DNA of 64,000 nucleotides, taken from positions 1 to 64,000 of the IMG/VR virus record IMGVR_UViG_3300028557_000031, one strand, 5' to 3'. The DNA is from a virus. Under the pieces are notes generated by a model. That model worked only from the letters and a program-made list of their open reading frames with translations, did no database searches and was not told where the DNA came from. The translations under genes were made by a program, and so were the position numbers. This document shows, one piece after another, positions 1 through 64,000 of the stretch; the first letter of the stretch is position 1; every line of letters begins with the position of its first letter.

Positions 1-367
1 TTATAAATTCGTAGTTTATCCCTTTATCTGCAAGCTCCTTAATGGTAATAAATCCATCAGGCGTGGCTATTTTAGTATCACCATGAATACAATATTCCAT
101 AGATTCGTAATCGTAATACGAAGCCAAACGATTTGGTTCATAATATACGGCTTGAGTGTAGAGGTTATTTTCAACTTTAGCAAATTGATTTGCTAAATAA
201 AATGATTGTTTGGCTTGAAGTTTTTCCCTTTCGTATTCAGTTTTATCAGTAGTTCTGAGTAATTCCTTTTTATCTAACTTGTAAACAGGAAAATCTTGAT
301 TCATCAAGGCATTAGGACCCAAAGCCCTTGTTAACCTCTGCCAAACCGTTAAATTTCTATTTTTCAT
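1..367 (-). CDS. Portal protein N-terminal extein plus intein start (partial)
   Basis: The reading frame starts at the ATG at 365-367 and runs open off the left edge. The first 92 residues resemble the N-terminus of T4 gp20-type portals: a conserved tyrosine-rich stretch ending in YDYESMEY, where family members continue with a PEI-like helix. Instead residue 93 is a cysteine (codon 89-91) followed by CIHGDTKIATPDGFITIKEL, a textbook intein block A (Cys1, GDT, DG, I-EL). The intein continues beyond the window. Its position just downstream of terL fits a portal gene. Portal identity is inferred from context and the short N-terminal match; the intein start is seen directly. Confidence 0.82.
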   Translation of the reverse strand, partial: MKNRNLTVWQRLTRALGPNALMNQDFPVYKLDKKELLRTTDKTEYEREKLQAKQSFYLANQFAKVENNLYTQAVYYEPNRLASYYDYESMEYCIHGDTKIATPDGFITIKELADKGINYEFI

Positions 368-398
368 TCTTACTCAAACTTAATCCCTTATGGATTAT

Positions 399-407
399 TA
401 TAAATAC
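399..407 (-). promoter_or_regulatory. Late-type motif before portal gene
   Basis: Reads GTATTTATA on the coding strand, 31 nt before the portal ATG. Member of the recurring motif set described in the findings. Confidence 0.5.
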
Positions 408-409
408 TT

Positions 410-2170
410 TTACCTTCCAAATAACCAACCATACTTTTGATAATCATTTCGGGTAGCCTCATAATTTTTAGAGTGATTCATCCCCGAATGATTAAATTGT
501 GGTAAAGAAGGATTAAAATATTCGGATTTTTCTTTATTTTCGGTAACAATAGTAGACCAAGAATCCAACATTGCTTTTGTATGGTTTACCACCTTAACCA
601 ATGAGGGGAATGCCGCTTCCGCAACATAAGTCGCCATTGCAATTGACATAATACAATCATCATGGTGACCTTTTTGGTGGTCAGGTCGACCATTGATATA
701 AATAAAAGTCCCCATTTCATTTACCAGCCTACTCGACCTTACTTTAAATTCATGACGGAGGGATTCTTCAAAGGAAGCGATGATTTGAACCCTTTTATTG
801 TTAAAATTGATTCCAGGTATTTTTTCTTTAACTCTTGGGTCATATTTCCATTTATTTGACATGTCAACCCCATCATAGAAAAAATTTTCATAACCCATTT
901 CTTGAAGTTTTCTTGCCGTTGCAACCCCCATACCACCAGTCAAATCTATAACACACAAGGCACTATACATAATACCCCACTTATATGCAATTTCGGCTAA
1001 TGTATCGGGTGGTAATTTTCCAACAAATTCTAATACTTGTTCTTTTTCATCAAAATCAATAATTACAAAACAAGAAAAGTCTTCAGAATCTCCCCGAGAA
1101 ACATCTATACCCATGACATATTTGTGACCATTTACAGGTTCTTTCCATATCCATAACTGTCCACCTATTAATTTGGCACTTGGTTCCTTAATATCATTTT
1201 TTTGGATATTCTGTAAAAGTTCAGAATCAAATACATTGTCACCTGAACCTAAAAAGTTACATTCTAATTCTTGTGCAACTTTTCTTCTATCATATTTTAG
1301 TTTTTTAACCATACTTTCCAACCAAGATGAGCATGGTTTATAACCGTCTTCAATATATTTGTGTAAAGTATCTAAATTTCTTTCTTTTCTATTTTCAAGT
1401 GATAAATCAATAATACTATCTAATGTGTATTCATGTTTGTTAAGAAGGTAATGAACTAAGTCTTTAGTTTTAACCATATACAAATCTTTGGTATATCTAG
1501 GGTCACGATACCAATACATTTCAGTGATTTTGAAATCATTCATACCACGAAGCGCTTGGTCATAAATTTCATAGTAAATTGCATCAAAACCATTAGGGGT
1601 TGAAATTACAACCACTTTACCTCCTGTAGAAAGAGATGCCATACAAGCCGCCCAAAAATCACTATCGGCCTCAATAAAAGCTGCTTCGTCAAAAATTAAT
1701 GTTGTGGGGGTGTAACCACGAAGTGCATCTTTTGAAGTTGCAACAGCTTTTACTTCACATCCGTTTGATAATTTAAAGTGACGAGCGGAATTTTTTTCAG
1801 GTGCAAACCCTATTCCGACCCAACTTGGCCATTGTTCGGTGAATCCACGGATTTTGTTTGCAAATTCCACCGAAGTATCTAATTTATTTGCAATTATAAG
1901 AACTTTCTCGGGTTTTTCTTTTCTTGCAAATGCTAGTCGTTTACTTGCCCAAGCGGCGGTAACTGTCGATACCCCCGCTTGACGATACTTCAGGGCAATA
2001 TTTTCATTGTACTCCTCATAATCCTCGACAAGTTGAACTTGGTCTTGAAACAATTCCAAAGGTACATAACGGGAAACCGTATTATCGTAAGTTTGTAAAT
2101 AAGTCTTCAGCGCATACGGAGTGCTTTTCATGCACTTTTTATACTCAATAATAACTTGTTCTTTTGTCAT
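410..2170 (-). CDS. terL: Terminase large subunit (packaging ATPase and nuclease)
   Basis: 586 aa, normal length for a T4 gp17-type terminase that drives DNA into the prohead and cuts the concatemer. ATPase domain: Walker A-like KYRQAGVST at 61-69 (the usual lysine is replaced by valine, as in terminases that use an upstream lysine), Walker B LIFDEAAF at 158-165 and coupling motif STPN at 190-193. RNase H-like nuclease domain: acidic residues in GIDVSRGD (Asp356), VIDLTGG (Asp409) and HHDDCIMS (Asp504/505). It lies 6 nt after the upstream structural gene and directly before the portal gene, the usual packaging order. Very confident. Confidence 0.96.
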   Translation of the reverse strand: MTKEQVIIEYKKCMKSTPYALKTYLQTYDNTVSRYVPLELFQDQVQLVEDYEEYNENIALKYRQAGVSTVTAAWASKRLAFARKEKPEKVLIIANKLDTSVEFANKIRGFTEQWPSWVGIGFAPEKNSARHFKLSNGCEVKAVATSKDALRGYTPTTLIFDEAAFIEADSDFWAACMASLSTGGKVVVISTPNGFDAIYYEIYDQALRGMNDFKITEMYWYRDPRYTKDLYMVKTKDLVHYLLNKHEYTLDSIIDLSLENRKERNLDTLHKYIEDGYKPCSSWLESMVKKLKYDRRKVAQELECNFLGSGDNVFDSELLQNIQKNDIKEPSAKLIGGQLWIWKEPVNGHKYVMGIDVSRGDSEDFSCFVIIDFDEKEQVLEFVGKLPPDTLAEIAYKWGIMYSALCVIDLTGGMGVATARKLQEMGYENFFYDGVDMSNKWKYDPRVKEKIPGINFNNKRVQIIASFEESLRHEFKVRSSRLVNEMGTFIYINGRPDHQKGHHDDCIMSIAMATYVAEAAFPSLVKVVNHTKAMLDSWSTIVTENKEKSEYFNPSLPQFNHSGMNHSKNYEATRNDYQKYGWLFGR

Positions 2171-2176
2171 AATTTC

Positions 2177-3466
2177 TTAGTCAGGACGGGAAATTCCCAA
2201 ACCTGATAAGAAATCTAAACCATCATCTTCGGAATCTTCGTCCGTGTCAAAACTTTCGTATTCCTCCTTATTTTGTTTTGCAATTGTAATCAACTCACGA
2301 AAAGAGTCGGTAGCCTTTGCAATTTTTTTGGTGTCTTCGGAAATTGCATTTCCAACAATTTCTAAGAATTCCTCAGCAGGGAGTTTATAAAGTTCCATTT
2401 GGAACCAATTAATCAAACCTTTGTTTTGTTCATCATAAACTTCATCAGGTAACGCAAAACGAATTTTTTCAACAATTTGCGGTCCAATTCTAAGGGACCA
2501 TGCTTCCATAGGTAAAGTATCGGTTTGACCCATAACTTTTTCACGAGTTGTGGGGTCTTCAGGTAAACCATAACGACCTTTAGCCTCTTCCAATCCTTTG
2601 ATTATTTCATGACACACAATGGGAAACAACATCCCGTAAGCTTTAATTACCGTATCGGGAGAACTATCACCATCCTCGTCTTCAAAACCATCATCTCCGG
2701 CGTCCTCAAGTTCAACCTTCCCAGCAACTCCTTGACCTGTAGCACCCATCATCTCAATCATTTGTTCCATGGTAAAGTACATAAAATCATTTAAGGACAT
2801 TATCTCCAAATATGCGGGATAAAGTCTTGGGTCTATTTCATCGAGTTTTTTTCTAATTTCAGGTTTTTGAAAAAGATAGTGACCTTTTTTTGCTGACCCT
2901 TGGATAATTGCGTTGATAATATTTCTCTTATGCTTTTCTAATTCTAAAACTTCTTCAGGGGTTACCTCATCGATGTCAAAACCTGAGTCAATCATAATCT
3001 TTTGAGCGTCCTCTTCGTTTTTTTCCTCTAACTCCTCGGCTTCGTATCTAAAGTTACTAACATCGATTGTTTCACGATTCAAATTTGCCTCAACAATAAA
3101 CCAATCAGAGGGTACTTGGGTATCTTCCAAACAAGCCTCGATTGCCAAGTTTTCCAAAGCATCCCTGTGTCTTGATTCAATTTGCATAACTTGGGGTACT
3201 TTCTGATACATTTCTGAAATTAACATCCTTCCCAACATTTGAGAATTAATTGTTTCTCTTCCTGTAACCTCTCGAACTTTGTCCACAACTTGTTTAAATC
3301 GGTTTGTAACCAATCTTTGTACATCTTCAGAACCTTTTCCCATTGCAGGATTTTTTGCGTAAGGACTCTCAGGGTCTCGGAGTTTTCTTTCGAGACTTGG
3401 GTCCATACGCTCGGGATAATCCCCGTAATCGATTTGTTCTCGAATTTTTCTATTTTTTGCCATCAC
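2177..3466 (-). CDS. Conserved structural-region protein, unknown
   Basis: 429 aa, strongly acidic, with a low-complexity Glu/Asp region near 150-190 and another acidic stretch (EDAGDDGFEDEDGDSSPD) around 255-272. No catalytic motif or membrane segment is visible. The start overlaps the 3' end of the upstream gene by 17 nt and the stop sits 7 nt from terL, so it is translationally linked to packaging genes. A role in head assembly or as a packaging accessory is inferred from position only. Confidence 0.8.
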   Translation of the reverse strand: MMAKNRKIREQIDYGDYPERMDPSLERKLRDPESPYAKNPAMGKGSEDVQRLVTNRFKQVVDKVREVTGRETINSQMLGRMLISEMYQKVPQVMQIESRHRDALENLAIEACLEDTQVPSDWFIVEANLNRETIDVSNFRYEAEELEEKNEEDAQKIMIDSGFDIDEVTPEEVLELEKHKRNIINAIIQGSAKKGHYLFQKPEIRKKLDEIDPRLYPAYLEIMSLNDFMYFTMEQMIEMMGATGQGVAGKVELEDAGDDGFEDEDGDSSPDTVIKAYGMLFPIVCHEIIKGLEEAKGRYGLPEDPTTREKVMGQTDTLPMEAWSLRIGPQIVEKIRFALPDEVYDEQNKGLINWFQMELYKLPAEEFLEIVGNAISEDTKKIAKATDSFRELITIAKQNKEEYESFDTDEDSEDDGLDFLSGLGISRPD

Positions 3467-4343
3467 GAAGAATACTTTGAATTAGTTGTAATACATCTTT
3501 TTTAGCACCTTCCATTTCTTTATTAGAGGCCTTTGGTTTGGGATTTGGTCCTTCGAATGGTTTTTTACCAGGATGTGCAGGACGAATAGAGGGTCTCGTA
3601 CCAGGTTTGGTAGTTGGTTTAACAGGTGCAGTTTCAGTTTCTGCCTCACCCATAGATTGTAACATCCCTAAATCCCCAATAGGACGACTCATACGAACAC
3701 TCTTTCCTCTTTTAGATTTTGGTTTGTAAACCGAGCGACGAATGACACCTTGTTCGGCAATCATATTCAATATTTCTGTTTTTGTCATTTTTGGTTCTAA
3801 ATAATTTTCAACCAAAGATACAATTTCTTCTTCAATAAAAAAATCCATCGGAGATTTTCCTTCCTTTAAACTTTTTTTAACTTGTTTAACACATCTTTCA
3901 AACTTGGCGTTTTTCTTAGGACCTAATTGTGCGTGGCATATTGCCCAAGGATTGTTTTCATCTTTTTCTTCTTCTGACATATCCTCCTTTTTATCAATCT
4001 CGGTATCACCTAAATCACCCATACCATCAGGGGCTTGAACTTGGTGTGGTGCTTGAGTGGTGGCACCACCTTGAGAACTACCCATATAGTCCACATCATC
4101 TTCAGTCATCTCAGTTTCAATACGAACATTAATACCTCTTGAAGTTAAATCTTTGAGTTTCTGTGGTTCCGCTTTTTCAGGGGAAATAATAACAGCACCT
4201 TGTTCTAAGATTGCAAGTTTTTCTAAGAGCACATCGATTTGAGTTTCATTTAATTTTACAACGGTTGTTGGTGATAACCCCATTTCTACCAATTTAACAA
4301 TTTTTTCCTTAGTTTTCATATACAACTTTTTTTTCGAACTCAA
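3450..4343 (-). CDS. Hypothetical structural-region protein
   Basis: 297 aa. N-terminal third is helical, the middle is acidic, and the C-terminal region (about 225-270) is rich in Pro, Lys and Thr, suggesting a flexible linker. A segment WAICHAQLGPKKNAKFERC near 133-151 is followed by a basic helix. It overlaps its neighbours by 35 nt upstream and 17 nt downstream. Family not recognised. Confidence 0.72.
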   Translation of the reverse strand: MSSKKKLYMKTKEKIVKLVEMGLSPTTVVKLNETQIDVLLEKLAILEQGAVIISPEKAEPQKLKDLTSRGINVRIETEMTEDDVDYMGSSQGGATTQAPHQVQAPDGMGDLGDTEIDKKEDMSEEEKDENNPWAICHAQLGPKKNAKFERCVKQVKKSLKEGKSPMDFFIEEEIVSLVENYLEPKMTKTEILNMIAEQGVIRRSVYKPKSKRGKSVRMSRPIGDLGMLQSMGEAETETAPVKPTTKPGTRPSIRPAHPGKKPFEGPNPKPKASNKEMEGAKKDVLQLIQSILRDGKK

Positions 4344-4704
4344 GAATTAGGTCTTTTTCGTAAAGTTTATTTTTTACCGATTCTTCTTCTTCACCAAATT
4401 TAAACACCAATCGATTGTTTTCATCATACTCTTCAATTTCCCAACCTAAAGCAATAACACCGTCCATGGCATCGGACATATTGAAATAATCTGAGTTTTG
4501 AACAAGTTCCAATTTGACATCTGAGTTTCTAAGTACTCCGACTTTATTGATATGTTCTAATTTAGGTGGTGTGGGATATCCACCCGAAGGTGACGACTCC
4601 CATGAATCACCCCACACATCTAAGTTTTCAGAAAATATAAATTCGTAGAGATTGTTTCCCTTATAATCAGGACCTAGTCCATTGATATAAGTTAGATATC
4701 TCAT
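4309..4704 (-). CDS. Hypothetical structural-region protein
   Basis: 131 aa. Begins MRYLTYINGLG and has aromatic- and Gly-rich N-terminal sequence, then an acidic charged C-terminus. Its start overlaps the previous stop by 4 nt (ATGA-type coupling) and its end overlaps the next gene by 35 nt. No family recognised; likely a virion or assembly protein by position. Confidence 0.72.
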   Translation of the reverse strand: MRYLTYINGLGPDYKGNNLYEFIFSENLDVWGDSWESSPSGGYPTPPKLEHINKVGVLRNSDVKLELVQNSDYFNMSDAMDGVIALGWEIEEYDENNRLVFKFGEEEESVKNKLYEKDLILEFEKKVVYEN

Positions 4705-5837
4705 AAAACTATTCCTTCAACAGAGATTTTAATTTGTTTATTTTTATTTTCAAATACCAAATTCTTTTTATTTGTTCTACCAACAAATTCAAAATTTGAG
4801 TTTTCTTCTAAAAACTTCTTACTTGCCAACTCTTGTTCGATGGTCTCTGATAAAGTTTCAATTTTTGAAATAAACGAATTAACTTTTTTCTTGTTTTCAT
4901 TTTTTCTTTCCTCAAACAACTTTTTTGAAAGTTCTACTTCTGAATCCGTAACCTCAAAATACTTACTAAGGACTTTGTCGATATTGCTTTCCCTAACCGA
5001 GTTGTAGTCATAGTCTTCAGAACCCATACCTTCCATAGGTTCTTCCATAGAAACTTCATCCTCAAAATCTAAATCCATTTCAACATCAGCTTCCACATCT
5101 TCAAACTTAGACATAATGTCCTCCATGTCCTCAGGGTCTAATTTAGTCAAATCAAGAGCTGAAAGAACCATGTTAATAACATATTTAATGTCCTCAGAAG
5201 ACATTCCTTCTTGGTCTTCGAGGGCTCTCATTTTTTGAGTCAATTTACCAGTAAGTTTTTGAATTACTTTAAAAGAAACTCTTTCTTCCATATCTTCACC
5301 ACCTGTCATAGGTTCTTCAGCAGGAACATCCAAATCTAGTTCTGTGTCCATACCTAAATCAAGTTCATCGTCACCACCCATGTCGTCCATAGGTAGTTCA
5401 GGTGCGGGAAGCGCCATTGGTTCTGCGGGAACCGCAGGTGTAACAACTTCAGGTGTTGGTGGGGTTGGTGTTTTTAAAACAAATTTCTTTTGTTCACCAA
5501 ACAATTTAACTTCTTCGTTTTGTCCGTTAAGCTCATTGTTTTCTTTAATTATTAAATTTAACTTTCTAAGAGCTTGTGAGTATGAGGAGTGATACTTTCT
5601 ATTTTTCATTGGTTCCATGTAATCTAAAGTGGATTCGTTAATCCCCTTTTTGATAATGTAACCTTGTTTTTCTTTTACAATGTGGTAATCCATTCCATCC
5701 GGTAAATTAATGGAATATTCTGTTGCACCTTCTTTAATGCCTGTTGATGACGTACGGTAGGTGGCAATCTCCATAATTCTTTTTAATTTATCGGCTCCTT
5801 CGAGTTTTTCGCTACCGATTGCTTTTAATTTTGCCAT
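4701..5837 (-). CDS. Hypothetical structural-region protein
   Basis: 378 aa. N-terminal 130 residues are mixed; a Pro/Thr/Glu stretch (about 122-150) leads into a highly acidic Met/Asp/Glu domain with repeated EEPM and MEDI-like strings. The C-terminal 100 residues are Lys/Glu helical. Composition resembles scaffold or internal head proteins, but that is inference. Follows the TPT-repeat gene by 19 nt. Confidence 0.72.
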   Translation of the reverse strand: MAKLKAIGSEKLEGADKLKRIMEIATYRTSSTGIKEGATEYSINLPDGMDYHIVKEKQGYIIKKGINESTLDYMEPMKNRKYHSSYSQALRKLNLIIKENNELNGQNEEVKLFGEQKKFVLKTPTPPTPEVVTPAVPAEPMALPAPELPMDDMGGDDELDLGMDTELDLDVPAEEPMTGGEDMEERVSFKVIQKLTGKLTQKMRALEDQEGMSSEDIKYVINMVLSALDLTKLDPEDMEDIMSKFEDVEADVEMDLDFEDEVSMEEPMEGMGSEDYDYNSVRESNIDKVLSKYFEVTDSEVELSKKLFEERKNENKKKVNSFISKIETLSETIEQELASKKFLEENSNFEFVGRTNKKNLVFENKNKQIKISVEGIVL

Positions 5838-5856
5838 GGTTTTTTTTAATTAATTT

Positions 5857-6666
5857 TTAGTTGTTAAGGCCGTGCATACCCCCTAGTTGTACCGCACTTA
5901 AATCGATTACAGTTCCTTGTTTCCCACCATCGGGACCAACAGGAACCCAATCGGCTGGATGTGGGTATGGAGCAGTGGTTGGTGCAGCATCTCCACAAGT
6001 TACACAAGCCTCGGCTTCATACTGAACATTTACATCAAATACACCAAAAGGTGTTGGTGTAGGTGTTGGAGTTGAAGTTGTCGTTGCCGTAGGACTAGCG
6101 GTAATACTTGGAGTTGGTGTTCTTGTGAGGGTCGCTGTTGGGGTGTTGGTAACTGTTGCGGTATTAGTGGGGGTAATTGTTTGTGTTGCGGTAATACTTG
6201 GTGTTGGTGTCTTGGTAGAACTTGGTGTTTGAGTGACAGTTGAGCTTGGTGTTTGTGTTTGAGTATTTGTTGGAGTGGTGGTTGGTGTACTAGTATTTGT
6301 GGGCGTTGCAGTGGCGGATGAAGTTATACTTGGTGTTGGTGTACGAGAAGCTGTTATACTTGGTGTTGGAGTCACCGTGTTCGTAGGGGTGTTTGTTGGT
6401 GTTCGTGTGGGTGTTGATGTTGGTGATTCCGTTGGTGTTGGTGTTAAGTCTCCCAAACAATCAACACAATTTTCCCATGGACCATTGAATACTGTTACAA
6501 TTTGTGCAAGTGGAGTTTCATCAAAAGTAGTAAGGGTCCAACAACCAATGTTTGTTGCCCCTGCTAATAATTCATAAATTCTACCCGAAACAATTGTAGC
6601 TTCAGTAGCTAAATATCTGAAGGGTTGCCCCGTACAAGAAATTCCAATAAAATAATTCAACGCCAT
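5857..6666 (-). CDS. Thr/Pro-repeat surface or fibre-type protein
   Basis: 269 aa. An N-terminal domain of about 78 residues (two Cys in NCVDCLG) is followed by roughly 125 residues of degenerate TPT, TPS and TNTP repeats, and a C-terminal cap with a CVTC pair near 220. Extended Thr/Pro stalks of this sort occur in phage structural and decoration proteins. A second protein with the same stalk chemistry lies at 19610-21118. Function is inferred from composition. Confidence 0.8.
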
Positions 6667-6677
6667 GGACTTTTTTC

Positions 6678-6685
6678 TATAAATA
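6678..6685 (-). promoter_or_regulatory. Late-type motif before TPT gene
   Basis: TATTTATA on the coding strand, 11 nt before the ATG at 6666. Confidence 0.5.
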
Positions 6686-6730
6686 TTGTCAGTTAATAAT
6701 AACTTTAATAAATAAATATCTAAAATGGTA

Positions 6731-7483
6731 TTAATCTACCAATTTTACTTCAACTGATAATTCTTTGTCTGTTTGACGACTAACAGTATTATAGAGTTTT
6801 TCCAACAATCCTGACCTACGAAGGTACTTAAACACCAAATTTTCATAGGAATATTCCCCCTCTTTTTCGAGTCCCGACTTACGATAATCTTTTAATTTTT
6901 TTTTCAGTTTCTCAACTTTTTCTTCGTTGGCTTTGAGTCCTTCTTTTTTGATGTTGGTAATAAGATTTTCTATTTTGTCTTTCCAACCATCGATTTTGGT
7001 CGTTAGAACACCTCTTTCGAGTTGTGGTTTTTCTTTTGAGGGTTTAGAAATCCACTCATCATTTAACACCGAATATACTCCCGAGGCAAAATGCATCTCC
7101 TGAGAATCTTGTGGGTATAGTTCAACTTCGTAACCAAAAATTTTAATATCGTGTTTGTCGTTAAATATCTGTTTTTTAAGACCAAATAAATCTCTGTAAA
7201 GTTGAGATTGTTTTCCGAATTGTTTGTAATCGATAATAAGATGTAGGTCAAAGTCTGAATATTCTGACCAGTTGTAGTTTGATAGACTACCTGTTAGGAC
7301 TACATCTTCAACTTCCAAGTCATCTATTAATGTATCGCCAAATGCTTCGGCAATTTTCATAAGAGCGTCTCTTACTTTTGGTTTAATCACCGCTTCTGAG
7401 GCATCGTCATAGTTTTCCCATACCTTTGGGTTAAGGGTGTCTCTAACTGTGAAGCTCTGAAGTATGGTTGATAGTTGGGCCAT
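6731..7483 (-). CDS. Predicted nucleotidyltransferase (pol beta-like fold)
   Basis: 250 aa. [20 protein letters not shown] at about 65-84 matches the GS...DhD signature of the DNA polymerase beta-type nucleotidyltransferase superfamily; a further acidic residue appears in YEVELYPQD, giving the expected third carboxylate. The C-terminal half is Lys/Glu coiled-coil-like. Substrate unknown: candidates are a protein, an aminoglycoside-like small molecule or RNA. It sits at the upstream end of the head gene run, which argues against it being a tRNA CCA enzyme. Confidence 0.75.
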
Positions 7484-7487
7484 CTGA

Positions 7488-7496
7488 GATAAATAC
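7488..7496 (-). promoter_or_regulatory. Late-type motif before nucleotidyltransferase
   Basis: GTATTTATC, only 4 nt from the ATG; an AGGAGG-like string lies immediately upstream of it. Confidence 0.45.
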
Positions 7497-7503
7497 CTCC
7501 TTG

Positions 7504-7746
7504 TTAGAGTTTGGTGTATTTAAATTTTTTGGCAATATCACTTGAAAAGTATTTCCCTTGAGATTCTGCCATTCTAAACTTTGTGTAGGTTTGATGTGGA
7601 ACTTCATTATATTGGTATTTTGTTCCATTTTTAAATTCTACGACCATTTCTTTTGACTCCGTATCATAGACACTTTTAATGATTGTTGTTGAATCAATCT
7701 CATTGATGATTTTTGTTCCGTCTATAGTTTCTTTTTTTACTCCCAT
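7504..7746 (-). CDS. KTSC-domain small protein
   Basis: 80 aa. The middle reads STTIIKSVYDTESKEMVVEF followed by NGTKYQYNEVP, the pattern of KTSC domain proteins, in which short beta strands precede a Y-x-Y-x-x-VP motif. The biochemical role of this domain is unknown. It ends 20 nt upstream of the nucleotidyltransferase start. Confidence 0.78.
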   Translation of the reverse strand: MGVKKETIDGTKIINEIDSTTIIKSVYDTESKEMVVEFKNGTKYQYNEVPHQTYTKFRMAESQGKYFSSDIAKKFKYTKL

Positions 7747-7791
7747 TGTAAAGATGTTTTTATAAGTTAATTTACTAGTGTATTGTTAATT

Positions 7792-7800
7792 GATAAATAC
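7792..7800 (-). promoter_or_regulatory. Late-type motif before KTSC gene
   Basis: GTATTTATC, 45 nt before the ATG at 7746, the longest spacing in the set. Confidence 0.4.
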
Positions 7801-7826
7801 AAAAAACCCCCAACTTACGCGGAGGG
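7801..7826 (-). terminator. Rho-independent terminator after UVR-protein gene
   Basis: On the minus strand CCCTC, a 10-nt loop and GGGGG are followed by a run of six T. It lies 22 nt past the stop of the 7849-8274 gene. Confidence 0.6.
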
Positions 7827-7848
7827 TCAAAAACAGGGTCTTTGATTA

Positions 7849-8274
7849 TTAGGAAAGTTTCTTTATTTCATCTCTTAATTGAATTGCTTTTTCATAGTCT
7901 TGTTGGTCAACTGCTTTTGTCAGTTGTAAGTTAAGGTCTTCAAGTTTAACTTTATTGTCTTCCAAGTTTTTAATCTTGTCACGAAGCTCCACCGCTTTTT
8001 CAAACTCTTGAAGGTTCACCGCATTTTGGAGTTCTTTTCTAAGACGCTCCAAGGTATTTTGTTCTTCGGGTTGTGGAGTGTTCCCGTAGGTTGACCTAAA
8101 AATCGTGGTGAATTGAATCATACCATCTTCAGAGGTAAAGGTTTCTTTTGACCAATCACCATTCTCATCCTTACCATTCTCTTTTTGCGTTTTACCTTTA
8201 AAGATAAATGGGTCTTGGTTTAACAGTGAGTTAAAAAGGTTGTCAAATTCATTAAATAATTTTCTTCTAAACAT
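7849..8274 (-). CDS. UVR-repeat protein, McsA-like Clp adaptor candidate
   Basis: 141 aa. After a glutamine/lysine-rich N-terminus it carries two UVR (UvrB/C interaction) motifs in tandem, about 76-104 and 112-140, each with the EKA(V/I)xLRD(K/E)I core. Bacterial McsA and the ClpC M-domain use such motifs in ClpC control. It lacks the Cys zinc fingers of Bacillus McsA. It is divergently transcribed from the phage clpC 199 nt away, with shared inverted repeats between, so a role as a partner of that unfoldase is a good inference; other UVR proteins exist. Confidence 0.72.
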   Translation of the reverse strand: MFRRKLFNEFDNLFNSLLNQDPFIFKGKTQKENGKDENGDWSKETFTSEDGMIQFTTIFRSTYGNTPQPEEQNTLERLRKELQNAVNLQEFEKAVELRDKIKNLEDNKVKLEDLNLQLTKAVDQQDYEKAIQLRDEIKKLS

Positions 8275-8340
8275 TTTTTGTATTTTTTAATTTTTTTATT
8301 TGAACCTGATAAGTCAATCCCCGTACCAAATCAAAATAAC

Positions 8341-8394
8341 TGACAAAATGTCTGAATTAGTTTTATTTAGAAATATTTTTATGACATCTTGTCA
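8341..8394. promoter_or_regulatory. Candidate operator: two TGACA-N3-TGTC inverted repeats
   Basis: TGACA-AAA-TGTCT at 8341-8353 and the perfect TGACA-TCT-TGTCA at 8382-8394 start 41 bp apart, close to four helical turns. A half site TCTGACAG follows near 8411. They occupy the intergenic region between the divergent UVR-protein gene and clpC. Binding of a regulator is inferred. Confidence 0.5.
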
Positions 8395-8472
8395 ATTACT
8401 AACAAAATTCTGACAGGGGTTTGGAATTGTCCTTTTTTTGATTAACCTTTGTACAAATCAATTCTATAAATT

Positions 8473-10473
8473 ATGAACGACACATTAGGCGACGACGATA
8501 AGACACTCTCAAGGAAGAAACCTACCTCCGAATCGGGTACTCCCGTATTGGATAACTTTTCTCGTGACTTGAACAAATTGGCAGAACAAGGAAAACTTGA
8601 CCCAGTGATAGGTCGGGAGAAAGAGATTATTCGTATTGCTCAAATCCTTTCCCGTAGAAAGAAGAACAACCCTATTATCTTGGGGGAACCAGGCTCAGGT
8701 AAAACCGCTTTGATTGAGGGATTGGCGTCTCTTATTATCAATGGAGAATGTCCCAAAAATCTTCTTGACAAGCGTATTGTCAATTTAGACCTCACCGCTG
8801 TGGTGGCAGGGACAAAGTATCGTGGTCAGTTCGAGGAGCGTCTAAAGGTTATCCTTGAGGAACTCTCCAACAATCCCAACATCATTGTCTTTATCGATGA
8901 GATACACACATTGATTGGTTCAGGTAACTCAACAGGTAGTTTAGACGGTTCAAACATCTTTAAACCCGCACTTGCTCGTGGAGAAATTCAATGTATCGGT
9001 GCAACTACCTTGGATGAGTATCGTAAGTCATTTGAAAAAGACGGAGCTTTGGAGCGTAGATTCCAAAAGGTCATTGTAGACCCCTCATCAGTTGAGGAGA
9101 CCATCCAAATTCTCACTCACATTAAAGACCGATACGAATCGTTCCACAAAGTGGCATACTCTCAAGAAGTAATCGAACTTTGTGTGAAGCTCGCAGACCG
9201 ATATATCACCGACCGTGAGTTCCCCGACAAAGCCTTTGACATTTTGGATGAAGTTGGTGCTCGTAGTCAAACCGAGCAAAAGATTCCTGAAGTAATTGAA
9301 GAACTAAAACTCAAGGCTTCGGAAATCAAACAACAAAAGATGGATGTTGTAAAGAAACAGAACTACGAAGAAGCGGCAGCACTAAGGGACAAGGAGCGTA
9401 AAATCCTTGCTAAACTCGAAGAGGAAAAGCGGAAATACGCGGAAGAATCCTCAACAACTCGTATCCCTATCTCGGTGGAACAAGTCTACGATGTTGTTTC
9501 CAATATGACCAAAATTCCTGTGAGTAAAATGTCAGTTGACGATATTAACGCTCTTATTAATATGGACAAATCCCTTATGGAAAAGGTAATTGGTCAAGAC
9601 GATGCGGTGTCTATGATTGTCAAATCAATCCGTCGTAACCGAATCGGAATCAAAGACCCTAACCGTCCTATTGGTTCATTTATCTTCTTGGGTTCAACAG
9701 GTGTGGGTAAGACCCACTTAGCAAAACAGATTGCTAAGGAGATGTTCGGGTCAGAGGATGCGTTGATTCGAGTCGACATGAGTGAATATCAAGAGAAGCA
9801 CACACTGTCTCGTTTGGTGGGAGCACCCCCAGGATATGTCGGTTACGAAGAAGGTGGACAGCTTACCGAACAGGTAAAAAACAAACCATATGCGGTTATC
9901 CTATTCGATGAGGTTGAGAAAGCCCACAAGGACATTTTCTCTATTCTCCTTCAGATTCTTGATGATGGTCACGCAACCGATTCCCTCGGTCGAAAAATCA
10001 ACTTCAAGAACACCCTTATCATCATGACCACCAACCTCGGAGTCAAGAAACTTCAAGACTTTGGAGCTGGTATCGGGTTCTCCTCTAACAAGTACTCAAA
10101 CGAGGAGGCTAAAAAACAAATCTTGATGAAGGAAATGAAGAACTTCTTTTCCCCCGAGTTCCTAAACCGTATCGATGACACCATTGTGTTCCAAACACTC
10201 ACAAAGGAGAACATCGAGAAGATTGTAGGACTAGAACTTAGTAAACTCTCCAAGCGACTAGGTCACATGAAGTACAAAGTGGTGATGGACCCCACCCTCA
10301 CAGAGTACATTGCAAAAGTCGGTTTCGATGATGAATACGGAGCTCGTCCAGTAAAACGAGCCATCCAAGACAAAATCGAAGATTACCTATCGGAACTTAT
10401 CCTAATAGGTAAACTTAAAGAAAATCGAAAATACACCCTAAAGGTGGTAAATGAAGAGGTGAAAATCTCTTAA
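8473..10473 (+). CDS. clpC: ClpC-type AAA+ unfoldase lacking the N-domain
   Basis: 666 aa Hsp100 ATPase that would unfold substrates and feed them to ClpP. D1: Walker A GEPGSGKT 71-78, Walker B VFIDEIH 139-145. Middle region 280-325 carries a UVR/M-domain (KKQNYEEAAALRDKERK). D2: Walker A GSTGVGKT 407-414, Walker B VILFDEVEKAH 475-485. The GIGF segment at 533-536 lies where ClpA/ClpC have the IGF/IGL loop that docks on ClpP; ClpB disaggregases lack it. The double Clp_N repeat domain is absent: the protein begins almost directly at the D1 region. A phage clpP lies at 35444. Codon use looks more C-rich than neighbours, hinting at separate acquisition. Confidence 0.95.
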   Translation: MNDTLGDDDKTLSRKKPTSESGTPVLDNFSRDLNKLAEQGKLDPVIGREKEIIRIAQILSRRKKNNPIILGEPGSGKTALIEGLASLIINGECPKNLLDKRIVNLDLTAVVAGTKYRGQFEERLKVILEELSNNPNIIVFIDEIHTLIGSGNSTGSLDGSNIFKPALARGEIQCIGATTLDEYRKSFEKDGALERRFQKVIVDPSSVEETIQILTHIKDRYESFHKVAYSQEVIELCVKLADRYITDREFPDKAFDILDEVGARSQTEQKIPEVIEELKLKASEIKQQKMDVVKKQNYEEAAALRDKERKILAKLEEEKRKYAEESSTTRIPISVEQVYDVVSNMTKIPVSKMSVDDINALINMDKSLMEKVIGQDDAVSMIVKSIRRNRIGIKDPNRPIGSFIFLGSTGVGKTHLAKQIAKEMFGSEDALIRVDMSEYQEKHTLSRLVGAPPGYVGYEEGGQLTEQVKNKPYAVILFDEVEKAHKDIFSILLQILDDGHATDSLGRKINFKNTLIIMTTNLGVKKLQDFGAGIGFSSNKYSNEEAKKQILMKEMKNFFSPEFLNRIDDTIVFQTLTKENIEKIVGLELSKLSKRLGHMKYKVVMDPTLTEYIAKVGFDDEYGARPVKRAIQDKIEDYLSELILIGKLKENRKYTLKVVNEEVKIS

Positions 10474-10476
10474 CAT

Positions 10477-10506
10477 AAAAGGGGGGACGAAAGTCCCCCT
10501 TTTTTA
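10477..10506 (+). terminator. Terminator after clpC
   Basis: GGGGGAC, loop GAAA, GTCCCCC, then six T, starting 9 nt after the clpC stop. Confidence 0.88.
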
Positions 10507-10520
10507 TTTATACAGAATTG

Positions 10521-10528
10521 TATTTATA
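10521..10528 (+). promoter_or_regulatory. Late-type motif
   Basis: GTATTTATA, 4 nt before the ATG at 10533. Confidence 0.5.
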
Positions 10529-10532
10529 ACAT

Positions 10533-11222
10533 ATGAGGGACATTATAATCAAGATATTAAAAGAAGAAGTTAGTAAAGGTAAGGTTACTTGTGACAATTG
10601 TGGTTGGTCTTGGAAACTATCCGAGGGGGGTCATGACCCATATATTTGTCATCAGTGTAATCACAACAACGAACCCAAAAATTTAAAAGAATCTTACAAA
10701 CACCCCAATCAAGAAAGTTTCGACAAATACTTTCTTTTAGTAAAAAAATATTGGGATAAAGTTGGTCTCTCTCGGAAATCGGAAAAAATGGCTGGTAAAT
10801 ATATTTTAGATTCTTCACTAACATTTCCTTTTGCCATAGAGTATCTTGGTGGTACCAAAAAATTTATAAAAGAAATATCAGATAAAATTCAAAATCAAGT
10901 TTTTGATTGTAAAGAATGTGGGGGATATAATTTCAAGTATTATGTTGATGAGTTTGATGTGGAAAGAAACTATAATTTTCACGAAATTAATGTTTCGGTA
11001 GTTGTTGATACCTCAATATCAGGTAGTACTTACAGCTCCGAAGATTTCAGTTTTACAAATGTAGATTACCAATTATTGTCAAACTTAGAAGGTTCTGAAT
11101 TTTATGGTGAGGTAATCCAAGAACTCAAGGCAATAATTAGTGAAGAATTAGAAAAAAAGATAGATGCACCGTTTGAACTTTGGGCTGACATTGTACGATT
11201 AGATTTTGAAACTTTTAATTAG
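10533..11222 (+). CDS. Zinc-ribbon late protein, unknown
   Basis: 229 aa. Starts MRDIIIKILKEE, an amphipathic N-terminal segment like those on several late proteins here, followed by a zinc ribbon with CDNC (Cys20, Cys23) and CHQC (Cys39, Cys42), and the typical GWSWK and DPYICHQC spacing. The remaining 180 residues contain a second CKEC pair near 127 and are otherwise unassigned. It overlaps the convergent peptidase gene by 4 nt. A virion or internal protein is suspected. Confidence 0.75.
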   Translation: MRDIIIKILKEEVSKGKVTCDNCGWSWKLSEGGHDPYICHQCNHNNEPKNLKESYKHPNQESFDKYFLLVKKYWDKVGLSRKSEKMAGKYILDSSLTFPFAIEYLGGTKKFIKEISDKIQNQVFDCKECGGYNFKYYVDEFDVERNYNFHEINVSVVVDTSISGSTYSSEDFSFTNVDYQLLSNLEGSEFYGEVIQELKAIISEELEKKIDAPFELWADIVRLDFETFN

Positions 11223-12046
11223 AACACCCACGGATTTGTTTGAGGTTTCAAATCTTTTTGATGTTTACGATATCCCAATTTTTCAATCATTTTTTTACCC
11301 ATCTCAATTCCATTAAAAACATCTTCGATTACAACATATTCGTAGGGGGTGTGGTAGTCGTAGTACCCAATAGAGAAATTAATACAGGAGATGTCAAATT
11401 TACCCCGTAAAGCCCATACATCTGTATAGGGGTGAACCATATACTCTAAGTCTTCACCAATACCCTCAGTTAAAATGTTATTACAAACATCAAAGAATTC
11501 AGAATCACGGTTGAACAATTGCTGACCCCAACAATATTCAGTCACCATCCAATTTTCGGGAGCATCGAACTGAATACCATATCCAACATTTTCAAAGAAC
11601 TCGGGACTAGCTTTTTTTGAACCATGACAACCCGTTTCTTCAGAAACAAAAAATGTCGCTTTCAGATTCGGTAGTTCCTCCAATAATTCCAAACAAGCAA
11701 AAACACCAGCTTTGTCATCACCCCCAATTCCTGTGGGCTCGTCATGGTCGTTATAAGCTTTAAGAGAAGGGCGTTGCTCCCCTTGAGCATTTACCAAAAA
11801 TTCCTCACGGATATTGATAGGTCCCAACCCATGTACGGTGTCGGTATGAGAAATCACACAAGGGAAATATTCAATATTCTCATCAGTTTGTTTAGTTGCA
11901 TAAACATTTAGATGTTCATCCACGAAATATGGGATTTGTTTTTCCTTTAACCACTCACAAATAAACTCGACCATCATACCCTCTCGGTATGTTGCGGTTG
12001 GAACGGATAAGACTTTCTTTAAGAATTCAATTTTACTGTGAGTCAT
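11219..12046 (-). CDS. M20/M42-type metallopeptidase (peptidase T-like)
   Basis: 275 aa. Two-metal aminopeptidase motifs are in order: SHTD (His67, Asp69), GIGGDDKAG (Asp110/111 bridging), EETG (Glu136/137), DAP (Asp161) and a late histidine in YDYHTPYE (His232). These are the expected ligands and catalytic Glu of M20/M42 di-zinc exopeptidases. It is shorter than bacterial PepT (about 400 aa), with the dimerisation domain apparently reduced. May recycle peptides made by the Clp system, which is inference. Overlaps the upstream gene by 14 nt. Confidence 0.88.
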   Translation of the reverse strand: MTHSKIEFLKKVLSVPTATYREGMMVEFICEWLKEKQIPYFVDEHLNVYATKQTDENIEYFPCVISHTDTVHGLGPINIREEFLVNAQGEQRPSLKAYNDHDEPTGIGGDDKAGVFACLELLEELPNLKATFFVSEETGCHGSKKASPEFFENVGYGIQFDAPENWMVTEYCWGQQLFNRDSEFFDVCNNILTEGIGEDLEYMVHPYTDVWALRGKFDISCINFSIGYYDYHTPYEYVVIEDVFNGIEMGKKMIEKLGYRKHQKDLKPQTNPWVF

Positions 12047-13181
12047 GAGATAATATTTTACGCAAAGATAGTAAAATATTCTTTGATTCCAAAGTCAGCT
12101 CATAATTGTGGTACCAGTTGTAAAAATTCAGAGGGGATATTTTTAGTTCATCACTACCCCATCTACGAATTGGTAAATCAGAATATCTACCGTCTGTTAC
12201 CTTATTAACAAAAAGAATGAGTTTATTAGAACCTGCGTCATAGTGACTTATCGCGAATCTGATATTCTTCTGTGGCACATTGATGGGTTTACCCGTTCCG
12301 AATTGTTTTAATATTTTTGTCAAAATTTCTGTTCTCTGAGGTGAAACTTCCTCGTCCACTTTCTCAAGTAAATCCGTAATCATTCGATTAGTCTCAGAGA
12401 CATACCTCGGATTCTTCTTAAATACATGAACATCAATGTTCCATCTTTCTTCTTCCCAACCCCCTATATCTTTTCCTCGAGTCAATCCATTCATTGTTGA
12501 ATAGATACTTACCGAATCTGATTGTTCCTCTTTTTTGTTCGGATAAATTTTCATCAAATAGTATAAATTTCCTGCCGATATAGACACATTGAAATAATTA
12601 CTATATTTCTCATTGGTTTCTATATTCACACCATAAGGTCCTAATACCTCACTCAATTGATTTGATATCAATTTCCCCATTTTTTCGGTAAACTCCTCAT
12701 TTTGATATTCATAAATGACATCTAAAATTTGAGTAATTTCTCTTGGATATGATTTTAAGATTGTTTCGTTGATAGGCCTTGTATCCGTATTTGCGGTAAA
12801 ATTTTCGTTGAACTTCCGATACAACTTCAAAATCATCTGATATTCCTCACCGTTTCTATCGAAATAATCTCCAAGGAAAAAATCAGTCTCCGCCATCCTA
12901 TCATAGATGATATCAGGACCTTCATACTCCATGTTGCCCCCATCCAAAAACATAGATAACCACCAATAATCAAACTCGCCCAAATTGAAAAAATCTACCA
13001 ACTCGTTACCATCCATCTTTATTTCAAAGATAGATTTTACCCTATTGGGATTTTCTATTATTTTATCTACCACACTCTGAGCTAAAACATCCTCTGCAGA
13101 TACTTTACCTTTGATGTAATCGTAAACCAACTGAGGAAAATCCTTAGTACTTTCTGAAATTATTCTTCGGGACTTGGTCAT
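12033..13181 (-). CDS. Late hypothetical protein with IISES N-terminus
   Basis: 382 aa, no recognised fold. The N-terminus MTKSRRIISES looks like the short basic, isoleucine-rich leaders ending in (I/L)-x-E found on other late proteins. Transcribed with the peptidase gene, whose start it overlaps. Contains no membrane segments; mixed acidic composition. Confidence 0.78.
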   Translation of the reverse strand: MTKSRRIISESTKDFPQLVYDYIKGKVSAEDVLAQSVVDKIIENPNRVKSIFEIKMDGNELVDFFNLGEFDYWWLSMFLDGGNMEYEGPDIIYDRMAETDFFLGDYFDRNGEEYQMILKLYRKFNENFTANTDTRPINETILKSYPREITQILDVIYEYQNEEFTEKMGKLISNQLSEVLGPYGVNIETNEKYSNYFNVSISAGNLYYLMKIYPNKKEEQSDSVSIYSTMNGLTRGKDIGGWEEERWNIDVHVFKKNPRYVSETNRMITDLLEKVDEEVSPQRTEILTKILKQFGTGKPINVPQKNIRFAISHYDAGSNKLILFVNKVTDGRYSDLPIRRWGSDELKISPLNFYNWYHNYELTLESKNILLSLRKILSHDSQ

Positions 13182-13186
13182 ATTAA

Positions 13187-13194
13187 TATAAATA
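13187..13194 (-). promoter_or_regulatory. Late-type motif
   Basis: TATTTATA, 5 nt before the ATG at 13181; abuts the plus-strand tmRNA promoter. Confidence 0.5.
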
Positions 13195-13196
13195 CT

Positions 13197-13204
13197 TATA
13201 TTTG
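13197..13204 (+). promoter_or_regulatory. Bacteroidetes-type promoter for tmRNA
   Basis: TATATTTG matches the Bacteroidetes -7 element TAnnTTTG, with CTTG about 24 nt upstream at the -33 position. The tmRNA 5' G lies 18 nt downstream. Confidence 0.6.
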
Positions 13205-13315
13205 TAGAGTTCTTTGAAATATGGGGGTGAACGGTATTGATTGGCAGGGTTAATCATACGGGGCATGCAGTGAGATGTTTCCTATCACTTTAATCTATGG
13301 GAGTGCTTTTTAAGT

Positions 13316-13381
13316 GGCAACACTTTTGAAAAGCTTCAGGCTGTAGGTCTTCTTACAACTGAAGCGGTTACTGTAGCTTAG
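13316..13381 (+). other. tmRNA tag-peptide reading frame
   Basis: Frame GGC AAC ACT TTT GAA, ending GTT ACT GTA GCT TAG. The 21-residue tag starts GNTFEKLQ and ends TTEAVTVA. It is longer than typical tags and ends in TVA rather than LAA. The resume codon is inferred from the Gly-start typical of Bacteroidetes tags. Confidence 0.6.
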
Positions 13382-13611
13382 GCTATAATAACCGTGGGTC
13401 GATGGGGACATATACCTTGAAACAGAAGTCCTTATGGTGTGGTTTCTACCTTAAAAGAAATGGAGGTAATGTTTGGTGTTCTACCGATTTGAGTGAACAC
13501 TCCACAGTTTCTGATGACGATGGCAAAATAGGAATCAGATATTTCGGAGGGTTAAACAAACCCTGACCTAAGCATGTAGTCCTTTATGGGTAAACTGAGC
13601 AAGACGTGGGT

Positions 13612-13805
13612 TAAAAATCGAGCCCCTTCATATCGTGAGATATGTCGAAAATCGGATGAATTCAGGGGAAGTCTTTCGGGATTATCCTGAGCCAAGCCTG
13701 GTAGGAATAGGAAGGTGCAGAGACTAGTGGGTGGTAGACGCTTCTACCGTAATACCACATTAGCGTCCGACATCTTGAAAAAGATGATGATATAGTCCAC
13801 TTGTG
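13612..13805 (+). other. Group I intron in tmRNA T-loop
   Basis: 194 nt, no ORF. The 5' exon ends in U, the intron ends in G. P7 is formed by GACTA (in GTGCAGAGACTAG) and TAGTC (in GATATAGTCC), the R and S elements of group I introns; a P4-type segment CCTGAGCCAAG lies upstream. The guide GCCC near 13622 pairs with GGG-U at the 5' splice site. Splicing restores a perfect T-arm. Group I introns at this site are known in some bacterial tmRNAs. Confidence 0.9.
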
Positions 13806-13839
13806 TCGAATCCCACCACCTCCACCGTGGACAAATTTG

Positions 13840-13866
13840 AAAGGGTCTTTAATTAGACCTTTTCAT
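13840..13866 (+). terminator. Hairpin downstream of tmRNA
   Basis: AAGGGTCT, loop TTAATT, AGACCTTTTC; about 15 nt past the tmRNA 3' end. T-run is short, so this may be a processing hairpin. Confidence 0.5.
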
Positions 13867-13931
13867 TTGTTCATAAATTAGATTTATAATTTATGTAAAA
13901 TTTGATGTTAAGTTTTATTATTTTTTACTAC

Positions 13932-13959
13932 TTGACAGATAATTATTGTCGATTATAAT
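13932..13959 (+). promoter_or_regulatory. TTGACA-TATAAT promoter before lipoprotein
   Basis: TTGACA at 13932-13937 and TATAAT at 13954-13959 with a 16-bp spacer, about 22 nt before the lipoprotein ATG. The classical sigma70 form differs from the TAnnTTTG sites elsewhere. Confidence 0.5.
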
Positions 13960-13980
13960 ATTCAATATAATTTATACAAA

Positions 13981-14151
13981 ATGAAAAACATCATCGCATC
14001 TATTTTTGCTGCTGTCGTTTTAACTTCTTGTGGCGGTGAATCAACAGTTGAAGAAACTGTTATTGACACCACAACTGTTGTTACCGAGGAGGATACCCTT
14101 GTAACTGAAGAAGTTGTTGAAACTTTAGGAGAAGAAGCTACCGCAGAGTAA
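13981..14151 (+). CDS. Small predicted lipoprotein
   Basis: 56 aa. Signal peptide with hydrophobic core IIASIFAAVVLTSC; lipobox LTSC-GG gives a lipidated Cys17. The mature 40 residues are almost only Thr, Val and Glu (VEETVIDTTTVVTEEDT). Single-gene unit bounded by a promoter and a strong terminator. Might act as a superinfection-exclusion or envelope lipoprotein, by analogy with small phage lipoproteins; this is inference. Confidence 0.8.
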   Translation: MKNIIASIFAAVVLTSCGGESTVEETVIDTTTVVTEEDTLVTEEVVETLGEEATAE

Positions 14152-14171
14152 TTTACATTTCTCTTTGACGC

Positions 14172-14199
14172 AGAGGGGTCTTCGGACCCCTTTTTTTAT
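14172..14199 (+). terminator. Terminator after lipoprotein
   Basis: AGGGGTC, tetraloop TTCG, GACCCCT, then a T run. Confidence 0.9.
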
Positions 14200-14225
14200 C
14201 ACTAATAATTTTCTATATTTTAACT

Positions 14226-14627
14226 ATGAGTAAACACGCAAATATTTGTAGTAACAATTGTTTTGGTAGGAAAGATTATGATGGTAGTTGTTGTCACATA
14301 GAAGACAGAGATTACATAATTGGACCTCACACGGACCCCGAAGAGTTTCTTGAAAGATTATCTGATAGATTCAATAGAAAAGTAAAATTTGAAGAAATAT
14401 TTTATTCATTCGAGGAAGGTTCAAGATTATTTCCTGAAAGAAGTTCATGGCAAAATCCTAATTCGTATCCGGCGTTAAAAATCGATATCGAAAAAGAACG
14501 GAAACCATGTATATTTTATAATTCTACATTGCGTTCTTGTTCTATTTATGATATCCGACCACAGATTTGTAGAAAATATTATTGTCAGTTTCTGTTTGAT
14601 GTTTTAAATCCTGTTGACAAAAAATAA
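14226..14627 (+). CDS. YkgJ-type cysteine-cluster protein
   Basis: 133 aa. Cysteines are arranged as C-x3-C-x9-CC at the N-terminus (CSNNC, SCCH) and PCIFY, SCSIYDIRPQICRKYYC at the C-terminus. This is the YkgJ (Fe-S or zinc-binding) family pattern with the conserved YxxRPxxC segment. Function of the family is poorly known; metal binding is inferred. It precedes the first tRNA. Confidence 0.85.
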   Translation: MSKHANICSNNCFGRKDYDGSCCHIEDRDYIIGPHTDPEEFLERLSDRFNRKVKFEEIFYSFEEGSRLFPERSSWQNPNSYPALKIDIEKERKPCIFYNSTLRSCSIYDIRPQICRKYYCQFLFDVLNPVDKK

Positions 14628-14649
14628 TTTATTTATTATGGTTTCTCAC

Positions 14650-14737
14650 GGAAAAGTATCCAAGTTGTTGTACGGCACCTGACTTAAAATCAGACATAAG
14701 GTAAACCATATCGGGGAATCAAATCCCTCCTTTTCCG
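14650..14737 (+). tRNA. tRNA-Leu(UAA)
   Basis: 88 nt type II tRNA. Acceptor GGAAAAG/CTTTTCC, anticodon loop CTTAAAA, long variable arm. The T-loop AATCAAAT departs from the usual TTCGAAT. CCA is not encoded. The first pair of the anticodon stem is a C-A mismatch. Confidence 0.8.
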
Positions 14738-14771
14738 CAGAAAAATATTTGAAAGTTTATAAATTATTTAT

Positions 14772-14779
14772 TATATTTG
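14772..14779 (+). promoter_or_regulatory. Bacteroidetes-type promoter for tRNA-Arg
   Basis: TATATTTG, 10 nt upstream of the tRNA-Arg 5' end. Confidence 0.55.
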
Positions 14780-14789
14780 TACAGACAAA

Positions 14790-14861
14790 GGGCCCATAGG
14801 TAAAGGGATATACCCTCTCACTTCTAATGAGATATTTCAGGTTCGAATCCTGGTGGGCCTA
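14790..14861 (+). tRNA. tRNA-Arg(UCU)
   Basis: 72 nt. Acceptor GGGCCCA/TGGGCCT, anticodon stem TCTCA/TGAGA with loop CTTCTAA, T-loop TTCGAAT. Reads AGA, a common codon in this AT-rich genome. No encoded CCA. Confidence 0.9.
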
Positions 14862-14869
14862 CAAAAGTT

Positions 14870-15046
14870 ATGAAATCAAGTCAAGAAGACATAAAAAAAA
14901 CCCGATACAATGGTGTGGCACCTGAGGGCTATACCTTGCTTCGAAATGAAGTTTTAGCAGAACTAAAAAATTTTGATAATTGGAAAGCTTGGAAAAACGA
15001 CGAAATTTCCCTCTACGACCTCGATAAGACGGATATTTCGGAATAG
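14870..15046 (+). CDS. Small hypothetical protein between tRNAs
   Basis: 58 aa, starting MKSSQEDIKKTRYNGVAPEG 8 nt after tRNA-Arg. Charged and soluble; no motif recognised. Position suggests cotranscription with the tRNAs. Confidence 0.6.
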   Translation: MKSSQEDIKKTRYNGVAPEGYTLLRNEVLAELKNFDNWKAWKNDEISLYDLDKTDISE

Positions 15047-15088
15047 AATTCATAATTTTGATATATTTAAACCTAAACCCCCCTTTCT

Positions 15089-15217
15089 ATGAATCCTGAA
15101 ATTCTCAACACCACTGATATCCTCTTCCAAAGCGGTCAAATTATTGACAAAGCTCAATGTGAGATTTATCTTTGTGAATGGGATAATATCCATGGTGATA
15201 TTGTCTTGTTTGTATAA
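15089..15217 (+). CDS. Very small hypothetical protein
   Basis: 42 aa (MNPEILNTTDILFQ...). Ends 7 nt before tRNA-Gly. No motif; coding status is supported only by length and sensible codon use. Confidence 0.45.
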   Translation: MNPEILNTTDILFQSGQIIDKAQCEIYLCEWDNIHGDIVLFV

Positions 15218-15224
15218 ATAAAAA

Positions 15225-15297
15225 GCGGTAATAGCTCAGTTGGTAGAGCACGTTCCTTCCAAGTACGGGGTCGCAGGTTCGAATCCTGTTTACCGCT
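15225..15297 (+). tRNA. tRNA-Gly(UCC)
   Basis: 73 nt. Acceptor GCGGTAA/TTACCGC, canonical D arm GCTC/GAGC, loop CTTCCAA, T-loop TTCGAAT. One T-T mismatch in the anticodon stem. Confidence 0.88.
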
Positions 15298-15302
15298 CAA
15301 AG

Positions 15303-15360
15303 TAGACCTTCAAAAGGGCCCTTCCGTATTTATACGGCTTGTTGGGCCCGGGTCTATTTT
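15303..15360 (+). other. Strong stacked hairpin after tRNA-Gly
   Basis: Three nested helices: TAGACC/GGTCTA, GGGCCC/GGGCCC and CCGTA-TTTA-TACGG, followed by TTTT. Probably a terminator or processing element of the tRNA transcript; the elaborate form is unusual. Confidence 0.55.
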
Positions 15361-15461
15361 AAAATAAACAGTACCTCGAGGCTTCCCGTAAGAACAGCTC
15401 TAAATTCTGAGGTCTTATAGTGATACAAGTGAATAACCCAAGGCATAAGATACAATCACAC

Positions 15462-15506
15462 CCCCAACCTCTCCTTGGAGGACGCTTCAAGGATGTTGGG
15501 GTTTTA
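15462..15506 (+). terminator. Branched terminator upstream of tRNA-like gene
   Basis: CCCCAAC at 15462-15468 pairs with GTTGGGG at 15495-15501, enclosing a second small stem (CCTT/AAGG), followed by TTTTA. Between 15361 and 15461 I see short paired segments (CCTC/GAGG) but no gene. Confidence 0.55.
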
Positions 15507-15582
15507 GCCGAAGTAGCTCAGTGGTAGAGCAGCTTTCGTAAAAGATGGTGTGACGCGATAGGTTCGATTCCTGCCTTCGGCT
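15507..15582 (+). tRNA. tRNA-like, tentatively Thr(CGU), abnormal anticodon arm
   Basis: 76 nt. Acceptor GCCGAAG/CTTCGGC is perfect, D arm GCTC/GAGC and T-loop TTCGATT are present. The anticodon arm fits AGCTT/AAGAT with one mismatch and a six-nt loop TCGTAA, so isotype is uncertain, and the variable region is about nine nt. Confidence 0.55.
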
Positions 15583-15600
15583 CTTAATTACTCAATAAAC

Positions 15601-15608
15601 TATTTATT
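15601..15608 (+). promoter_or_regulatory. Late-type motif
   Basis: CTATTTATT, 4 nt before the ATG at 15613, which supports that start over the TTG at 15607. Confidence 0.45.
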
Positions 15609-15612
15609 GATT

Positions 15613-16245
15613 ATGAACAGTAGATTATTGAAAGAAATTTCTGAGATTAAAAAACAAATCTCTTTATTGGAAGACTATGTAAGAGTGGATGAAACAGGAT
15701 TTTCATTCATTACTACCGATGATGATGCAACCAAAACTGACAAAATCTCAAGGGCTTTGTTACAAGATATCAACACCGCCGCTAAAAGAGCTGGTGTTAA
15801 AGCGGTTATAACTACCGCCAGCTCGGGACACTCTGAAAAAACTATTAGTGGAACTCGTAGTAGACATCCCGATAATAACGCGGTTGATATTTCAAATATC
15901 AATGGAGAAGCCGCTCAGGGTGCGAGTTCAAACAACCCAGGTAACCCAAAATTCAAAAAACTTGGTGATGCTTTGGTGAATGAATTGGTTGATATGGGTT
16001 ATTCTTTAAATGTCGAGAGTGGAAAAGATAAGGCAGTTTTATGGCAAACAAATACAGGTGGAAACCACTACAATCACATCCACATTTCAAATATTACGGA
16101 TACACCAAGCGAAGAGTCAGAAACTGAAGATACCGAAACTACGACTGCCGGTGTCAGAGATGGTCAGTTTCAACAGGAAAAACCATCTTTTGATATCTCA
16201 CAAACTTTAAAATCATTCCAAAAGTTCAAAGATATTTTCAAGTGA
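15613..16245 (+). CDS. M15-type peptidoglycan peptidase domain, virion candidate
   Basis: 210 aa from ATG 15613. The central part has TRSRHPDNNAVDISN and GGNHYNHIHIS, matching the zinc ligands H-x(6)-D and H-x-H of M15/VanY-like D,D- or L,D-peptidases (SxHxxGxAxD replaced by RHPDNNAVD). The N-terminus MNSRLLKEISEIKKQISLLE resembles a coiled propeptide ending in LLE. A Glu/Thr-rich linker and short helical tail follow. Likely a virion-borne cell-wall peptidase; a cargo or structural domain without activity is possible. Confidence 0.75.
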   Translation: MNSRLLKEISEIKKQISLLEDYVRVDETGFSFITTDDDATKTDKISRALLQDINTAAKRAGVKAVITTASSGHSEKTISGTRSRHPDNNAVDISNINGEAAQGASSNNPGNPKFKKLGDALVNELVDMGYSLNVESGKDKAVLWQTNTGGNHYNHIHISNITDTPSEESETEDTETTTAGVRDGQFQQEKPSFDISQTLKSFQKFKDIFK

Positions 16246-16292
16246 CTTGTGGAAGGTGAGGGATTTGCTCTATCAAGTAAGTTTTCTGTGAC

Positions 16293-16457
16293 TTAAATCA
16301 TATCAGGATTATCACCATCATTATCCTTTATCGAATTCAATATACTTGGTAATGCAAGTGCCAACAAAGACCACCAAGGATTCTCAAAGTGGTAAACAAT
16401 ATATCCAATTAATAGAATAAATGCGAGTCCCAAAACAATTATCGCTAATTCTTTCAT
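16293..16457 (-). CDS. Small two-TM membrane protein
   Basis: 54 aa from the internal Met (MKELAIIVLG), whose ATG overlaps the preceding stop as ATGA. Two hydrophobic segments, LAIIVLGLAFILLIGYIV and WWSLLALALPSIL, then an acidic tail. Could be holin- or immunity-like; unproven. Confidence 0.65.
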   Translation of the reverse strand: MKELAIIVLGLAFILLIGYIVYHFENPWWSLLALALPSILNSIKDNDGDNPDMI

Positions 16458-16744
16458 TGTTCCCAATCTGAAAATTTCAAACCCCACATCAAACCAATCA
16501 TAGCCATTTCCCTTTCCGCAAGGTGTTTGTTGATTCTAAGATTTTTTCTTATAAATTCAGTACCCCACAACTGCCATTCATCATTTTGAGCTTTGGTCAT
16601 TTCCCATTCCTGATACCAAGAATCTTTTCTGTCTTTAATATCCTCGTAAGAAATATTATGACCTGCAATATAAAACATTTTGTTGATTAGTTCTTCAACA
16701 ACTTTCTGATTTTTTTCCTGTTTTGATAATCGCTTCTTTGTCAT
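16454..16744 (-). CDS. Hypothetical protein
   Basis: 96 aa, basic N-terminus (MTKKRLSKQEKNQK), Trp-rich middle, no recognised domain. Coupled by one-base-type overlaps to the HAD gene upstream and the membrane protein downstream. Confidence 0.68.
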   Translation of the reverse strand: MTKKRLSKQEKNQKVVEELINKMFYIAGHNISYEDIKDRKDSWYQEWEMTKAQNDEWQLWGTEFIRKNLRINKHLAEREMAMIGLMWGLKFSDWEQ

Positions 16745-17334
16745 TACATTAAAAATTTTATAATTTTATCCTTTATACCTGATTGCTTTATACCTTCCCA
16801 AGACCTTGGTGTTTGAACAAAATTACTTAAGCCTGGTTTGTTATCTGAACCATCTCTGTCAGAAAATTGAGCACCCAAAAAATCTATAGACATATCCAAA
16901 TCATCAACCGCAACCCAATGAGTAATCTCAGGATGAGATTCCAACCAATGTTGAATTTCCATGAATCTCTCTAATTCCAAATCAGCCCTGAATCTTAGTT
17001 TAGCCCATTCAGATGGAAATAAATCTTTAAACATTCCTGTGGTATCTATTGGTCTTTTAATAACACCCTGTGATAAGTAATAATCTCCAAGTTCCTCGAG
17101 TGTTGCGTGAAACCTCCAATCTGAACTCACCACATATTCTGCGCCTGTTTTCTCAAGAATTTTGTTGAAAACCTTAATCGCTTTTGGGTCGAAGTTATCA
17201 AATCGAACATATACAGGTAAGTCATTTGCTGATGTACCCATAGTTCTACCCTCTTTGATTTGTTTCTTCCTACGAGAACCCCAGTTCTCTGCCAAGCAGA
17301 TTACACCATCATTATCTAAGAATATTACTTTCAT
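16744..17334 (-). CDS. HAD-superfamily phosphatase-like protein
   Basis: 196 aa from MKVIFLDNDG. Motif I FLDNDG (nucleophile Asp and acid Asp), motif II VVSSDW, and late acidic motif VAVDDLD agree with HAD phosphohydrolases of the RNA-repair-associated (SAK-like) group. Substrate unknown; a polynucleotide 3'-phosphatase role is a hypothesis. Start chosen at the Met directly before motif I, 23 nt inside the previous gene. Confidence 0.82.
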   Translation of the reverse strand: MKVIFLDNDGVICLAENWGSRRKKQIKEGRTMGTSANDLPVYVRFDNFDPKAIKVFNKILEKTGAEYVVSSDWRFHATLEELGDYYLSQGVIKRPIDTTGMFKDLFPSEWAKLRFRADLELERFMEIQHWLESHPEITHWVAVDDLDMSIDFLGAQFSDRDGSDNKPGLSNFVQTPRSWEGIKQSGIKDKIIKFLM

Positions 17335-17494
17335 CTTGAATTGATTTGTAGTGAGATTCATAATATGTGAGTGGCATCAAATGTCCCTTTTCACCTGATA
17401 TTGCTTCTTTGAGTGTTGAATAATGAAACACTTGGTCATTGGAAACAACAACCCAATTTTTTTGGTTTGCTAAGTTTGGTCTAGTTAAATACAT
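17312..17494 (-). CDS. Small hypothetical protein
   Basis: 60 aa (MYLTRPNLANQKNWVVVSND...). Overlaps the next start by 23 nt and the upstream gene by 14 nt, consistent with an operon. No motif recognised. Confidence 0.55.
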   Translation of the reverse strand: MYLTRPNLANQKNWVVVSNDQVFHYSTLKEAISGEKGHLMPLTYYESHYKSIQDESNILR

Positions 17495-17636
17495 AATACA
17501 ACAAAGATACAACAAAAATTACTACCAAACTAATAAAGGCGATTTTATATCCTCCTTGAATTTTGTGTTTTGACCTACCTTGCCAATCCTCGGGGTTCCA
17601 AGATTCTTTCCAATTGTCAGAATATTTGTTTCTCAT
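17481..17636 (-). CDS. Small C-terminally anchored membrane protein
   Basis: 51 aa. Hydrophilic N-terminus (MRNKYSDNWKESWNPEDW) then one TM segment IAFISLVVIFVVSLLYYVF. Unknown function. Confidence 0.6.
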   Translation of the reverse strand: MRNKYSDNWKESWNPEDWQGRSKHKIQGGYKIAFISLVVIFVVSLLYYVFN

Positions 17637-17666
17637 ATTTTTTTTAGTTATTACAGAATGACTTGT

Positions 17667-17731
17667 AGCCCGACGGGGAATCGAACCCCTGAGTAAAAAC
17701 CAGGTGCTCTATCTATTTGAGCTAATATCCC
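17667..17731 (-). tRNA. tRNA-like, Lys(UUU) loop, defective acceptor
   Basis: Anticodon stem CCTGG/TCAGG with loop TTTTTAC, D arm GCTC/GAGC and T-loop TTCGATT are present, but the expected acceptor strands GGGATAT and TCGGGCT hardly pair. It is either a decayed tRNA or one needing repair. Confidence 0.55.
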
Positions 17732-17774
17732 TATTTGTTATTACAAATATAGAATAATAACATAAAAGACCAAA

Positions 17775-18557
17775 TTATTTTTCGATTCTTTTATTGAATG
17801 TGAAAACAGGATTTTGACAAAATCTTTGGTCGGTGACATAACATCGGTCTAAACCCATGATAATGTTGACATCATTTTCTAATGAAATTAATGGATGCAA
17901 GTCTTTTATCATTCCATGGAGTGAAACATGTTCCATCCAAAAATAAGCCAAAAAAGTTTTGATATATTTTTTTGGGACAACATTAAAAACATTTCCAGTT
18001 ACCCTATTGTATGTATTCCAAAACCAAAACTCGCTTCCCAATGATTCAACCATACTTTCTTTTTCATCCGTATAAAAACGAAAATCAGTCTCCGCCCACA
18101 AAAAGTTCATTTTGTTTTCGTTAATATTCAATTTTGAGATTGGGAGTTTGAATTGAGTGTCCGCCCTAACAAATACATACAAATCATATTCGGGAATTTC
18201 ATCGTGTAATTTAAGAAATCTTCCACCACTTCTGAAATTTCCAGGACCCCATTGCATGGGTACTTTTAATTGGTATAATTTACCAAGAAACTTTAAATCT
18301 TGATTAGAGATTTCATCGTAATCCAAATCAATTGCATAATATTCCTCTTTGAATTGTTGAAAATATTTGTGTTTGTTTGTTACCAAAGCGGTGTCAATCT
18401 TATAACCTAAACTCCTAAGAGGTTTGTAAATCATTTTCTGATGATTCGGACGATTGTCCCTCATGTCAACAGAATAGGTATAAGAACCACTATAATCCAA
18501 AACCTTTTCGGAATATCCATTTCCGATATAGATTACTAAACAAGTTTTATTAAACAT
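17775..18557 (-). CDS. Putative glycosyltransferase-like protein
   Basis: 260 aa. N-terminus CLVIYIGNGYSEKV and the segment YDLYVFVRADTQFKLPIS with RAD resembling a DxD-type nucleotide-sugar site; the C-terminal LENDVNIIMG motif resembles those of small GT-A enzymes of viral or capsular loci. Not a firm family match. Other glycan genes are nearby at 24546 and 26761. Confidence 0.5.
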   Translation of the reverse strand: MFNKTCLVIYIGNGYSEKVLDYSGSYTYSVDMRDNRPNHQKMIYKPLRSLGYKIDTALVTNKHKYFQQFKEEYYAIDLDYDEISNQDLKFLGKLYQLKVPMQWGPGNFRSGGRFLKLHDEIPEYDLYVFVRADTQFKLPISKLNINENKMNFLWAETDFRFYTDEKESMVESLGSEFWFWNTYNRVTGNVFNVVPKKYIKTFLAYFWMEHVSLHGMIKDLHPLISLENDVNIIMGLDRCYVTDQRFCQNPVFTFNKRIEK

Positions 18558-18593
18558 ACTTGTAGTAAAATAGTTATTTCTGCGGTAAAGTAA

Positions 18594-19535
18594 TTATATC
18601 TGTCCACCTTCAGCCGTATTTGCTTCGGGTTCATATAAATCCACCTCTACTGGGAAATCTCTTAATTCAGTTTGTATTGCTCGGACCATTGGAGTTTCTT
18701 CCTGATACGACTTTTCAAGCTCTTTATAGAGAGAATAAGAAGTTTGCCACGATTGTTCATTGAGTTGCCTGTTAGTGAAAGAATCTTTTACAAACAAAAT
18801 GTCTTTTATTACATCCATAATCGCATTTGGTAATTCACACAACATGGAATCAACTCTGTCGTCAACCATATTCCAAAAACTTAGCTCGGTTCCCTTATCT
18901 GAATGATTTCTATAAAAAACGGCAACTTTTTTTCCACTAATCTTATTGATACAATATACAAGTTTTCCATCTTCTGTATAATTGAAAAACTGACCCTGAT
19001 ATTTTTCAGAGGCGGTACACCATTTGGTCCCATAACCGTATTTTTGAGAAGCCTCAGCGGTAAATGGTCGAACAATTAACCATTCATCATCCTCATAATC
19101 TCTGAAAACTTGTTTTTGTAGTTTTTTTGAAATGTTCTTGAGTTTAATCAAACTTATTAATTGATGAATTTCTGAAATGTCCTTGATTTGCGTGACATCC
19201 ATACCAGGTAATTGATTCTTTTCGGCAGCATCAATGAGATTTACCATCGACCTAACCAACTCAGATTCGAAAGAACCTAAAAACTGATAAATCAAAGGTA
19301 TTTGTTCGTCTGAAATATTTTTTAACTCCAAATTATAGATATCTCGTATTTCTCTACGAAAATCATCTATATGGTTTTTTTTAAAATTCCTCTGACTATA
19401 ATTCTTCGTAAATAGTTTAACCATTAGGGGTGTATACTTGTTAGTTTTACTTGGGTCAAGTAACATAATCACATCCAACAAATTCATTTTCATGAACTCC
19501 GAAGTTTGTTCTATAATGTCAGTTCGTTTTGCCAT
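18594..19535 (-). CDS. Conserved phage protein with KWCTA motif
   Basis: 313 aa. The segment WLIVRPFTAEASQKYGYGTK, then WCTAS and further strands (KLVYCINK, KVAVFYRN), is a pattern I associate with large T4-like phage proteins of unknown role that carry a conserved TKWCT box. Single gene between intergenic gaps. Soluble and charged. Confidence 0.7.
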   Translation of the reverse strand: MAKRTDIIEQTSEFMKMNLLDVIMLLDPSKTNKYTPLMVKLFTKNYSQRNFKKNHIDDFRREIRDIYNLELKNISDEQIPLIYQFLGSFESELVRSMVNLIDAAEKNQLPGMDVTQIKDISEIHQLISLIKLKNISKKLQKQVFRDYEDDEWLIVRPFTAEASQKYGYGTKWCTASEKYQGQFFNYTEDGKLVYCINKISGKKVAVFYRNHSDKGTELSFWNMVDDRVDSMLCELPNAIMDVIKDILFVKDSFTNRQLNEQSWQTSYSLYKELEKSYQEETPMVRAIQTELRDFPVEVDLYEPEANTAEGGQI

Positions 19536-19586
19536 AATAAAATAATTTATGTAAAGATAAGAAAGAAAAAAGTCACAACCAAAGAC

Positions 19587-19594
19587 TATTTATA
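19587..19594 (+). promoter_or_regulatory. Late-type motif before TPT gene 2
   Basis: TATTTATA, 15 nt upstream of ATG 19610. Confidence 0.5.
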
Positions 19595-19609
19595 ATAAGT
19601 TATTAAAAA

Positions 19610-21118
19610 ATGCCCACAGCTCGTCCTTTTGCTTATAATCCAGGTTCCCCTATTGCTGGAACTGAACAAGTCGGTGATATTGCCGTGGGTATAACTCCAC
19701 AAAACTATTCGGGAGGATACGGAGGAGTCCGTTGGTGGAATGGACCCGACGAAGACTTGGGATATATTATTTGTTACTCAGTTCCAACAGAGGACCACCC
19801 AAGCCCTGACGGACCAATTGCTGGTGTTGGATTTTTTAGGTCAAAATTCTTAACTGAACCATCCTTTATTGAAATTGCAGAATATGTTTCAAATGGACAA
19901 ACATTTGCAACTGGTGCTGATGCAAAAATTTGGTTGAATGCAAATGGTTATTGGACCTCCTATGATGCTGTTAGTGTTACACCTACTCCAACACCAACCC
20001 CTACCGAAACTATACCGGTTACCCCAAATCCAACAGGAACTCCAACACGAACTCCAACACGAACTCCAAGACCTACGGTTACTCCAACTAACACACCTTA
20101 CCCACCTAACACATATAAATTCTATTTGACTGAGGGTTCAAATCCTGTTGTCCCACAAAGTAATGGTGATATCATGTTTATCACTTCAGGAGATACGATA
20201 ACATACAATCCAAATGATAGTTTTGAATTTGTGTTTACGGCAATCGATAAATCAGGAACTTCACATCCTGAATATGATGATTTATTAATTTATGGTGGAA
20301 CAATTACATTGACACAAGATACCAATACTTACATTGCAAGTGGTGACAGTGGATTTTTCTCTTATACTTCAACAATTGTAAGTTACTATTCAGCAAATTC
20401 TTTAGATGTAACACAGCTTTCGGCAAATCCGTTTGTTTCTGGAAGTCCAATCTATTTAACTGCCTCTATTAATTATCCACCAACACCAACTCCAACAAAT
20501 ACTCCAACTAACACAGAAACACCTACCGAAACTCCAACTCAAACTCCTACACCAAGTGTAACTGTTGGACTAACTCCAACAATGACGCCAAGTAATTCGC
20601 CGACTCCTTCGGTAACGGCGTATATTACTCCAAACCCAACTGAAACTCCGATAAATACGCCAACTAATACGGAAACATCAACCCCAACTCCAACACCTGC
20701 TGGACCAGGACAATATTTTTTCTTCCTTCCTGATGGGGCTACACCATCCAATCCAGATAGTCCAGGTAATATAATGTTTCTTTCAGAAACTAGTGGACCT
20801 CAACTTGTAACATATAATTGGAATTTAGCTTTCTCTGCTTATATTAATGCAACAGATGCTTCTGGATTAAACCATCCTGATTATTACGATACTTTAACTT
20901 ATGGAGGTACAGTAACAATGACTCAAGGGGCAAATACAATAATCTTCAGTGGTAATCCTTCAGTGTTTGTTGATTACGGAAGTGGTATTCTTGCAGTTGA
21001 CCCTGTAACAATTCAAAGTAGTAGTTTTGTTTCAAGTACTCCGATAAACGTATTAGTTGAGGTAAATTATCCTCCAACACCCACACCAACAAATACAGTT
21101 ACCCCAACACCATCATAA
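19610..21118 (+). CDS. Large Thr/Pro-linker surface or fibre protein
   Basis: 502 aa. An N-terminal domain of about 120 residues, then TPT linker 1, a globular domain beginning [22 protein letters not shown] linker 2 (roughly 290-365), and a second copy of the globular domain beginning [20 protein letters not shown]. The two globular domains share the order NIMF, TYN, TxTxxxNT and SSxF/VxSxPI. Likely a repetitive fibre or head-decoration protein. It ends at TAA 21116 within a further linker, and a domain-like sequence continues in frame beyond the stop. Confidence 0.8.
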
Positions 21119-21328
21119 ATCCCATCCTCAGGATTTACAGTCACAGTACAAGAAATTGGGTCTGATGTTGTTTGGTCGGGTTCCGGTAATTTGAACCTGA
21201 CTAACTTAACATTTCAAAATAGCAGCACATTGACCGCAGGATTTTCAGCTACTCAAGCAATTTGGGCTGCAGGTCCGAGGTTTTCAAAATATATTTTGCC
21301 ATGTTTTTTTTTTCTTAAAATTAGTTAA
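21119..21328 (+). pseudogene. In-frame fibre domain after stop codon
   Basis: After TAA 21116-21118 the same frame continues for about 52 residues of coherent protein: SGFTVTVQEIGSDVVWSGSG and on to QAIWAAGP, a pattern known from phage structural C-terminal domains, then degenerates to poly-Phe. Either a nonsense mutation has truncated the gene, or occasional readthrough makes an extended form. Confidence 0.6.
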
Positions 21329-21363
21329 TTAAAAATTTAAAGTCAAATAGCGGAAAAACTTTA

Positions 21364-21438
21364 GGGTGAATAATGGGAATCGAACCCACGACGCTCGGAA
21401 CCACAAACCGATGCTCTACCAACTGAGCTATATCCACC
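21364..21438 (-). tRNA. tRNA-His(GUG)
   Basis: 75 nt. Acceptor GGTGGAT/ATTCACC (one G-T), loop TTTGTGG, T-loop TTCGATT, discriminator C as expected for His. Confidence 0.87.
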
Positions 21439-21447
21439 GTAAAAAAC

Positions 21448-21550
21448 GTCGGGGTAGGAATCCCACCTACAAGCGAGAACAACCCTTTAAAAGGGTCTTG
21501 ATGTTCTCCATTCAAAATTGAATGTGCCTTTGTCAATTCAGCCACCCGAC
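21448..21550 (-). tRNA. tRNA-like type II RNA, anticodon unresolved
   Basis: About 103 nt. Acceptor GTCGGG/CCCGAC, T stem GTAGG/CCTAC with unusual loop TGGGATT, Leu-like D region (GGCTGAATTG...GGCAC) and an oversized variable arm (GAGAAC/GTTCTC with inner AACCC/GGGTT type pairing). The anticodon stem CATTC/GAATG leaves only six loop bases AATTTT. Confidence 0.45.
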
Positions 21551-21560
21551 TAACCTATTT

Positions 21561-22103
21561 TTAATTTTTACCCACGACTTCAGCAACAACAAATCGTTCA
21601 CCCGATAACACAGGTGTCACTTCATGAAATAGACTTCCATCAAAAAGAATCGCCATTCCTTTTTCTTTAGGTACAACTTTATTATTAACAATTAATTCGC
21701 CACCCTCAAAGTCATCATTTAACATCAATATCACAAGCCATCTTGTATCGGATGAGGGAATGAAATCAATGTGTCTAGTATGTTTACCACCTAAAGGATA
21801 ATGAGTAAAATAATGTGGGAATTCCAAAATAAAATTTGTAAGAATACATCCAAAACATTTTAAAAAAATATCCGATAGAAAAGGTAAATCATTTTTTTGT
21901 ATCCCAACAATATCAACAACTCTATTTGGAGCATTTATTCTTGTAATAGATTTTGAAGTAGTGTCCCACACATTTTTATCAATATCAATAAAAGAATTAA
22001 AACTATTCCAAAAGTTTATAACACTTTTAATTTCGTCATTAGAAATCACATTTCGGATTATTTTAAAATCACCATAGTCTTCTATATTTTTACAAATATC
22101 CAT
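21561..22103 (-). CDS. 2OG-Fe(II) oxygenase (prolyl 4-hydroxylase-like)
   Basis: 180 aa. Double-stranded beta-helix iron ligands HIDF (His111, Asp113) and LFHEVTPV (His160), with 2-oxoglutarate-binding Arg170 in SGER. The FEGGELIV strand is typical of the P4H-type family. Hydroxylation target unknown: phage or host protein, or sugar. One of five oxygenase-family genes in the window. Confidence 0.88.
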   Translation of the reverse strand: MDICKNIEDYGDFKIIRNVISNDEIKSVINFWNSFNSFIDIDKNVWDTTSKSITRINAPNRVVDIVGIQKNDLPFLSDIFLKCFGCILTNFILEFPHYFTHYPLGGKHTRHIDFIPSSDTRWLVILMLNDDFEGGELIVNNKVVPKEKGMAILFDGSLFHEVTPVLSGERFVVAEVVGKN

Positions 22104-22133
22104 TTGAAATTGTTTTGTAGAATAATAAATTAA

Positions 22134-22295
22134 TTATTTTTTTTCTTCAATTTGAGACTCCATCAATTCAATTGCCCTTTTTAAGTGATTAACATAAAAA
22201 GGTATGTCAAATTTGTCTTCCTTTCCATATGATTTAACTGAATCTTGAACATATTTCAGTTCCCAAAGTATTTCATTTACGGTTTCTTTTGTCAT
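22134..22295 (-). CDS. Small hypothetical helical protein
   Basis: 53 aa (MTKETVNEILWELKYVQDSV...), predicted helical and charged. Located between the oxygenase gene and a tRNA cluster. Confidence 0.6.
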   Translation of the reverse strand: MTKETVNEILWELKYVQDSVKSYGKEDKFDIPFYVNHLKRAIELMESQIEEKK

Positions 22296-22311
22296 AATTT
22301 AATAATTTAAG

Positions 22312-22409
22312 TGGTGTGAGCGGGATTCGAACCACGCGGCACGGTCTTTTTCACGGACTTGCTCTACCATGGGAGTATCATATGAGTACTCCACCTGAGC
22401 TATCACACC
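22312..22409 (-). tRNA. tRNA, probably Phe(GAA), with D-loop insertion
   Basis: 98 nt. Acceptor GGTGTGA/TCACACC and T-loop TTCGAAT are normal, but the D loop carries about 22 extra nt holding a GAGTA/TACTC hairpin, the T stem GCG-T-GG/CCCGC has a bulged T, and the anticodon stem around GTGAAAA has only three internal pairs. Confidence 0.6.
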
Positions 22410-22416
22410 ATTTTTG

Positions 22417-22497
22417 TACCGGAAGAGGGACTCGAACCCCCACGCTAAAAAGCAGATGCTCCTAAGGCATCCGTGTCTACCATTCCACCACACCGGC
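22417..22497 (-). tRNA. tRNA-Leu(UAG)
   Basis: 81 nt type II. Anticodon stem GATGC/GCATC, loop CTTAGGA, variable arm TGCTTTTTAGCGT, T-loop TTCGAGT. Acceptor has one mismatch. Confidence 0.87.
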
Positions 22498-22502
22498 ACT
22501 TA

Positions 22503-22650
22503 GTTGGTAGTAGTTGACTTTATCAGGAATCCCGCCTAACCCCCAAAAGAGGTTCAGCTTCACACACCATTAGAGAGAGGGTATATTCTTAGTGTGTACC
22601 CTTGCGATATGCTCTCTCATACTGTCAACTCACGCATTGTTACTACCAAC
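22503..22650 (-). ncRNA. Structured RNA candidate, tRNA-related
   Basis: Closed by GTTGGTAGTA (22503-22512) with TACTACCAAC (22641-22650) and GTTGAC/GTCAAC inside. Contains GAGAGAG/CTCTCTC and GGGTA/TACCC helices. The minus strand has a T-arm-like TTAGG, loop CGGGATT, CCTGA, like the unusual T-loop of the RNA at 21448. No ORF of note. Confidence 0.45.
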
Positions 22651-22733
22651 CGTTATTTGTTTTTAACATTTCAAAGACCTTATGTCTTAACAACACCACA
22701 AATATATGTCGACATTTTTATAAAACCAAATGT

Positions 22734-23222
22734 CTAAAAAACTTTTTCCGAATTTTGTTCAACCCAAGACAAACTTATAGAAACATGTTTAGAAGATTTC
22801 TTCTTAGACAACTCTATTTTGGTTTTAACAATTTCCAAAACCTTGTCAGTTGTACATTTCCAAATATTCTTACAAGTTAGACCATCTTTTTTATCAAACA
22901 AGGCAAAAAAGAAAGCATCGTTTCTTTCGACTCTATGAAGGTTGTCTTCGTGGATTCTGTCAAGTTGAAAGGTCCCCCCCTCTTTACAAGATAGGTATTC
23001 GTACTTTTCTTTACCGTCTTTAGAATATGCATCAGCACCATGTTTTGTCTTATGACATTTATGGTCGAGAATTTCAGACACCATCCATTCTTTAATAAAT
23101 CCTGGTGTTAACAGGTCTTGTTCGAACCCATTTTCTTTTTTATACAGGTTTAAAGTTCCCACTAGTAGAAGGAGGGGGTTTTCCTGTTGTCTTATTAAAT
23201 TTATCAATTCTTCTTGGGTCAT
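22734..23222 (-). CDS. Hypothetical, possible PD-(D/E)xK nuclease-like protein
   Basis: 162 aa. The segment KTKHGADAYSKDGKEKYEYL then SCKEGGT has the D...ExK-like arrangement (Asp in GADAY; Glu-x-x-x-Lys in YEYLSCK) seen in some restriction-type endonucleases. The spacing is only suggestive. Followed by an HEDN-rich strand and a Lys-rich tail. Starts 16 nt before the tRNA-Met acceptor on the other side of a gap. Confidence 0.5.
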   Translation of the reverse strand: MTQEELINLIRQQENPLLLLVGTLNLYKKENGFEQDLLTPGFIKEWMVSEILDHKCHKTKHGADAYSKDGKEKYEYLSCKEGGTFQLDRIHEDNLHRVERNDAFFFALFDKKDGLTCKNIWKCTTDKVLEIVKTKIELSKKKSSKHVSISLSWVEQNSEKVF

Positions 23223-23237
23223 AAGGGTATATGTTGG

Positions 23238-23311
23238 TGGGCCTGGCAGGAATCGAACCCGCGACCTCGAAATTATGAGTTTCTCGCTCTAACCGTCTGA
23301 GCTACAGGCCC
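23238..23311 (-). tRNA. tRNA-Met(CAU)
   Basis: 74 nt. Acceptor GGGCCTG/CAGGCCC perfect, loop CTCATAA, T-loop TTCGATT. Elongator or Ile-lysidine type cannot be distinguished by eye. Confidence 0.87.
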
Positions 23312-23429
23312 TGATGTTTTGTCAATTATAGAAAATCAATTTCATATTGTCAAATCGTTTACCTTGAAAGAGTTGAATTTCCGACATTTTTTATCTGAGT
23401 TAAAAGTGTTTAGTAAACTTTTTTTTGTT

Positions 23430-23452
23430 ACAATAAACCTCATTAGTTTATT
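23430..23452. repeat. AT-rich inverted repeat
   Basis: CAATAAAC, 7 nt, GTTTATTG, with a third half copy about 10 nt on. In the 160-nt gap between two tRNAs, where no gene is visible; may be a terminator-like hairpin. Confidence 0.4.
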
Positions 23453-23472
23453 GAGCAATTTTTAGTTTATTG

Positions 23473-23544
23473 TGACCCCGAGGCGATTCGAACGCCCGAC
23501 TAGTATGTTAAGACACACTGCTCTACCATCTGAGCTACGGGGTC
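23473..23544 (-). tRNA. tRNA, tentatively Lys(CUU) with 8-nt anticodon loop
   Basis: 72 nt. Acceptor GACCCCG/CGGGGTC and T stem GGGCG/CGCCT are sound. The best anticodon stem AGTGT/ATACT (one G-T) leaves an eight-base loop GTCTTAAC, so CUU is the likeliest anticodon but UUA or UAA cannot be excluded. Confidence 0.6.
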
Positions 23545-23624
23545 AGATTATTCGGTTAAAACTTAGTTGTTTACGCATCAAAATCTTAAAAAATGAACGA
23601 TAAAACAAACCAAAATGACCGAAA

Positions 23625-23861
23625 AATTTAACAAAGTATAACCAAGATTCTGTATTTAATCTATCATTAGTCTATTTGCCCCCACCTTACCCGACCAGCT
23701 CACCGTCGTGGGTTGTTTTGGGTTGCATCCTCGGTGGTAATGACGATATAAGGATGTGGACTTATAACTGACCATTATAAGTTTGTTCCCTTATATCTCC
23801 CACCTTAAGCGTGTGATGTCCTGAGTTTCCTCTCCTAAGAGCGACAGAACTTTGTTAAATT
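23625..23861 (-). ncRNA. rnpB: Compact RNase P RNA
   Basis: Catalytic RNA that trims tRNA 5' leaders. Read on the minus strand: P1 AATTTAACAAAG pairs with CTTTGTTAAATT; P2 TCTGTC pairs with GATAGA; P3 is CTC-TTAG-GAG; CR-I GAGGAAA is exact; P4 AAC(U)CAGGA pairs with UCUUGGUU, keeping the conserved bulged U; CR-V ACAGAA is exact and AATGA precedes it. The specificity region has a GATATAAGG/CCTTATATC helix. About 237 nt against 350-400 nt in bacteria. The protein subunit was not found here. Confidence 0.88.
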
Positions 23862-23942
23862 TTTTTTTTCAGGTTTAGGTTCAGGTTCTTCGGGTTTCGG
23901 TGGAACATTCCACATTTCATCCCAAAAGGTATATTCACTCAT
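23835..23942 (-). CDS. Small Pro/Glu-rich protein overlapping rnpB
   Basis: 35 aa (MSEYTFWDEMWNVPPKPEEP...). Its ATG overlaps the previous TGA as ATGA. The last 27 nt read into the 5' end of the RNase P RNA, so translation and the RNA gene share sequence. Coding status is supported by coupling only. Confidence 0.5.
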   Translation of the reverse strand: MSEYTFWDEMWNVPPKPEEPEPKPEKKNLTKFCRS

Positions 23943-24525
23943 TGTTGTCAGGTTTAGAAAATGTTTCTTCGGCTTTACCGCCAAATTTACTGTTGTTAAA
24001 CAAATCATCATAGTCTTTGAATCCCCTTGTACGGGCATAATCATCGTTTTTCTTTCTACGATACTCCTTGATTTTTTCAGGGTCGCTCATCTCATCAGGG
24101 GTTTCAAAACCAAGTGATTTGGCACACTCGTTTTCACACCACTTATGAGAACCGATTTCAATGTGAATTGGTAAATCGGTCTGTAGTGAATCAATGAACT
24201 CTTCGAATTGGTTTGCGGCAATGAACGGCATCGTGTAGATACCCTCATCAACAGCATATCCTGATTCGTCCTGACTGTCAAAGATTTCAACCCTTCCCAT
24301 ACGGTATTTTTCACCCATCAAAGAGAATACTCCATAACCAACGGTTGAATAATAAAACCTACCAGGGTCACTAACACCATGAATATCAATACACCCTGGA
24401 TTTTTTTCTATCCAAGTTCCAAGATGATTGGCAATGTCCGTATTGGTGAGTTTAATATTATCCTTCTCAGCATCGTGACGGATATTTGTTAAAAACCAAG
24501 CAAGTTTCTTTCTATCTATTTTCAT
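23935..24525 (-). CDS. Conserved hypothetical protein
   Basis: 196 aa. Helical N-terminus, a Tyr/Gly-rich middle (RFYYSTVGYGVFSLMGEKYR), and a charged Lys/Arg/Asp tail. No catalytic motif recognised. Downstream of the glycosyltransferase gene by 20 nt. Confidence 0.72.
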   Translation of the reverse strand: MKIDRKKLAWFLTNIRHDAEKDNIKLTNTDIANHLGTWIEKNPGCIDIHGVSDPGRFYYSTVGYGVFSLMGEKYRMGRVEIFDSQDESGYAVDEGIYTMPFIAANQFEEFIDSLQTDLPIHIEIGSHKWCENECAKSLGFETPDEMSDPEKIKEYRRKKNDDYARTRGFKDYDDLFNNSKFGGKAEETFSKPDNNE

Positions 24526-24545
24526 AATTGCAAATATAGTAATTT

Positions 24546-25484
24546 TTAATAGGGTTTAGGTAGCTGGTCTTTGAAATAGGTGAATATTTTACCAACCTTT
24601 TCCCAACTACCAATTTCCCTGAGGTATTCTTCACCCCTTAGTGTTACCGTCTCATAAGCGTTCACATAAAAAAAATGAGAAGGATTTTCGATGAAATTCT
24701 TAGCACCCCACAAATGATAGATATATTTCCCCAAAGGAGAATCCACAGGTAAATCGAAATCTCCGTTATCGTAATAATGTCCAAAGGAATGAACAGTGTC
24801 AGACAAAGACCTTGATTTGAAATTACCATCGATTTCTTTATGGTATTTTAAAACCATCGACGATAACAAATACTGCTCAGCAAAAGTCTGCATCGCAGTC
24901 TTGTCAACATAATCATCATCCTTGTAATCAAATTCACCTGAGTTATCCAACACAAAATCAAAATATGACTTAATATAAAAATCCTTAAACTCTTGATGAT
25001 TGAAATATAAAACCGATACATTAATCGGAAGTGACTGCTTGAAGTATTTCTTGTCTTTACCCCATTTCCAAGAAGGAGAAACACTTACCTCTGAGGGTCT
25101 TAAATAACCCGATTGTAACTCCCTGTGAAGATATACCATTTGATTGTCATTGAACTTACTAATGGGTGTGTTTAAAATCAAATCGGTATCAATAACCAAA
25201 AAAGGTGTTTTTACCTTAGACATAACCCATAGTTTTGGCGTCGCCCAAAAAGCATCACTAACCCTTTCATATGGATAATCATCAAAAAAATCAGTAACCA
25301 CCTCATCGTAGAAATCTAACATCCCCAATTTTTCGTAAAAACCTAAAGACTTCTTATCCGTGGCAAAGACAAACGGAACATCAGGGTTCACATATTTGTG
25401 ATTGCACACGGAGATAAGTTGAACCAAAAGTTCCAAATAAGAGGGGGGGTCATTATGAATGATATATGTGTGATACACTTTCAT
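24546..25484 (-). CDS. GT-A fold glycosyltransferase
   Basis: 312 aa. The segment TPFLVIDTDLILNTPIS holds a DTD (DxD) metal and nucleotide-sugar site, and the early PDVPFVFATDKKS resembles the sugar-nucleotide N-terminal fold of processive or GT8-like enzymes. Downstream LHREL and HLWGAKNF strings fit substrate pockets. Acceptor unknown. Forms a glycan group with 26761 and, further on, the carbamoyltransferases. Confidence 0.75.
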   Translation of the reverse strand: MKVYHTYIIHNDPPSYLELLVQLISVCNHKYVNPDVPFVFATDKKSLGFYEKLGMLDFYDEVVTDFFDDYPYERVSDAFWATPKLWVMSKVKTPFLVIDTDLILNTPISKFNDNQMVYLHRELQSGYLRPSEVSVSPSWKWGKDKKYFKQSLPINVSVLYFNHQEFKDFYIKSYFDFVLDNSGEFDYKDDDYVDKTAMQTFAEQYLLSSMVLKYHKEIDGNFKSRSLSDTVHSFGHYYDNGDFDLPVDSPLGKYIYHLWGAKNFIENPSHFFYVNAYETVTLRGEEYLREIGSWEKVGKIFTYFKDQLPKPY

Positions 25485-25497
25485 GATAAAGGTATTT

Positions 25498-25537
25498 GTA
25501 GCGTCGAGTGGATTTAAAACATTGAGCTACTACGCCA
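25498..25537 (-). other. tRNA fragment-like sequence
   Basis: GTAGTAGCTCAATG...GACGCTAC resembles a 5' tRNA half with D-arm sequence closed on a GTAGC/GCTAC stem; about 40 nt, no anticodon arm. Likely a remnant. Confidence 0.3.
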
Positions 25538-25539
25538 TA

Positions 25540-26031
25540 CTATGAGAATTCAGTTGATGTAGAAACCCGAAGACCATCAAGATATTCCTCGTGTTTTTTA
25601 TTGTGAATAAAACTAATACGGTGCGAAGGATTTTCCTTGTAATATGTTTCAATATCCCATCCATCCTCTTGACCCCACTGAAGAGCCATTTGAATGAATT
25701 CTTCTTGACCCATAAGTTCTCCGTATTCATCAACCACACGACCATTTCGGATAAACTCAAAGAGTTCTTCTTTGGTCTTATAGTGTTTTGAATCATTCCA
25801 ATTCCACAGGAACTTCCAACCCGAACTTCGTTTACCCAAATGAATATTGGTTTCATCCAAGAATTCTTCCCAAGGTGACATGTAATCCCACTCACCAACT
25901 GATATTGAACGAAATCCTCGTTCGATTTGAGACGGATTGATTGAATCCATCTCATTGATACGCCGTCTCAGTTTTTGCTCCCGCTTTATCATTTCATCAC
26001 CTTTCGGTACTCTGTAATAGTTAGTTCCCAT
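25540..26031 (-). CDS. MGTNYY-type conserved phage protein
   Basis: 163 aa, starting MGTNYYRVPKGDEM. Highly charged, with HLGKRSSGWKFLWNW in the middle. Proteins with this MGTNYY start and Trp-rich centre recur in phage genomes but have no assigned role. I chose this frame over the overlapping 25530-25955 frame because of its normal composition and stop position. Confidence 0.75.
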   Translation of the reverse strand: MGTNYYRVPKGDEMIKREQKLRRRINEMDSINPSQIERGFRSISVGEWDYMSPWEEFLDETNIHLGKRSSGWKFLWNWNDSKHYKTKEELFEFIRNGRVVDEYGELMGQEEFIQMALQWGQEDGWDIETYYKENPSHRISFIHNKKHEEYLDGLRVSTSTEFS

Positions 26032-26059
26032 AGTTTATTTTTTTTTCAAAGTTAACAAA

Positions 26060-26704
26060 TTATTCTTCTTCGTCGGCATCCCAATCATCGTCACTGTCAA
26101 GGTCGTCCATTGTAAAGAGTTCCACAGTCAAACTTTTACCCCGAAAGAATTCTTCATCGAAACTTCGCTCGAGTTCAGTCCCCTTAAAAAATACTTTCGA
26201 AACAAGTTCTTCTTCGTATTGGGGTGTTTCCATAGATTGGACGGTCACCGCAAAATCTGTTGGTTTTGGTTCTTCTTCAGACTCGATTTCAAGATTCAAC
26301 ATTGTTCCTTTAACTGTCTCATAAACCAAAAGAATGTTTTCTTTACCTTCATGAGGATATGCATCGATTTCTTTAGTGTGGTCATCGGCGTTTTCAGGAT
26401 ATTCAAAATTTTCCATTGTTCGGTCCAAATCTTCAAATTTAACGTCCCAAATCACCTCGTCCTTTTCGTTTACCAAAACAAAATGGCAACTGTCATTAGC
26501 CAGAGTAGTTGTGGTAACCCAATAGTTGGTCATGTAGTGGTCGTAATCCTCCAAGATTTCAGGGAGGTCCATATACATTTCATCCAAAGTTTTATGTCCT
26601 TCTTTTTCTTTGAAAGACAGAATTGCTTGGACTTCTTCGTCAGTTAAGGTGTGGGCGGAACCATCAAGTCCGTATCCGTTCACCAATAATTTATATTTTG
26701 CCAT
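26060..26704 (-). CDS. Acidic hypothetical protein
   Basis: 214 aa, very acidic, ending DLDSDDDWDADEEE. The N-terminal half has a compact mixed fold (MAKYKLLVNGYGLDG). No family recognised. Confidence 0.7.
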   Translation of the reverse strand: MAKYKLLVNGYGLDGSAHTLTDEEVQAILSFKEKEGHKTLDEMYMDLPEILEDYDHYMTNYWVTTTTLANDSCHFVLVNEKDEVIWDVKFEDLDRTMENFEYPENADDHTKEIDAYPHEGKENILLVYETVKGTMLNLEIESEEEPKPTDFAVTVQSMETPQYEEELVSKVFFKGTELERSFDEEFFRGKSLTVELFTMDDLDSDDDWDADEEE

Positions 26705-26760
26705 AATTTAAAATTTTATCTTTACCACAAAGATATTAAAAATTTTTTTAAAGACAAAAT

Positions 26761-28224
26761 TTATTCTTCATTGTACAAATAATAATCCCCATAACCTCTG
26801 TATCCATCGGGTAATTTGTATAAAAATTTTTGTTCCCAAAGGGTTTCGACATCTTTTTCAAAGTAAGGATACATTATAAATGAAGGTAACTTAGGTTCTT
26901 TAGATAAGATTACCTCTAAATTTAAATGTGGTACATTACCCCACTTTAAGAAAAAAATCTGACTGCTAACGACATGATAATCATAAGAGTTAAAATGATT
27001 TTCGTCACATCTTTGATATCCTGTCAATGTTTCTTTTATGGGATTATCATTTTTATCGATTGGATTATGTAAAAAATTGTGCCAATAATCATTAATTGAA
27101 ACTTTTTCTGTATGGTATTTCACCGCCCTAAAAAAATAATCCCTTTCCTGATATCCAATCCCACAAAATCTCTCATCCCATAGACCAATCCTACGGATGG
27201 CATTTGGAGTGTAACTAACAAAATTATCACCAGAACCACAAGTTACTAAATCGTATTGTTCGTGTAATTTGATTGTTTTATTTATAAAATGATTTGAAAA
27301 AATTGTATCATCTTGACAAGTAATTAAAATATCACAATGAGGGTCATTTAAATCTGTAAATCCATTGAGGATTGCTTGATTCCAATTTCGAGATAAATGT
27401 CCCGTTGAAAAATCAGGTCTTAGTTCGTTATTTAATATAGTGACTTTACCAACGTAGTTTTCGTTAAGAACAAAATTTGAATGATTATTAATTATAAAAA
27501 TTTGTAAATTAGATAATTCTTGTTGATTAACATTAAAAAATATAGAGTCTAAACATTCGTTTAACAATACAGGGTTGTTATAGGTTACGATAAAAATTTT
27601 GATTTTCTTCTCCCTAACAAAATGAATATTAACTTCATTACCTAAGTGGTCGTTGTTAGTGACAGCAACTATTTTGAATCCATTATCAATTAAAAATTGT
27701 TGTGTCTCTTCTAATGTATTTTGACCATAGTAAAGAATATTTGGTTTTGCTGCGGCTTCAACCATTCCTTCTTTGACAATAGAAAGAAAATTCCCCATTC
27801 CCTTCAAGACTTTCAAATCAAAACCTTGAGTATCGACATGTAAAAAATCGATTTTTGGTATTTTATTTTTTTCAATGTAATTATCTAATCTTATTACCTT
27901 AACTTCCTCTTGGTTTGTAACCACAAAATCTTCACGGCCATCCCAATCAGTTTGAGATTTATCGGAAAATTGTAAAATTGAACTACAACCCCAATCCGCT
28001 TGACCCGCGACATTTAAAATAGTAAATTGTTCAGTATCACCGACGGCAAATGGAGTGTAGTGTAAATTTTTAAGGTGTGAATACGATTTTCTGACATGTT
28101 CAAAAAAACGAGGCGTAGGTTCAAACGCATGTAAATGAGTAGTCGAGTTGTCTTTGACTTCTTGGATGAAATTTGAACAATCGTTGGCGCCGACATCAAA
28201 AATAATTTTTTTTGGTGGTAACAT
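26761..28224 (-). CDS. FkbM methyltransferase-GT2 glycosyltransferase fusion
   Basis: 487 aa in two parts. Residues 1-200: an FkbM-type SAM-dependent O-methyltransferase with IIFDVGAND (motif I) and LHVDTQGFDLKVLKG near 129-142. Residues 205-487: GT2-like glycosyltransferase with IFIVTYNNPVLLNECLDSIF and a DD metal site in ITCQDDTIFS (305-306). Such a fusion would elongate and methyl-cap a glycan on one polypeptide. Tightly placed between other surface genes. Confidence 0.85.
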   Translation of the reverse strand: MLPPKKIIFDVGANDCSNFIQEVKDNSTTHLHAFEPTPRFFEHVRKSYSHLKNLHYTPFAVGDTEQFTILNVAGQADWGCSSILQFSDKSQTDWDGREDFVVTNQEEVKVIRLDNYIEKNKIPKIDFLHVDTQGFDLKVLKGMGNFLSIVKEGMVEAAAKPNILYYGQNTLEETQQFLIDNGFKIVAVTNNDHLGNEVNIHFVREKKIKIFIVTYNNPVLLNECLDSIFFNVNQQELSNLQIFIINNHSNFVLNENYVGKVTILNNELRPDFSTGHLSRNWNQAILNGFTDLNDPHCDILITCQDDTIFSNHFINKTIKLHEQYDLVTCGSGDNFVSYTPNAIRRIGLWDERFCGIGYQERDYFFRAVKYHTEKVSINDYWHNFLHNPIDKNDNPIKETLTGYQRCDENHFNSYDYHVVSSQIFFLKWGNVPHLNLEVILSKEPKLPSFIMYPYFEKDVETLWEQKFLYKLPDGYRGYGDYYLYNEE

Positions 28225-28231
28225 TTTTTAT

Positions 28232-28501
28232 TTAAAATATAGATGCCGCGTCGTCAGATTCAAGTAAAACTTTGATTCCCAAATATTTTTCACAAACCTC
28301 ATAAAAGTCTTCCACCTTTGTTTTTGTCAAGTCCTGAGGGTTATCAATTGTTAGGTAGAAACCTGATTTGCTTTCGAAGATAGATTTTTCTTCGTTGTAC
28401 TCAAAATATGCCATTTTTCTGTATCCACGATACTTGGCTTCAGGTAAAAATTTATCAAACATTGTTTGAAATGGTGGTTTAAAAAATGAACCTTTTGTCA
28501 T
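28232..28501 (-). CDS. Hypothetical protein
   Basis: 89 aa starting MTKGSFFKPPFQTMFD. The longer reading frame upstream runs into tRNA sequence, so the later ATG is preferred. Aromatic- and Glu-rich; no family. Confidence 0.65.
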   Translation of the reverse strand: MTKGSFFKPPFQTMFDKFLPEAKYRGYRKMAYFEYNEEKSIFESKSGFYLTIDNPQDLTKTKVEDFYEVCEKYLGIKVLLESDDAASIF

Positions 28502-28504
28502 AGT

Positions 28505-28575
28505 TGTGTGAATGGGATTCGAACCCATGACCTGAATGGTATAAGCATTCTACTCTCACCACTGAGCTACCACAC
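28505..28575 (-). tRNA. tRNA-Ile(UAU)
   Basis: 71 nt. Perfect anticodon stem GAATG/CATTC, loop CTTATAC, acceptor GTGTGG/TCACAC-type, T-loop TTCGAAT. Reads the rare ATA codon. Confidence 0.88.
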
Positions 28576-28582
28576 AAATTTG

Positions 28583-28667
28583 TACCTCGGGCGGGACTCG
28601 AACCCGCACGGACCCTTCGGTCCATTTGATTTTAAGTCAAACTTGGCTACCTTTACAACACCGAGGC
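28583..28667 (-). tRNA. tRNA-Leu(UAA), second copy
   Basis: 85 nt type II. Acceptor GCCTCGG/CCGAGGT, stem TTTGA/TCAAA, loop CTTAAAA, variable arm TGGACCGAAGGGTCCG. Differs in sequence from the 14650 copy. Confidence 0.9.
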
Positions 28668-28698
28668 TACTAATACCACAAATATAAGGAAGAAATTT

Positions 28699-29403
28699 TT
28701 AGAAATCCAACTCCACAATCGTATCTGAAGCACTTTCATAAATATTTTCAACATGATTGATTGTTACAGACTTGTCTTCCAAATCAAAATAAACAAAACC
28801 CTGTGCACCTTCGTTAATTTCCCAACCACCAGGAAGATTTTGGCTAATAAATCTTTCAACTATGGGTGGTGTATCAAAATATTGACCTTGAACCATAAAA
28901 GTATCCGAAACTGCGCCATCATCACCACTACCTTCATATGAAACCTCGACTCGTTGAATTTTTTTATCACCCATAACACCAATCAAAGATTCATAAACCT
29001 CATCAGGGAGTTCTAACTCGAATATTTGTTCATCACACTGAGTCCAATAGTCTAATTGCGTATTTACTGAAATTTTCCGTTTCCGTAGGTCCATTATAAT
29101 AGATAATTCATAATTTGATGCCTCATCAGAATCAATGGTATTTAGTATTTTATTAAAACTTACTAAAACTTCAGGTTCAATTTTTTCTTCATAGAATTTA
29201 AAAAGAAAATCTCTGATTTTTGTTGGAATAGTCAAACTTTCCCCCATAAAATTCATATCAGTGTCAAAATCTTCTTCAGAAATATTCAGTTCGTCCCAAG
29301 GGTTATCATCAAAGTTAAAGTCCCATCTTAAATATTTTCTTCCCTCAGAATTTCCATATTTCCACAGAAAGTTTAACATTCTTTGTTCTTCAGTTGTCCG
29401 CAT
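28699..29403 (-). CDS. Hypothetical late protein
   Basis: 234 aa, acidic, with several Trp and Tyr. No recognised motif. Has the late-type motif 4 nt before its start. Confidence 0.7.
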   Translation of the reverse strand: MRTTEEQRMLNFLWKYGNSEGRKYLRWDFNFDDNPWDELNISEEDFDTDMNFMGESLTIPTKIRDFLFKFYEEKIEPEVLVSFNKILNTIDSDEASNYELSIIMDLRKRKISVNTQLDYWTQCDEQIFELELPDEVYESLIGVMGDKKIQRVEVSYEGSGDDGAVSDTFMVQGQYFDTPPIVERFISQNLPGGWEINEGAQGFVYFDLEDKSVTINHVENIYESASDTIVELDF

Positions 29404-29407
29404 AAAT

Positions 29408-29415
29408 TATAAATA
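29408..29415 (-). promoter_or_regulatory. Late-type motif
   Basis: TATTTATA 4 nt before ATG 29403. Confidence 0.45.
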
Positions 29416-29769
29416 TCAATCAGCCGACTCAATTTTTAATGTCCGTGTCATCCAAATTGGTTTAGGATTAGTCTGCAACCCAATAATCCATTCCTTTGCT
29501 GTTGGAATATAGTTGTTACAGTCTTCCTTGACATGTTGTTCACCAACATATCGAGTGTAAACGGTACGACTTTCAGAGTTGACAAAAGATACTCCAAATA
29601 CTCTTTCCATTTCGAAAATACCTTCACTATGGTGACGAAAGATTCTATGTAAAGAATCTCCAAACCAACCTTTAGTTTCATCCATCCACTGATGTAGATG
29701 ATGATAATCCTCGGGTTTACCACCAAATTTCCTCGCGGATGATTTTGAATGTTCAAATGGGTGAGCCAT
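29416..29769 (-). CDS. DUF6915-like protein
   Basis: 117 aa. MAHPFEHSKSSARKFGGKPE, then DYxxLHxWMDxTK, RHHSEGIFxMERxFG and YVGEQHVKEDC reproduce the conserved line-up I know for DUF6915 phage/bacterial proteins. His/Cys-rich with probable metal binding; function unknown. Start overlaps the upstream stop (TAATG). Confidence 0.75.
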   Translation of the reverse strand: MAHPFEHSKSSARKFGGKPEDYHHLHQWMDETKGWFGDSLHRIFRHHSEGIFEMERVFGVSFVNSESRTVYTRYVGEQHVKEDCNNYIPTAKEWIIGLQTNPKPIWMTRTLKIESAD

Positions 29770-29915
29770 TAAGACAATTGTTTCACGGTGTATTTGTTTC
29801 CACTCAAAGAGTTGGACTCAAACAATTTTGCAATTTTATCCGCAGACTCGAAAGTCTCGAATTCAATGGGTATACCCTCACTGTCGTTTACCAAAATTGT
29901 TATTTTTTGGCTCAT
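29769..29915 (-). CDS. Small hypothetical protein
   Basis: 48 aa (MSQKITILVNDSEGIPIEF...), upstream of and coupled to the DUF6915-like gene. Compact beta-alpha composition. Confidence 0.6.
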   Translation of the reverse strand: MSQKITILVNDSEGIPIEFETFESADKIAKLFESNSLSGNKYTVKQLS

Positions 29916-29952
29916 AACCGAAGTTTCTTTCAGAATAATATAAGACATAAAT

Positions 29953-30045
29953 TTAGATGCTTGTTACGGTGTTACAATGAATCATAATCTCAACTTTTAA
30001 ATCTTGACTGAAGGCAAAAAACAATTCGTTGATAAATTTTTTCAT
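29953..30045 (-). CDS. Possible micro-protein
   Basis: 30 aa (MKKFINELFFAFSQDLKVEI...). Weak evidence beyond an open frame. Confidence 0.3.
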   Translation of the reverse strand: MKKFINELFFAFSQDLKVEIMIHCNTVTSI

Positions 30046-30061
30046 AGTTTTAAAAATTTTG

Positions 30062-30121
30062 TAGGGGTGACAGGTCTCGAACTTGCGAATCCACGCGGTC
30101 CTAAACCTGAGATACACCCCT
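30062..30121 (-). tRNA. Truncated tRNA-like, no D arm
   Basis: 60 nt. Acceptor AGGGGTG/CACCCCT is perfect and a T arm is partly present, but the usual D arm is missing and the loop TTTAGGA sits near the 5' end. Probably a degenerate tRNA (Leu-like anticodon UAG). Confidence 0.4.
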
Positions 30122-30148
30122 AATTACCCACAAATATAGAAAGAAAAA

Positions 30149-30349
30149 CTAAAGAGACAACTTTTGTTGTGCCTTTCTTTCAGCAACTTTCTGTTCGTGA
30201 AGTCGTTCATATGCCTTACTTGCGGCATCGGCACGATTCATTTTGGGGTCTTTCTGTATAATGGAAGAAGTCTCCATTCTCCATTCCTCAAAAAAACCTT
30301 TTTGGTGGGCGTCAAAACCATAAGATTCGTACATTTTCTCAGTTGTCAT
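30149..30349 (-). CDS. Small charged protein
   Basis: 66 aa (MTTEKMYESYGFDAHQKGFF...), amphipathic and helical with a Lys/Gln-rich C-terminus. Unknown. Confidence 0.55.
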   Translation of the reverse strand: MTTEKMYESYGFDAHQKGFFEEWRMETSSIIQKDPKMNRADAASKAYERLHEQKVAERKAQQKLSL

Positions 30350-30535
30350 TTCAATTACCCTGTTTATATTAAATATAATAAAATTCTAAAAATTAATACA
30401 CTAAATTATGAATATTTATGGTTTATGTACAGTTTTTGGAACACATTATCATCTAAATTATTTAATAAACTCGCTCGTTTTCAAATTAAATTTAAACGAT
30501 GTGTTTTGCGGGACCTGAAACAACATCAAAATATC

Positions 30536-30560
30536 AAAGGGGTCCTCGGGCCCCTTTTTT
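30536..30560 (+). terminator. Terminator
   Basis: AAAGGGG, eight-base loop, CCCCTTT then T run. The 239-nt gap 30350-30588 holds this hairpin and no convincing gene. Confidence 0.75.
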
Positions 30561-30576
30561 ATTCTTGTTTTTTTAA

Positions 30577-30584
30577 TATATTTG
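30577..30584 (+). promoter_or_regulatory. Bacteroidetes-type promoter for HNH gene
   Basis: TATATTTG 4 nt before the ATG, so the transcript may be leaderless. Confidence 0.5.
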
Positions 30585-30588
30585 TCAC

Positions 30589-31077
30589 ATGCAAAAAGTA
30601 CTTGTTTTGAACTTTGACTACTCACCACTGAATGTCACATCAGTTCAGAGGGGGTTTATTTTGGTCGTAAATGGAAAAGCTGAAATTATCAAATCAGCGG
30701 AAAATCCTATTACCACTTTTACCCACACATATGTACGACCTTTAATAATTCGTCTTTTAAAATACATAAATTACAGAGGTTCAGGAATCAGAGTAAATCG
30801 ACACCGAGTTTTTAGAAGAGATAATAATGAATGTGTTTATTGTGGTTCCAAAAAAGAATTGACAATTGACCATGTTATACCACGCTCAAAAGGTGGAAAA
30901 AATACGTGGGACAATTTAGTCACTTGTTGCCAAAATTGTAATTTAAAAAAGGGAAATAAGACTCCTGATGAGGCACGAATGCCGTTAAGACGGAAACCAT
31001 ATCAACCTAATTTTGTGGACGAAGAAACAACTTTGAATGATGTTTGGGACAGTTTCAAAGAAACCTTTTTTTCTTAA
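30589..31077 (+). CDS. HNH endonuclease
   Basis: 162 aa. HNH domain with zinc pairs ECVYC (Cys82, Cys85) and CCQNC (Cys114, Cys117), catalytic DH at 94-95 and Asn109 in WDNL. The N-terminal half (VLNFDYSPLNVTSVQRG) is the typical leader of McrA/5-methylcytosine-nuclease-like HNH proteins common in cyanobacteria and phages. Free-standing, not inside a gene; might act in recombination or host DNA degradation. Confidence 0.92.
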   Translation: MQKVLVLNFDYSPLNVTSVQRGFILVVNGKAEIIKSAENPITTFTHTYVRPLIIRLLKYINYRGSGIRVNRHRVFRRDNNECVYCGSKKELTIDHVIPRSKGGKNTWDNLVTCCQNCNLKKGNKTPDEARMPLRRKPYQPNFVDEETTLNDVWDSFKETFFS

Positions 31078-31110
31078 AGATTTTTTCTAATATTAAAGAA
31101 AAAAATATAC

Positions 31111-31371
31111 ATGAATACAAATAACCCACTCAGTCATCAAGATTTGATGAACGCCTCACTTTTGTTTTCCAAAGCACTCTCTTTAATTTTAGATGACAAA
31201 CAAGGTATTGTTGTTGATATTGTCCCCGATTCAGGTGTTGACATGGGAGAAAACACAACCAAAGTTGTTATTTACCGTTTGGAAAATCAAATTCACGTGC
31301 AAAATTTAGAAATGGATATTGTTGAAGGAACTATAGTAGCTCTTAGTGATAAAGATAAAACTGAAAATTAA
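31111..31371 (+). CDS. Hypothetical protein
   Basis: 86 aa, acidic (MNTNNPLSHQDLMNASLLFS...). Its end lies 7 nt before the first carbamoyltransferase start, so likely the same transcript. Confidence 0.65.
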   Translation: MNTNNPLSHQDLMNASLLFSKALSLILDDKQGIVVDIVPDSGVDMGENTTKVVIYRLENQIHVQNLEMDIVEGTIVALSDKDKTEN

Positions 31372-31378
31372 TAAAAAT

Positions 31379-33046
31379 ATGACAGTCTTAGGTTTCTCCG
31401 TTGGGCACGATAAAGGTGCTGTAATAATCAAAAATGGTCAAGTAATTGTTGGAATAACACAAGAAAGACTTACAAGAAGAAAACATGATGGAGCATTCAC
31501 AGGTGGTGCAATTCCCGTGGAGTCTATTATGTATTGTCTTTCCGTATTGGATATTACCGTAGATGATTTAGACCTCATTGTTTACAGTTCAACTGAATTG
31601 GTCGATAACACATACGAACTTTTCAATAAAATCTTCCAAGTACCAAAAAAGAAACTTGTGTTCATGCCTCATCATTTGGCTCACGCATATTCTTCTTTCT
31701 TTTCTTCAGGTTTCGATGAAGCTGCAGTTATTGTCGCAGATGCATCGGGTTCAATTTTAAATCATAAAACTAAACTTGGTGAATGGTATCCTGAAAAATC
31801 ACATGAAGGACTCAATGAGGGTGAAGATTGGACTGAAGGTATTTCTTTGTATCATTTTACCAGAAGTGGTCATAGTGAAGTTTACAAGAAATGGATAAAA
31901 TATCCCGTGCCCCTTGAAAGTAATGATGGAGTGTCGTTAGGTACTATGTATTCACAGGGATGTTTACAATTGATATATGAACCCAACAGTAATGTTTGGC
32001 CGGCAGGTAAACTTATGGGATTAGCTTCATATGCAAATTCAGAATTTGTAAAGAATTTCCCTGAATACATAAAATATGAAAACGATGACATTCATATACC
32101 AAACGGTGGGATTCTTCCACATATTACTTGGAGAAATGATTTTCAAACTAAAGCTAATGTTGCAGGGGTTTATCAAAGAGAACAAGAAAAATCATCCCTG
32201 ATATTGGCAGATATGATTAAAAAACTCACAAACTCAAATAATGTTTGTACTGCAGGGGGTTCCTTTTTAAATTGTAATTCTAATGAAATTATCATAAATT
32301 CAGGACTATTCGAAAATACATTTTTCGTCCCTCCAGCTGATGACAGTGGTATTCCTCTTGGATGTGCGTGGTACGCATATCAACAAGTTGCTGAAATTCA
32401 ACAAACATTTCCATTGTGGCCCTACTTTGGTAAAAAGTATTCAAATAGAGATGTTGAAGAAGCTACGAGTAAATTTCCAAACCTCCGAGTAGAATATTGG
32501 GATAATTTTGATGATATTGTTGAAACCATAACTGACAGACTTGTTGAAAATAAAGTTATCGGATGGTTCCAAGGAGGTTCCGAAATTGGACCTAGAGCTT
32601 TGGGAAATCGTTCAATTATTGCGTCACCCACATCAAAATGGATGAAAGACAGAGTTAACCATGACCATAAACATAGAGAATGGTATCGTCCTTTTGCACC
32701 TGCAGTAATTTTTGATTTACAGAAAGAAATATTCCAAACTGATTATTTTTCTCCATTTATGTTAGTTACCGCAACTGTTGCAGATGAATGGAAAGAAAGA
32801 ATCCCTGCGGTAGTCCATATCGATGGGTCCGCAAGATTTCAATCTGTCACACCAAAAAGTAATGAAAAGTTTTTCAAACTTATAAATAAATTTTACGAAA
32901 AAACTGGAATCCCTGTTTTGTTGAACACTAGCTACAATGGTGGTCACGAACCAATGATTGAAACACCATTTGATGCTATTAAATCTTTTTTAGATTGTAA
33001 TTTAGATTTTCTAATAGCTGAAAATTATATTATTAGTAAAAATTAA
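31379..33046 (+). CDS. Carbamoyltransferase 1 (TobZ/NodU/CmcH family)
   Basis: 555 aa from ATG 31379. N-terminal Kae1-like domain with GHDKGAVIIKNGQVIVGITQ and HHLAHAYSSFFSSGFDEAA; C-terminal YrdC-like/substrate domain with GWFQGGSEIGPRALGNRSII and WYRPFAPAV, the conserved carbamoyladenylate and phosphate-binding regions. The family O-carbamoylates sugars or antibiotics; related phage enzymes are reported to act on hydroxymethylcytosine DNA. Substrate cannot be told from sequence. Starts at the Met before the GHDKG core. Confidence 0.92.
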   Translation: MTVLGFSVGHDKGAVIIKNGQVIVGITQERLTRRKHDGAFTGGAIPVESIMYCLSVLDITVDDLDLIVYSSTELVDNTYELFNKIFQVPKKKLVFMPHHLAHAYSSFFSSGFDEAAVIVADASGSILNHKTKLGEWYPEKSHEGLNEGEDWTEGISLYHFTRSGHSEVYKKWIKYPVPLESNDGVSLGTMYSQGCLQLIYEPNSNVWPAGKLMGLASYANSEFVKNFPEYIKYENDDIHIPNGGILPHITWRNDFQTKANVAGVYQREQEKSSLILADMIKKLTNSNNVCTAGGSFLNCNSNEIIINSGLFENTFFVPPADDSGIPLGCAWYAYQQVAEIQQTFPLWPYFGKKYSNRDVEEATSKFPNLRVEYWDNFDDIVETITDRLVENKVIGWFQGGSEIGPRALGNRSIIASPTSKWMKDRVNHDHKHREWYRPFAPAVIFDLQKEIFQTDYFSPFMLVTATVADEWKERIPAVVHIDGSARFQSVTPKSNEKFFKLINKFYEKTGIPVLLNTSYNGGHEPMIETPFDAIKSFLDCNLDFLIAENYIISKN

Positions 33047-33053
33047 TTTTATT

Positions 33054-34646
33054 ATGAGTGTAATCTATGGTCTTTTCGCAGCTGGACATAGTCCATCAAC
33101 AACTTTGATTGTTGACGGTGAAATAATACATGCAGTAGAAGAAGAGAGAATCAAACGAATTAAATCGGGAGAAGATTATGGGGCGTACCCCGATTTATCA
33201 CTAAAGGCTGTCGAAGATAGAACTAATATAAAACTTAAAGATGCTGATTATGTGGTTTTTGCTGAGCCAGCACCACCGGTATATGCTAGGAGATTAACTA
33301 ATGATAATTATTCTAAAGTGTCTCACCACCTTGCACATAATACCGCAGCTTATTTTACAAGTGGAATGGAAGGAAAAGTACTTTCAATTTCACATGATGG
33401 TGGTGGAGAATCTTCTTTTATGCGAGTCTATGTATGTGAGGATGGTAAGATGAATGAAGTTCATCGATTATCCGGAACTAACTCTGGCAGTCTTTCACAA
33501 CTCTGGGGATTTATAACAAATTGGATGATGGGTCGTAATTCAAATTGTAGGTTTGAATGGATAATGTGTAAGGATGAAGGTAAGGTCATGGGAATGGCAC
33601 CTGATGGTTATTACGATGAAAGAATCCAAAAAATTCTACATAGTATCCTATCATATAATGATTTGAAATTTTATCCTTCGGGAACTGACCAAAAAACGAA
33701 GTTTGTTATGGAACGATTACTCGAAGAAGGTTTTTTTGACACTCTTAAAAAACGAGAAGTTTTCAGTTTTAATTTACAATACTTTACTGAAGAATTGATG
33801 TTGAGATTTATCGACGACCTACACAAGAGAATGCCCGACTACAAGAAACTCTGTTTTTCAGGTGGTCTTTTTGCAAATGTTAAACTGAACCAAAAAATAA
33901 ATGAATTACCGTGGGTTGAAGAAATATACATTCTTCCTCCAATGGGTGATGAAGGGCTTTCTTTAGGCGCGGCAATTCATAAAGCAGTTGAATTAGGTGA
34001 AATTACAAAACCAATAAAACTTAAAAATGTATATTTTGGTTTTGATTATTCAGATGAAGAAGTTATAAACTTGGCTACAAAACATGATTTTTTAGTTAAA
34101 AAATATATTGTTGATGAAATTGCGACGGATTTAAATAAAGGTTTGATTATTGGATGGTTTCAAGGTAAAATGGAACTTGGACCACGTTCCTTGGGAGCAA
34201 GGAGTATTTTGGTAAGACCTACAGATTACAATACCCACGCAGAGTTAAATCGAAGATTGAAAAGATATGATACAATGCCTTTTGCACCAATGATAATGGG
34301 TGAGTTTTTTGAAACGGTTTTCCCGACCGCAAAATCCAAGTATGCCGCTCAGTTTATGACTTTAACATTTCCAACCCATGAACCATGGATTTATAAAATT
34401 CCCGCAGTAATTCAGAAATCGGATAAAACTGCCAGACCTCAGGTAGTGGAAAAAGAAAATCTTCCCAAAGTTTGGGAACTTATGAATTCGTACTACGAAC
34501 TCTCAGGAATCCCATTACTACTTAACACCTCATTCAATGCTCATAACGAACCCATTATTGAGCACCCCGAAAATGCTTTTGTTCACCTTAAAAATAAAGT
34601 GATTGATAAATTAGTTATTGGAGATTATGTATACGAAAATAAATAA
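33054..34646 (+). CDS. Carbamoyltransferase 2
   Basis: 530 aa, clearly paralogous: SVIYGLFAAGHSPSTTLIV, HHLAHNTAAYFTSGMEGK, GWFQGKMELGPRSLGARSIL and MPFAPMIM. Eight nt after carbamoyltransferase 1. Two successive enzymes suggest two sites or a heteromer. Sequence divergence between copies is high, arguing against a recent duplication. Confidence 0.92.
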   Translation: MSVIYGLFAAGHSPSTTLIVDGEIIHAVEEERIKRIKSGEDYGAYPDLSLKAVEDRTNIKLKDADYVVFAEPAPPVYARRLTNDNYSKVSHHLAHNTAAYFTSGMEGKVLSISHDGGGESSFMRVYVCEDGKMNEVHRLSGTNSGSLSQLWGFITNWMMGRNSNCRFEWIMCKDEGKVMGMAPDGYYDERIQKILHSILSYNDLKFYPSGTDQKTKFVMERLLEEGFFDTLKKREVFSFNLQYFTEELMLRFIDDLHKRMPDYKKLCFSGGLFANVKLNQKINELPWVEEIYILPPMGDEGLSLGAAIHKAVELGEITKPIKLKNVYFGFDYSDEEVINLATKHDFLVKKYIVDEIATDLNKGLIIGWFQGKMELGPRSLGARSILVRPTDYNTHAELNRRLKRYDTMPFAPMIMGEFFETVFPTAKSKYAAQFMTLTFPTHEPWIYKIPAVIQKSDKTARPQVVEKENLPKVWELMNSYYELSGIPLLLNTSFNAHNEPIIEHPENAFVHLKNKVIDKLVIGDYVYENK

Positions 34647-35277
34647 CGTTGGAATTCATTATTTTTTAGAAAATGGAGTTAGGGTTCGAGTAGAAGGTCC
34701 TGATAATTATTACTATGTAGAAATAAGAGAGTATCCTAAGAATTCTACTGAATCATATTATTTAGAGGGATATCATCTAATTAAAGAACCTTCTTCTTGT
34801 TATGGAGTTCAAGTATTTCAGTATGATGTGAAATTTTATTATGACTTCGAACTTTTAGTTTATAAGTTAGATGTAAACCACGGATTAGTACAAATCTTTC
34901 ACCATAGATTCGATGACAGAGAAAAATTAGTTTTATTCAACATCGATAGTCATGATTTAAAAGAGGCTACTTTGTGGTATGAAAAATGTTTGTTGTACAC
35001 CGATTTACACGGTTGCAAGCCTGTAATAAGAACTCATTTCGATGAATTGAATCATCGTAATAAAAACTATTTCTCTACAGATGTTTTCGAATTTTACAAA
35101 GTCTATAGCATAGGGCGTTATCCAAAAACTAGTCAGGATTTCCGTAGTATTGGAGACCAAAGAGTTGAAAACACAACTTGGTTTGGTTTATGGAAAAAAT
35201 TCTGGTCTTACGAACATCCTCGTGAATGGAAATTGCTAACCTCCGAGGAAATAGTTGATGATATCCTCGGATTTTAG
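34627..35277 (+). CDS. Hypothetical protein coupled to carbamoyltransferases
   Basis: 216 aa starting MYTKINNVGIHYFLENGVRV, overlapping the upstream gene end by 20 nt. Tyr-rich, beta-strand-like (RVEGPDNYYYVEIREYPKN), with a C-terminal HPREWKLLTSEE. No recognised family; possibly an acceptor-binding partner. Confidence 0.65.
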   Translation: MYTKINNVGIHYFLENGVRVRVEGPDNYYYVEIREYPKNSTESYYLEGYHLIKEPSSCYGVQVFQYDVKFYYDFELLVYKLDVNHGLVQIFHHRFDDREKLVLFNIDSHDLKEATLWYEKCLLYTDLHGCKPVIRTHFDELNHRNKNYFSTDVFEFYKVYSIGRYPKTSQDFRSIGDQRVENTTWFGLWKKFWSYEHPREWKLLTSEEIVDDILGF

Positions 35278-35407
35278 TATTTTTTGAGAAACAACTCTCA
35301 AATGTGAATGTTAAAAAATACTTTGAATTCACAAAAACTATAAACGGGACAAATTATTTCTTACAACAACTTTTAACAATTGGTTTGGCAGTTATAAATT
35401 TAAACCT

Positions 35408-35415
35408 TATCTTTG
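35408..35415 (+). promoter_or_regulatory. Bacteroidetes-type promoter for clpP
   Basis: TATCTTTG, 28 nt before the clpP ATG, with a TTGGTTTGG stretch at the -33 distance. Confidence 0.55.
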
Positions 35416-35443
35416 TTAACTCAAATAATTTAAAATACAACGG

Positions 35444-36121
35444 ATGAACATTTCCCAAGAATTCAAAAAGTACGCAATGAGTGATTACAATGTGTCTTCA
35501 CTTACAATGTATAACTTCGAGAAACAAATCGAAAACTCACTAACCCCTTATATTTTGGAAGAGCGTGAACTTCGAGCAACTCAAATAGATATTTTTTCTC
35601 GATTGATGAGAGATAGACTTTTGTGGGTTGCAGGACCAGTCAATGATAATATGTCCACAATTGTTCAGGCACAACTAATGTTCTTAGATTCTGCCGATAA
35701 AACAGATATTACAATGCACATAGATTCTCCAGGTGGAAGTGTAAAATCAGGACTTTCTATTGTAGATGTTATGGATTATATCTCATGTGACATCCGTACC
35801 GTGAATACTGGTCTTGCCGCTTCTATGGGTTCGATATTGTTGGGAGCGGGAACTAAAGGAAAACGAAGTTCACTTCGATTCTCCCGTACAATGCTACACC
35901 AATCATCTGGTGGTGCTGGCGGAAATATTCAGGATGCTGAGATTACATTTAAAGAATGGAAAAAAATTAACGACACTCTATTTATTCTTCTCGGTGACTA
36001 CTGTGGAAAAGACTCTGAACAGGTCAAACAAGACGCACAACGCGATTTATGGCTCGATTCACAGGAAGCCTTAGATTATGGTATTATCGATGAAATAGTG
36101 ACAAAAAAAGGGGGTCACTGA
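35444..36121 (+). CDS. clpP: ClpP serine protease
   Basis: 225 aa. The catalytic triad is complete: Ser127 in LAASMGS, His152 in MLHQSS, Asp201 in QRDLWLDS. The oxyanion region DSPGGSV (94-100) and ASMGSILL are exact family features. It would assemble as a tetradecamer with the phage ClpC (8473) that bears the docking IGF loop. The N-terminal 50 residues are longer than usual and differ from the host-type propeptide. It has its own promoter and terminator. Confidence 0.96.
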   Translation: MNISQEFKKYAMSDYNVSSLTMYNFEKQIENSLTPYILEERELRATQIDIFSRLMRDRLLWVAGPVNDNMSTIVQAQLMFLDSADKTDITMHIDSPGGSVKSGLSIVDVMDYISCDIRTVNTGLAASMGSILLGAGTKGKRSSLRFSRTMLHQSSGGAGGNIQDAEITFKEWKKINDTLFILLGDYCGKDSEQVKQDAQRDLWLDSQEALDYGIIDEIVTKKGGH

Positions 36122-36131
36122 CCCCCTTTAA
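36106..36131. terminator. Bidirectional terminator after clpP
   Basis: AAGGGGGTCA, one base, TGACCCCCTT, overlapping the clpP stop. A-run upstream and T-run downstream let it serve both strands; the convergent gene ends at 36195. Confidence 0.85.
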
Positions 36132-36194
36132 TAGATAAACACACCCCTTTCTTTTAACGTGTTTATATCAACACGAGTTTCCTCGGAAGATTTC

Positions 36195-37376
36195 TTAACG
36201 ATTTAATCTAAAATCGAATTGGTATTCAACCTCACCTGTTGGTGTGAACTGTTGTTTTACGACGGGTCTATTAACATCACGACCCGATTTTGGTAGTGTT
36301 GGGAATTTGGGGTCTCCTGTGTATTTTTCACGAAGAGCCAAGATTGCCTTTTCAACATTCTTTCCACCAATTCCCATAGTACCAAATTTGTGGTCTCGTT
36401 TCAAACAAGCATTAACTTCTTTTTTCATCGCTTCTAAAGTACCGAAGTCTGGTTCTTCAGGTGGCGGTTTTCTCCAAGAGTTGTAGTAAGCTAAAATAAC
36501 TCTACCACAATACTTTTCATTGTATATTTTTTCACCTTCTTTTTGTTGGTCCCGAGTAATCTTAAGTAATTGTTTTCTATCAATTTTACTTGGATTAAGA
36601 TAAATTACAATATTTTTAGTGAGACCAGCGCTTTTCGGGATGACTAACCGTCCACTCCACCAAGTTTGTCTTTCTTGCTCGGTCATTTCATTTTCGTACT
36701 TCCAAGGACCTCTTCCCTCTTCAGGTTTTTCAATTCCAAATGAATTTAAATAAGAATCAATGATTTCAGATTCTTTTGAAGTCGTCGCACCAGGTTGCAT
36801 TGTAGCCGCTTTGGGTCTATAAAGTTTGGTTGTTCCAACTTGAATGATTTCAAGAACTGTTTGGTCTCCTTGGTTTGCAGGTACCTCATAACCAGCAGGT
36901 AGATTGTCATAGGTAAAGTATCCGTAACCACCTTGCTTGATATCCTTTGTAAGGGTTGCAATTAGATTATTCAATCTGTCTTCTTTAACATTCAATCCTT
37001 TACACGACCACTTGTCAGCGCTTCTTACACCTGTTTTTCCTCCTTGACTAACTGTTACTAAGAAAGTTCCATCTCCAAAGAAATATACCTCATCACCTCT
37101 ATCCCAAATGACTCTGTCACCTGACATTTTTTGTTCTGTTGGACGGTATAACAATGCGTTTTTACCATCTTTCGTTGCTGGTTTGGATTGTCTGATAGCT
37201 TCATTGGTACACTTTTGTTGTGCTAATGCTAAAAATTGTTTCGGGTCGGTAACATCTTCAATTTGCTCGGAAACCAAAGATTTGTCAAAAAGATGACCCA
37301 TTAGAACATCTCTATACTTGTTGTGATTTTCAAGTATCGAGTTTCTCTCTTCTGTAGTAATTTTAATTCTTTTCAT
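36195..37376 (-). CDS. Late virion-protein candidate with propeptide-like N-terminus
   Basis: 393 aa. MKRIKITTEERNSILENHNK, then residues 21-40 ending SLVSEQ, an (I/L)-rich leader and E-Q junction like those on other late proteins. The body has Trp/Gly-rich modules (WDRGDEVYFFGDGTFLVTV, WSCKGLN). No enzyme motif recognised. Late-type motif precedes it. Confidence 0.75.
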   Translation of the reverse strand: MKRIKITTEERNSILENHNKYRDVLMGHLFDKSLVSEQIEDVTDPKQFLALAQQKCTNEAIRQSKPATKDGKNALLYRPTEQKMSGDRVIWDRGDEVYFFGDGTFLVTVSQGGKTGVRSADKWSCKGLNVKEDRLNNLIATLTKDIKQGGYGYFTYDNLPAGYEVPANQGDQTVLEIIQVGTTKLYRPKAATMQPGATTSKESEIIDSYLNSFGIEKPEEGRGPWKYENEMTEQERQTWWSGRLVIPKSAGLTKNIVIYLNPSKIDRKQLLKITRDQQKEGEKIYNEKYCGRVILAYYNSWRKPPPEEPDFGTLEAMKKEVNACLKRDHKFGTMGIGGKNVEKAILALREKYTGDPKFPTLPKSGRDVNRPVVKQQFTPTGEVEYQFDFRLNR

Positions 37377-37385
37377 ATCTTATAC

Positions 37386-37394
37386 GATAAATAC
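37386..37394 (-). promoter_or_regulatory. Late-type motif
   Basis: GTATTTATC 9 nt before ATG 37376. Confidence 0.45.
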
Positions 37395-37396
37395 AC

Positions 37397-38128
37397 TTAT
37401 GATAGGTCTAAAATCTCAGAACCCCTGGATGTTTTCGGAAATTTGCGATAGAAATCTTCGGCTTCCTTTTTTTGTTTTTCCACCTCAAGATTCATTTCGT
37501 TGGTTTTTTTAATTAAATTACAAACACGGCTAACATCGGAATCATTGAAACCGTTTTGCCAACCGTAGTTACCCAATTTATTATACATTAAATTATCGAA
37601 ATTACCTGTTGATTCCAAACCTAAACATTCTTGTACTTTTTTAATTGATTCTGATTTACAACCCAATTGATTGAAACCGGTACATGACTTATATGTTTGT
37701 GAAAGGTCGTTACGGACAATTTGTGGTTTACTCGTTGGGTTTTTCTCTTCCAACTTATTTCTTAAAACCCACAAATTATATTGCAGTTTTACTTTTTCAG
37801 CGGCACTAACTGTTGAATTTTTTACATTGTCTACGAGTATATTAAGTTCTTCCAATGCCTTTCTATAAGTTACACTGGTTTTAACTTCTTGTATTTTTTC
37901 TTCAAACTCTTCAACTTTTTTATCCAATTCATTTTCTGTCGTTGGTTCGGTAGTATTCTCAGGTTCTTCAGTTGATGAATTATCTTGCGTATCAATTTCA
38001 CACTTATACCAAGTCACAGAACCAAAAACTACAGTGCGTAATTTACCCGAACAAGAAGGTCTTTTAGGCCTCCAACCTTGTTCACGCGCATCATACGCTG
38101 AAGTGGGGATTTTTTGTTCGTTTAACAT
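37397..38128 (-). CDS. Late protein with peptidoglycan-binding-like C-terminus
   Basis: 243 aa. Begins MLNEQKIP, i.e. an L-N-E-Q junction at residue 4. A helical middle (about 70-140) leads to GCKSESIKKVQECLGLESTG and FDNLMYNKLGNYGWQNG, resembling a PG_binding_1 repeat (G-x-S-x3-V/IQ-xx-Lg). Eight nt after the preceding stop. A virion protein that touches the cell wall is a fair hypothesis. Confidence 0.65.
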   Translation of the reverse strand: MLNEQKIPTSAYDAREQGWRPKRPSCSGKLRTVVFGSVTWYKCEIDTQDNSSTEEPENTTEPTTENELDKKVEEFEEKIQEVKTSVTYRKALEELNILVDNVKNSTVSAAEKVKLQYNLWVLRNKLEEKNPTSKPQIVRNDLSQTYKSCTGFNQLGCKSESIKKVQECLGLESTGNFDNLMYNKLGNYGWQNGFNDSDVSRVCNLIKKTNEMNLEVEKQKKEAEDFYRKFPKTSRGSEILDLS

Positions 38129-38135
38129 AACATCA

Positions 38136-39473
38136 TTAATTAAAAATATTAAACATACTTTTATTTCTATCCTCTTCGGTGTAAACTTTATGACCTAATA
38201 CAGTGTCTTCTTTGTAAATAAGATAATCAACATCATCTCCTTCACCTACCCACAAAGCAATCATTTTATTTGGGTCTTTGTTATCAACTTCAAAAAAGTA
38301 ATTTTTAGGGTCAATCTTCATAGTATTTTGCATATAATCTTTAGCCTCTTCTTCAGAAACTTTTGAAAATGTTTTTGTTATAGTACCAAGACTCCCTTTT
38401 ATCCCTGATAGTACATCACCAAGTTTATTAGTTAAAAAAAATGACGTTCCCGAAACAGGTCCTTTAGTGACGAAAGCATATAAAAATTCTATAAACAATA
38501 TAATTCCAAAAAGAGCAGTACTCGCTCTCAAGAGTGTTGAAGGTAAGTTTAAAATATAACTTCCATCGGGAGCTTTCGCATAAACTTTTTGTTTACCCAA
38601 ACCTGTTGTGTCGAGTTCTTTTCTATAAACAACTAATGCATTTTTAGCCCTGGTAAAAATGCCACCATAGTATTTGGATTGTTCAGGAGATAATTTTCCT
38701 AAAGAAGATTTGAATTTCTCATCTCGTAAAATATTGTCAATTTGAGATGCTACCTCTTCTACCGCCTCATCCCAAGTTTTACCTCTTAGTTTTGTTTCGA
38801 TTCTACGAAGCTCAACTTGAAAATCTTTCATCCCCTTTAAAGAGTTGAATGTATTTTCCCCAAAAACATTTCTAAGTACCGCTTCAGGAGTAACATCCGT
38901 CCCTACTTTGGCTAATGAAGGGACTCTTGCTTGATTGAGTTGTTTCCTAAATCTTGAAACCAATCCTTCTTTCATTTCATCACTTAACCAATCCAATTCT
39001 TCAAGAGTCGTTTCATAATTTTTTACTGTAGCTTCGATGTATTCTTCAGAAACTGGAGTCCCCTTCCTTCCTAATTCTGTCACTTTTTTTATTGTGGAGG
39101 AGGTAATATTAACTATTTGACTTGGAATTATTTTGGATTTCAAAAGAAATTCTACAAATTCTTCAGTTGTGGCATTTCTTAAAATAAGTCTCAACGAGTC
39201 ATCAGAAAATTGTTTCACGAATGAGAATCCTGCATCATAATCATCAATTTGTTTGGTGAAAATATCTATTAAATCATCTGTCACAACACCAACCTTTTGA
39301 GCCTCTTTTTGGGCAATTGGTGTTATGAAATCAATAAACTCATCCCCTTGTTTTAGGGCAAAATCAAAAATTTCTTGCGATAATTTAGGTGGAATCGGTT
39401 GTTCCAAAAGAATATTTTTACCTGAGATAATTTCTCTTATTCTATAAATTTCAGTAATGAGTTTTTTATCCAT
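38136..39473 (-). CDS. Late virion-protein candidate, membrane segment
   Basis: 445 aa. N-terminus MDKKLITEIYRIREIISGKN, then ILLEQPIPP with an L-L-E-Q junction. A single hydrophobic span (LRASTALFGIILFIEFLYAFV) lies near 300-320. Long helical regions rich in Lys and Glu. Candidate internal or ejected membrane-active protein. Confidence 0.72.
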   Translation of the reverse strand: MDKKLITEIYRIREIISGKNILLEQPIPPKLSQEIFDFALKQGDEFIDFITPIAQKEAQKVGVVTDDLIDIFTKQIDDYDAGFSFVKQFSDDSLRLILRNATTEEFVEFLLKSKIIPSQIVNITSSTIKKVTELGRKGTPVSEEYIEATVKNYETTLEELDWLSDEMKEGLVSRFRKQLNQARVPSLAKVGTDVTPEAVLRNVFGENTFNSLKGMKDFQVELRRIETKLRGKTWDEAVEEVASQIDNILRDEKFKSSLGKLSPEQSKYYGGIFTRAKNALVVYRKELDTTGLGKQKVYAKAPDGSYILNLPSTLLRASTALFGIILFIEFLYAFVTKGPVSGTSFFLTNKLGDVLSGIKGSLGTITKTFSKVSEEEAKDYMQNTMKIDPKNYFFEVDNKDPNKMIALWVGEGDDVDYLIYKEDTVLGHKVYTEEDRNKSMFNIFN

Positions 39474-39477
39474 AATC

Positions 39478-39485
39478 TATAAATA
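39478..39485 (-). promoter_or_regulatory. Late-type motif
   Basis: TATTTATA 4 nt before ATG 39473. Confidence 0.5.
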
Positions 39486-39497
39486 TCTAACTTTGAC

Positions 39498-40733
39498 TTA
39501 ATATATCCCATGAAACGCATTAATTGAGTCTTGGTTTGTTGTATACTTAATGTTTATTTTAACAATGTCCATTTGTTTTTGAGAGCTGTCCGTTTTTTCG
39601 ATTTCATCAATCGCTTTATCTCGAACTTCTTCTCTAACATCCTCTTCTAATTTTTTTATTTCAGAAATTGGTTGTTTTTTTTGTTCTACAGTGAGTTGGG
39701 TTTTATCATTAACACCAACCAAAATGACACCAATTTTCTTGGCTAAAGCGGCAACAGTATAAATTACCCCTCCGATTCTAATTGTCCATTTACTTGTAAT
39801 CAAACCTGCTCTTATCAAATACAAACAATAAAGAAGTAACTGTTTCAGATTCATTTTTGAAGTGATGGCTAAAGTAGATGAGCGAGCAGTAATTTTTGTC
39901 GTTAGTTTTACTAACTCATCTTTATTCTTATTAATAGCCTCAACCACCCCCGCTTCGGTTCGGTTTAAAGGTAATTTTTTTGAAACTTTTTTCAATAAAT
40001 TTTTAATAAATCCACTAGTTAGATTTTTGTAACCAGGAATGAATTGTGCCAACTGGTGACCTGGTATTAATAAAAATAATGTACCTAATCCTGCCGCTAG
40101 TTCATTACCTTCTTTTACATACAAATTCACATCTGCCAATTCCAAAAGTCCACCAACAACAATTCCCACAACTCCCGCGAAACCAAATGTTGCGGCAACA
40201 GAGGCTAAAGGTAAAAGAATGTGAGGGTCTGTCAAAATATCACTAATATCCACCATTGCTTTATGATTTGTTGAATATTCTTTTGAATCCAAATCATAAA
40301 TTTTTTCAAATTCTGTTTTCGCCGTCTTTGATTTACAAAAAGGGATTTTTTTTGTTTTACCGTAACAAACACATGATGATTTTTTACAAAGTAGTATTTC
40401 GGCTCTTGGAGAGTAATAGGGTAATTTCCATTGGAAATCTTCATCACTTGTGACTTTTCCTGGTGTGGTTGCAACACTCATTGCCTTGACAGGTTTTTCG
40501 GGTTTTTCAGGAAGGATGTATTCCATTGCGAGAGACTTTGAAACTCCTTCAGGGTCTTTCATTCTAACTTGCATAGCTGGTGGAATAACATTTACACTAC
40601 TTAGTCTATCACTAATAGGAACCGAAGAGGGGATTCTTTGTTCAATTAATGATATATTTTCACCGTTGGTTTTTTTTGTGTCATAAAACATTCTCACAAG
40701 AATGTCATTCAAAACTTTTTTGTTTCTACTCAT
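39498..40733 (-). CDS. Late virion-protein candidate with several TM segments
   Basis: 411 aa. Leader ends GENISLIEQRIPSS (L-I-E-Q). The centre (about 175-235 and 320-340) has hydrophobic stretches such as PLASVAATFGFAGVVGIVVG and GLGTLFLLIPGHQL, then a Lys/Glu tail. Ordered before 38136, and the two may be ejected together. Overlaps the preceding stop by 4 nt. Confidence 0.72.
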   Translation of the reverse strand: MSRNKKVLNDILVRMFYDTKKTNGENISLIEQRIPSSVPISDRLSSVNVIPPAMQVRMKDPEGVSKSLAMEYILPEKPEKPVKAMSVATTPGKVTSDEDFQWKLPYYSPRAEILLCKKSSCVCYGKTKKIPFCKSKTAKTEFEKIYDLDSKEYSTNHKAMVDISDILTDPHILLPLASVAATFGFAGVVGIVVGGLLELADVNLYVKEGNELAAGLGTLFLLIPGHQLAQFIPGYKNLTSGFIKNLLKKVSKKLPLNRTEAGVVEAINKNKDELVKLTTKITARSSTLAITSKMNLKQLLLYCLYLIRAGLITSKWTIRIGGVIYTVAALAKKIGVILVGVNDKTQLTVEQKKQPISEIKKLEEDVREEVRDKAIDEIEKTDSSQKQMDIVKINIKYTTNQDSINAFHGIY

Positions 40734-41008
40734 GTCAGCGGATTGGCTTTACCTCTTGAAACTCCAGTGTCCCATTTATATTTGGGGTCACCCATATAAG
40801 TTTTACCCATAGACCTGTCACTTTTCCACACATATCCATGTCCACCATAAGTTTTACCCATCTTTCTTCCCGACTCCCATGATTTGGCACTTGATTTTGA
40901 ACCAGCAGAACCCCCCGTTTCAGCAGAGTCCTCTTGTTCTACCATCTCATTTTTGGATGATAAAACCTTAGATATGGTCTTTATTATATTATCAACATTC
41001 AAATCCAT
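40730..41008 (-). CDS. Small repetitive late protein
   Basis: 92 aa. Leader with KNEMVEQEDS (M-V-E-Q), then three repeated units: GRKMGKTYGGHGYVWKSD, RSMGKTYMGDPKYKWDTG and VSRGKANPLT-like. Gly/Lys/Tyr/Trp repeats may bind DNA or another polymer; unknown. Confidence 0.7.
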   Translation of the reverse strand: MDLNVDNIIKTISKVLSSKNEMVEQEDSAETGGSAGSKSSAKSWESGRKMGKTYGGHGYVWKSDRSMGKTYMGDPKYKWDTGVSRGKANPLT

Positions 41009-41011
41009 AAA

Positions 41012-41019
41012 GATAAATA
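41012..41019 (-). promoter_or_regulatory. Late-type motif
   Basis: TATTTATC 3 nt before ATG 41008. Confidence 0.45.
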
Positions 41020-41056
41020 TTTTGATTACCCATAAAATAGTGTTATATTTTTTTTT

Positions 41057-41581
41057 ATGAAGAAACTATGGGTATTTATTGTCTTTTTTGTTGTAGGTTG
41101 TGAGGTTTACACCACTGAAACGAAAACTCCTACCTTAAGTGGTAAGTATGTGATTAACCTCATTCAGATGTATCCTACAGACCAAGATGTATCCCCAAAT
41201 AGAACTTACTATCCTGCAGATACTTTTATCTCTGAGCTCCCTTATCCTTTTGATACCTTAGTCATCGGTAATTTTTTCCTACACTTTGACTATTCGATGG
41301 TAATGATGAAAAGAATGGGTGTGGACTTTGGTGGTCGGGATATATGGGAGATTGGACCCACACCGTATTATATTAGAAACGGGACACCCTTTTACACTGG
41401 TGACTTACAGTTCACATATGAATATAAAAAGGGGGGTAACACACATTGGATTACCTCAACATTCACCATTATTGATGATGGGTACGAACATTTGATTATT
41501 CAGACCAAAGGATATTGGCCCAATGTTGAGATGGGCGAGAATTTACACACCACATTTACTCTAACAAGAGTCGGACCTTAA
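41057..41581 (+). CDS. Predicted lipoprotein
   Basis: 174 aa. Signal MKKLWVFIVFFVVGC with lipobox VVGC, lipidated Cys15. Mature part is beta-rich with many Tyr/Phe (NRTYYPADTF, GTPFYTGDL, STFTIIDDG), resembling Bacteroidetes periplasmic lipoproteins; may be host-derived or alter the envelope. Confidence 0.82.
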   Translation: MKKLWVFIVFFVVGCEVYTTETKTPTLSGKYVINLIQMYPTDQDVSPNRTYYPADTFISELPYPFDTLVIGNFFLHFDYSMVMMKRMGVDFGGRDIWEIGPTPYYIRNGTPFYTGDLQFTYEYKKGGNTHWITSTFTIIDDGYEHLIIQTKGYWPNVEMGENLHTTFTLTRVGP

Positions 41582-41898
41582 TAGATTGTTGGTTTTGGTA
41601 GATTTTCAGGGTTAACAAGGTAATACTCGTTCAGAAAAGATATGAGTTCCTCTTCATCAACGGTAATGTCCTCTTCAAAATCATAATCACTTTCGTCTTC
41701 ATAATCGTCATCATCATCAATGTCTTCGAAAAAATCAAAATCTTCGGTGGTGATGTCATAACCATATTCTTCAACTAAAGAATAATCTATTTTATCGGTT
41801 CTTTGTTCATCCTCAGCATCTTCTATGGTCCTGAATGAAACATCAAGAATATTAGATTTTAAGTTGATATTGTAATTTAGTATCTCTAAAATTTCCAT
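41578..41898 (-). CDS. Acidic hypothetical protein
   Basis: 106 aa; the middle 50 residues are largely Asp/Glu (EDIDDDDDYEDESDYDFEED). Overlaps the convergent lipoprotein stop by 4 nt. DNA-mimic proteins have this charge, but nothing else supports that. Confidence 0.6.
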   Translation of the reverse strand: MEILEILNYNINLKSNILDVSFRTIEDAEDEQRTDKIDYSLVEEYGYDITTEDFDFFEDIDDDDDYEDESDYDFEEDITVDEEELISFLNEYYLVNPENLPKPTIY

Positions 41899-41985
41899 AA
41901 TAAAACTTTATTAAACAAATATATTAAATCCATAGAAAATACTTTTCTTATTTAAACAAAATGATTATTTTTCTAAAAAAATTAT

Positions 41986-42564
41986 ATGAGAATCAACTCT
42001 TTAGTAATCGATGATTTTTATTCTAACCCTACGGAAGTTAGAGAATTTGCATTAAAACAAGAATTTAAAGTCAGAGGAAACTATCCAGGGCAAAGAACCG
42101 AATCATTTTTAAATGATGCAATAAAAGCCAAAATTCAAGAAATTTTATACCCCATTGCTGGCACTGTCACCTTTTGGGGTGGTGAATACACTGGGTCCTT
42201 TCAGTATACAGTAGCTAAAGACCGTTCATGGATACATTCCGATTCAACCACCGATTGGGCTTGTTTGGTTTATTTAACCCCTGACGCACCCATAACCGCC
42301 GGTACAGGTATTTTCAAACACAAAGAGACTGATTTGATGACTTGGGATTATAGAAACAAAAGTCCTGAATATCTTAAATCCGCACCTCCAGGAGACGATT
42401 TTCAAGATATGACAAAGTGGGACATGGTTGATAGATTTGGTAATCTTTTCAATAGAATGATAATGTACCGAGCAGACAATTACCATATGTCTTTAGACTA
42501 CTTTGGTAATAGCAAAGAAAATGGTAGATTATTTCAAGTTTTCTTTTTGAATACTGAACGATAG
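41986..42564 (+). CDS. DUF6445-like oxygenase-fold protein
   Basis: 192 aa. WIHSDSTTDWACLVYLTPDA has HxD, and YRADNYHMSLDYFGNSKENG then RLFQVFFL contains the distal His and Arg of a 2OG-type beta-helix. This arrangement fits the DUF6445 relatives of 2OG oxygenases common in marine phages. Substrate unknown. Confidence 0.75.
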   Translation: MRINSLVIDDFYSNPTEVREFALKQEFKVRGNYPGQRTESFLNDAIKAKIQEILYPIAGTVTFWGGEYTGSFQYTVAKDRSWIHSDSTTDWACLVYLTPDAPITAGTGIFKHKETDLMTWDYRNKSPEYLKSAPPGDDFQDMTKWDMVDRFGNLFNRMIMYRADNYHMSLDYFGNSKENGRLFQVFFLNTER

Positions 42565-42566
42565 TA

Positions 42567-42995
42567 TTATTCGAAAATTGTGGGGTCAGTTAAATAAATT
42601 ACCTCAGTGATTCCTTCTAAACAATAACATTTCACTTCTTGACTGGTACCGGCAATTTTTTGACCGTTTTTAAAACCTATAAATTTGGGTCCGTAACAAC
42701 CACAGGTAGGATTAAAAAGTTGCGTACCTACATATCTAAATCTGTATAAAAATGGTAGTGAATCTTCAATAATAGACTCGTAAACTTTTATACCCAATTC
42801 TTCAACTAAGATATCAAGGGGTGATGTACATTTTTCCCCATTAATTGGCGACAAGGGTTTAATAACCAAACTCTTTGTACAACTTGCATCATTCACATTT
42901 CGGTTAACAAAATGCCAAAAGAAAACTTCTTCTTCTTTAGCAATTTTATTAAACTCTGAAATGTCAATTATTTGAAATTCGGTCCCGATAGCCAT
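42567..42995 (-). CDS. Hypothetical protein, Cys-rich
   Basis: 142 aa. Two Cys pairs, NPTCGCYGPKF and VKCYCLEG, may bind metal. Overlaps the oxygenase gene upstream by 28 nt. No family recognised. Confidence 0.62.
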   Translation of the reverse strand: MAIGTEFQIIDISEFNKIAKEEEVFFWHFVNRNVNDASCTKSLVIKPLSPINGEKCTSPLDILVEELGIKVYESIIEDSLPFLYRFRYVGTQLFNPTCGCYGPKFIGFKNGQKIAGTSQEVKCYCLEGITEVIYLTDPTIFE

Positions 42996-43561
42996 GAAAC
43001 AAGAGAAATTCTTTTACCAGATGTTACTGGTGTAACCCTATGGAGTGTGAATGATGCGAAGAAACAAACTAACCCTCTTTCTTTGGGGATTTGAATAATA
43101 TTACCATTGTTTATTTCTAAAACACCACCCTCGTAGTCCTTTGGGTCCGATAACTGAATAACACAAGAAAGTTTTCTGTTAGACATTCCTGGACCAACAT
43201 CTGTATGCCAATCGTAATGTCCGCCACCACCGTTATAGAGGGTATACTGTAGGTCATCTTGATAACCCCAAAGGTCAAAATTCCACATCTGGGCGTTTGC
43301 CGCAATTGATAATTCAGTGATTCTTTCATAAACCCAAAGAAAATCATCATTTTGAGGAATCCATGAAATTTCACTTTTCCTATGGTCAGATTGTGTTGAG
43401 GTGTCACCAGCACCTACTAACCCTGATTGTTTAGGAAGTTTGTTGGCGGTCTTAATCAAAGTATCTAACTCATCATCGGTAAATGCATTTACATAATAGT
43501 AATAGTTCATGTGATTGAGGTCGGTTCTGTGTTGGGCAACAAAAGGATATGATAAATTCAT
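42968..43561 (-). CDS. 2OG-Fe(II) oxygenase (PKHD-type)
   Basis: 197 aa from the ATG at 43561. HYDWHTDVG (His119, Asp121), FTLHRVTPV (His174) and SGKRISL (Arg184) give the full iron and 2-oxoglutarate set; YEGGVLEI is the conserved strand. Resembles PKHD-type hydroxylases of T4-like cyanophages. The upstream 15-residue extension lacks support. Confidence 0.9.
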   Translation of the reverse strand: MNLSYPFVAQHRTDLNHMNYYYYVNAFTDDELDTLIKTANKLPKQSGLVGAGDTSTQSDHRKSEISWIPQNDDFLWVYERITELSIAANAQMWNFDLWGYQDDLQYTLYNGGGGHYDWHTDVGPGMSNRKLSCVIQLSDPKDYEGGVLEINNGNIIQIPKERGLVCFFASFTLHRVTPVTSGKRISLVSWLSGPNFK

Positions 43562-43618
43562 TTTAATTTTTTCTTCAAAAATAACACACCTTGAACTAAT
43601 ATTCAACTATTACTATCT

Positions 43619-44617
43619 ATGAAACAGAAAATCTTTGATGTTATTTTTTTTTACAACGAAATTAACCTTCTTGATAAAAGAATTGAGTACATGGGAAATC
43701 ATGTTACAAAATTTATAATTTTAAATTTTGGGCCAATTCATTTAAACACCTACCAAGACAATATTCAGGTTTACAAGATGTCTTTTAGAAAAACACCTTT
43801 TTTTAGAAATAATTTTTTAGAATATCTTTTTTATCTATTTGATTTTGATGATTTCAAATATGATGATTTTTTTATTTTTTCCAAAGTAGATGAACTTCCT
43901 GACCTTGAGTCTCTCTTTAGTGAAATCAACCCCAAAAGTTTTATCCCATTGGTTTTAAACCACACTAACTACGCATGGTCACACCTATTACAATCCAAAG
44001 AAACATATTTTGGTTCAAGAATATTCCAATACACTAACTTTTTACAAAATACTCATTTACACCATTCATTATACAATAATAATCCCCTTTTGTGGAACGC
44101 ACAAATTATTGATAACGGATTTAGATTATTTGGGTTTGGTTCTTTGGAGACCTTGGAGTTATCAAAAAATTTTTGGTATGATGAATCACCTCATAATCAA
44201 ACAAATCTTTCGAATTTATTGGACCAACATAATTCAATCAATTATGATGAAAAAATTATTCACCATACTTTAGTTGAAAATACTTTGTTACCCATACATT
44301 TTCATAGTTTGTCTCACGAAGTAAAAAATTCGGAAAAATCTATATTATTCTTGGATTTAGCGGTATCCGATAATGAAATTCATTACAATTTTAACGGACA
44401 ACAAAATATTGAAATAATCAATTATCCATCAAGGGTTTTATATTCCGATAAAAATTATGAAGATTTCCAAAGTGATTTTAAAAAAAATGAAATACTAAGA
44501 ATTTTGAAAAAGTTACCCACAGAAAATATCAAACATATTGAAATAAAAAAAACCACAGAAACTGTGGTTTTTAATATGGAGGAAATTATTAATTCAGTCC
44601 CGAGTGAGTTACTTTAG
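43619..44617 (+). CDS. GT17-like glycosyltransferase
   Basis: 332 aa. FDVIFFYNEINLLDKRIEYM and FIILNFGPIHLNTYQDN match the N-terminal pattern of family 17 (beta-1,4-GlcNAc-type) glycosyltransferases, with DDFFIFSKVDELPDL as the DxD-like region. C-terminal 90 residues are unassigned. A hairpin used by the opposite strand lies in its 3' end. Confidence 0.75.
   Translation: MKQKIFDVIFFYNEINLLDKRIEYMGNHVTKFIILNFGPIHLNTYQDNIQVYKMSFRKTPFFRNNFLEYLFYLFDFDDFKYDDFFIFSKVDELPDLESLFSEINPKSFIPLVLNHTNYAWSHLLQSKETYFGSRIFQYTNFLQNTHLHHSLYNNNPLLWNAQIIDNGFRLFGFGSLETLELSKNFWYDESPHNQTNLSNLLDQHNSINYDEKIIHHTLVENTLLPIHFHSLSHEVKNSEKSILFLDLAVSDNEIHYNFNGQQNIEIINYPSRVLYSDKNYEDFQSDFKKNEILRILKKLPTENIKHIEIKKTTETVVFNMEEIINSVPSELL
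44549..44570 (-). terminator. Terminator for 44614 gene inside GT17-like gene
   Basis: On the minus strand AAACCACAG, TTT, CTGTGGTTT then a T run, 44 nt after the 44614 stop; it lies within coding codons of the plus-strand glycosyltransferase. Confidence 0.72.
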
Positions 44618-45351
44618 AATTTTGACATTCGTTTGAACATTTCTAAAATAACCTCTTTCTGTTCTACGGTGCTTTCATCCAAGATTTCATCTTCTTCGTA
44701 AATGTCGCCATCCGCTGTGTCACCATATGAATCGCCAGCCTCAGGTCCATCAGAAACAAAGTTATAGGCTTTATCCTCACCACCCATCATTTCTTGACCA
44801 TCATACTCTTTATTCATCATTTTATTCATTCGTGCAACCATCTCACGAGCATCAGAATCAGTATCATGTTGTGATTCGTAATCTAAAACATCTTGTTGGT
44901 CCTGATATTCTTGATTGATAGTATCAAAATCAGTCTTTGAATTAAATTCTTCAGGACCATCTGTTCCGAAGTTGTATGCGGATTCCATTTCATCGTATTG
45001 TTCTTCCATGTCGTCTTCTTTGTAGAGTTTCTTGTGCATACCCTCAAAAGTATCAATATCATTGGATGAACCTTGAACATAATCAAACCCAGCTTTTGGG
45101 TCCAAATCTTGGGTAACATCGAGTTTTTGACCGTACATTTGTTCGTTAATACCCATATTTGAAAATCCCTGAACTTTGCCGTTATTACCCACTGTCATAC
45201 CTAACTTGTCCTTAGCAAAGTCTTGTACTGTTAGTGGTGTGAGATTATTTGTTGTATTTAAAGTGGCATATCCATCATATTGTGTTTGATGTTGTTTTAG
45301 AATATTTTCTTTTTCAGAATCACTTGGATTCCATATAGTCATGTATGACAT
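44614..45351 (-). CDS. Acidic late protein
   Basis: 245 aa, Asp/Glu/Met/Tyr-rich with repeated YNFGTDGPEEFNS/YNFVSDGPEAGDS-type units around 125 and 205. N-terminus MSYMTIWNPSDSEKENILKQ shares the SEKENI helix with other late leaders. Function unknown. Confidence 0.7.
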   Translation of the reverse strand: MSYMTIWNPSDSEKENILKQHQTQYDGYATLNTTNNLTPLTVQDFAKDKLGMTVGNNGKVQGFSNMGINEQMYGQKLDVTQDLDPKAGFDYVQGSSNDIDTFEGMHKKLYKEDDMEEQYDEMESAYNFGTDGPEEFNSKTDFDTINQEYQDQQDVLDYESQHDTDSDAREMVARMNKMMNKEYDGQEMMGGEDKAYNFVSDGPEAGDSYGDTADGDIYEEDEILDESTVEQKEVILEMFKRMSKF

Positions 45352-45366
45352 AATCAGATGTTTTGT

Positions 45367-45374
45367 TATAAATA
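45367..45374 (-). promoter_or_regulatory. Late-type motif
   Basis: TATTTATA 15 nt before ATG 45351. Confidence 0.5.
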
Positions 45375-45422
45375 GTTCCTCAAACCTCTTTTTTTGTTTT
45401 TCACTTTTACTATAATTGATTC

Positions 45423-45680
45423 ATGGATTTAGACGAACTTTTTGAAACAGCTGAAGGAGCCGTTGTTCTCACTGGATTTGATGAGGCAATAATTGGACTT
45501 GTTGAAGAATTTGGTAATGGACCTAGAATACTATACTCAAGAGAAAAAATATTACAAATACTCCAAGAAAGGGATGAAATGAATTTTGACGATGCGTTGG
45601 ATTTCTATGATTTTAACATTCTTGGTATGTATGTCGGAGAACAAAATCCACTAATCCTTTATGAAACCTTAAACAAATAA
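45423..45680 (+). CDS. Conserved small protein (EEFGNGPRILYS type)
   Basis: 85 aa. The core IIGLVEEFGNGPRILYSREK then LDFYDFNILGMYVGE matches a small family I have seen in phage and marine metagenomes with no known role. Confidence 0.72.
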   Translation: MDLDELFETAEGAVVLTGFDEAIIGLVEEFGNGPRILYSREKILQILQERDEMNFDDALDFYDFNILGMYVGEQNPLILYETLNK

Positions 45681-45685
45681 TAACT

Positions 45686-45898
45686 ATGGTAACACTTACT
45701 TTTAATACCACCACCAAAACTGTGAAAATCTCAAACACAGCAGATAAAAACATATACGAATACTCAAATATCCCAACTGTCAAAGTTCGGGACGGATTCT
45801 ATGAGGTAATGCAAAAAGAGGCATCTCTTACAGAAGAAATTCAAATCCCAATTTGTCGTCTTCCTATCTCACAAACCATAATGTTTATTACTAAATAA
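45686..45898 (+). CDS. Small hypothetical protein
   Basis: 70 aa, beta-rich, 5 nt after the preceding gene. Ends PICRLPISQTIMFITK, a KTSC-like strand order without a full match. Confidence 0.6.
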   Translation: MVTLTFNTTTKTVKISNTADKNIYEYSNIPTVKVRDGFYEVMQKEASLTEEIQIPICRLPISQTIMFITK

Positions 45899-45903
45899 AA
45901 AAA

Positions 45904-46647
45904 ATGATTAATACTGAACTATCAAATCTGCTTAAAACCAGCTACCAATCCGCATTTCCATTTCCACACATTGTAATTGATAATTTTATTCAAGAAGATA
46001 TTGTAAATGAGGTTGCCGAGGAAGTAAAAAAATATGAAATGTGGGGGTATGACCCTTCAGCCTACTCTGTAAAACATCAAGTAAATAAATTTTTTAGTCC
46101 TTGGTGTGATGAAAACTTGAATGATATTCAACAAACCGCCCCAAAAACTTGGCAGGTTTTATCTTACCTTAACTCTAAAGAGGCAACTTTATTCTTGGAA
46201 ACATTAACTGGTATTGATAATATTCTACCCGATAACAAATTTGTTGGTGGTGGGATGCATAAAATTAACACAGGTGGAAGATTAGCCGTACATGCGGATT
46301 ACAATGTCCACCCTGAAAATGAACTTCATCGAAGAATTAATTTACTCCTGTATTTGAATAAAGATTGGAAATCTGAGTGGGGAGGAAATTTAGAATTGTG
46401 GGAAAAAGATATGTCTAAAGTTACACACTCTATTGAACCTGTTTTCAATCGGGCAGTAATTTTCAATATTACTGATGATGCGTTCCATGGACACCCTCAC
46501 CCACTTACAAGTCCTGAGGATGTTTCTCGTTACTCTTTAGCACTCTACTATTTCACTGAGACACGACCTAAAAATGAAATTAGCGAAAAACATGCGGCAA
46601 TATGGCAAGAGCATGACCACAGTGTGAGAAACTACGCGAAGTTTTAA
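45904..46647 (+). CDS. 2OG-Fe(II) oxygenase, paralogue A
   Basis: 247 aa. LAVHADYN (His130, Asp132), FHGHPHP (His197 region) and Arg209 form the active site; [12 protein letters not shown] is characteristic of this hydroxylase group. Same architecture as the gene at 61178, with matching [16 protein letters not shown] and P(F/I)SNRxVxFNI strings, so the two are clear paralogues. Confidence 0.9.
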
Positions 46648-46648
46648 T

Positions 46649-47143
46649 ATGAATAACTTAGATAAAAGCTATCAAGCACTCCTACAAGATATCCTAAATA
46701 TTGGGATAATAAAAGAGGACCGTACAGGTACGGGTACCCTATCAGTATTTGGTCGTCAGATTCGACATAAAATGTCAGAAGGTTTTCCTCTTCTCACCAC
46801 CAAGAAGATGGCGGTTAAAGCAATGATAACCGAACTGAAATGGTTTTTGAAAGGAGATACCAATATCAAGTATTTGGTTAATAATGGTTGTCATATTTGG
46901 GATGGAGATTGTTATAAAGCGTATATTAAAAGATATAATAAAGGTAAATATGTTGTTGCCAAATTATTAGAAAATTCTAAGAAAAATAGAACATTGACTG
47001 AACCATTAACACCTAAACAATTAAAAGAATTGGGATTATCAATTAATGTAGATGTATCAGATTGTAAAAACTTTAAAGAAGCATCTAAAGTACAAGAACA
47101 AATTATTAACGGAGATGTTAAAATCAACATTATAAAAAAATAA
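46649..47143 (+). pseudogene. thyA: Truncated thymidylate synthase fused to repeat segment
   Basis: 164 aa. The first roughly 100 residues are ThyA-like: [29 protein letters not shown] and GCHIWDGD. The usual 260-aa enzyme continues to the catalytic Cys and dUMP site, all missing here. From about 118 the protein becomes a repeated segment ([20 protein letters not shown]) that recurs in the next ORF. Enzyme activity is improbable. Lies in a stretch with different codon use and an adjoining homing-type HTH protein. Confidence 0.82.
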
Positions 47144-47235
47144 ATTATGAAATCAAATTTAACAGAAAAACTACTATCAATCTGCGGAAGTGCAGATAAA
47201 ACTTACGGGTATAATGATATTAAATCAATAACCCA
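47001..47235 (+). repeat. 235-bp direct repeat, copy 1
   Basis: Nearly identical to 47301-47535; about 160 bp are exact and the remainder has a few substitutions. It holds the 3' end of one ORF, a TAA, and the 5' end of the next ORF. Confidence 0.92.
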
Positions 47236-47443
47236 TTATTTCTTTAAGAAAGAACCACTTAAACGAACTTATCCAAAGTTTGTAGAACCTGAGCCGATTA
47301 AACCATTAACACCTAAACAATTAAAAGAATTGGGATTATCAATTAATGTAGATGTATCAGATTGTAAAAACTTTAAAGAAGCATCTAAAGTACAAGAACA
47401 AATTATTAACGGAGATGTTAAAATCAACATTATAAAAAAATAA
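47147..47443 (+). CDS. Repeat-encoded hypothetical protein
   Basis: 98 aa. First 32 residues (MKSNLTEKLLSICGSADKTY...) match the next ORF; the last 49 match the thyA fusion tail. A chimera created by the duplication. No function assigned. Confidence 0.65.
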   Translation: MKSNLTEKLLSICGSADKTYGYNDIKSITHYFFKKEPLKRTYPKFVEPEPIKPLTPKQLKELGLSINVDVSDCKNFKEASKVQEQIINGDVKINIIKK

Positions 47444-47535
47444 ATTATGAAATCAAATTTAACAAAAAAATTATTATCAATCTGCGGAGATGCAGATAAA
47501 ACTTACGGGTATAATGATATTAAATCAATAACCCA
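47301..47535 (+). repeat. 235-bp direct repeat, copy 2
   Basis: Second copy at a 300-bp period from copy 1. Differences cluster at the MKSNLT(E/K)KL codons. Confidence 0.92.
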
Positions 47536-48013
47536 ATTAACAGAGGAACAACGTATTGAAGTCGAATCATTACTAATCGATAATTTAGGATTTGATAAGA
47601 TAGTATGGGTAGGACTACCTGAAGGTTTAACAGAAGATGGAAAAAAAGCAATTGTTGTTAAAACTAGAAAAATTGTGGGTCCATATGAAGAACCACCTCA
47701 TAAAGGTGAAGTAGGCTATGTTTATACTATATCATTTACTCCAAAAATGTATGAACCTGGAGAGTTATATCAACCTGTAAAAGATGGATGTGTATTTGCA
47801 CCTACTACTTACAACCCAGAAACATATGAACCAAAACAAAGTATTACATTAACATGGTCACCTGACTTTCCGCAAGACATTGATGCTCCAGCAAGGACAT
47901 ATGAAGATGACAAGCAAATGGTTAGAGATATGTTAGAAAAGGTGTTAGATAATCCTGAAGAATATAGACCAATCGGGCATATTGGGTGTTTAGTGAGATA
48001 TGCAGTAGTATAA
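47447..48013 (+). CDS. Hypothetical protein starting in repeat copy 2
   Basis: 188 aa. Starts like the preceding ORF, then is unique: TKEEQ-like helix, KMYEPGELYQPVKDGCVFAP and YNPETYEPKQSITLTWSPD, a Tyr/Pro-rich region. No recognised family. Confidence 0.65.
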   Translation: MKSNLTKKLLSICGDADKTYGYNDIKSITQLTEEQRIEVESLLIDNLGFDKIVWVGLPEGLTEDGKKAIVVKTRKIVGPYEEPPHKGEVGYVYTISFTPKMYEPGELYQPVKDGCVFAPTTYNPETYEPKQSITLTWSPDFPQDIDAPARTYEDDKQMVRDMLEKVLDNPEEYRPIGHIGCLVRYAVV

Positions 48014-48053
48014 TCACACCCAACAATTAAAGCACCATTATCAAATTAAAAAA
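48012..48053 (+). repeat. 41-bp direct repeat, copy 1
   Basis: Begins AATCACACCCAACAATTAAA; exact with 48217-48258 apart from the edges. It spans a TAA and the space before the next ORF. Confidence 0.9.
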
Positions 48054-48061
48054 TAAAAATT

Positions 48062-48235
48062 ATGGAAAATTTACAAATCAAAATTACAATCACCGATGGT
48101 GAAAAAGAAGCAAAAACCACAATTCGTGTAAATGATTATCTAAATATGAAAAATCTTCACGGGGTTAGTTTGTTAGATTTACAAGTGGATACTTTATTGG
48201 AAGATATTAACAAACCAATCACACCCAACAATTAA
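48062..48235 (+). CDS. Small hypothetical protein
   Basis: 57 aa (MENLQIKITITDGEKEAKTT...), ending INKPITPNN in repeat copy 2. Beta-strand N-terminus. Unknown. Confidence 0.55.
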   Translation: MENLQIKITITDGEKEAKTTIRVNDYLNMKNLHGVSLLDLQVDTLLEDINKPITPNN

Positions 48236-48258
48236 AGCACCATTATCAAATTAAAAAA
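48217..48258 (+). repeat. 41-bp direct repeat, copy 2
   Basis: Same sequence as 48012-48053, 205 bp apart; brackets the small ORF at 48062. Confidence 0.9.
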
Positions 48259-48297
48259 ATATTAAGTGAAAAAAGAAAGGGCAAGAAACCAAGTAAT

Positions 48298-48462
48298 ATG
48301 AAACAAATTTTGATTCATGATATTGTTTATGAGAGTTTGGCTGAAGCCTCGAGACAAACGGGTATTCCATCACCAACTATCTTATGGAGAATCAATTCTA
48401 AAAATAAAAAATATGAAAATTACTTGTACCACCCTAAAATCGAAGCACCCCTAAGTAATTAA
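48298..48462 (+). CDS. Homing-endonuclease-type HTH remnant (NUMOD1-like)
   Basis: 54 aa. VYESLAEASRQTGIPSPTIL matches the (Y)xSLxEAaxxTGIsxxTI repeat found C-terminal in GIY-YIG and HNH homing enzymes. No nuclease domain remains. Follows repeat copy 2 and precedes a sugar gene, so it is a fragment of a former mobile element. Confidence 0.72.
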   Translation: MKQILIHDIVYESLAEASRQTGIPSPTILWRINSKNKKYENYLYHPKIEAPLSN

Positions 48463-48464
48463 TT

Positions 48465-49004
48465 ATGGATTTTCCAATATTAGTTGAACACCCCACTTTT
48501 GGGGACTATCGTGGTAACTTTTGTGCATCACCTATCATAATGATGGGTGACAAACGATTAGATAAAAATTGGGTTCAAGTTAATACCAGTATTAGTGTTG
48601 ACCCCTTTACACTTAGGGGTCTTCATTTTCAAAATCATCCATTTCAACAAACCAAATATATGAAGCCTATATGGGGTTCAATTTTAAATTTTGTTATCTG
48701 TGTGGACAAAAAAAGACCTGATTTTGGTAAGGTTTACTCATTCAATATTGATTTAAATCACGCAGTTCTTATCCCAAGAGGGTTTGCTAACGGAGTTCTT
48801 ACTTTAGAACCAAATACTATTATTCAATATTTTGTGGATAATTCATATTCAAAAGACCATGACCAGTCACTAAAGTGGGATAGTCACCCTGAAATAAAAT
48901 ACATAGTTAATCAATTTACGGATTCTCCTATTATTTCAGAAAAAGATGAAAATGGTTTTTTGTGGGATGATTTGGTATCAGAAAAATACCATATACATTG
49001 CTAA
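48465..49004 (+). CDS. dTDP-4-dehydrorhamnose 3,5-epimerase-like protein
   Basis: 179 aa RmlC-type cupin. LRGLHFQNHPFQQTKYMKPI and VLIPRGFANGVLTLEPNTII reproduce the family's RGLHxQ and IPxGxAHG-like boxes (here RGFANG). Would modify a nucleotide-activated deoxysugar. Two nt after the HTH remnant. Catalytic His and Tyr are plausible but not proven. Confidence 0.82.
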   Translation: MDFPILVEHPTFGDYRGNFCASPIIMMGDKRLDKNWVQVNTSISVDPFTLRGLHFQNHPFQQTKYMKPIWGSILNFVICVDKKRPDFGKVYSFNIDLNHAVLIPRGFANGVLTLEPNTIIQYFVDNSYSKDHDQSLKWDSHPEIKYIVNQFTDSPIISEKDENGFLWDDLVSEKYHIHC

Positions 49005-49586
49005 GAGTTTCCTCGAAGCATTTTGAATTTCCCTTTTGACTTTATCAATATCAAAGTCTTCACCCCTTTTTTCCATTACTTTCATAACGCCATTGATGAT
49101 TTTAAGTTTTACTTCATCAGCATTTTCAACAACTCTCTCAAATGCCTTGAGTTGTTCATCTGAAGTGAATTCAATATCATACGGAGAACCAAACTTTGTG
49201 GTAATATAATCTGAACCTGAATACAAAAGAGGGGACGCACCAAACATATTGGTAATCCCACTATCTCTTACATCTAAAAGAAATTTACGAATGAACGAGA
49301 TGTCAAAATTTCTAAGAATGTATTCATTATCTTGAATGTAGGCAAACTGTTGATTATTGCTAGTTGATTCGTTCAAAGACGGGGATTTTAATTTTTTCCA
49401 CGCATCTACATTAGATAATAGAGATAATTGACTTCCATTATCCCACATAACACTAATAAGTAACCCATCATCTTCGAATGGGTCTCTTGTTATACTCTGA
49501 ACGATACCCTTAGTACCTGGTGATAGAAATTCATTCTCCATATGATAGAGCATGATTCTGTCCCCAGGGTTTAGTTTTTCTTTCAT
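48978..49586 (-). CDS. Hypothetical late protein
   Basis: 202 aa. MKEKLNPGDRIMLYHMENEF then a possible SH3-like LSPGTKGIVQSITRDPF; the C-terminal half is helical (DEQLKAFERVVENADEVKL). Overlaps the convergent epimerase by 27 nt. Confidence 0.68.
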   Translation of the reverse strand: MKEKLNPGDRIMLYHMENEFLSPGTKGIVQSITRDPFEDDGLLISVMWDNGSQLSLLSNVDAWKKLKSPSLNESTSNNQQFAYIQDNEYILRNFDISFIRKFLLDVRDSGITNMFGASPLLYSGSDYITTKFGSPYDIEFTSDEQLKAFERVVENADEVKLKIINGVMKVMEKRGEDFDIDKVKREIQNASRKLLAMYMVFF

Positions 49587-49591
49587 ATGAT

Positions 49592-49599
49592 TATAAATA
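49592..49599 (-). promoter_or_regulatory. Late-type motif
   Basis: TATTTATA 5 nt before ATG 49586. Confidence 0.5.
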
Positions 49600-49609
49600 C
49601 TTTAGAATG

Positions 49610-49616
49610 TATTTAT
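49610..49616 (+). promoter_or_regulatory. Late-type motif, divergent
   Basis: GTATTTAT 6 nt before ATG 49623; with the minus copy it forms a divergent pair 10 bp apart. Confidence 0.45.
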
Positions 49617-49622
49617 GGAAAT

Positions 49623-50252
49623 ATGAGGTATAAACGCACCAAGATAAATGAAAGTGTATTACTTTTGGAATCACAAACATCAAGTTTGGGTAAAGACTTA
49701 ATTGAAATACACGACCAAATGTCAAAAATTTTAGAAGATTGTTATCAAGTTTGGAAACTTAACGCGAAGTTCTTGGTAACATGGGGAGCCTCGTTGGGTG
49801 GACTAATTCTACCTCTGAAAAATTGGATAGAAACAAATCATCCTGAACTTTCCTACGAACAGGTCATACTTTTATTGTTAGGTATCGCATCTAACTTTTT
49901 TTACGATAATGAGGTGTTTATTAAAAAAGTTTTGAAAAAAATTCACCAAGAAGGGTTAGTGGACACATTTAAAAAAGTATTCAAAAAAACTAAAGACCTC
50001 AAAAAGTCGTTGGAAGAACTTTTATTGGGACTTAAAAATTTTACAATTAATATGTCTTCAATTGTAAGTTATGCCTTTATCCTTCCAATTCTTTCTGATT
50101 TGGTAAATATGGTAAACGAAGGTGATTTTGAAGAAAATATACAACTAATCACAACCCGTATTTTAGCCTCAGGAGTAGTTTTGATAAGTGGTGTCGTACT
50201 AGCCAATCTTTTGACCGAACTCTTCAAGAGTTTCCAAAAGACGAGTCTTTAA
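49623..50252 (+). CDS. Late membrane-associated protein
   Basis: 209 aa from ATG 49623. Leader KINESVLLLESQ, then long amphipathic helices, and hydrophobic segments VTWGASLGGLILPL, SYAFILPILSDLVNMV and TRILASGVVLISGVVLANLL. Overlaps the convergent metalloprotease-like gene by 54 nt. Likely virion or ejection protein. Confidence 0.68.
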   Translation: MRYKRTKINESVLLLESQTSSLGKDLIEIHDQMSKILEDCYQVWKLNAKFLVTWGASLGGLILPLKNWIETNHPELSYEQVILLLLGIASNFFYDNEVFIKKVLKKIHQEGLVDTFKKVFKKTKDLKKSLEELLLGLKNFTINMSSIVSYAFILPILSDLVNMVNEGDFEENIQLITTRILASGVVLISGVVLANLLTELFKSFQKTSL

Positions 50253-50771
50253 CTCATTTTCATTATCAAATTCGTGGAATTTACCGTACTTGGTAAACCA
50301 ACGCCCCATAACTTCAACCAATTCAGAACCACAATATTCTGACTCAAACATAAAACCGTAGTATTGAGCCTCAATTTCATGAGGTTGGAAATAGTAGTCT
50401 TCAGTATCTACATTTTCATCGTCCCCAAATTCCATACCCCCCATTTCTTGGAACCAATGTGTTAGTTCATGGGTAAGGACTTCACCGATATTAGAAATGG
50501 TAAAGAAATCAACAGGTTTTGAACTCAGAAGTTTAATCTTTATGGTATTCTCATCATTGTAGTAATCACCCAAAACAATATTGTCCTGAAGGGTCTGTGT
50601 TTCTTCCCATTCAAACTCAACAATTAGGTCTTGACCGGAAAATCTGTAAGTCATATCACCACCTGAATCTTCAGGAAGAAAAAATGACCCTGAAGAGTTG
50701 AAATGGATGACAAGTTCAATGTCATCCAAGATTTGTTTAGTAATACCAAAAAGTTGTTGTTTGTCTACCAT
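50199..50771 (-). CDS. HExxH metalloprotease-like protein
   Basis: 190 aa. EVLTHELTHWFQEMGG at about 97-112 is a zincin HExxH motif; downstream HEIEAQYYGFMFESE supplies the third ligand (Glu). Similar small zincins occur in phages. Probably acts on host or virion proteins. Overlaps the upstream signal-peptide gene by 7 nt. Confidence 0.82.
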   Translation of the reverse strand: MVDKQQLFGITKQILDDIELVIHFNSSGSFFLPEDSGGDMTYRFSGQDLIVEFEWEETQTLQDNIVLGDYYNDENTIKIKLLSSKPVDFFTISNIGEVLTHELTHWFQEMGGMEFGDDENVDTEDYYFQPHEIEAQYYGFMFESEYCGSELVEVMGRWFTKYGKFHEFDNENELKTRLLETLEEFGQKIG

Positions 50772-51193
50772 TTTACATAAATTCCAATTCCATAATAAAA
50801 CTCTTGTGATACTCTAAAGATGCCTACCACATCAAAATCGTTGGTTCTGTTAGACAGTGTATTTGCAATACGAGTCTTAATCCACATTTCGGGTTTTATC
50901 TGATTGGGGGGATAACTCATCCCCATGTTTTTTTGGTATCCACCGACCATTAAACTAACATCGTTGAATAGTTTGACTTCTCCCCCAAAACGATTCACTA
51001 AGGTAAAGGGGGTAGTATAGGCGTATGGATAAGGATAACTGGTAAAGTATTGTCCCCCCACATAGAAACCGACCTTATTTACTATCTGACTGACAATAAC
51101 GGAGTTATCGGTTGGGATGTACATAATGTCATTACCCCTTTGTGCTAAAAGGGGGGTTGATAGAATAGAGAAAAGAATTAGTAGTCGTTTCAT
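50765..51193 (-). CDS. Secreted or outer-membrane-type protein
   Basis: 142 aa. Signal peptide MKRLLILFSILSTPLLAQ with cleavage near AQ-RG. Mature region is beta-rich (VGFYVGGQYFTSYPYPYAYT) ending IGIYVKW, like a short outer-membrane barrel fragment. May alter the host surface. Confidence 0.72.
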   Translation of the reverse strand: MKRLLILFSILSTPLLAQRGNDIMYIPTDNSVIVSQIVNKVGFYVGGQYFTSYPYPYAYTTPFTLVNRFGGEVKLFNDVSLMVGGYQKNMGMSYPPNQIKPEMWIKTRIANTLSNRTNDFDVVGIFRVSQEFYYGIGIYVKW

Positions 51194-51222
51194 CGAGAGA
51201 AATGATAAACCAAAATAGGGGG

Positions 51223-51540
51223 TTAATCAAATTCTAGAATGGAAATTTTTAAACTTCCTTCTCCTTTGATTACTCTATGCCAAACAAATTTGGGAATGAA
51301 TATTTCCTGTCCGTTTCGCATTTTGATTGGCAAGGAATCCTCCATTTGAAATCCCCAACCATTACTTTCAAGTATTGTTACCACTCTGTCTTTTTCATCG
51401 GTGTGCCATTTGAGTTCTTCCTCATCTACATCAAATGAGAACACTCTTTCTAATTTTCCTTCTTTTTCCTTTTGGGAGAATGGAAAATCACCAAGAGTTT
51501 GATGAAGAGAGTCCAAGTTGTTTCGCATAACGTCCGACAT
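51223..51540 (-). CDS. Cupin-like protein
   Basis: 105 aa from Met MSDVMRNN (start uncertain). WHTDEKDRVVTILESNGWGF and IFIPKFVWHRVIKGEGSLKI give a small cupin with HxxxD/E and H ligands. Another frame upstream overlaps it by 53 nt, which favours this short start. May be a small oxygenase or sensor. Confidence 0.6.
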   Translation of the reverse strand: MSDVMRNNLDSLHQTLGDFPFSQKEKEGKLERVFSFDVDEEELKWHTDEKDRVVTILESNGWGFQMEDSLPIKMRNGQEIFIPKFVWHRVIKGEGSLKISILEFD

Positions 51541-52096
51541 TGCAGCTCCAATAACCAGCCGTTGTTCTGTCTTTCTTTTGGTCACACTTATGACGGGCTC
51601 TAAATGACTTGGAAGCTTTTTTGTTATTATTTCTAACTCTAAGATTTGGGTCACCGAAGGTTACTTTTTTTACATTACCCTTATCTGATTTTACATATAC
51701 GGCAAATTTCTTCGGGCCACCTGATGTTCTGAATGGTTTGTTAAGGTCAACTTTTTTTCCGCGATATTCCGCTTCGTTAATTCCCTCCTCAGTATAAACA
51801 GGAGCATCAAGATAAACATATTCACCCTCGAACTCGGCGGTTTTACCAAGGTCTGATTCCACCATTAGGGTATCCTCTTCATTAAGGGTAATAAGACCCT
51901 CTTGCCAAAGACCACGAACTTCATTAACGAGTTTAAAATACCCTTCTGAATAAACTCTAAAGACATTGTCGGTTAAAGACAACTTGTTATCAATATGATA
52001 TTGTAAATGGTCTGAGATGTCAACATCCTCCTTTAAGACTAAAGTTGGTTGCTCCAAGTTTTCAACATATTCCAAAAGTATATCCTTGATGTTCAT
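51488..52096 (-). CDS. DUF5872-like capsid-associated protein
   Basis: 202 aa. Leader MNIKDILLEYVENLEQPTLV with a (N)-L-E-Q junction. The C-terminal region KFAVYVKSDKGNVKKVTFGD, then RHKCDQKKDRTTAGYWSCNV is the DUF5872 pattern found beside T4-like capsid proteins, with two conserved Cys. Strong late motif in front. A head-decoration or scaffold role is inferred. Confidence 0.75.
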   Translation of the reverse strand: MNIKDILLEYVENLEQPTLVLKEDVDISDHLQYHIDNKLSLTDNVFRVYSEGYFKLVNEVRGLWQEGLITLNEEDTLMVESDLGKTAEFEGEYVYLDAPVYTEEGINEAEYRGKKVDLNKPFRTSGGPKKFAVYVKSDKGNVKKVTFGDPNLRVRNNNKKASKSFRARHKCDQKKDRTTAGYWSCNVGRYAKQLGLSSSNSW

Positions 52097-52110
52097 AATA
52101 ATATTTTAAT

Positions 52111-52119
52111 GATAAATAC
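52111..52119 (-). promoter_or_regulatory. Late-type motif
   Basis: GTATTTATC 14 nt before ATG 52096. Confidence 0.45.
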
Positions 52120-52166
52120 TTTCATATTTATTTGTAGGGTAGATATTCATTCACTACTTTTGATTT

Positions 52167-52373
52167 ATGGAAAATACTTTTGACAAAGAATATCAGTGGG
52201 TAGAAAAAATTGTGGACTCCTCACAAAATCACCAACAATTGGATTGTTCGAGGAATTGTTTCACTAATTTTCTGAACAAACACAAACCCAAACTCGACAA
52301 GAACCCTCAACTATATCAAAGTCTTTCAGAGGACTTCAACGAACTTTATTATAAAAAGTTTTTGAGTTTGTAA
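52167..52373 (+). CDS. Small hypothetical protein
   Basis: 68 aa (MENTFDKEYQWVEKIVDSSQ...). Helical, CSRNCF in the middle. Isolated from neighbours by 40 nt. Confidence 0.6.
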   Translation: MENTFDKEYQWVEKIVDSSQNHQQLDCSRNCFTNFLNKHKPKLDKNPQLYQSLSEDFNELYYKKFLSL

Positions 52374-52383
52374 AAATTTTTTG

Positions 52384-52391
52384 TATATTTG
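52384..52391 (+). promoter_or_regulatory. Bacteroidetes-type promoter
   Basis: TATATTTG 22 nt before ATG 52414; begins a plus-strand run of five genes. Confidence 0.6.
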
Positions 52392-52413
52392 TATTAAACA
52401 AAATTAAAAAGTT

Positions 52414-52713
52414 ATGTTTAAACTAGACAAAGAAAAAGAACAAGAGGTAGTAATTTGGACTATCGAGACCAAAGAATACCATTTGGTGACTAATGAGGGA
52501 TTAGAGTTTATTGTTAGGCAACAAGATGCTTGGGAATGGGTCAACTACTATACGAATTTAAGTGAAGACGGTAAATCTATTTTGAAAGAATTCAGAGAAT
52601 TGAAATTTACAACACCACCGGACCCGATTATAGAGTTCTTTTATAACATTGATGAACATCTCAACACCTACGATTTGGAGCGTAAACCCGACACGGACAT
52701 CGAAAAAAAATAA
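52414..52713 (+). CDS. Hypothetical early protein
   Basis: 99 aa, acidic, Trp-rich (WTIETKEYHLVTNEGLEF). First gene after a promoter. Unknown. Confidence 0.65.
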   Translation: MFKLDKEKEQEVVIWTIETKEYHLVTNEGLEFIVRQQDAWEWVNYYTNLSEDGKSILKEFRELKFTTPPDPIIEFFYNIDEHLNTYDLERKPDTDIEKK

Positions 52714-52720
52714 AATAGTT

Positions 52721-53044
52721 ATGCAAAATTTTATTAATAAAAAAGTATTAGTAACCACCCAAGGTTGGTTCTATGGTAAAGATGGACGCACATATAAGGG
52801 GGTTCATGGAACATTAAAAGCCATTCACGAAGCGGGTAAAACACTTGGATTTATTCCCAACCGAGCTCACGCTAACTGGTTCATAGAAATTGGTGAAATG
52901 ATTGTTATGGGCTGTCAAGTAATGTATATTGTAGAATGTGAAACCATTCACAATGGTAATGTTATTGATTGGACAACTGAGGCTCAAAGTGAAACCGGCA
53001 TAAAGGAATATGAACGCCCAACAGCCATTTATTCGGTATCTTAG
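52721..53044 (+). CDS. Hypothetical early protein
   Basis: 107 aa from ATG 52721, 7 nt after the upstream stop. VLVTTQGWFYGKDGRTYKGV resembles small beta-barrel phage proteins; no assignment. Confidence 0.65.
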   Translation: MQNFINKKVLVTTQGWFYGKDGRTYKGVHGTLKAIHEAGKTLGFIPNRAHANWFIEIGEMIVMGCQVMYIVECETIHNGNVIDWTTEAQSETGIKEYERPTAIYSVS

Positions 53045-53085
53045 GATTACCAATAACCTTAAACACCAAAGAAAAACAAAAAGTT

Positions 53086-53451
53086 ATGAAAAGAAAAGCT
53101 ATTGATGTAAAATATCGTAAGACCTCGGAGTCCTTCCCCGAGTATTTGAAATATGAGGTCACCGTATTAAACGAAGACGGAACCACGGAAGTCATTCCTG
53201 CTTATGGTAAGGACCTCCAAGACGCATTGTCTCGGATTGTCCATGACGAAAAGGTAAAAAAAATTACCAATAAAACTCGTAAAGTATCTATGTATGTTTG
53301 GATGGCATCTTGGTTCGGTTATTTGGGGGCTTTGAGTGTGTGGTTTCAGCGTAGTGAAAACCCTGCAATTTTAATCGGTGGACTTGGATTTTCGGTATTG
53401 GCATTTGTTTTGGTGGCTATCCACCTAAGATTCCGTAACATCGAGAAGTAA
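53086..53451 (+). CDS. Two-TM hypothetical protein
   Basis: 121 aa. C-terminal half has MYVWMASWFGYLGALSVWF and AILIGGLGFSVLAFVLVAIH. N-terminal half is a soluble beta domain. Early operon member. Confidence 0.65.
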   Translation: MKRKAIDVKYRKTSESFPEYLKYEVTVLNEDGTTEVIPAYGKDLQDALSRIVHDEKVKKITNKTRKVSMYVWMASWFGYLGALSVWFQRSENPAILIGGLGFSVLAFVLVAIHLRFRNIEK

Positions 53452-53460
53452 CTTTCAATT

Positions 53461-54033
53461 ATGGAATACAAAAAGCCAAATCCATGGCAGAGATTTCTTC
53501 TGTATTGGAAATTCAAATATCGTTACTATCCACGAAACTTTGTCTGTGGAGTTAAAAACTTAATTAAATGGGGTCCAATAATTTGGAAAGACCGTGATTG
53601 GGATGATAGTTTTTTGTTTGAAATTATCAAATTCAAAATCTCAAATATGTCGGAGTCACATGGTAAAACGATGCCTCATGTGGGTTCGCAACGCAATGTA
53701 GAGATTATGAACACAATTGTTCGATTGATTGATAAAATTCAAACTGAATACTATTTGCACGAACACCTTGATTATGTTGATAACGAGTACACATTTGTAA
53801 AAATCGAAGGAACAGAGTCTTTCGAGATGAAAAGAAAAAATCTTCGTGATGATTTGGACGAATATTTCACCAAATACCCTCTTTTGAAAAACCGTGCCAC
53901 GAATCATCTGTATTATCGAAAAAATCCAAGTGCATTTAGTTTGGGAATTTCAATGGGGGTGGTACAGCACGAAAGGGCGAAACGCCTTATCTTTGAACTT
54001 CTAAATCGTAATGTAGAAAAATGGTGGGAATAA
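53461..54033 (+). CDS. Conserved early hypothetical protein
   Basis: 190 aa, basic and aromatic (KKPNPWQRFLLYWKFKYRYY). Ends overlapping the next ATG as TAATG. Unknown function. Confidence 0.7.
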   Translation: MEYKKPNPWQRFLLYWKFKYRYYPRNFVCGVKNLIKWGPIIWKDRDWDDSFLFEIIKFKISNMSESHGKTMPHVGSQRNVEIMNTIVRLIDKIQTEYYLHEHLDYVDNEYTFVKIEGTESFEMKRKNLRDDLDEYFTKYPLLKNRATNHLYYRKNPSAFSLGISMGVVQHERAKRLIFELLNRNVEKWWE

Positions 54034-54734
54034 TGAAAATCACTTTTATATCCGATACGCACGCAAAACACAATCAGGTAACTTCGAGTCTACCAGGTGG
54101 TGATGTGCTTATACACGCAGGTGATATTTCCAACAAAGGTTATCGTACAGAAATCCAAGATTTTATTAAATGGTTCTCAACTATCGAAAACTATACCCAC
54201 AAGATTTTTATTGCGGGAAACCATGACTTTAGTTGTCAGGATGAAGTCTCGGTCGTCCAAGAATTACTTCGTCTTAATCCCGGTTCAGAATACCTCTATG
54301 ATGATATGTTCTTAATTGGTGACGAAAGTGCCGATTACGATGATATGGTAAAAGTTTGGGGTAGTCCTTGGCAACCCGAGTTTTACAATTGGGCGTTTAA
54401 TCTACCAAGACAAGGTGCCGAACTCAAAGAAGTTTGGAATATGATTCCCTCAGATGTTGATATCCTAATAACTCACGGTCCGCCTTATGGACACTTAGAT
54501 TATGTCACCTATTCTAAACAAAATGTAGGTTGTGAATTACTGCGAGACAGAATTGACCTTATCAAACCAAAAATTCATGTCTTTGGACACATTCACTCAA
54601 GTTATGGATATAAATTTGACGGAACAACTCATTTCTTTAACGCAGCGGTCTTAGATGAAAGGTATAATTTCACCCAAAAACCACTGAGCGTGGAATGGGA
54701 CCCCAAAACAAATGAATTGAATTTTGTAGAATAA
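54033..54734 (+). CDS. Metallophosphoesterase
   Basis: 233 aa from MKITFISDTH. Calcineurin-like motifs: SDTH (Asp8, His10), HAGDIS (Asp31), AGNHDF (Asn62, His63), ITHGPP and VFGHIHSSYG. Di-metal phosphatase or nuclease; related phage enzymes act on cyclic nucleotides or phosphoproteins. Start chosen from the TAATG overlap with the previous stop. Confidence 0.9.
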   Translation: MKITFISDTHAKHNQVTSSLPGGDVLIHAGDISNKGYRTEIQDFIKWFSTIENYTHKIFIAGNHDFSCQDEVSVVQELLRLNPGSEYLYDDMFLIGDESADYDDMVKVWGSPWQPEFYNWAFNLPRQGAELKEVWNMIPSDVDILITHGPPYGHLDYVTYSKQNVGCELLRDRIDLIKPKIHVFGHIHSSYGYKFDGTTHFFNAAVLDERYNFTQKPLSVEWDPKTNELNFVE

Positions 54735-54760
54735 AAAAGGGGGTCATTAACCCCCTTATT
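54733..54760. terminator. Bidirectional terminator
   Basis: AAGGGGG, loop, CCCCCTT between two converging genes, with A and T runs. Confidence 0.85.
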
Positions 54761-54764
54761 TATT

Positions 54765-55004
54765 TTACTCTTGGTCGTTACCCTTTTTACCAAAGATTTT
54801 ACCCGCCTCGGCAATACCGAACGCACCTAAGGTAATGATAACAAATGAATTAAATACTGTGTCTGAGATTACCAACTCTTGCCCAAAGATACCGGTAACG
54901 ATATCCGCAACTGCAGCTAAACTCATAACTGAAAAGGACATAAATCCAACGATTGTTTTTTCGTTGTAGTCGTTTTCATCTTTAAAAATGTCTTTGAATG
55001 CCAT
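54765..55004 (-). CDS. Holin-like small membrane protein
   Basis: 79 aa. Two TM segments, IVGFMSFSVMSLAAVADIVTG and SFVIITLGAFGIAEAGKIFG, and charged ends (KKGNDQE) give class II holin topology. The endolysin is 3.5 kb away, so this is only a suggestion. Late-type motif precedes it. Confidence 0.6.
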   Translation of the reverse strand: MAFKDIFKDENDYNEKTIVGFMSFSVMSLAAVADIVTGIFGQELVISDTVFNSFVIITLGAFGIAEAGKIFGKKGNDQE

Positions 55005-55021
55005 AATAGATTAGTGTTTCC

Positions 55022-55029
55022 AATAAATA
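55022..55029 (-). promoter_or_regulatory. Late-type motif
   Basis: ATATTTATT 17 nt before ATG 55004. Confidence 0.4.
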
Positions 55030-55052
55030 TTTATCAAAGTCCTAAAAGTTGT

Positions 55053-55060
55053 TATATTTG
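55053..55060 (+). promoter_or_regulatory. Bacteroidetes-type promoter
   Basis: TATATTTG 4 nt before ATG 55065, which supports this later start. Confidence 0.5.
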
Positions 55061-55064
55061 GTGT

Positions 55065-55352
55065 ATGGGTGGAAGTTCCTCAAACATGGCTTATGTGGTA
55101 GAAAAACTTATTAATGCTTTAGAAAGAAAGAATATCGAACAATTCTATGGAGAGGGAACCTATCTCAAAATCAGAGATGTAATCTTTAGTCATGTCCAAA
55201 ACAATTGTTTGGTGGATTGTGTCGTTATCTTGGGGAAGGACATAGAAACCACAATGTTAGACGATGATATGACAAGAATGTTGGTTTATAACATTATGGA
55301 CAAATTATATGTCGATATGGTTGTGAATGTAATGGTGTCTTACGACGCCTGA
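55065..55352 (+). CDS. Small hypothetical protein
   Basis: 95 aa (MGGSSSNMAYVVEKLINALE...). Mixed helical; two Met-rich regions. Chosen start follows the promoter. Confidence 0.6.
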   Translation: MGGSSSNMAYVVEKLINALERKNIEQFYGEGTYLKIRDVIFSHVQNNCLVDCVVILGKDIETTMLDDDMTRMLVYNIMDKLYVDMVVNVMVSYDA

Positions 55353-55364
55353 TTACTTCTTCAA

Positions 55365-55652
55365 TTAATTGTTATCTTTTTGAAGAAATTCTACTTTTAC
55401 CGTAAGTGCGGCAACTTTTTCCGTAAGAGCTAAAATGGTTTCTCTCATTTTTTCTTTTTCTTCAGAACTTTCCCTCAATAATGCCTCGAGTTTGGCAATT
55501 CTATCCCTACAATCTTGTTTGATAAAATTATCCTCATCTCTTTTTAATTCGGCCCTACGCTCATAAAATTTCCAAGCACTTGTGGAACCTAAAACTGTAA
55601 TTGCGGTTATTAAAACCGTCCATATAGAATTCATATCCATCGATTCCATCAT
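55365..55652 (-). CDS. TM plus coiled-coil late protein
   Basis: 95 aa. N-terminal TM segment WTVLITAITVLGSTSAW then a Lys/Glu coiled coil to the end (heptads such as LTEKVAALTVKVEFLQ). Spanin- or holin-like topology; unproven. Confidence 0.6.
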   Translation of the reverse strand: MMESMDMNSIWTVLITAITVLGSTSAWKFYERRAELKRDEDNFIKQDCRDRIAKLEALLRESSEEKEKMRETILALTEKVAALTVKVEFLQKDNN

Positions 55653-55659
55653 CTAATAG

Positions 55660-55667
55660 TATAAATA
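55660..55667 (-). promoter_or_regulatory. Late-type motif
   Basis: TATTTATA 7 nt before ATG 55652. Confidence 0.5.
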
Positions 55668-55789
55668 CTATTAACTTGGGTAAAACTATGAATTAAATTT
55701 TTTGTTGAACCACCGAACTTCGTTCGGTTTGGTACTAAGTATTAATTCTAGTATTATAATATATTATATTATTAATATAATTTTTTTAA

Positions 55790-56167
55790 TTAATTCTTTA
55801 TAGTAGTTCTAGTGATTTTTTTCCAAACAGAATCAGAATTAAGTCCAACTGAAATAATGTGTTCCATATTCCATTCCTCGGGGGAGATAATTGATAAAAA
55901 TTCTTTTCCATCTCGACCCTTATAAATGTGGTAAGTATTACCAATTTTTGGCTCGAAATTATATTTGCAATTATAAATCCTTTCGTTTAGTTCAATAGTC
56001 TCTTGTAATATTTGAGCCTCAACCACCAAATCCTCCCATTTCCCGCTAAAAAAGTCGTTTGCCTTGGTTACACCATATCTTTTAAAAGATGTGAGGTCTA
56101 CGGGTTCTATTTTTGGTGAAGATAGTGATGTGGGATATTCGTAAAGTGATAATCTTTTATTAGACAT
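55790..56167 (-). CDS. Hypothetical late protein
   Basis: 125 aa from MSNKRLSLYEYPTSLSSPKI, the internal Met favoured over a 5-residue extension. No motif recognised. Confidence 0.6.
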   Translation of the reverse strand: MSNKRLSLYEYPTSLSSPKIEPVDLTSFKRYGVTKANDFFSGKWEDLVVEAQILQETIELNERIYNCKYNFEPKIGNTYHIYKGRDGKEFLSIISPEEWNMEHIISVGLNSDSVWKKITRTTIKN

Positions 56168-56180
56168 ATACCAAGTATAC

Positions 56181-56212
56181 AAAAAAAAAGGGAAGAATCT
56201 ATTCTCCCCCCT
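56181..56212 (-). terminator. Terminator after 56199 gene
   Basis: Minus strand GGGGGAGAAT-AG-ATTCTTCCC followed by nine T, overlapping the gene end. Confidence 0.75.
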
Positions 56213-56735
56213 TTACAATTGTCAACCCATGTTTAAGAAACTCCTTCGCTCGGGGGTCAAGATAGGACAATGCGTAGACTTTTTCAATATCTTTAACCAA
56301 TTCCTCACCATGTTCGTTCTCCTTATAGAGTTCGATAATTTTATCCATAGCATTGTTACACTGTTTGGTTTGTTCCTCGAAATAGTTATAAGGCTTGAAC
56401 TCTTGAAGAGTGCCGTGAATTCGAGATGCGAGGTCTACACCACCATCGGTGATTTGTGGGAACAATCTCATTGTTTTTAAGACCTCAATCATATCCACTA
56501 AGCCACGAACACCACCTTTTCTTAGTTTTATTCCTTCGATATAATCGTCAAATTCTTCATTGCCAGCTAAATCGTGAATTGATTTGGTGTTTTGTGCATT
56601 GCAGAACAGTCTTTTCCCTTCTTTAGGCTCACTTTCTCTATCTTGTGTAACCTCCATATCCATTTGCTCAGAAATGTCGTATAAACGACGAATTTCTGAT
56701 TTTTCAGATTCTGATAAAATGAATCTTTTTCCCAT
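56199..56735 (-). CDS. Late virion-protein candidate
   Basis: 178 aa. Leader MGKRFILSESEKSEIRRLYD then ISEQMDMEV: an I-S-E-Q junction after a basic amphipathic helix. The remainder is helical and acidic with NAQNTKSIHDLAGNEEF. Next upstream gene has a similar leader. Confidence 0.7.
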   Translation of the reverse strand: MGKRFILSESEKSEIRRLYDISEQMDMEVTQDRESEPKEGKRLFCNAQNTKSIHDLAGNEEFDDYIEGIKLRKGGVRGLVDMIEVLKTMRLFPQITDGGVDLASRIHGTLQEFKPYNYFEEQTKQCNNAMDKIIELYKENEHGEELVKDIEKVYALSYLDPRAKEFLKHGLTIVKGGE

Positions 56736-56737
56736 GA

Positions 56738-57028
56738 TTATTTCTTAATTGATGCTGTATATCTTATTGGTTTTCCACCTTGACCGAAGTATCTATCATT
56801 ACGCGAAACAACTTCGAAAGACTTAGTTACATCGTCATAGTAGAAATCTACATTTCTCAGTATCAAATCTTGATTGAGCGATTTAATATCTTTTACTTCT
56901 TCAGAGGGAGTTTCAACCTTTTTTTTGAAACCATTCATTTCACCACCGAAAGCGACACCGGTCATTTGTTCATACATCTTTTGTATGTTTTCTTTTTCTT
57001 CTTGATTTACAATAAGTCTTTGTCCCAT
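56738..57028 (-). CDS. Small late protein with same leader type
   Basis: 96 aa. MGQRLIVNQEEKENIQKMYE then QMTGVAFGG (M-Y-E-Q). Shares the G-x-R-h-I-x-x-E-K leader with 56199, indicating a duplicated propeptide module on unlike bodies. Confidence 0.68.
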   Translation of the reverse strand: MGQRLIVNQEEKENIQKMYEQMTGVAFGGEMNGFKKKVETPSEEVKDIKSLNQDLILRNVDFYYDDVTKSFEVVSRNDRYFGQGGKPIRYTASIKK

Positions 57029-57031
57029 AAC

Positions 57032-57039
57032 AATAAATA
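57032..57039 (-). promoter_or_regulatory. Late-type motif
   Basis: ATATTTATT 3 nt before ATG 57028. Confidence 0.4.
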
Positions 57040-57043
57040 TCTA

Positions 57044-57703
57044 TTAGTTATGAATAAAATTGACTTTATCTTTAAGGGATAATTCTTTATCGGTAAATGA
57101 AAAAGGGTCGTAATTAAAATTATCGAAGTGTTTTTTGAATACTTTGTATATTTTCGAAGCGTTTTCATAACTTAATGTGTTAACTTCGAATTCCTCGTTG
57201 TTTTTTAAAAGGTGTTCATTGAATTGGAAGTTTATATTCATCAGAAAAAATAACTCGGTGAGACTTTCCTTTATGTTTTCGAATTTAAGAACAAAATCAG
57301 GTTGTCTTTTATCAATATTGTATGGGAAAATATGCTGTAATCCACTATCGGTACCTAATAATATTTTTTCATCGACGGAAAAAATCTCTGAAACCCAATT
57401 ATTCATACTTTTAATGAAATTTTCCTTTGTATTAATCTTCAATTTCCAATTTGTCTCGGAAATTCGTAAATAATAATTTATTATGTGATAATATGGATTT
57501 CTAACTGACATTATCAGTGAATAATCCTCACATAAAGGGGGGATTTTGTCAATAAAAGATATTTTTTGTTTCGATGTGGGTATTTCAACACCCGCATACG
57601 ATGATGTTACTAAATTTAACGCCTCAAAAGCGGATGCCACCAATTTTTCTCCCATTTCGGGTTTGGTCCACCATATAACTTTATGTTCATGAGATAAATT
57701 CAT
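57044..57703 (-). CDS. Sulfotransferase-like protein
   Basis: 219 aa. SVRNPYYHIINYYLRIS resembles the 3'-phosphate-binding RNPxDxxxS region, KFENIKESL the following helix motif, and NYDPFSF the C-terminal FxYxP-like loop of carbohydrate sulfotransferases. The 5' PSB loop near the N-terminus (WWTKPEMGEKLVASAFEAL) is only partial. PAPS-dependent glycan sulfation is inferred. Confidence 0.6.
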   Translation of the reverse strand: MNLSHEHKVIWWTKPEMGEKLVASAFEALNLVTSSYAGVEIPTSKQKISFIDKIPPLCEDYSLIMSVRNPYYHIINYYLRISETNWKLKINTKENFIKSMNNWVSEIFSVDEKILLGTDSGLQHIFPYNIDKRQPDFVLKFENIKESLTELFFLMNINFQFNEHLLKNNEEFEVNTLSYENASKIYKVFKKHFDNFNYDPFSFTDKELSLKDKVNFIHN

Positions 57704-57717
57704 GAATACAAAAAAAA

Positions 57718-57909
57718 TTAATACAAGCTTCTTATTTGTTCTGAAATTTGACGGAGTTGAACCTTAAGGTGAGCAAGTTCACGAGGAGTATTTTTGTCAA
57801 TGACAGTATTTTCGGTCTCAATATCCTTAATTCTCTCTTGAGTTCTTTGAAACTGGAACATCAATTTACTGTATTGTTCGGCTTTTCTTGTGTCTGAATT
57901 TAAATTCAT
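57718..57909 (-). CDS. Small coiled-coil protein
   Basis: 63 aa, nearly all helical (MNLNSDTRKAEQYSKLMFQF...) with heptads. Unknown. Confidence 0.6.
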   Translation of the reverse strand: MNLNSDTRKAEQYSKLMFQFQRTQERIKDIETENTVIDKNTPRELAHLKVQLRQISEQIRSLY

Positions 57910-57938
57910 ATCTTTTTTTTTATATTATCGTAAAAATC

Positions 57939-58067
57939 TCAAAAATTTAAAGGATTAAACCTACAAGACATTTTTTTACCGAATTTTCTTAAAAAAAGTT
58001 TGTGTCCAATAAGACACCCACTAAAATAAGAAACTCCAACAACAGCTGAGACAAGTATTACCCACAT
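57939..58067 (-). CDS. Small TM protein
   Basis: 42 aa. N-terminal TM WVILVSAVVGVSYFSGCLIG then a basic tail. Late-type motif 16 nt upstream supports it being real. Confidence 0.55.
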   Translation of the reverse strand: MWVILVSAVVGVSYFSGCLIGHKLFLRKFGKKMSCRFNPLNF

Positions 58068-58083
58068 AAATGATTGTTTGAAT

Positions 58084-58091
58084 AATAAATA
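58084..58091 (-). promoter_or_regulatory. Late-type motif
   Basis: ATATTTATT 16 nt before ATG 58067. Confidence 0.4.
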
Positions 58092-58286
58092 TCAAATATT
58101 TCTTTTATTTTCTCTCCAATCTAACCAAAAACCGATTCCAACAATAATGTTCATTCCAATAGACATTATTATTTCGTGAAAATCCTCATAAACATTCATT
58201 GTCAAATGTACATGACCGACAACCCAAAATGGTATTGATAGATTATTTGCAACCCAACGAATAAAAAACTTCGTCAAATCAAACAT
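58092..58286 (-). CDS. Small TM protein
   Basis: 64 aa with three hydrophobic stretches, including IMSIGMNIIVGIGFWLDW. Overlaps the upstream stop by 8 nt. Unknown. Confidence 0.6.
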   Translation of the reverse strand: MFDLTKFFIRWVANNLSIPFWVVGHVHLTMNVYEDFHEIIMSIGMNIIVGIGFWLDWRENKRNI

Positions 58287-58506
58287 TTTTTTGGTGTTTC
58301 CTAATCAATTCATTAAGATAGGATAAAATTTCAACAGAATCCCATCTGTAAAAATATTCATCAAGACTTCTACTATCAATAAAGGGATGAGGGAGCGATT
58401 TTGCCCACCTCATCCCTTTTTCAAAGTCTTTTACGGAATAATTAAGTTCTTCAGTCGGAACCTTTGATGTCAACTTGTAATATAATCTTTTTAGTGTCAT
58501 ATTCAC
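58279..58506 (-). CDS. Small hypothetical protein
   Basis: 75 aa, basic N-terminus (MNMTLKRLYYKLTSKVP), Asp/Ser-rich centre (HPFIDSRSLDEYFYRWDS). Coupled to the TM gene. Confidence 0.6.
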   Translation of the reverse strand: MNMTLKRLYYKLTSKVPTEELNYSVKDFEKGMRWAKSLPHPFIDSRSLDEYFYRWDSVEILSYLNELIRKHQKNV

Positions 58507-58526
58507 AAGATAAACATAAGTTTAAC

Positions 58527-59138
58527 TTATTTCAATAATCCGTAGTATTTGAATGTTTTTTCTTCTCTATCGGCCAAACCGTGAGTACCACCATTGATTC
58601 TCTTAGTAAGTGCTAAAATAGTTTCTTTTGTAACACCTTTGTCACAGATGTCCCATAACTTATTTTTTTCAAAGAAAAACATTGCAGATTCAAATGACAA
58701 TTCACCAGCAACCAAGTCAGGTTGTTCCATAATCAATGGATTCTTCAGGTAATCAGCAAATGCTTTGTAGTTTGCTTTACCTGTCAATTGAAGAGCACCT
58801 CTACCACGGTACTTCCATCCCTCACCCGAGGTTTCATCACCATTACCCATTCTTGATGCGTAAACTCGATTAGCAATTTTCTCAGGGTCCCTTTGGTAAG
58901 ACTCATTTAAGGTACCAGGAAAATACTTTCCAAAGATTTTTTTCAAACCATCGCCAGAATAATTCAAGTTTTCTGAGAATGCTTTAAAACCTCCTGTTTC
59001 ATGTGCTGTTTGAGCGAAGAAATGTGCCGCTCTTTCAGGTGTCATTTTATAATAAGCCATTGCAGCTTTTAAAGTTCCTGGACCGAAAGCTCCGTCCGCA
59101 GTTACTCCGATTTTTGTTTGTAGATTTTTTAAACTCAT
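58527..59138 (-). CDS. GH19 endolysin with peptidoglycan-binding N-terminus
   Basis: 203 aa from ATG 59138 (the late motif 15 nt upstream supports this start over a longer one at 59186). N-terminal LQTKIGVTADGAFGPGTLKA is a PG_binding_1 repeat; the GH19 chitinase/lysozyme core has AHETGGF (Glu47), SENLNYS (Glu56) and YRGRGALQLTGKANY. It cleaves the cell wall to release progeny. Confidence 0.92.
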   Translation of the reverse strand: MSLKNLQTKIGVTADGAFGPGTLKAAMAYYKMTPERAAHFFAQTAHETGGFKAFSENLNYSGDGLKKIFGKYFPGTLNESYQRDPEKIANRVYASRMGNGDETSGEGWKYRGRGALQLTGKANYKAFADYLKNPLIMEQPDLVAGELSFESAMFFFEKNKLWDICDKGVTKETILALTKRINGGTHGLADREEKTFKYYGLLK

Positions 59139-59153
59139 AGTGTATAATTTTAC

Positions 59154-59161
59154 CATAAATA
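59154..59161 (-). promoter_or_regulatory. Late-type motif
   Basis: ATATTTATG 15 nt before endolysin ATG. Confidence 0.4.
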
Positions 59162-59170
59162 TCTTAAAAA

Positions 59171-59503
59171 ATGCCACGAGTCCCAAAAATCTTAGAATAT
59201 AACAAAATGAAAGTTGCGGATTTAAAAAAACTTTGTGAGGATAGAGATATCCAATGTAAAATGATTGTCAAGGATATGATAAACGCTCTAAAATTGGAAG
59301 AAGAAGGTAAATGGATTTTTCACACCGAACAAGAAAAATATAAAAAAGGGGGGTATATTATAAAAATAGATTACAGAAATAAAGAACATTTAATCAAAAT
59401 GGGACAACTAATTGAAAAGGGATTGTCTCGTAGAACGAATATCTACTCAATGTTCAAAATTTGGTATAAAATGGAATCGGAATTTATTCAGTCACAAAAT
59501 TGA
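59171..59503 (+). CDS. SAP-like DNA-binding protein
   Basis: 110 aa. KVADLKKLCEDRDIQCKMIV with KDMINALKL has the L-K-x2-L-C-x2-R/Gly spacing of SAP helix-extension-helix DNA-binding domains. The Lys-rich remainder could contact nucleic acid. Overlaps the convergent gene by 20 nt. Confidence 0.7.
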   Translation: MPRVPKILEYNKMKVADLKKLCEDRDIQCKMIVKDMINALKLEEEGKWIFHTEQEKYKKGGYIIKIDYRNKEHLIKMGQLIEKGLSRRTNIYSMFKIWYKMESEFIQSQN

Positions 59504-60431
59504 CATTTATTTCCAATTTTTCTTTTGCGGTTTTTGCGAATTTATGAGGTAAATTACGGATGAGTACCTCCTCTAAAGTTTCACCCATTCTTTCTTCAAA
59601 ATCCTGTACATTCGGCTTTTGCTTGGTCACAATTTTTCCATCAATATCTAAGAAAGCAACTTCCAAAACATCCAAATTAAAAATTATTTTATCGTTTTTT
59701 TCTATAGAATCCAAACGAATTTTGAATCTCACTTTATCAGTTGGATATCCAAATTGTCTCAAAGGATTCGTACCTGTTATAAAAATGTAATTACGACCTT
59801 CATATGAAGATTTTAAAAAATCATAAAAACCATCAAAAATTGAATCTTGAATTTTATTGATGTCAACACCATTTCTGAGCTGGTTCATCTGTTGTGGTTC
59901 CAAAACATATCGATTATCACCCCAAATACGAGTCTGACTCATTTGTTTACTGGTGCTTTTAGAAAATGGTTCTGAAACTTGGTACCAAAATTTGTCCTTA
60001 AAAATATAAATGGGATACCATCCGTATGATGTTATCACAAATTGTTTTACACCCTTTGGGTCAGTTTCCCAAAACCCTTCGACATTATTTCCTTTAAAAG
60101 GTATTTTACCTTTTGCAAATGTTGACATTGTGTAATTGGCAATTTTGCCGGCTTTAATGTCTGATAATGATTTTTCTTCACCCTTTTTTATTTCCTCATA
60201 TCTTCCATCGGGACGATAATTTAAAGAATAAAGATAATAGTAATACATCGAATCACCCTTATCGTAACCTAAATAACCTAATACCTTTTTCAGATATTCA
60301 GTGATTTCCCCTTTGCTTTTAAGATTTTGTTTTTCTCTGTTTAAAAGGTTGAAAATTTTAATTTCATCGATAGAAAATGCTCTCTCAGATGATTCTTCTA
60401 ATAATATACTATACAATCTTAAACTTTTCAT
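59484..60431 (-). CDS. Late protein with LLE leader
   Basis: 315 aa. MKSLRLYSILLEESSERAFS has an I-L-L-E junction. Body rich in aromatic, Lys and Asp; VLEPQQMNQLRNGVD and RFKIRLDSIE are notable only as coherent. Overlaps its upstream partner by 4 nt. Confidence 0.68.
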   Translation of the reverse strand: MKSLRLYSILLEESSERAFSIDEIKIFNLLNREKQNLKSKGEITEYLKKVLGYLGYDKGDSMYYYYLYSLNYRPDGRYEEIKKGEEKSLSDIKAGKIANYTMSTFAKGKIPFKGNNVEGFWETDPKGVKQFVITSYGWYPIYIFKDKFWYQVSEPFSKSTSKQMSQTRIWGDNRYVLEPQQMNQLRNGVDINKIQDSIFDGFYDFLKSSYEGRNYIFITGTNPLRQFGYPTDKVRFKIRLDSIEKNDKIIFNLDVLEVAFLDIDGKIVTKQKPNVQDFEERMGETLEEVLIRNLPHKFAKTAKEKLEINVNFVTE

Positions 60432-60853
60432 TCCACAACTTTAAATTGGGAAAACGAAATTTGCTTTTTCAACTTAAATTTATCAGGAATTGTTGCTTGT
60501 TTTTGAATCATCCGATGAATTTTTTCTGTTACTTCACCCATTTCATGTTGAACTTCAGAAGGTGTGGGAACCTCCGTCGATTGATATAATTCTGACAAGT
60601 AAATTAAATTATTAATTTTACCTTCTTTTTTTAAACGGCCATCCATCCAAGGCCTAACACTCCAATTAGGATATTGTTCCATCACCTTAGAATTTGATAT
60701 TGTTATTTCGGAAAAATATACCCAATCATATTTAATTTCGTCTTCTTCGAAATCATCTGTCATTTTTATATCAAGGATAAAGGGGTATTTTTTTACCATC
60801 TCCCTAAACACAACTCTCATTTCAAGACTATTTTCTACCTCACCCTGTGTCAT
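60428..60853 (-). CDS. Late hypothetical protein
   Basis: 141 aa, acidic and aromatic, coupled to the next gene. No motif recognised. Late-type motif 7 nt upstream. Confidence 0.65.
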   Translation of the reverse strand: MTQGEVENSLEMRVVFREMVKKYPFILDIKMTDDFEEDEIKYDWVYFSEITISNSKVMEQYPNWSVRPWMDGRLKKEGKINNLIYLSELYQSTEVPTPSEVQHEMGEVTEKIHRMIQKQATIPDKFKLKKQISFSQFKVVE

Positions 60854-60860
60854 ACTATTC

Positions 60861-60868
60861 TATAAATA
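60861..60868 (-). promoter_or_regulatory. Late-type motif
   Basis: TATTTATA 7 nt before ATG 60853. Confidence 0.5.
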
Positions 60869-60872
60869 CTTT

Positions 60873-60880
60873 ATATTTAT
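60873..60880 (+). promoter_or_regulatory. Late-type motif, divergent
   Basis: ATATTTATT 6 nt before ATG 60887; faces the minus copy. Confidence 0.4.
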
Positions 60881-60886
60881 TTAAAT

Positions 60887-61177
60887 ATGGACTTTAAAGA
60901 GGCAATTGAAGAGGTTTTAGTGTACGAAGGTAGATTTTCTCCCGAGTACTCAAAAAATCTTTCAAATTTAATTATGTCAGAATCCGAAAAACTCGGAATG
61001 GAGATTCCAACTTACAATTTAATATGGAGTATAATTCACAGAGAAACTTTAACTAAGAAAGACTTTGCCCAAGAACTTGCTGAATATATTATGGAACTTT
61101 ACTACCGAGGTGGATACATCAACAAAGCGGAAAAAGAAATAGAAAGAATACTACAAGTTTTAAAACCCAAACAATAG
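60887..61177 (+). CDS. Hypothetical late protein
   Basis: 96 aa, helical and charged, ending VLKPKQ one nt before the convergent oxygenase. Unknown. Confidence 0.62.
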   Translation: MDFKEAIEEVLVYEGRFSPEYSKNLSNLIMSESEKLGMEIPTYNLIWSIIHRETLTKKDFAQELAEYIMELYYRGGYINKAEKEIERILQVLKPKQ

Positions 61178-61912
61178 TTATTCTAAGGTTGGTATTTCAC
61201 TTTTCCAAATAGCTCTTTGTACCAAATTATATTTTGGTTTTTGATTGTTGTAGTAATATAATGCCAAACTTTTTCTATTAATTTCTTCTGGACATTGAAG
61301 TGGATGTGGGTGACCGTGAGGTGCTTTATCAATATTAAACATAACCACACGGTTGGATATTGGGGAAATAAATTTTGCGGGGCCCGACATGTTTTTCCAC
61401 CAAAGTTCTAAGTCACCGTTCCAAGATTCATCCCAATAAGCATTTAAATAAACTAAAAGATTAAGATGACGATATAGGTCAGGTCGTACTTGGCTATCAT
61501 TAAAATCGTGGTGTACTTCTAATCTACCACCCCTTCCAGTTTGGTGATAAGCGGCATTTGCAAAACCTTCGGACTCATGTGTTAAGTTATTTAAACCAGA
61601 AATTTTACTAACAATTTGAAGAAACTCAGGAGAGTTTAAATATTTAATAACTTCTCTCATTGTTGGTAACATATTATTAAAGTCATAAATTTGTTTTTTA
61701 TTCACTTGGTCATTGTGTTCATCATAATTTCCACCACCAACAAATCTCCATAATTCACTTGGATTCGAAGAAATAAACTCAACTTCATTCATTAATCTGT
61801 CAATAACATCTTCACGGAAAAAATCATCCATCACAATGTGATTAAATGGAATATCAGTTTTAAAAGCCCGAGAGTATTCTTCGATGTTACGATAAGTCTT
61901 ATTACTTAACAT
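61178..61912 (-). CDS. 2OG-Fe(II) oxygenase, paralogue B
   Basis: 244 aa, same layout as 45904: EVHHDFND (His and Asp ligands), APHGHPHPL (distal His) and Arg in NRKSLALYYY. ISPISNRVVMFNIDKA strengthens the kinship. Target unknown. Confidence 0.9.
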   Translation of the reverse strand: MLSNKTYRNIEEYSRAFKTDIPFNHIVMDDFFREDVIDRLMNEVEFISSNPSELWRFVGGGNYDEHNDQVNKKQIYDFNNMLPTMREVIKYLNSPEFLQIVSKISGLNNLTHESEGFANAAYHQTGRGGRLEVHHDFNDSQVRPDLYRHLNLLVYLNAYWDESWNGDLELWWKNMSGPAKFISPISNRVVMFNIDKAPHGHPHPLQCPEEINRKSLALYYYNNQKPKYNLVQRAIWKSEIPTLE

Positions 61913-61922
61913 ATTTTTTTAT

Positions 61923-62279
61923 TTAATAATAATCAACAAACCGAACGGGTAAATCGTATTTTTCATTTACCCAATCTTTAAAAATTTCCTCTAAAAAATC
62001 TTCGTCAATTCCAAACATTTCCATCACCCCTGTCATGACAGATGACGGGACCCTAATTATGGCTTCTTTTTTTGAATATTTCATTGGTGTTTTTCCAGCA
62101 GAATTAACAAAATAAATCATACTTTCTTGATTAGGTACCATAGTGAGTTTACCAAATTTTATGTTAAGGTACTCTTTTACTTTGTTAGAATAAGACATGT
62201 TGGGTTTTGAAGTATAGTCGCCCATCACCCTTTTCAGGGTGTTAATGAGTCTATTCTGTTCTATTATACCGTTATCCAA
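61923..62279 (-). CDS. Hypothetical late protein (TTG start)
   Basis: 118 aa. TTG is the first in-frame start codon (M-D-N-G-I-I). Helical with a DEDFLEEIF-type acidic patch. Late motif 17 nt upstream. Confidence 0.62.
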   Translation of the reverse strand: MDNGIIEQNRLINTLKRVMGDYTSKPNMSYSNKVKEYLNIKFGKLTMVPNQESMIYFVNSAGKTPMKYSKKEAIIRVPSSVMTGVMEMFGIDEDFLEEIFKDWVNEKYDLPVRFVDYY

Positions 62280-62296
62280 GTTAGTAATATCTTAAC

Positions 62297-62304
62297 AATA
62301 AATA
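62297..62304 (-). promoter_or_regulatory. Late-type motif
   Basis: ATATTTATT 17 nt before 62279. Confidence 0.4.
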
Positions 62305-62318
62305 TTTTACAAAAAAGT

Positions 62319-62347
62319 AAAAGGGGGAGTAGCGAATTCCCCCTTTT
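62319..62347 (-). terminator. Terminator near 62.3 kb
   Basis: AAGGGGGA, short loop, TTCCCCCTTT; bidirectional form. Confidence 0.75.
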
Positions 62348-62387
62348 TCGTTCCCATAACAGAAACGGTCCTAGTCCCACTTAAGGG

Positions 62388-62480
62388 TCAATGTATGGCT
62401 AAGTAACCCAAATAGAGTAAACCAAAAATAATTATGAAAACTCCAATCCAACCGATTAAAATTTCCAACCATTTTTTCAT
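62388..62480 (-). CDS. Micro TM protein
   Basis: 30 aa (MKKWLEILIGWIGVFIIIFG...), one TM segment, late motif 3 nt upstream at 62484. Confidence 0.5.
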   Translation of the reverse strand: MKKWLEILIGWIGVFIIIFGLLYLGYLAIH

Positions 62481-62483
62481 ATA

Positions 62484-62491
62484 GATAAATA
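62484..62491 (-). promoter_or_regulatory. Late-type motif
   Basis: TATTTATC 3 nt before the micro-protein ATG. Confidence 0.4.
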
Positions 62492-62516
62492 GTTGTAAAA
62501 AATTTAATATTCTTTT

Positions 62517-63026
62517 CTATCTCCCGTAAGTTTTGAAGATTTCAATCTTAGTTTGTAGGGGTTTCGATGGTGTTACTTTAGGTTTTCTTGAATTTTGGAG
62601 ATTGTTATAGACAATGTCAATGTGGTTCATATTAGTTCCACAACCTTTCAATGCCTCACGATATTCCTTAATAAAAAAATTATCTATCAAAGGGTCATCG
62701 GGTTTGATACTAAATTTTTTAGACACAGAGAGCCGAATAATTTCCAAGTCATCATTTTTTTTGAACAACCAATAAGGTATCCTAATCAAAAAATAACCTG
62801 GACGATTTTCATCGTGTGATAAAACCTTTATTTGACTTTTAGGTAATTTTATTTCTTTGACACTTATAAAGTAATCCAAAGCACCATTGGCCCATTCATT
62901 ACCTGACTTTTCTTTTTCTTGAACATTCAAAATAACAATCTGAGTAGATGTTTCACTCTTTACATAATAATATGCATCGATGGTCTTGTCTTCAGGGTTA
63001 TAAACCTTCTTGTAAAAGTTTTCCAT
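62517..63026 (-). CDS. Hypothetical protein
   Basis: 169 aa from MENFYKKVYNPEDK, the internal Met. Mixed fold with Ile-rich strands; ends Arg/Lys-rich. Unknown. Confidence 0.65.
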   Translation of the reverse strand: MENFYKKVYNPEDKTIDAYYYVKSETSTQIVILNVQEKEKSGNEWANGALDYFISVKEIKLPKSQIKVLSHDENRPGYFLIRIPYWLFKKNDDLEIIRLSVSKKFSIKPDDPLIDNFFIKEYREALKGCGTNMNHIDIVYNNLQNSRKPKVTPSKPLQTKIEIFKTYGR

Positions 63027-63059
63027 ACCCCAAAGATAAAACAAAAATCTTGATGGAAA

Positions 63060-63218
63060 TTATTTTTTAAAAAAATATTCACCCATATGTTTGATGAAAA
63101 CCAAACCAACCTCAAACTCAGGATTTAATTTACGAATCCAAATTTCTTTAGAACCATCATATGGTTTCAAAGTGATTTTTTTATCTGTTAGTTCTATAGT
63201 ACCTTTTATATTTTCCAT
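63060..63218 (-). CDS. Small beta-strand protein
   Basis: 52 aa (MENIKGTIELTDKKITLKPY...). Short start preferred because the longer frame overlaps the neighbouring promoter region. Confidence 0.55.
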   Translation of the reverse strand: MENIKGTIELTDKKITLKPYDGSKEIWIRKLNPEFEVGLVFIKHMGEYFFKK

Positions 63219-63260
63219 ATTGAAATAATAAAACCATTTGGTGAAAAGTAAAAGTTGTTT

Positions 63261-63268
63261 TATATTTG
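63261..63268 (+). promoter_or_regulatory. Bacteroidetes-type promoter
   Basis: TATATTTG 27 nt before ATG 63296. Confidence 0.6.
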
Positions 63269-63295
63269 TAGAACAAATTCTAATTAAAATTAAAA

Positions 63296-63433
63296 ATGGC
63301 AAAAATCTCATCCTCGAGTGGTAAGTTAGAAAAACCAAATGTTTCTCGTCCTGGCATTCACGCTAAGACCAAAACCTCAAAGAGCAAGCGTTCTAAACTC
63401 TATAAAAAGGCTTATAGAGGTCAAGGACGATAA
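63296..63433 (+). CDS. Small basic conserved protein
   Basis: 45 aa. MAKISSSSGKLEKPNVSRPG then IHAKTKTSKSKRSKLYKKAY resembles small Lys/Ser-rich proteins common in Flavobacteria; likely nucleic-acid-binding. Acquired from host perhaps. Confidence 0.65.
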   Translation: MAKISSSSGKLEKPNVSRPGIHAKTKTSKSKRSKLYKKAYRGQGR

Positions 63434-63442
63434 CTTCTCTCA

Positions 63443-63476
63443 ACCCCCCCCTCTTTTACCGAGGGGGTTTTTTTAT
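63443..63476 (+). terminator. Terminator
   Basis: CCCCCTC, seven-base loop, GAGGGGG then seven T. Confidence 0.9.
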
Positions 63477-63484
63477 TATATTTG
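63477..63484 (+). promoter_or_regulatory. Bacteroidetes-type promoter
   Basis: TATATTTG 5 nt before ATG 63490. Confidence 0.55.
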
Positions 63485-63489
63485 ATATT

Positions 63490-64000
63490 ATGAACGGATA
63501 TAAAAAAATGTTCCATAAGATTATGGAATTCAAACTCAAGGGTGCCGACACTTATTATAACCATGGGTCTACTTGGATTATCTTGACCGACAAAAAACAG
63601 TGGGTTATAGAATTAACTAAAGATGGAACTCTTTGGTATAATTATTATTTCTTTCAGTCGATTCTTATTGGATTGATGGGGTTTGAAGATACGGTCAAAA
63701 ATCAGAATTATATTACCGAGTGGGTTGAGAATTTTATTCAAAATGGGGTGAAACACACCCGCAACGGATTTGAATCCCGCCCAATCAGCGTTGACGACAC
63801 CATTCAAAATAGGGTGAAAGAGACCAAACAAAACCCCATCGAGGACAGTCTTGCTATGGAAGAGGTCATTCAAAATGGGATTAAAGAAACTAAAACTTGC
63901 GAGTTACACTCTGCCTTGAGTGCCGAGCATATTATTAGAGAGGGTATCAAGGAAACTTGGGGTTATGAGAAACAACCTCAGATGAGAGTAAACGAGGTTA
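63490..64000 (+). CDS. Repeat-bearing hypothetical protein (partial)
   Basis: At least 170 aa, open at the right edge. N-terminal 80 residues are aromatic (WIILTDKKQWVIELTK). Then four degenerate units of the type (F/T/V/I)IQNGVKHT, TIQNRVKET, VIQNGIKET and IIREGIKET at spacings of roughly 20 residues. Function unknown; helical repeat protein likely. Confidence 0.68.
   Translation, partial: MNGYKKMFHKIMEFKLKGADTYYNHGSTWIILTDKKQWVIELTKDGTLWYNYYFFQSILIGLMGFEDTVKNQNYITEWVENFIQNGVKHTRNGFESRPISVDDTIQNRVKETKQNPIEDSLAMEEVIQNGIKETKTCELHSALSAEHIIREGIKETWGYEKQPQMRVNEV

What the first reader, a model, noticed from the sequence alone, without database searches (positions are those of the whole stretch)
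23625..23861. Phage-encoded compact RNase P RNA
P1, P2, P3 and P4 (with bulged U), CR-I GAGGAAA and CR-V ACAGAA are all present in order, yet the RNA is about 237 nt, well short of bacterial forms. It lies among tRNA genes whose leaders it could trim. Phage rnpB genes are seldom noted.
Basis: partly seen in the sequence, partly recalled or inferred. Interest (0 to 1): 0.93.

Follow-up and report, generated by a model that had tools for sequence, protein, structure and literature searches.

The report
Phage RNase P RNA lacking specificity domain
This phage carries its own short version of RNase P RNA, the RNA enzyme that trims tRNAs; it lies beside phage tRNA genes, lacks the usual substrate-gripping part of the molecule, and belongs to a family seen in dozens of phage contigs, including the 735-kb phage.

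Summary
On the minus strand, about 23864-23622, lies an RNase P RNA with P1-P7, P15, P16/17, CR-I, CR-V and the bulged U in P4. Rfam type A finds it at 35.7 bits, E 3.9e-11, below its cut-off of 100. A covariance model of 24 RNAs that leaves out the window and its nearest relatives finds it at 111 bits, E 1.2e-24.

It is short because the specificity (S) domain is replaced by helix P7 with one variable hairpin; P18 is absent. With that model 46 of 70 fetched viral loci score 100 bits or more. P4-P7 covary and stay paired in about 99% of cells. The gene favours tRNA arrays: 21 of 39 loci within 200 nt of a tRNA, 6.7 expected.

Five of seven named GenBank phage records searched have it, including the 735-kb phage. 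RnpA, the protein partner, was found in 0 of 50 records. My open-access searches listed no earlier report.

Most likely it is an S-domain-free RNase P RNA that matures phage tRNAs with host RnpA. Activity is inferred, not shown.

The parts
23622..23864 (-). RNase P RNA gene (rnpB-like), S-domain-free form
   Evidence: RF00010 E 3.9e-11; model R2 111.2 bits, E 1.2e-24; fold z -4.2
23849..23864 (-). P1, 5' strand (pairs with 23637-23622, 16 bp)
   Evidence: letters; in the minimum-energy fold
23622..23637 (-). P1, 3' strand
23843..23848 (-). P2, 5' strand UCUGUC (pairs with GAUAGA 23665-23660)
   Evidence: 6 of 6 pairs here and in 39 of 44 RNAs parsed, several pair types at five of six positions
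23832..23841 (-). P3, minimal hairpin; its last G is the first of CR-I
23826..23832 (-). CR-I GAGGAAA
23819..23827 (-). P4, 5' strand with bulged U at 23824 (pairs with 23647-23640)
   Evidence: 99.3% of cells paired, 5 of 8 pairs with changes on both sides
23640..23653 (-). CR-V ACAGAA (23653-23648) followed by P4, 3' strand (23647-23640)
23815..23818 (-). P5, 5' strand (pairs with 23729-23726)
   Evidence: 99.3% of cells paired, 4 of 4 pairs with changes on both sides
23808..23813 (-). P6 pseudoknot strand, one C bulged (pairs with 23700-23696 in the P17 loop)
   Evidence: 99.4% of cells paired, 3 of 5 pairs with changes on both sides
23733..23804 (-). P7 (23804-23800 with 23737-23733) capped by a variable hairpin in place of the S domain
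23681..23722 (-). P15 (23722-23720 with 23683-23681) enclosing P16/P17; GGU (23686-23684) at the place that in bacteria binds tRNA CCA
   Evidence: P15 97.2% of cells paired, 3 of 3 pairs with changes on both sides in A4; P16/P17 read by eye; GGU function recalled
23472..23544 (-). tRNA gene downstream of the RNA, same strand (8-nt anticodon loop by eye, anticodon unclear)
23235..23311 (-). tRNA-Met (CAT), same strand, encodes CCA

Best explanation
A phage-encoded RNase P RNA reduced to the catalytic domain. The phage makes this RNA with, or close to, its own tRNA transcripts. The RNA folds into the type-A catalytic core (P1-P5, P6, P15-P17), probably binds the host's RnpA because no phage RnpA is recognisable, and cuts the 5' leaders off phage pre-tRNAs during infection. 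The S domain, which in bacteria grips the tRNA elbow, is replaced by P7 and a single hairpin. Shown here: identity as an RNase P RNA, loss of the S domain, selection on the structure, linkage to tRNA genes, no recognisable RnpA gene. Inferred: transcription, catalysis, use of host RnpA, substrate choice.
For: Rfam hit and hit by a model without its near relatives. Covariation in A3: 91.9% of 944 cells paired against 76.6% in shuffles, 145 cells with changes on both sides against 39 (P15 misregistered there). In A4, P15 re-registered: 98.9% of 648 cells paired against 77.1%. Of 39 viral loci 21 lie within 200 nt of a tRNA (6.7 expected), and 355 of 358 tRNAs in the stretches are on the RNA's strand. 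RnpA in 0 of 50 records; found in 10 of 14 control genomes. PMC5839562 (abstract and passages): the E. coli type A catalytic domain without the S domain still cleaves, about 120-fold slower; its P6-like pairing matters and P18 does not. The phage RNAs keep a covarying P6, and the window's lacks P18. The window RNA and that of L108 differ at five positions: two are unpaired and three keep a pair (pairing read by eye).
Against: No expression or cleavage data. Eight of the 39 loci have no tRNA in the fetched stretch and eight more have none within 1 kb. Some relatives carry altered CR-V: ACAAAA, ACAAGA, CCAGAA or ACAGGA. One of nine ARAGORN tRNAs in the window encodes CCA. Of 32 records of terminase relatives searched with R1, only G001, near-identical to the window, has the RNA, though most are fragments. 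Promoter and terminator scans are at chance level; the nearest promoter-like site upstream on its strand is about 390 nt away and no terminator-like site lies on its strand.
Confidence: 0.85

Rival explanations
1. A decoy: the phage RNA titrates host RnpA or binds tRNAs and so blocks host RNase P, rather than cleaving.
For: No RnpA found in the phage records; altered CR-V in some relatives; no S domain, so weaker substrate binding expected (PMC5839562 passages).
Against: The window keeps both universal motifs, the bulged U and P4. P4 (active site), P6 and P15 are under structural selection. The gene tends to sit in tRNA arrays on the tRNA strand, which fits processing.
Confidence: 0.08
2. A decaying passenger copy of a host rnpB with no present role.
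For: Found in 1 of 32 terminase relatives searched; S domain missing.
Against: Extensive compensatory change. The five differences between the window RNA and L108 are unpaired or keep a pair. One copy in each of the 19 of 50 records with a match. Contigs G140 and G156, which carry the RNA (L110, L173), have terminases with scores like the window's, so the gene is not confined to one phage.
Confidence: 0.04
3. Host DNA mis-assembled into a viral contig.
For: Metagenomic record of unknown completeness.
Against: A second, near-identical contig (G001, 84,612 bases) holds it. Named GenBank huge-phage records hold it. Of 22 cellular genome stretches matching the motif only 3 read as RNase P RNAs.
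Confidence: 0.02

Closest known systems
Bacterial RNase P RNA, type A (Rfam RF00010)
   Same: CR-I, CR-V, P4 with bulged U, P1-P3, P5, P6, P15-P17 in the same order; matched across model positions 1-367
   Different: No S domain beyond P7, no P18 in the window RNA, score far below the gathering cut-off, phage gene often inside tRNA arrays
Archaeal type T (also called type P) RNase P RNA of Pyrobaculum and Thermoproteaceae
   Same: S domain lost or degenerate, P6 kept, P18 absent (PMC5839562, PMC4919922 and PMC12974513 passages)
   Different: Archaeal and cellular; no type T family appeared among Rfam matches up to E 10. The phage form scores about equally on the bacterial model (35.7 bits) and the archaeal one (34.1). 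Looks like convergence (inference)
Diverged RNase P RNAs of Candidate Phyla Radiation bacteria (PMC8172020, passages seen)
   Same: Missing helices; missed by Rfam cut-offs
   Different: Cellular; the passages seen describe loss of P12, P13, P14, P16-P18 or most of P15, not of the whole S domain
E. coli catalytic-domain construct (PMC5839562, abstract and passages)
   Same: Same deletion, made in the laboratory; active
   Different: Artificial; the phage RNAs look like the natural equivalent, with a P7 hairpin cap

Membership tests
RNase P RNA (any type) | CR-I and CR-V flanking P4 with bulged U | tested here: met
RNase P RNA (any type) | P1, P2, P5, P15 in canonical order, supported by covariation | tested here: met
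   P2 6 of 6 pairs in 39 of 44 RNAs; P5 and P15; P1 in the fold and as a helix of 5-12 bp in 42 of 44 RNAs (best helix sought in a short stretch)
RNase P RNA (any type) | Cleaves the 5' leader of pre-tRNA | not testable with these tools
   needs RNA and an assay
Bacterial type A (RF00010) | Score at or above Rfam gathering cut-off | tested here: not met
   35.7 against 100 bits
Bacterial type A (RF00010) | S domain (P8-P14, CR-II, CR-III) | tested here: not met
   26-84 nt from P7 to P7, folding as one hairpin, in 35 of 35 aligned RNAs
Bacterial type A (RF00010) | P6 pseudoknot with the P17 loop | tested here: met
   99.4% of cells paired, double changes
Archaeal type T | S domain lost, P6 kept, P18 absent | tested here: met
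   P18 absence read from the window sequence; definition
Archaeal type T | Archaeal origin and archaeal protein subunits | not tested
   archaeal subunits not searched; host unknown
RNase P holoenzyme | RnpA encoded by the same genome | tested here: not met
   0 of 50 records, PF00825, E up to 0.1; records may be fragments

The most novel reading that the evidence does not exclude
S-domain-free RNase P RNA is a largely viral branch of the enzyme that has moved into cells and displaced the ordinary gene. In two genomes of one Planctomycetes family (G051, G052; the second labelled Gemmataceae) the only RF00010 match is this form, while 32 of 39 genomes drawn from that family carry an RNase P RNA above the cut-off. 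One of the two cellular RNAs (L143) is closer to two viral RNAs, L094 and L102 (93%), than to its cellular relative L150 (88%). If so, a phage ribozyme without an S domain runs all tRNA maturation in a living bacterium.
Probability: 0.35. Interest if true: 0.93.

Novelty: new variant of a known kind. Interest (0 to 1): 0.86.

Why it matters
RNase P is one of the few near-universal RNA enzymes, and viruses are taken to borrow it. Here many phage contigs, and the 735-kb phage, bring their own, in a form that the reviews seen describe only for a few archaea: catalytic domain without the S domain. It gives a natural system for asking what the S domain is for, offers small RNase P RNAs for engineering, and adds RNase P to the translation-linked functions of huge phages. 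It also suggests why it was missed: each S-domain-free example scanned with Rfam scored below the cut-off or was not found. It makes testable whether phages must process their own tRNAs because host RNase P is limiting, blocked or out of reach during infection.

Tried and rejected
Chance or false motif match: rejected by covariance models and covariation. Host contamination: rejected.

Phage-encoded RnpA: looked for, not found. A tRNA inside the S-cap of L125, suspected by eye: Rfam and ARAGORN find none.

Isolated phages with the RNA: blastn of six S-domain-free RNAs and two with a more conventional S domain against 50,697 phage records gave only three uncultured huge-phage records. A named terminase relative, a Flavobacterium phage, has no R2 match.

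In-place shrinkage of the planctomycete gene: four genes beside the L150 RNA and three of L143 had no tblastn match within about 1.5 kb of the full-length rnpB genes of 30 relatives, so a move is more likely; but the L143 contig is only 6.8 kb and could be viral, and genome completeness is unknown. RF00010 finds nothing in the genome of L158, not even its own RNA.

Mistakes of mine: the patterns were mis-specified and found two stretches without an R2 match. P15 is misregistered in A3 (37.5% paired) and was re-registered in A4. The P2 parser takes the best 6-mer before a GC, so it is lenient; it failed on L117, L125, L131, L161 and L173. Model R1 contains the window, so R2 was built without the window and ten others; its 24 sequences are 65-78% identical to the window core, the ten left out 75-93%, so the split, made by eye, is not perfectly clean.

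Rows left out: 50 of 80 terminase loci were searched and 32 of the 80. In one search, 5 of 44 loci were dropped (L108 and L110 as near duplicates; L143, L150, L158 as cellular); some of the remaining 39 are related, and one (L105, 41 bits) is of doubtful class. Several of the 46 high-scoring contigs are near copies of one another (L162/L168, L163/L167/L172, L165/L169, L166/L170). One search scored only seven candidates per genome.

Full report
What is there. The window is 64 kb of a 74,204-base virus record with a phage large terminase and nine ARAGORN tRNA genes. On the minus strand at about 23864-23622 lies an RNase P RNA with CR-I GAGGAAA, CR-V ACAGAA and a P4 helix AAC(U)CAGGA / UCUUGGUU with the bulged U. 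In the whole record RF00010 finds it at 35.7 bits, E 3.9e-11; in a short stretch RF00373 finds it at 34.1 bits. Both are below the gathering scores, so the default Rfam scan of the window reports none. The RNA folds better than 200 of 200 shuffles (z -4.2).

Relatives. Three usable scans of IMG/VR with RNase P patterns gave 29, 35 and 38 stretches, overlapping; two mis-specified ones gave two more. From 24 RNAs (22 viral, 2 cellular) that leave out the window and ten others, I built covariance model R2. It finds the window RNA at 111.2 bits, E 1.2e-24. Over the 70 fetched viral loci it matches 61 at E 0.001 or better; the nine without a match are seven of the 35 stretches and the two. Forty-six loci score 100 bits or more, 22 of them used to build the model and several near copies of one another; the other 15 score 29-87 bits. 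Contigs with the high-scoring form reach 527 kb (G067).

Rfam on relatives. Of seven S-domain-free loci scanned, five match an RNase P family at 32-63 bits and two (L104, L107) show no match at E 0.01; all are below the cut-offs.

Structure. On 35 RNAs, P4, P5, P6 and P7 are paired in 99.3-99.4% of cells, with 16 of their 22 pairs changed on both sides in some sequence. On the 24-sequence alignment 98.9% of 648 cells pair, against 77.1% in shuffles and 28.6-42.3% when the partner is slid. P2 pairs 6 of 6 in 39 of 44 parsed RNAs, with several pair types at five of its six positions. Between the strands of P7 there is no S domain: 26 nt from P7 to P7 in L161, 72 nt in the window, 84 at most, each folding as one hairpin in 35 of 35. 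Loci L112, L125, L129, L134, L158 and L174 were left out of that alignment but match R2 at 92-141 bits; L105, also left out, scores 41. Beside P7 an internal loop keeps A and G (5' side) and A (3' side) in 35 of 35 RNAs; its role is unknown and it could be what is left of tRNA-elbow contact (inference). P18 is absent from the window RNA (read from the sequence); some relatives have an extra hairpin at that place.

Setting. In 39 S-domain-free viral loci, 21 RNAs lie within 200 nt of a tRNA gene against 6.7 expected from random placement in the same stretches; 8 have no tRNA in the stretch, 8 have the nearest beyond 1 kb and 2 at about 0.5 kb. Of 358 tRNAs, 355 are on the RNA's strand; the three exceptions are in the window. 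In L113 and L115 the RNA sits 2-11 nt from the next tRNAs in loci that also hold a tmRNA. RnpA was found in 0 of 50 records carrying a phage RNase P RNA. Terminase_6N was found in 17 of the same 50; for the others phage identity rests on IMG/VR's classification.

Named phages. Seven GenBank phage records were searched with R2. Five have one match each: LR756501 (735,411 bases, E 1.3e-27), LR756511 (595,163), LR756502 (642,428), LR745206 (634,780) and LR756508 (484,177, E 1.1e-14). LR756504 (636,363) and a Flavobacterium phage have none. Three of the five were reached because an RNA matched them by blastn, so five of seven is no prevalence. The 735-kb length agrees with the genome announced in PMC7162821 (abstract and passages seen); 'RNase P' occurs 0 times there by the listing, and the passages on tRNA and translation genes do not list it ('RNase' occurs once, in a passage I did not identify).

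Cells. The GGUGAGC pattern in 84,980 species genomes matched 22 stretches, of which 3 read as RNase P RNAs: L143 and L150 in Planctomycetes genomes and L158 in a genome labelled Altiarchaeales. In 392 Planctomycetota genomes R1 found one match, the L150 genome itself (strict filters). In the family of that genome 2 of 61 match R1. RF00010 over 39 of the family: 32 above the cut-off, 3 with partial matches, 2 with none, and the two S-domain-free ones, which show no other match. The L150 RNA lies next to a 4-alpha-glucanotransferase gene whose best relative among the 16 genomes searched is in G051 (73%), so that contig is bacterial. L143 is 93% identical to the viral L094 and L102 and 88% to L150. 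This suggests exchange between phage and host; direction is not settled.

Mechanism. PMC5839562 (abstract and passages) reports that the E. coli type A RNA stripped of its S domain still cleaves, with about 120-fold lower rate, that a P6-like pairing helps it and that P18 then does not matter. It also notes that archaeal type T RNAs have a degenerate S domain, with P6 modelled and without P18. The window RNA shows the same combination. With no recognisable RnpA of its own the phage most likely uses the host's. Cleavage, transcription and partner are inferred.

Novelty. Eight searches of the open-access library listed no title or abstract start that reports a phage-encoded RNase P RNA; at most 30 papers of each list were seen, and subscription papers and bioRxiv are mostly not held. 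Exact phrases such as 'phage-encoded RNase P' found one unrelated paper. Passages of three RNase P papers found with the terms phage, virus or viral or phage do not mention one. I class it as a new variant of a known kind: a phage-borne, S-domain-free, type-A-like RNase P RNA.

Noticed in passing
window 13602-13818 (+): Group I intron by Rfam (75.1 bits), upstream of a block of tRNA genes; the interrupted gene was not identified.
   Followed up: no
window 23544-23472 (-) and 15507-15583 (+): tRNA genes to which ARAGORN gives four-base and two-base anticodons: possible frame-changing or damaged tRNAs.
   Followed up: no
window 23353-23325 (-): A perfect sigma-70 promoter match (TTGACA-17-TATAAT, 12 of 12) just before tRNA-Met; the scan as a whole is at chance level (6 found, 5.6 expected).
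   Followed up: no
window 16744-17361 (-): Protein with the HAD domain of Swiss Army Knife RNA repair proteins: possible RNA repair function.
   Followed up: no
window 31346-34646 (+): Two tandem Nol-like carbamoyltransferases.
   Followed up: no
L083, L085, L088, L089, L093, L095, L099, L106, L111: Short RNase P RNAs that by eye keep more of the S domain, in viral contigs with tRNA genes, in most of them many; L093 also carries GOLLD RNA and tmRNA. Of the nine, L089 and L095 pass the Rfam RNase P cut-off. A second, more ordinary phage form.
   Followed up: partly
L158 4409-4717, L134 10754-10996: S-caps enlarged by roughly 90-150 nt; by eye the inserts contain open reading frames.
   Followed up: no
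L161, L162, L163, L165, L166, L171: Changes in the near-universal CR-V motif: ACAAAA, ACAAGA, CCAGAA or ACAGGA.
   Followed up: no
G072 contig 1, 4868608-4870109: A genome of the L150 family with a full-length RNase P RNA and, about 0.9 kb on, a second weak, short RF00010 match (33.5 bits).
   Followed up: no
L091 3701-3887, L124 7968-8156: RNase P RNAs that look intermediate by eye: a P7-like helix plus a GUGAAA-like stretch recalling CR-III (87 and 78 bits).
   Followed up: no
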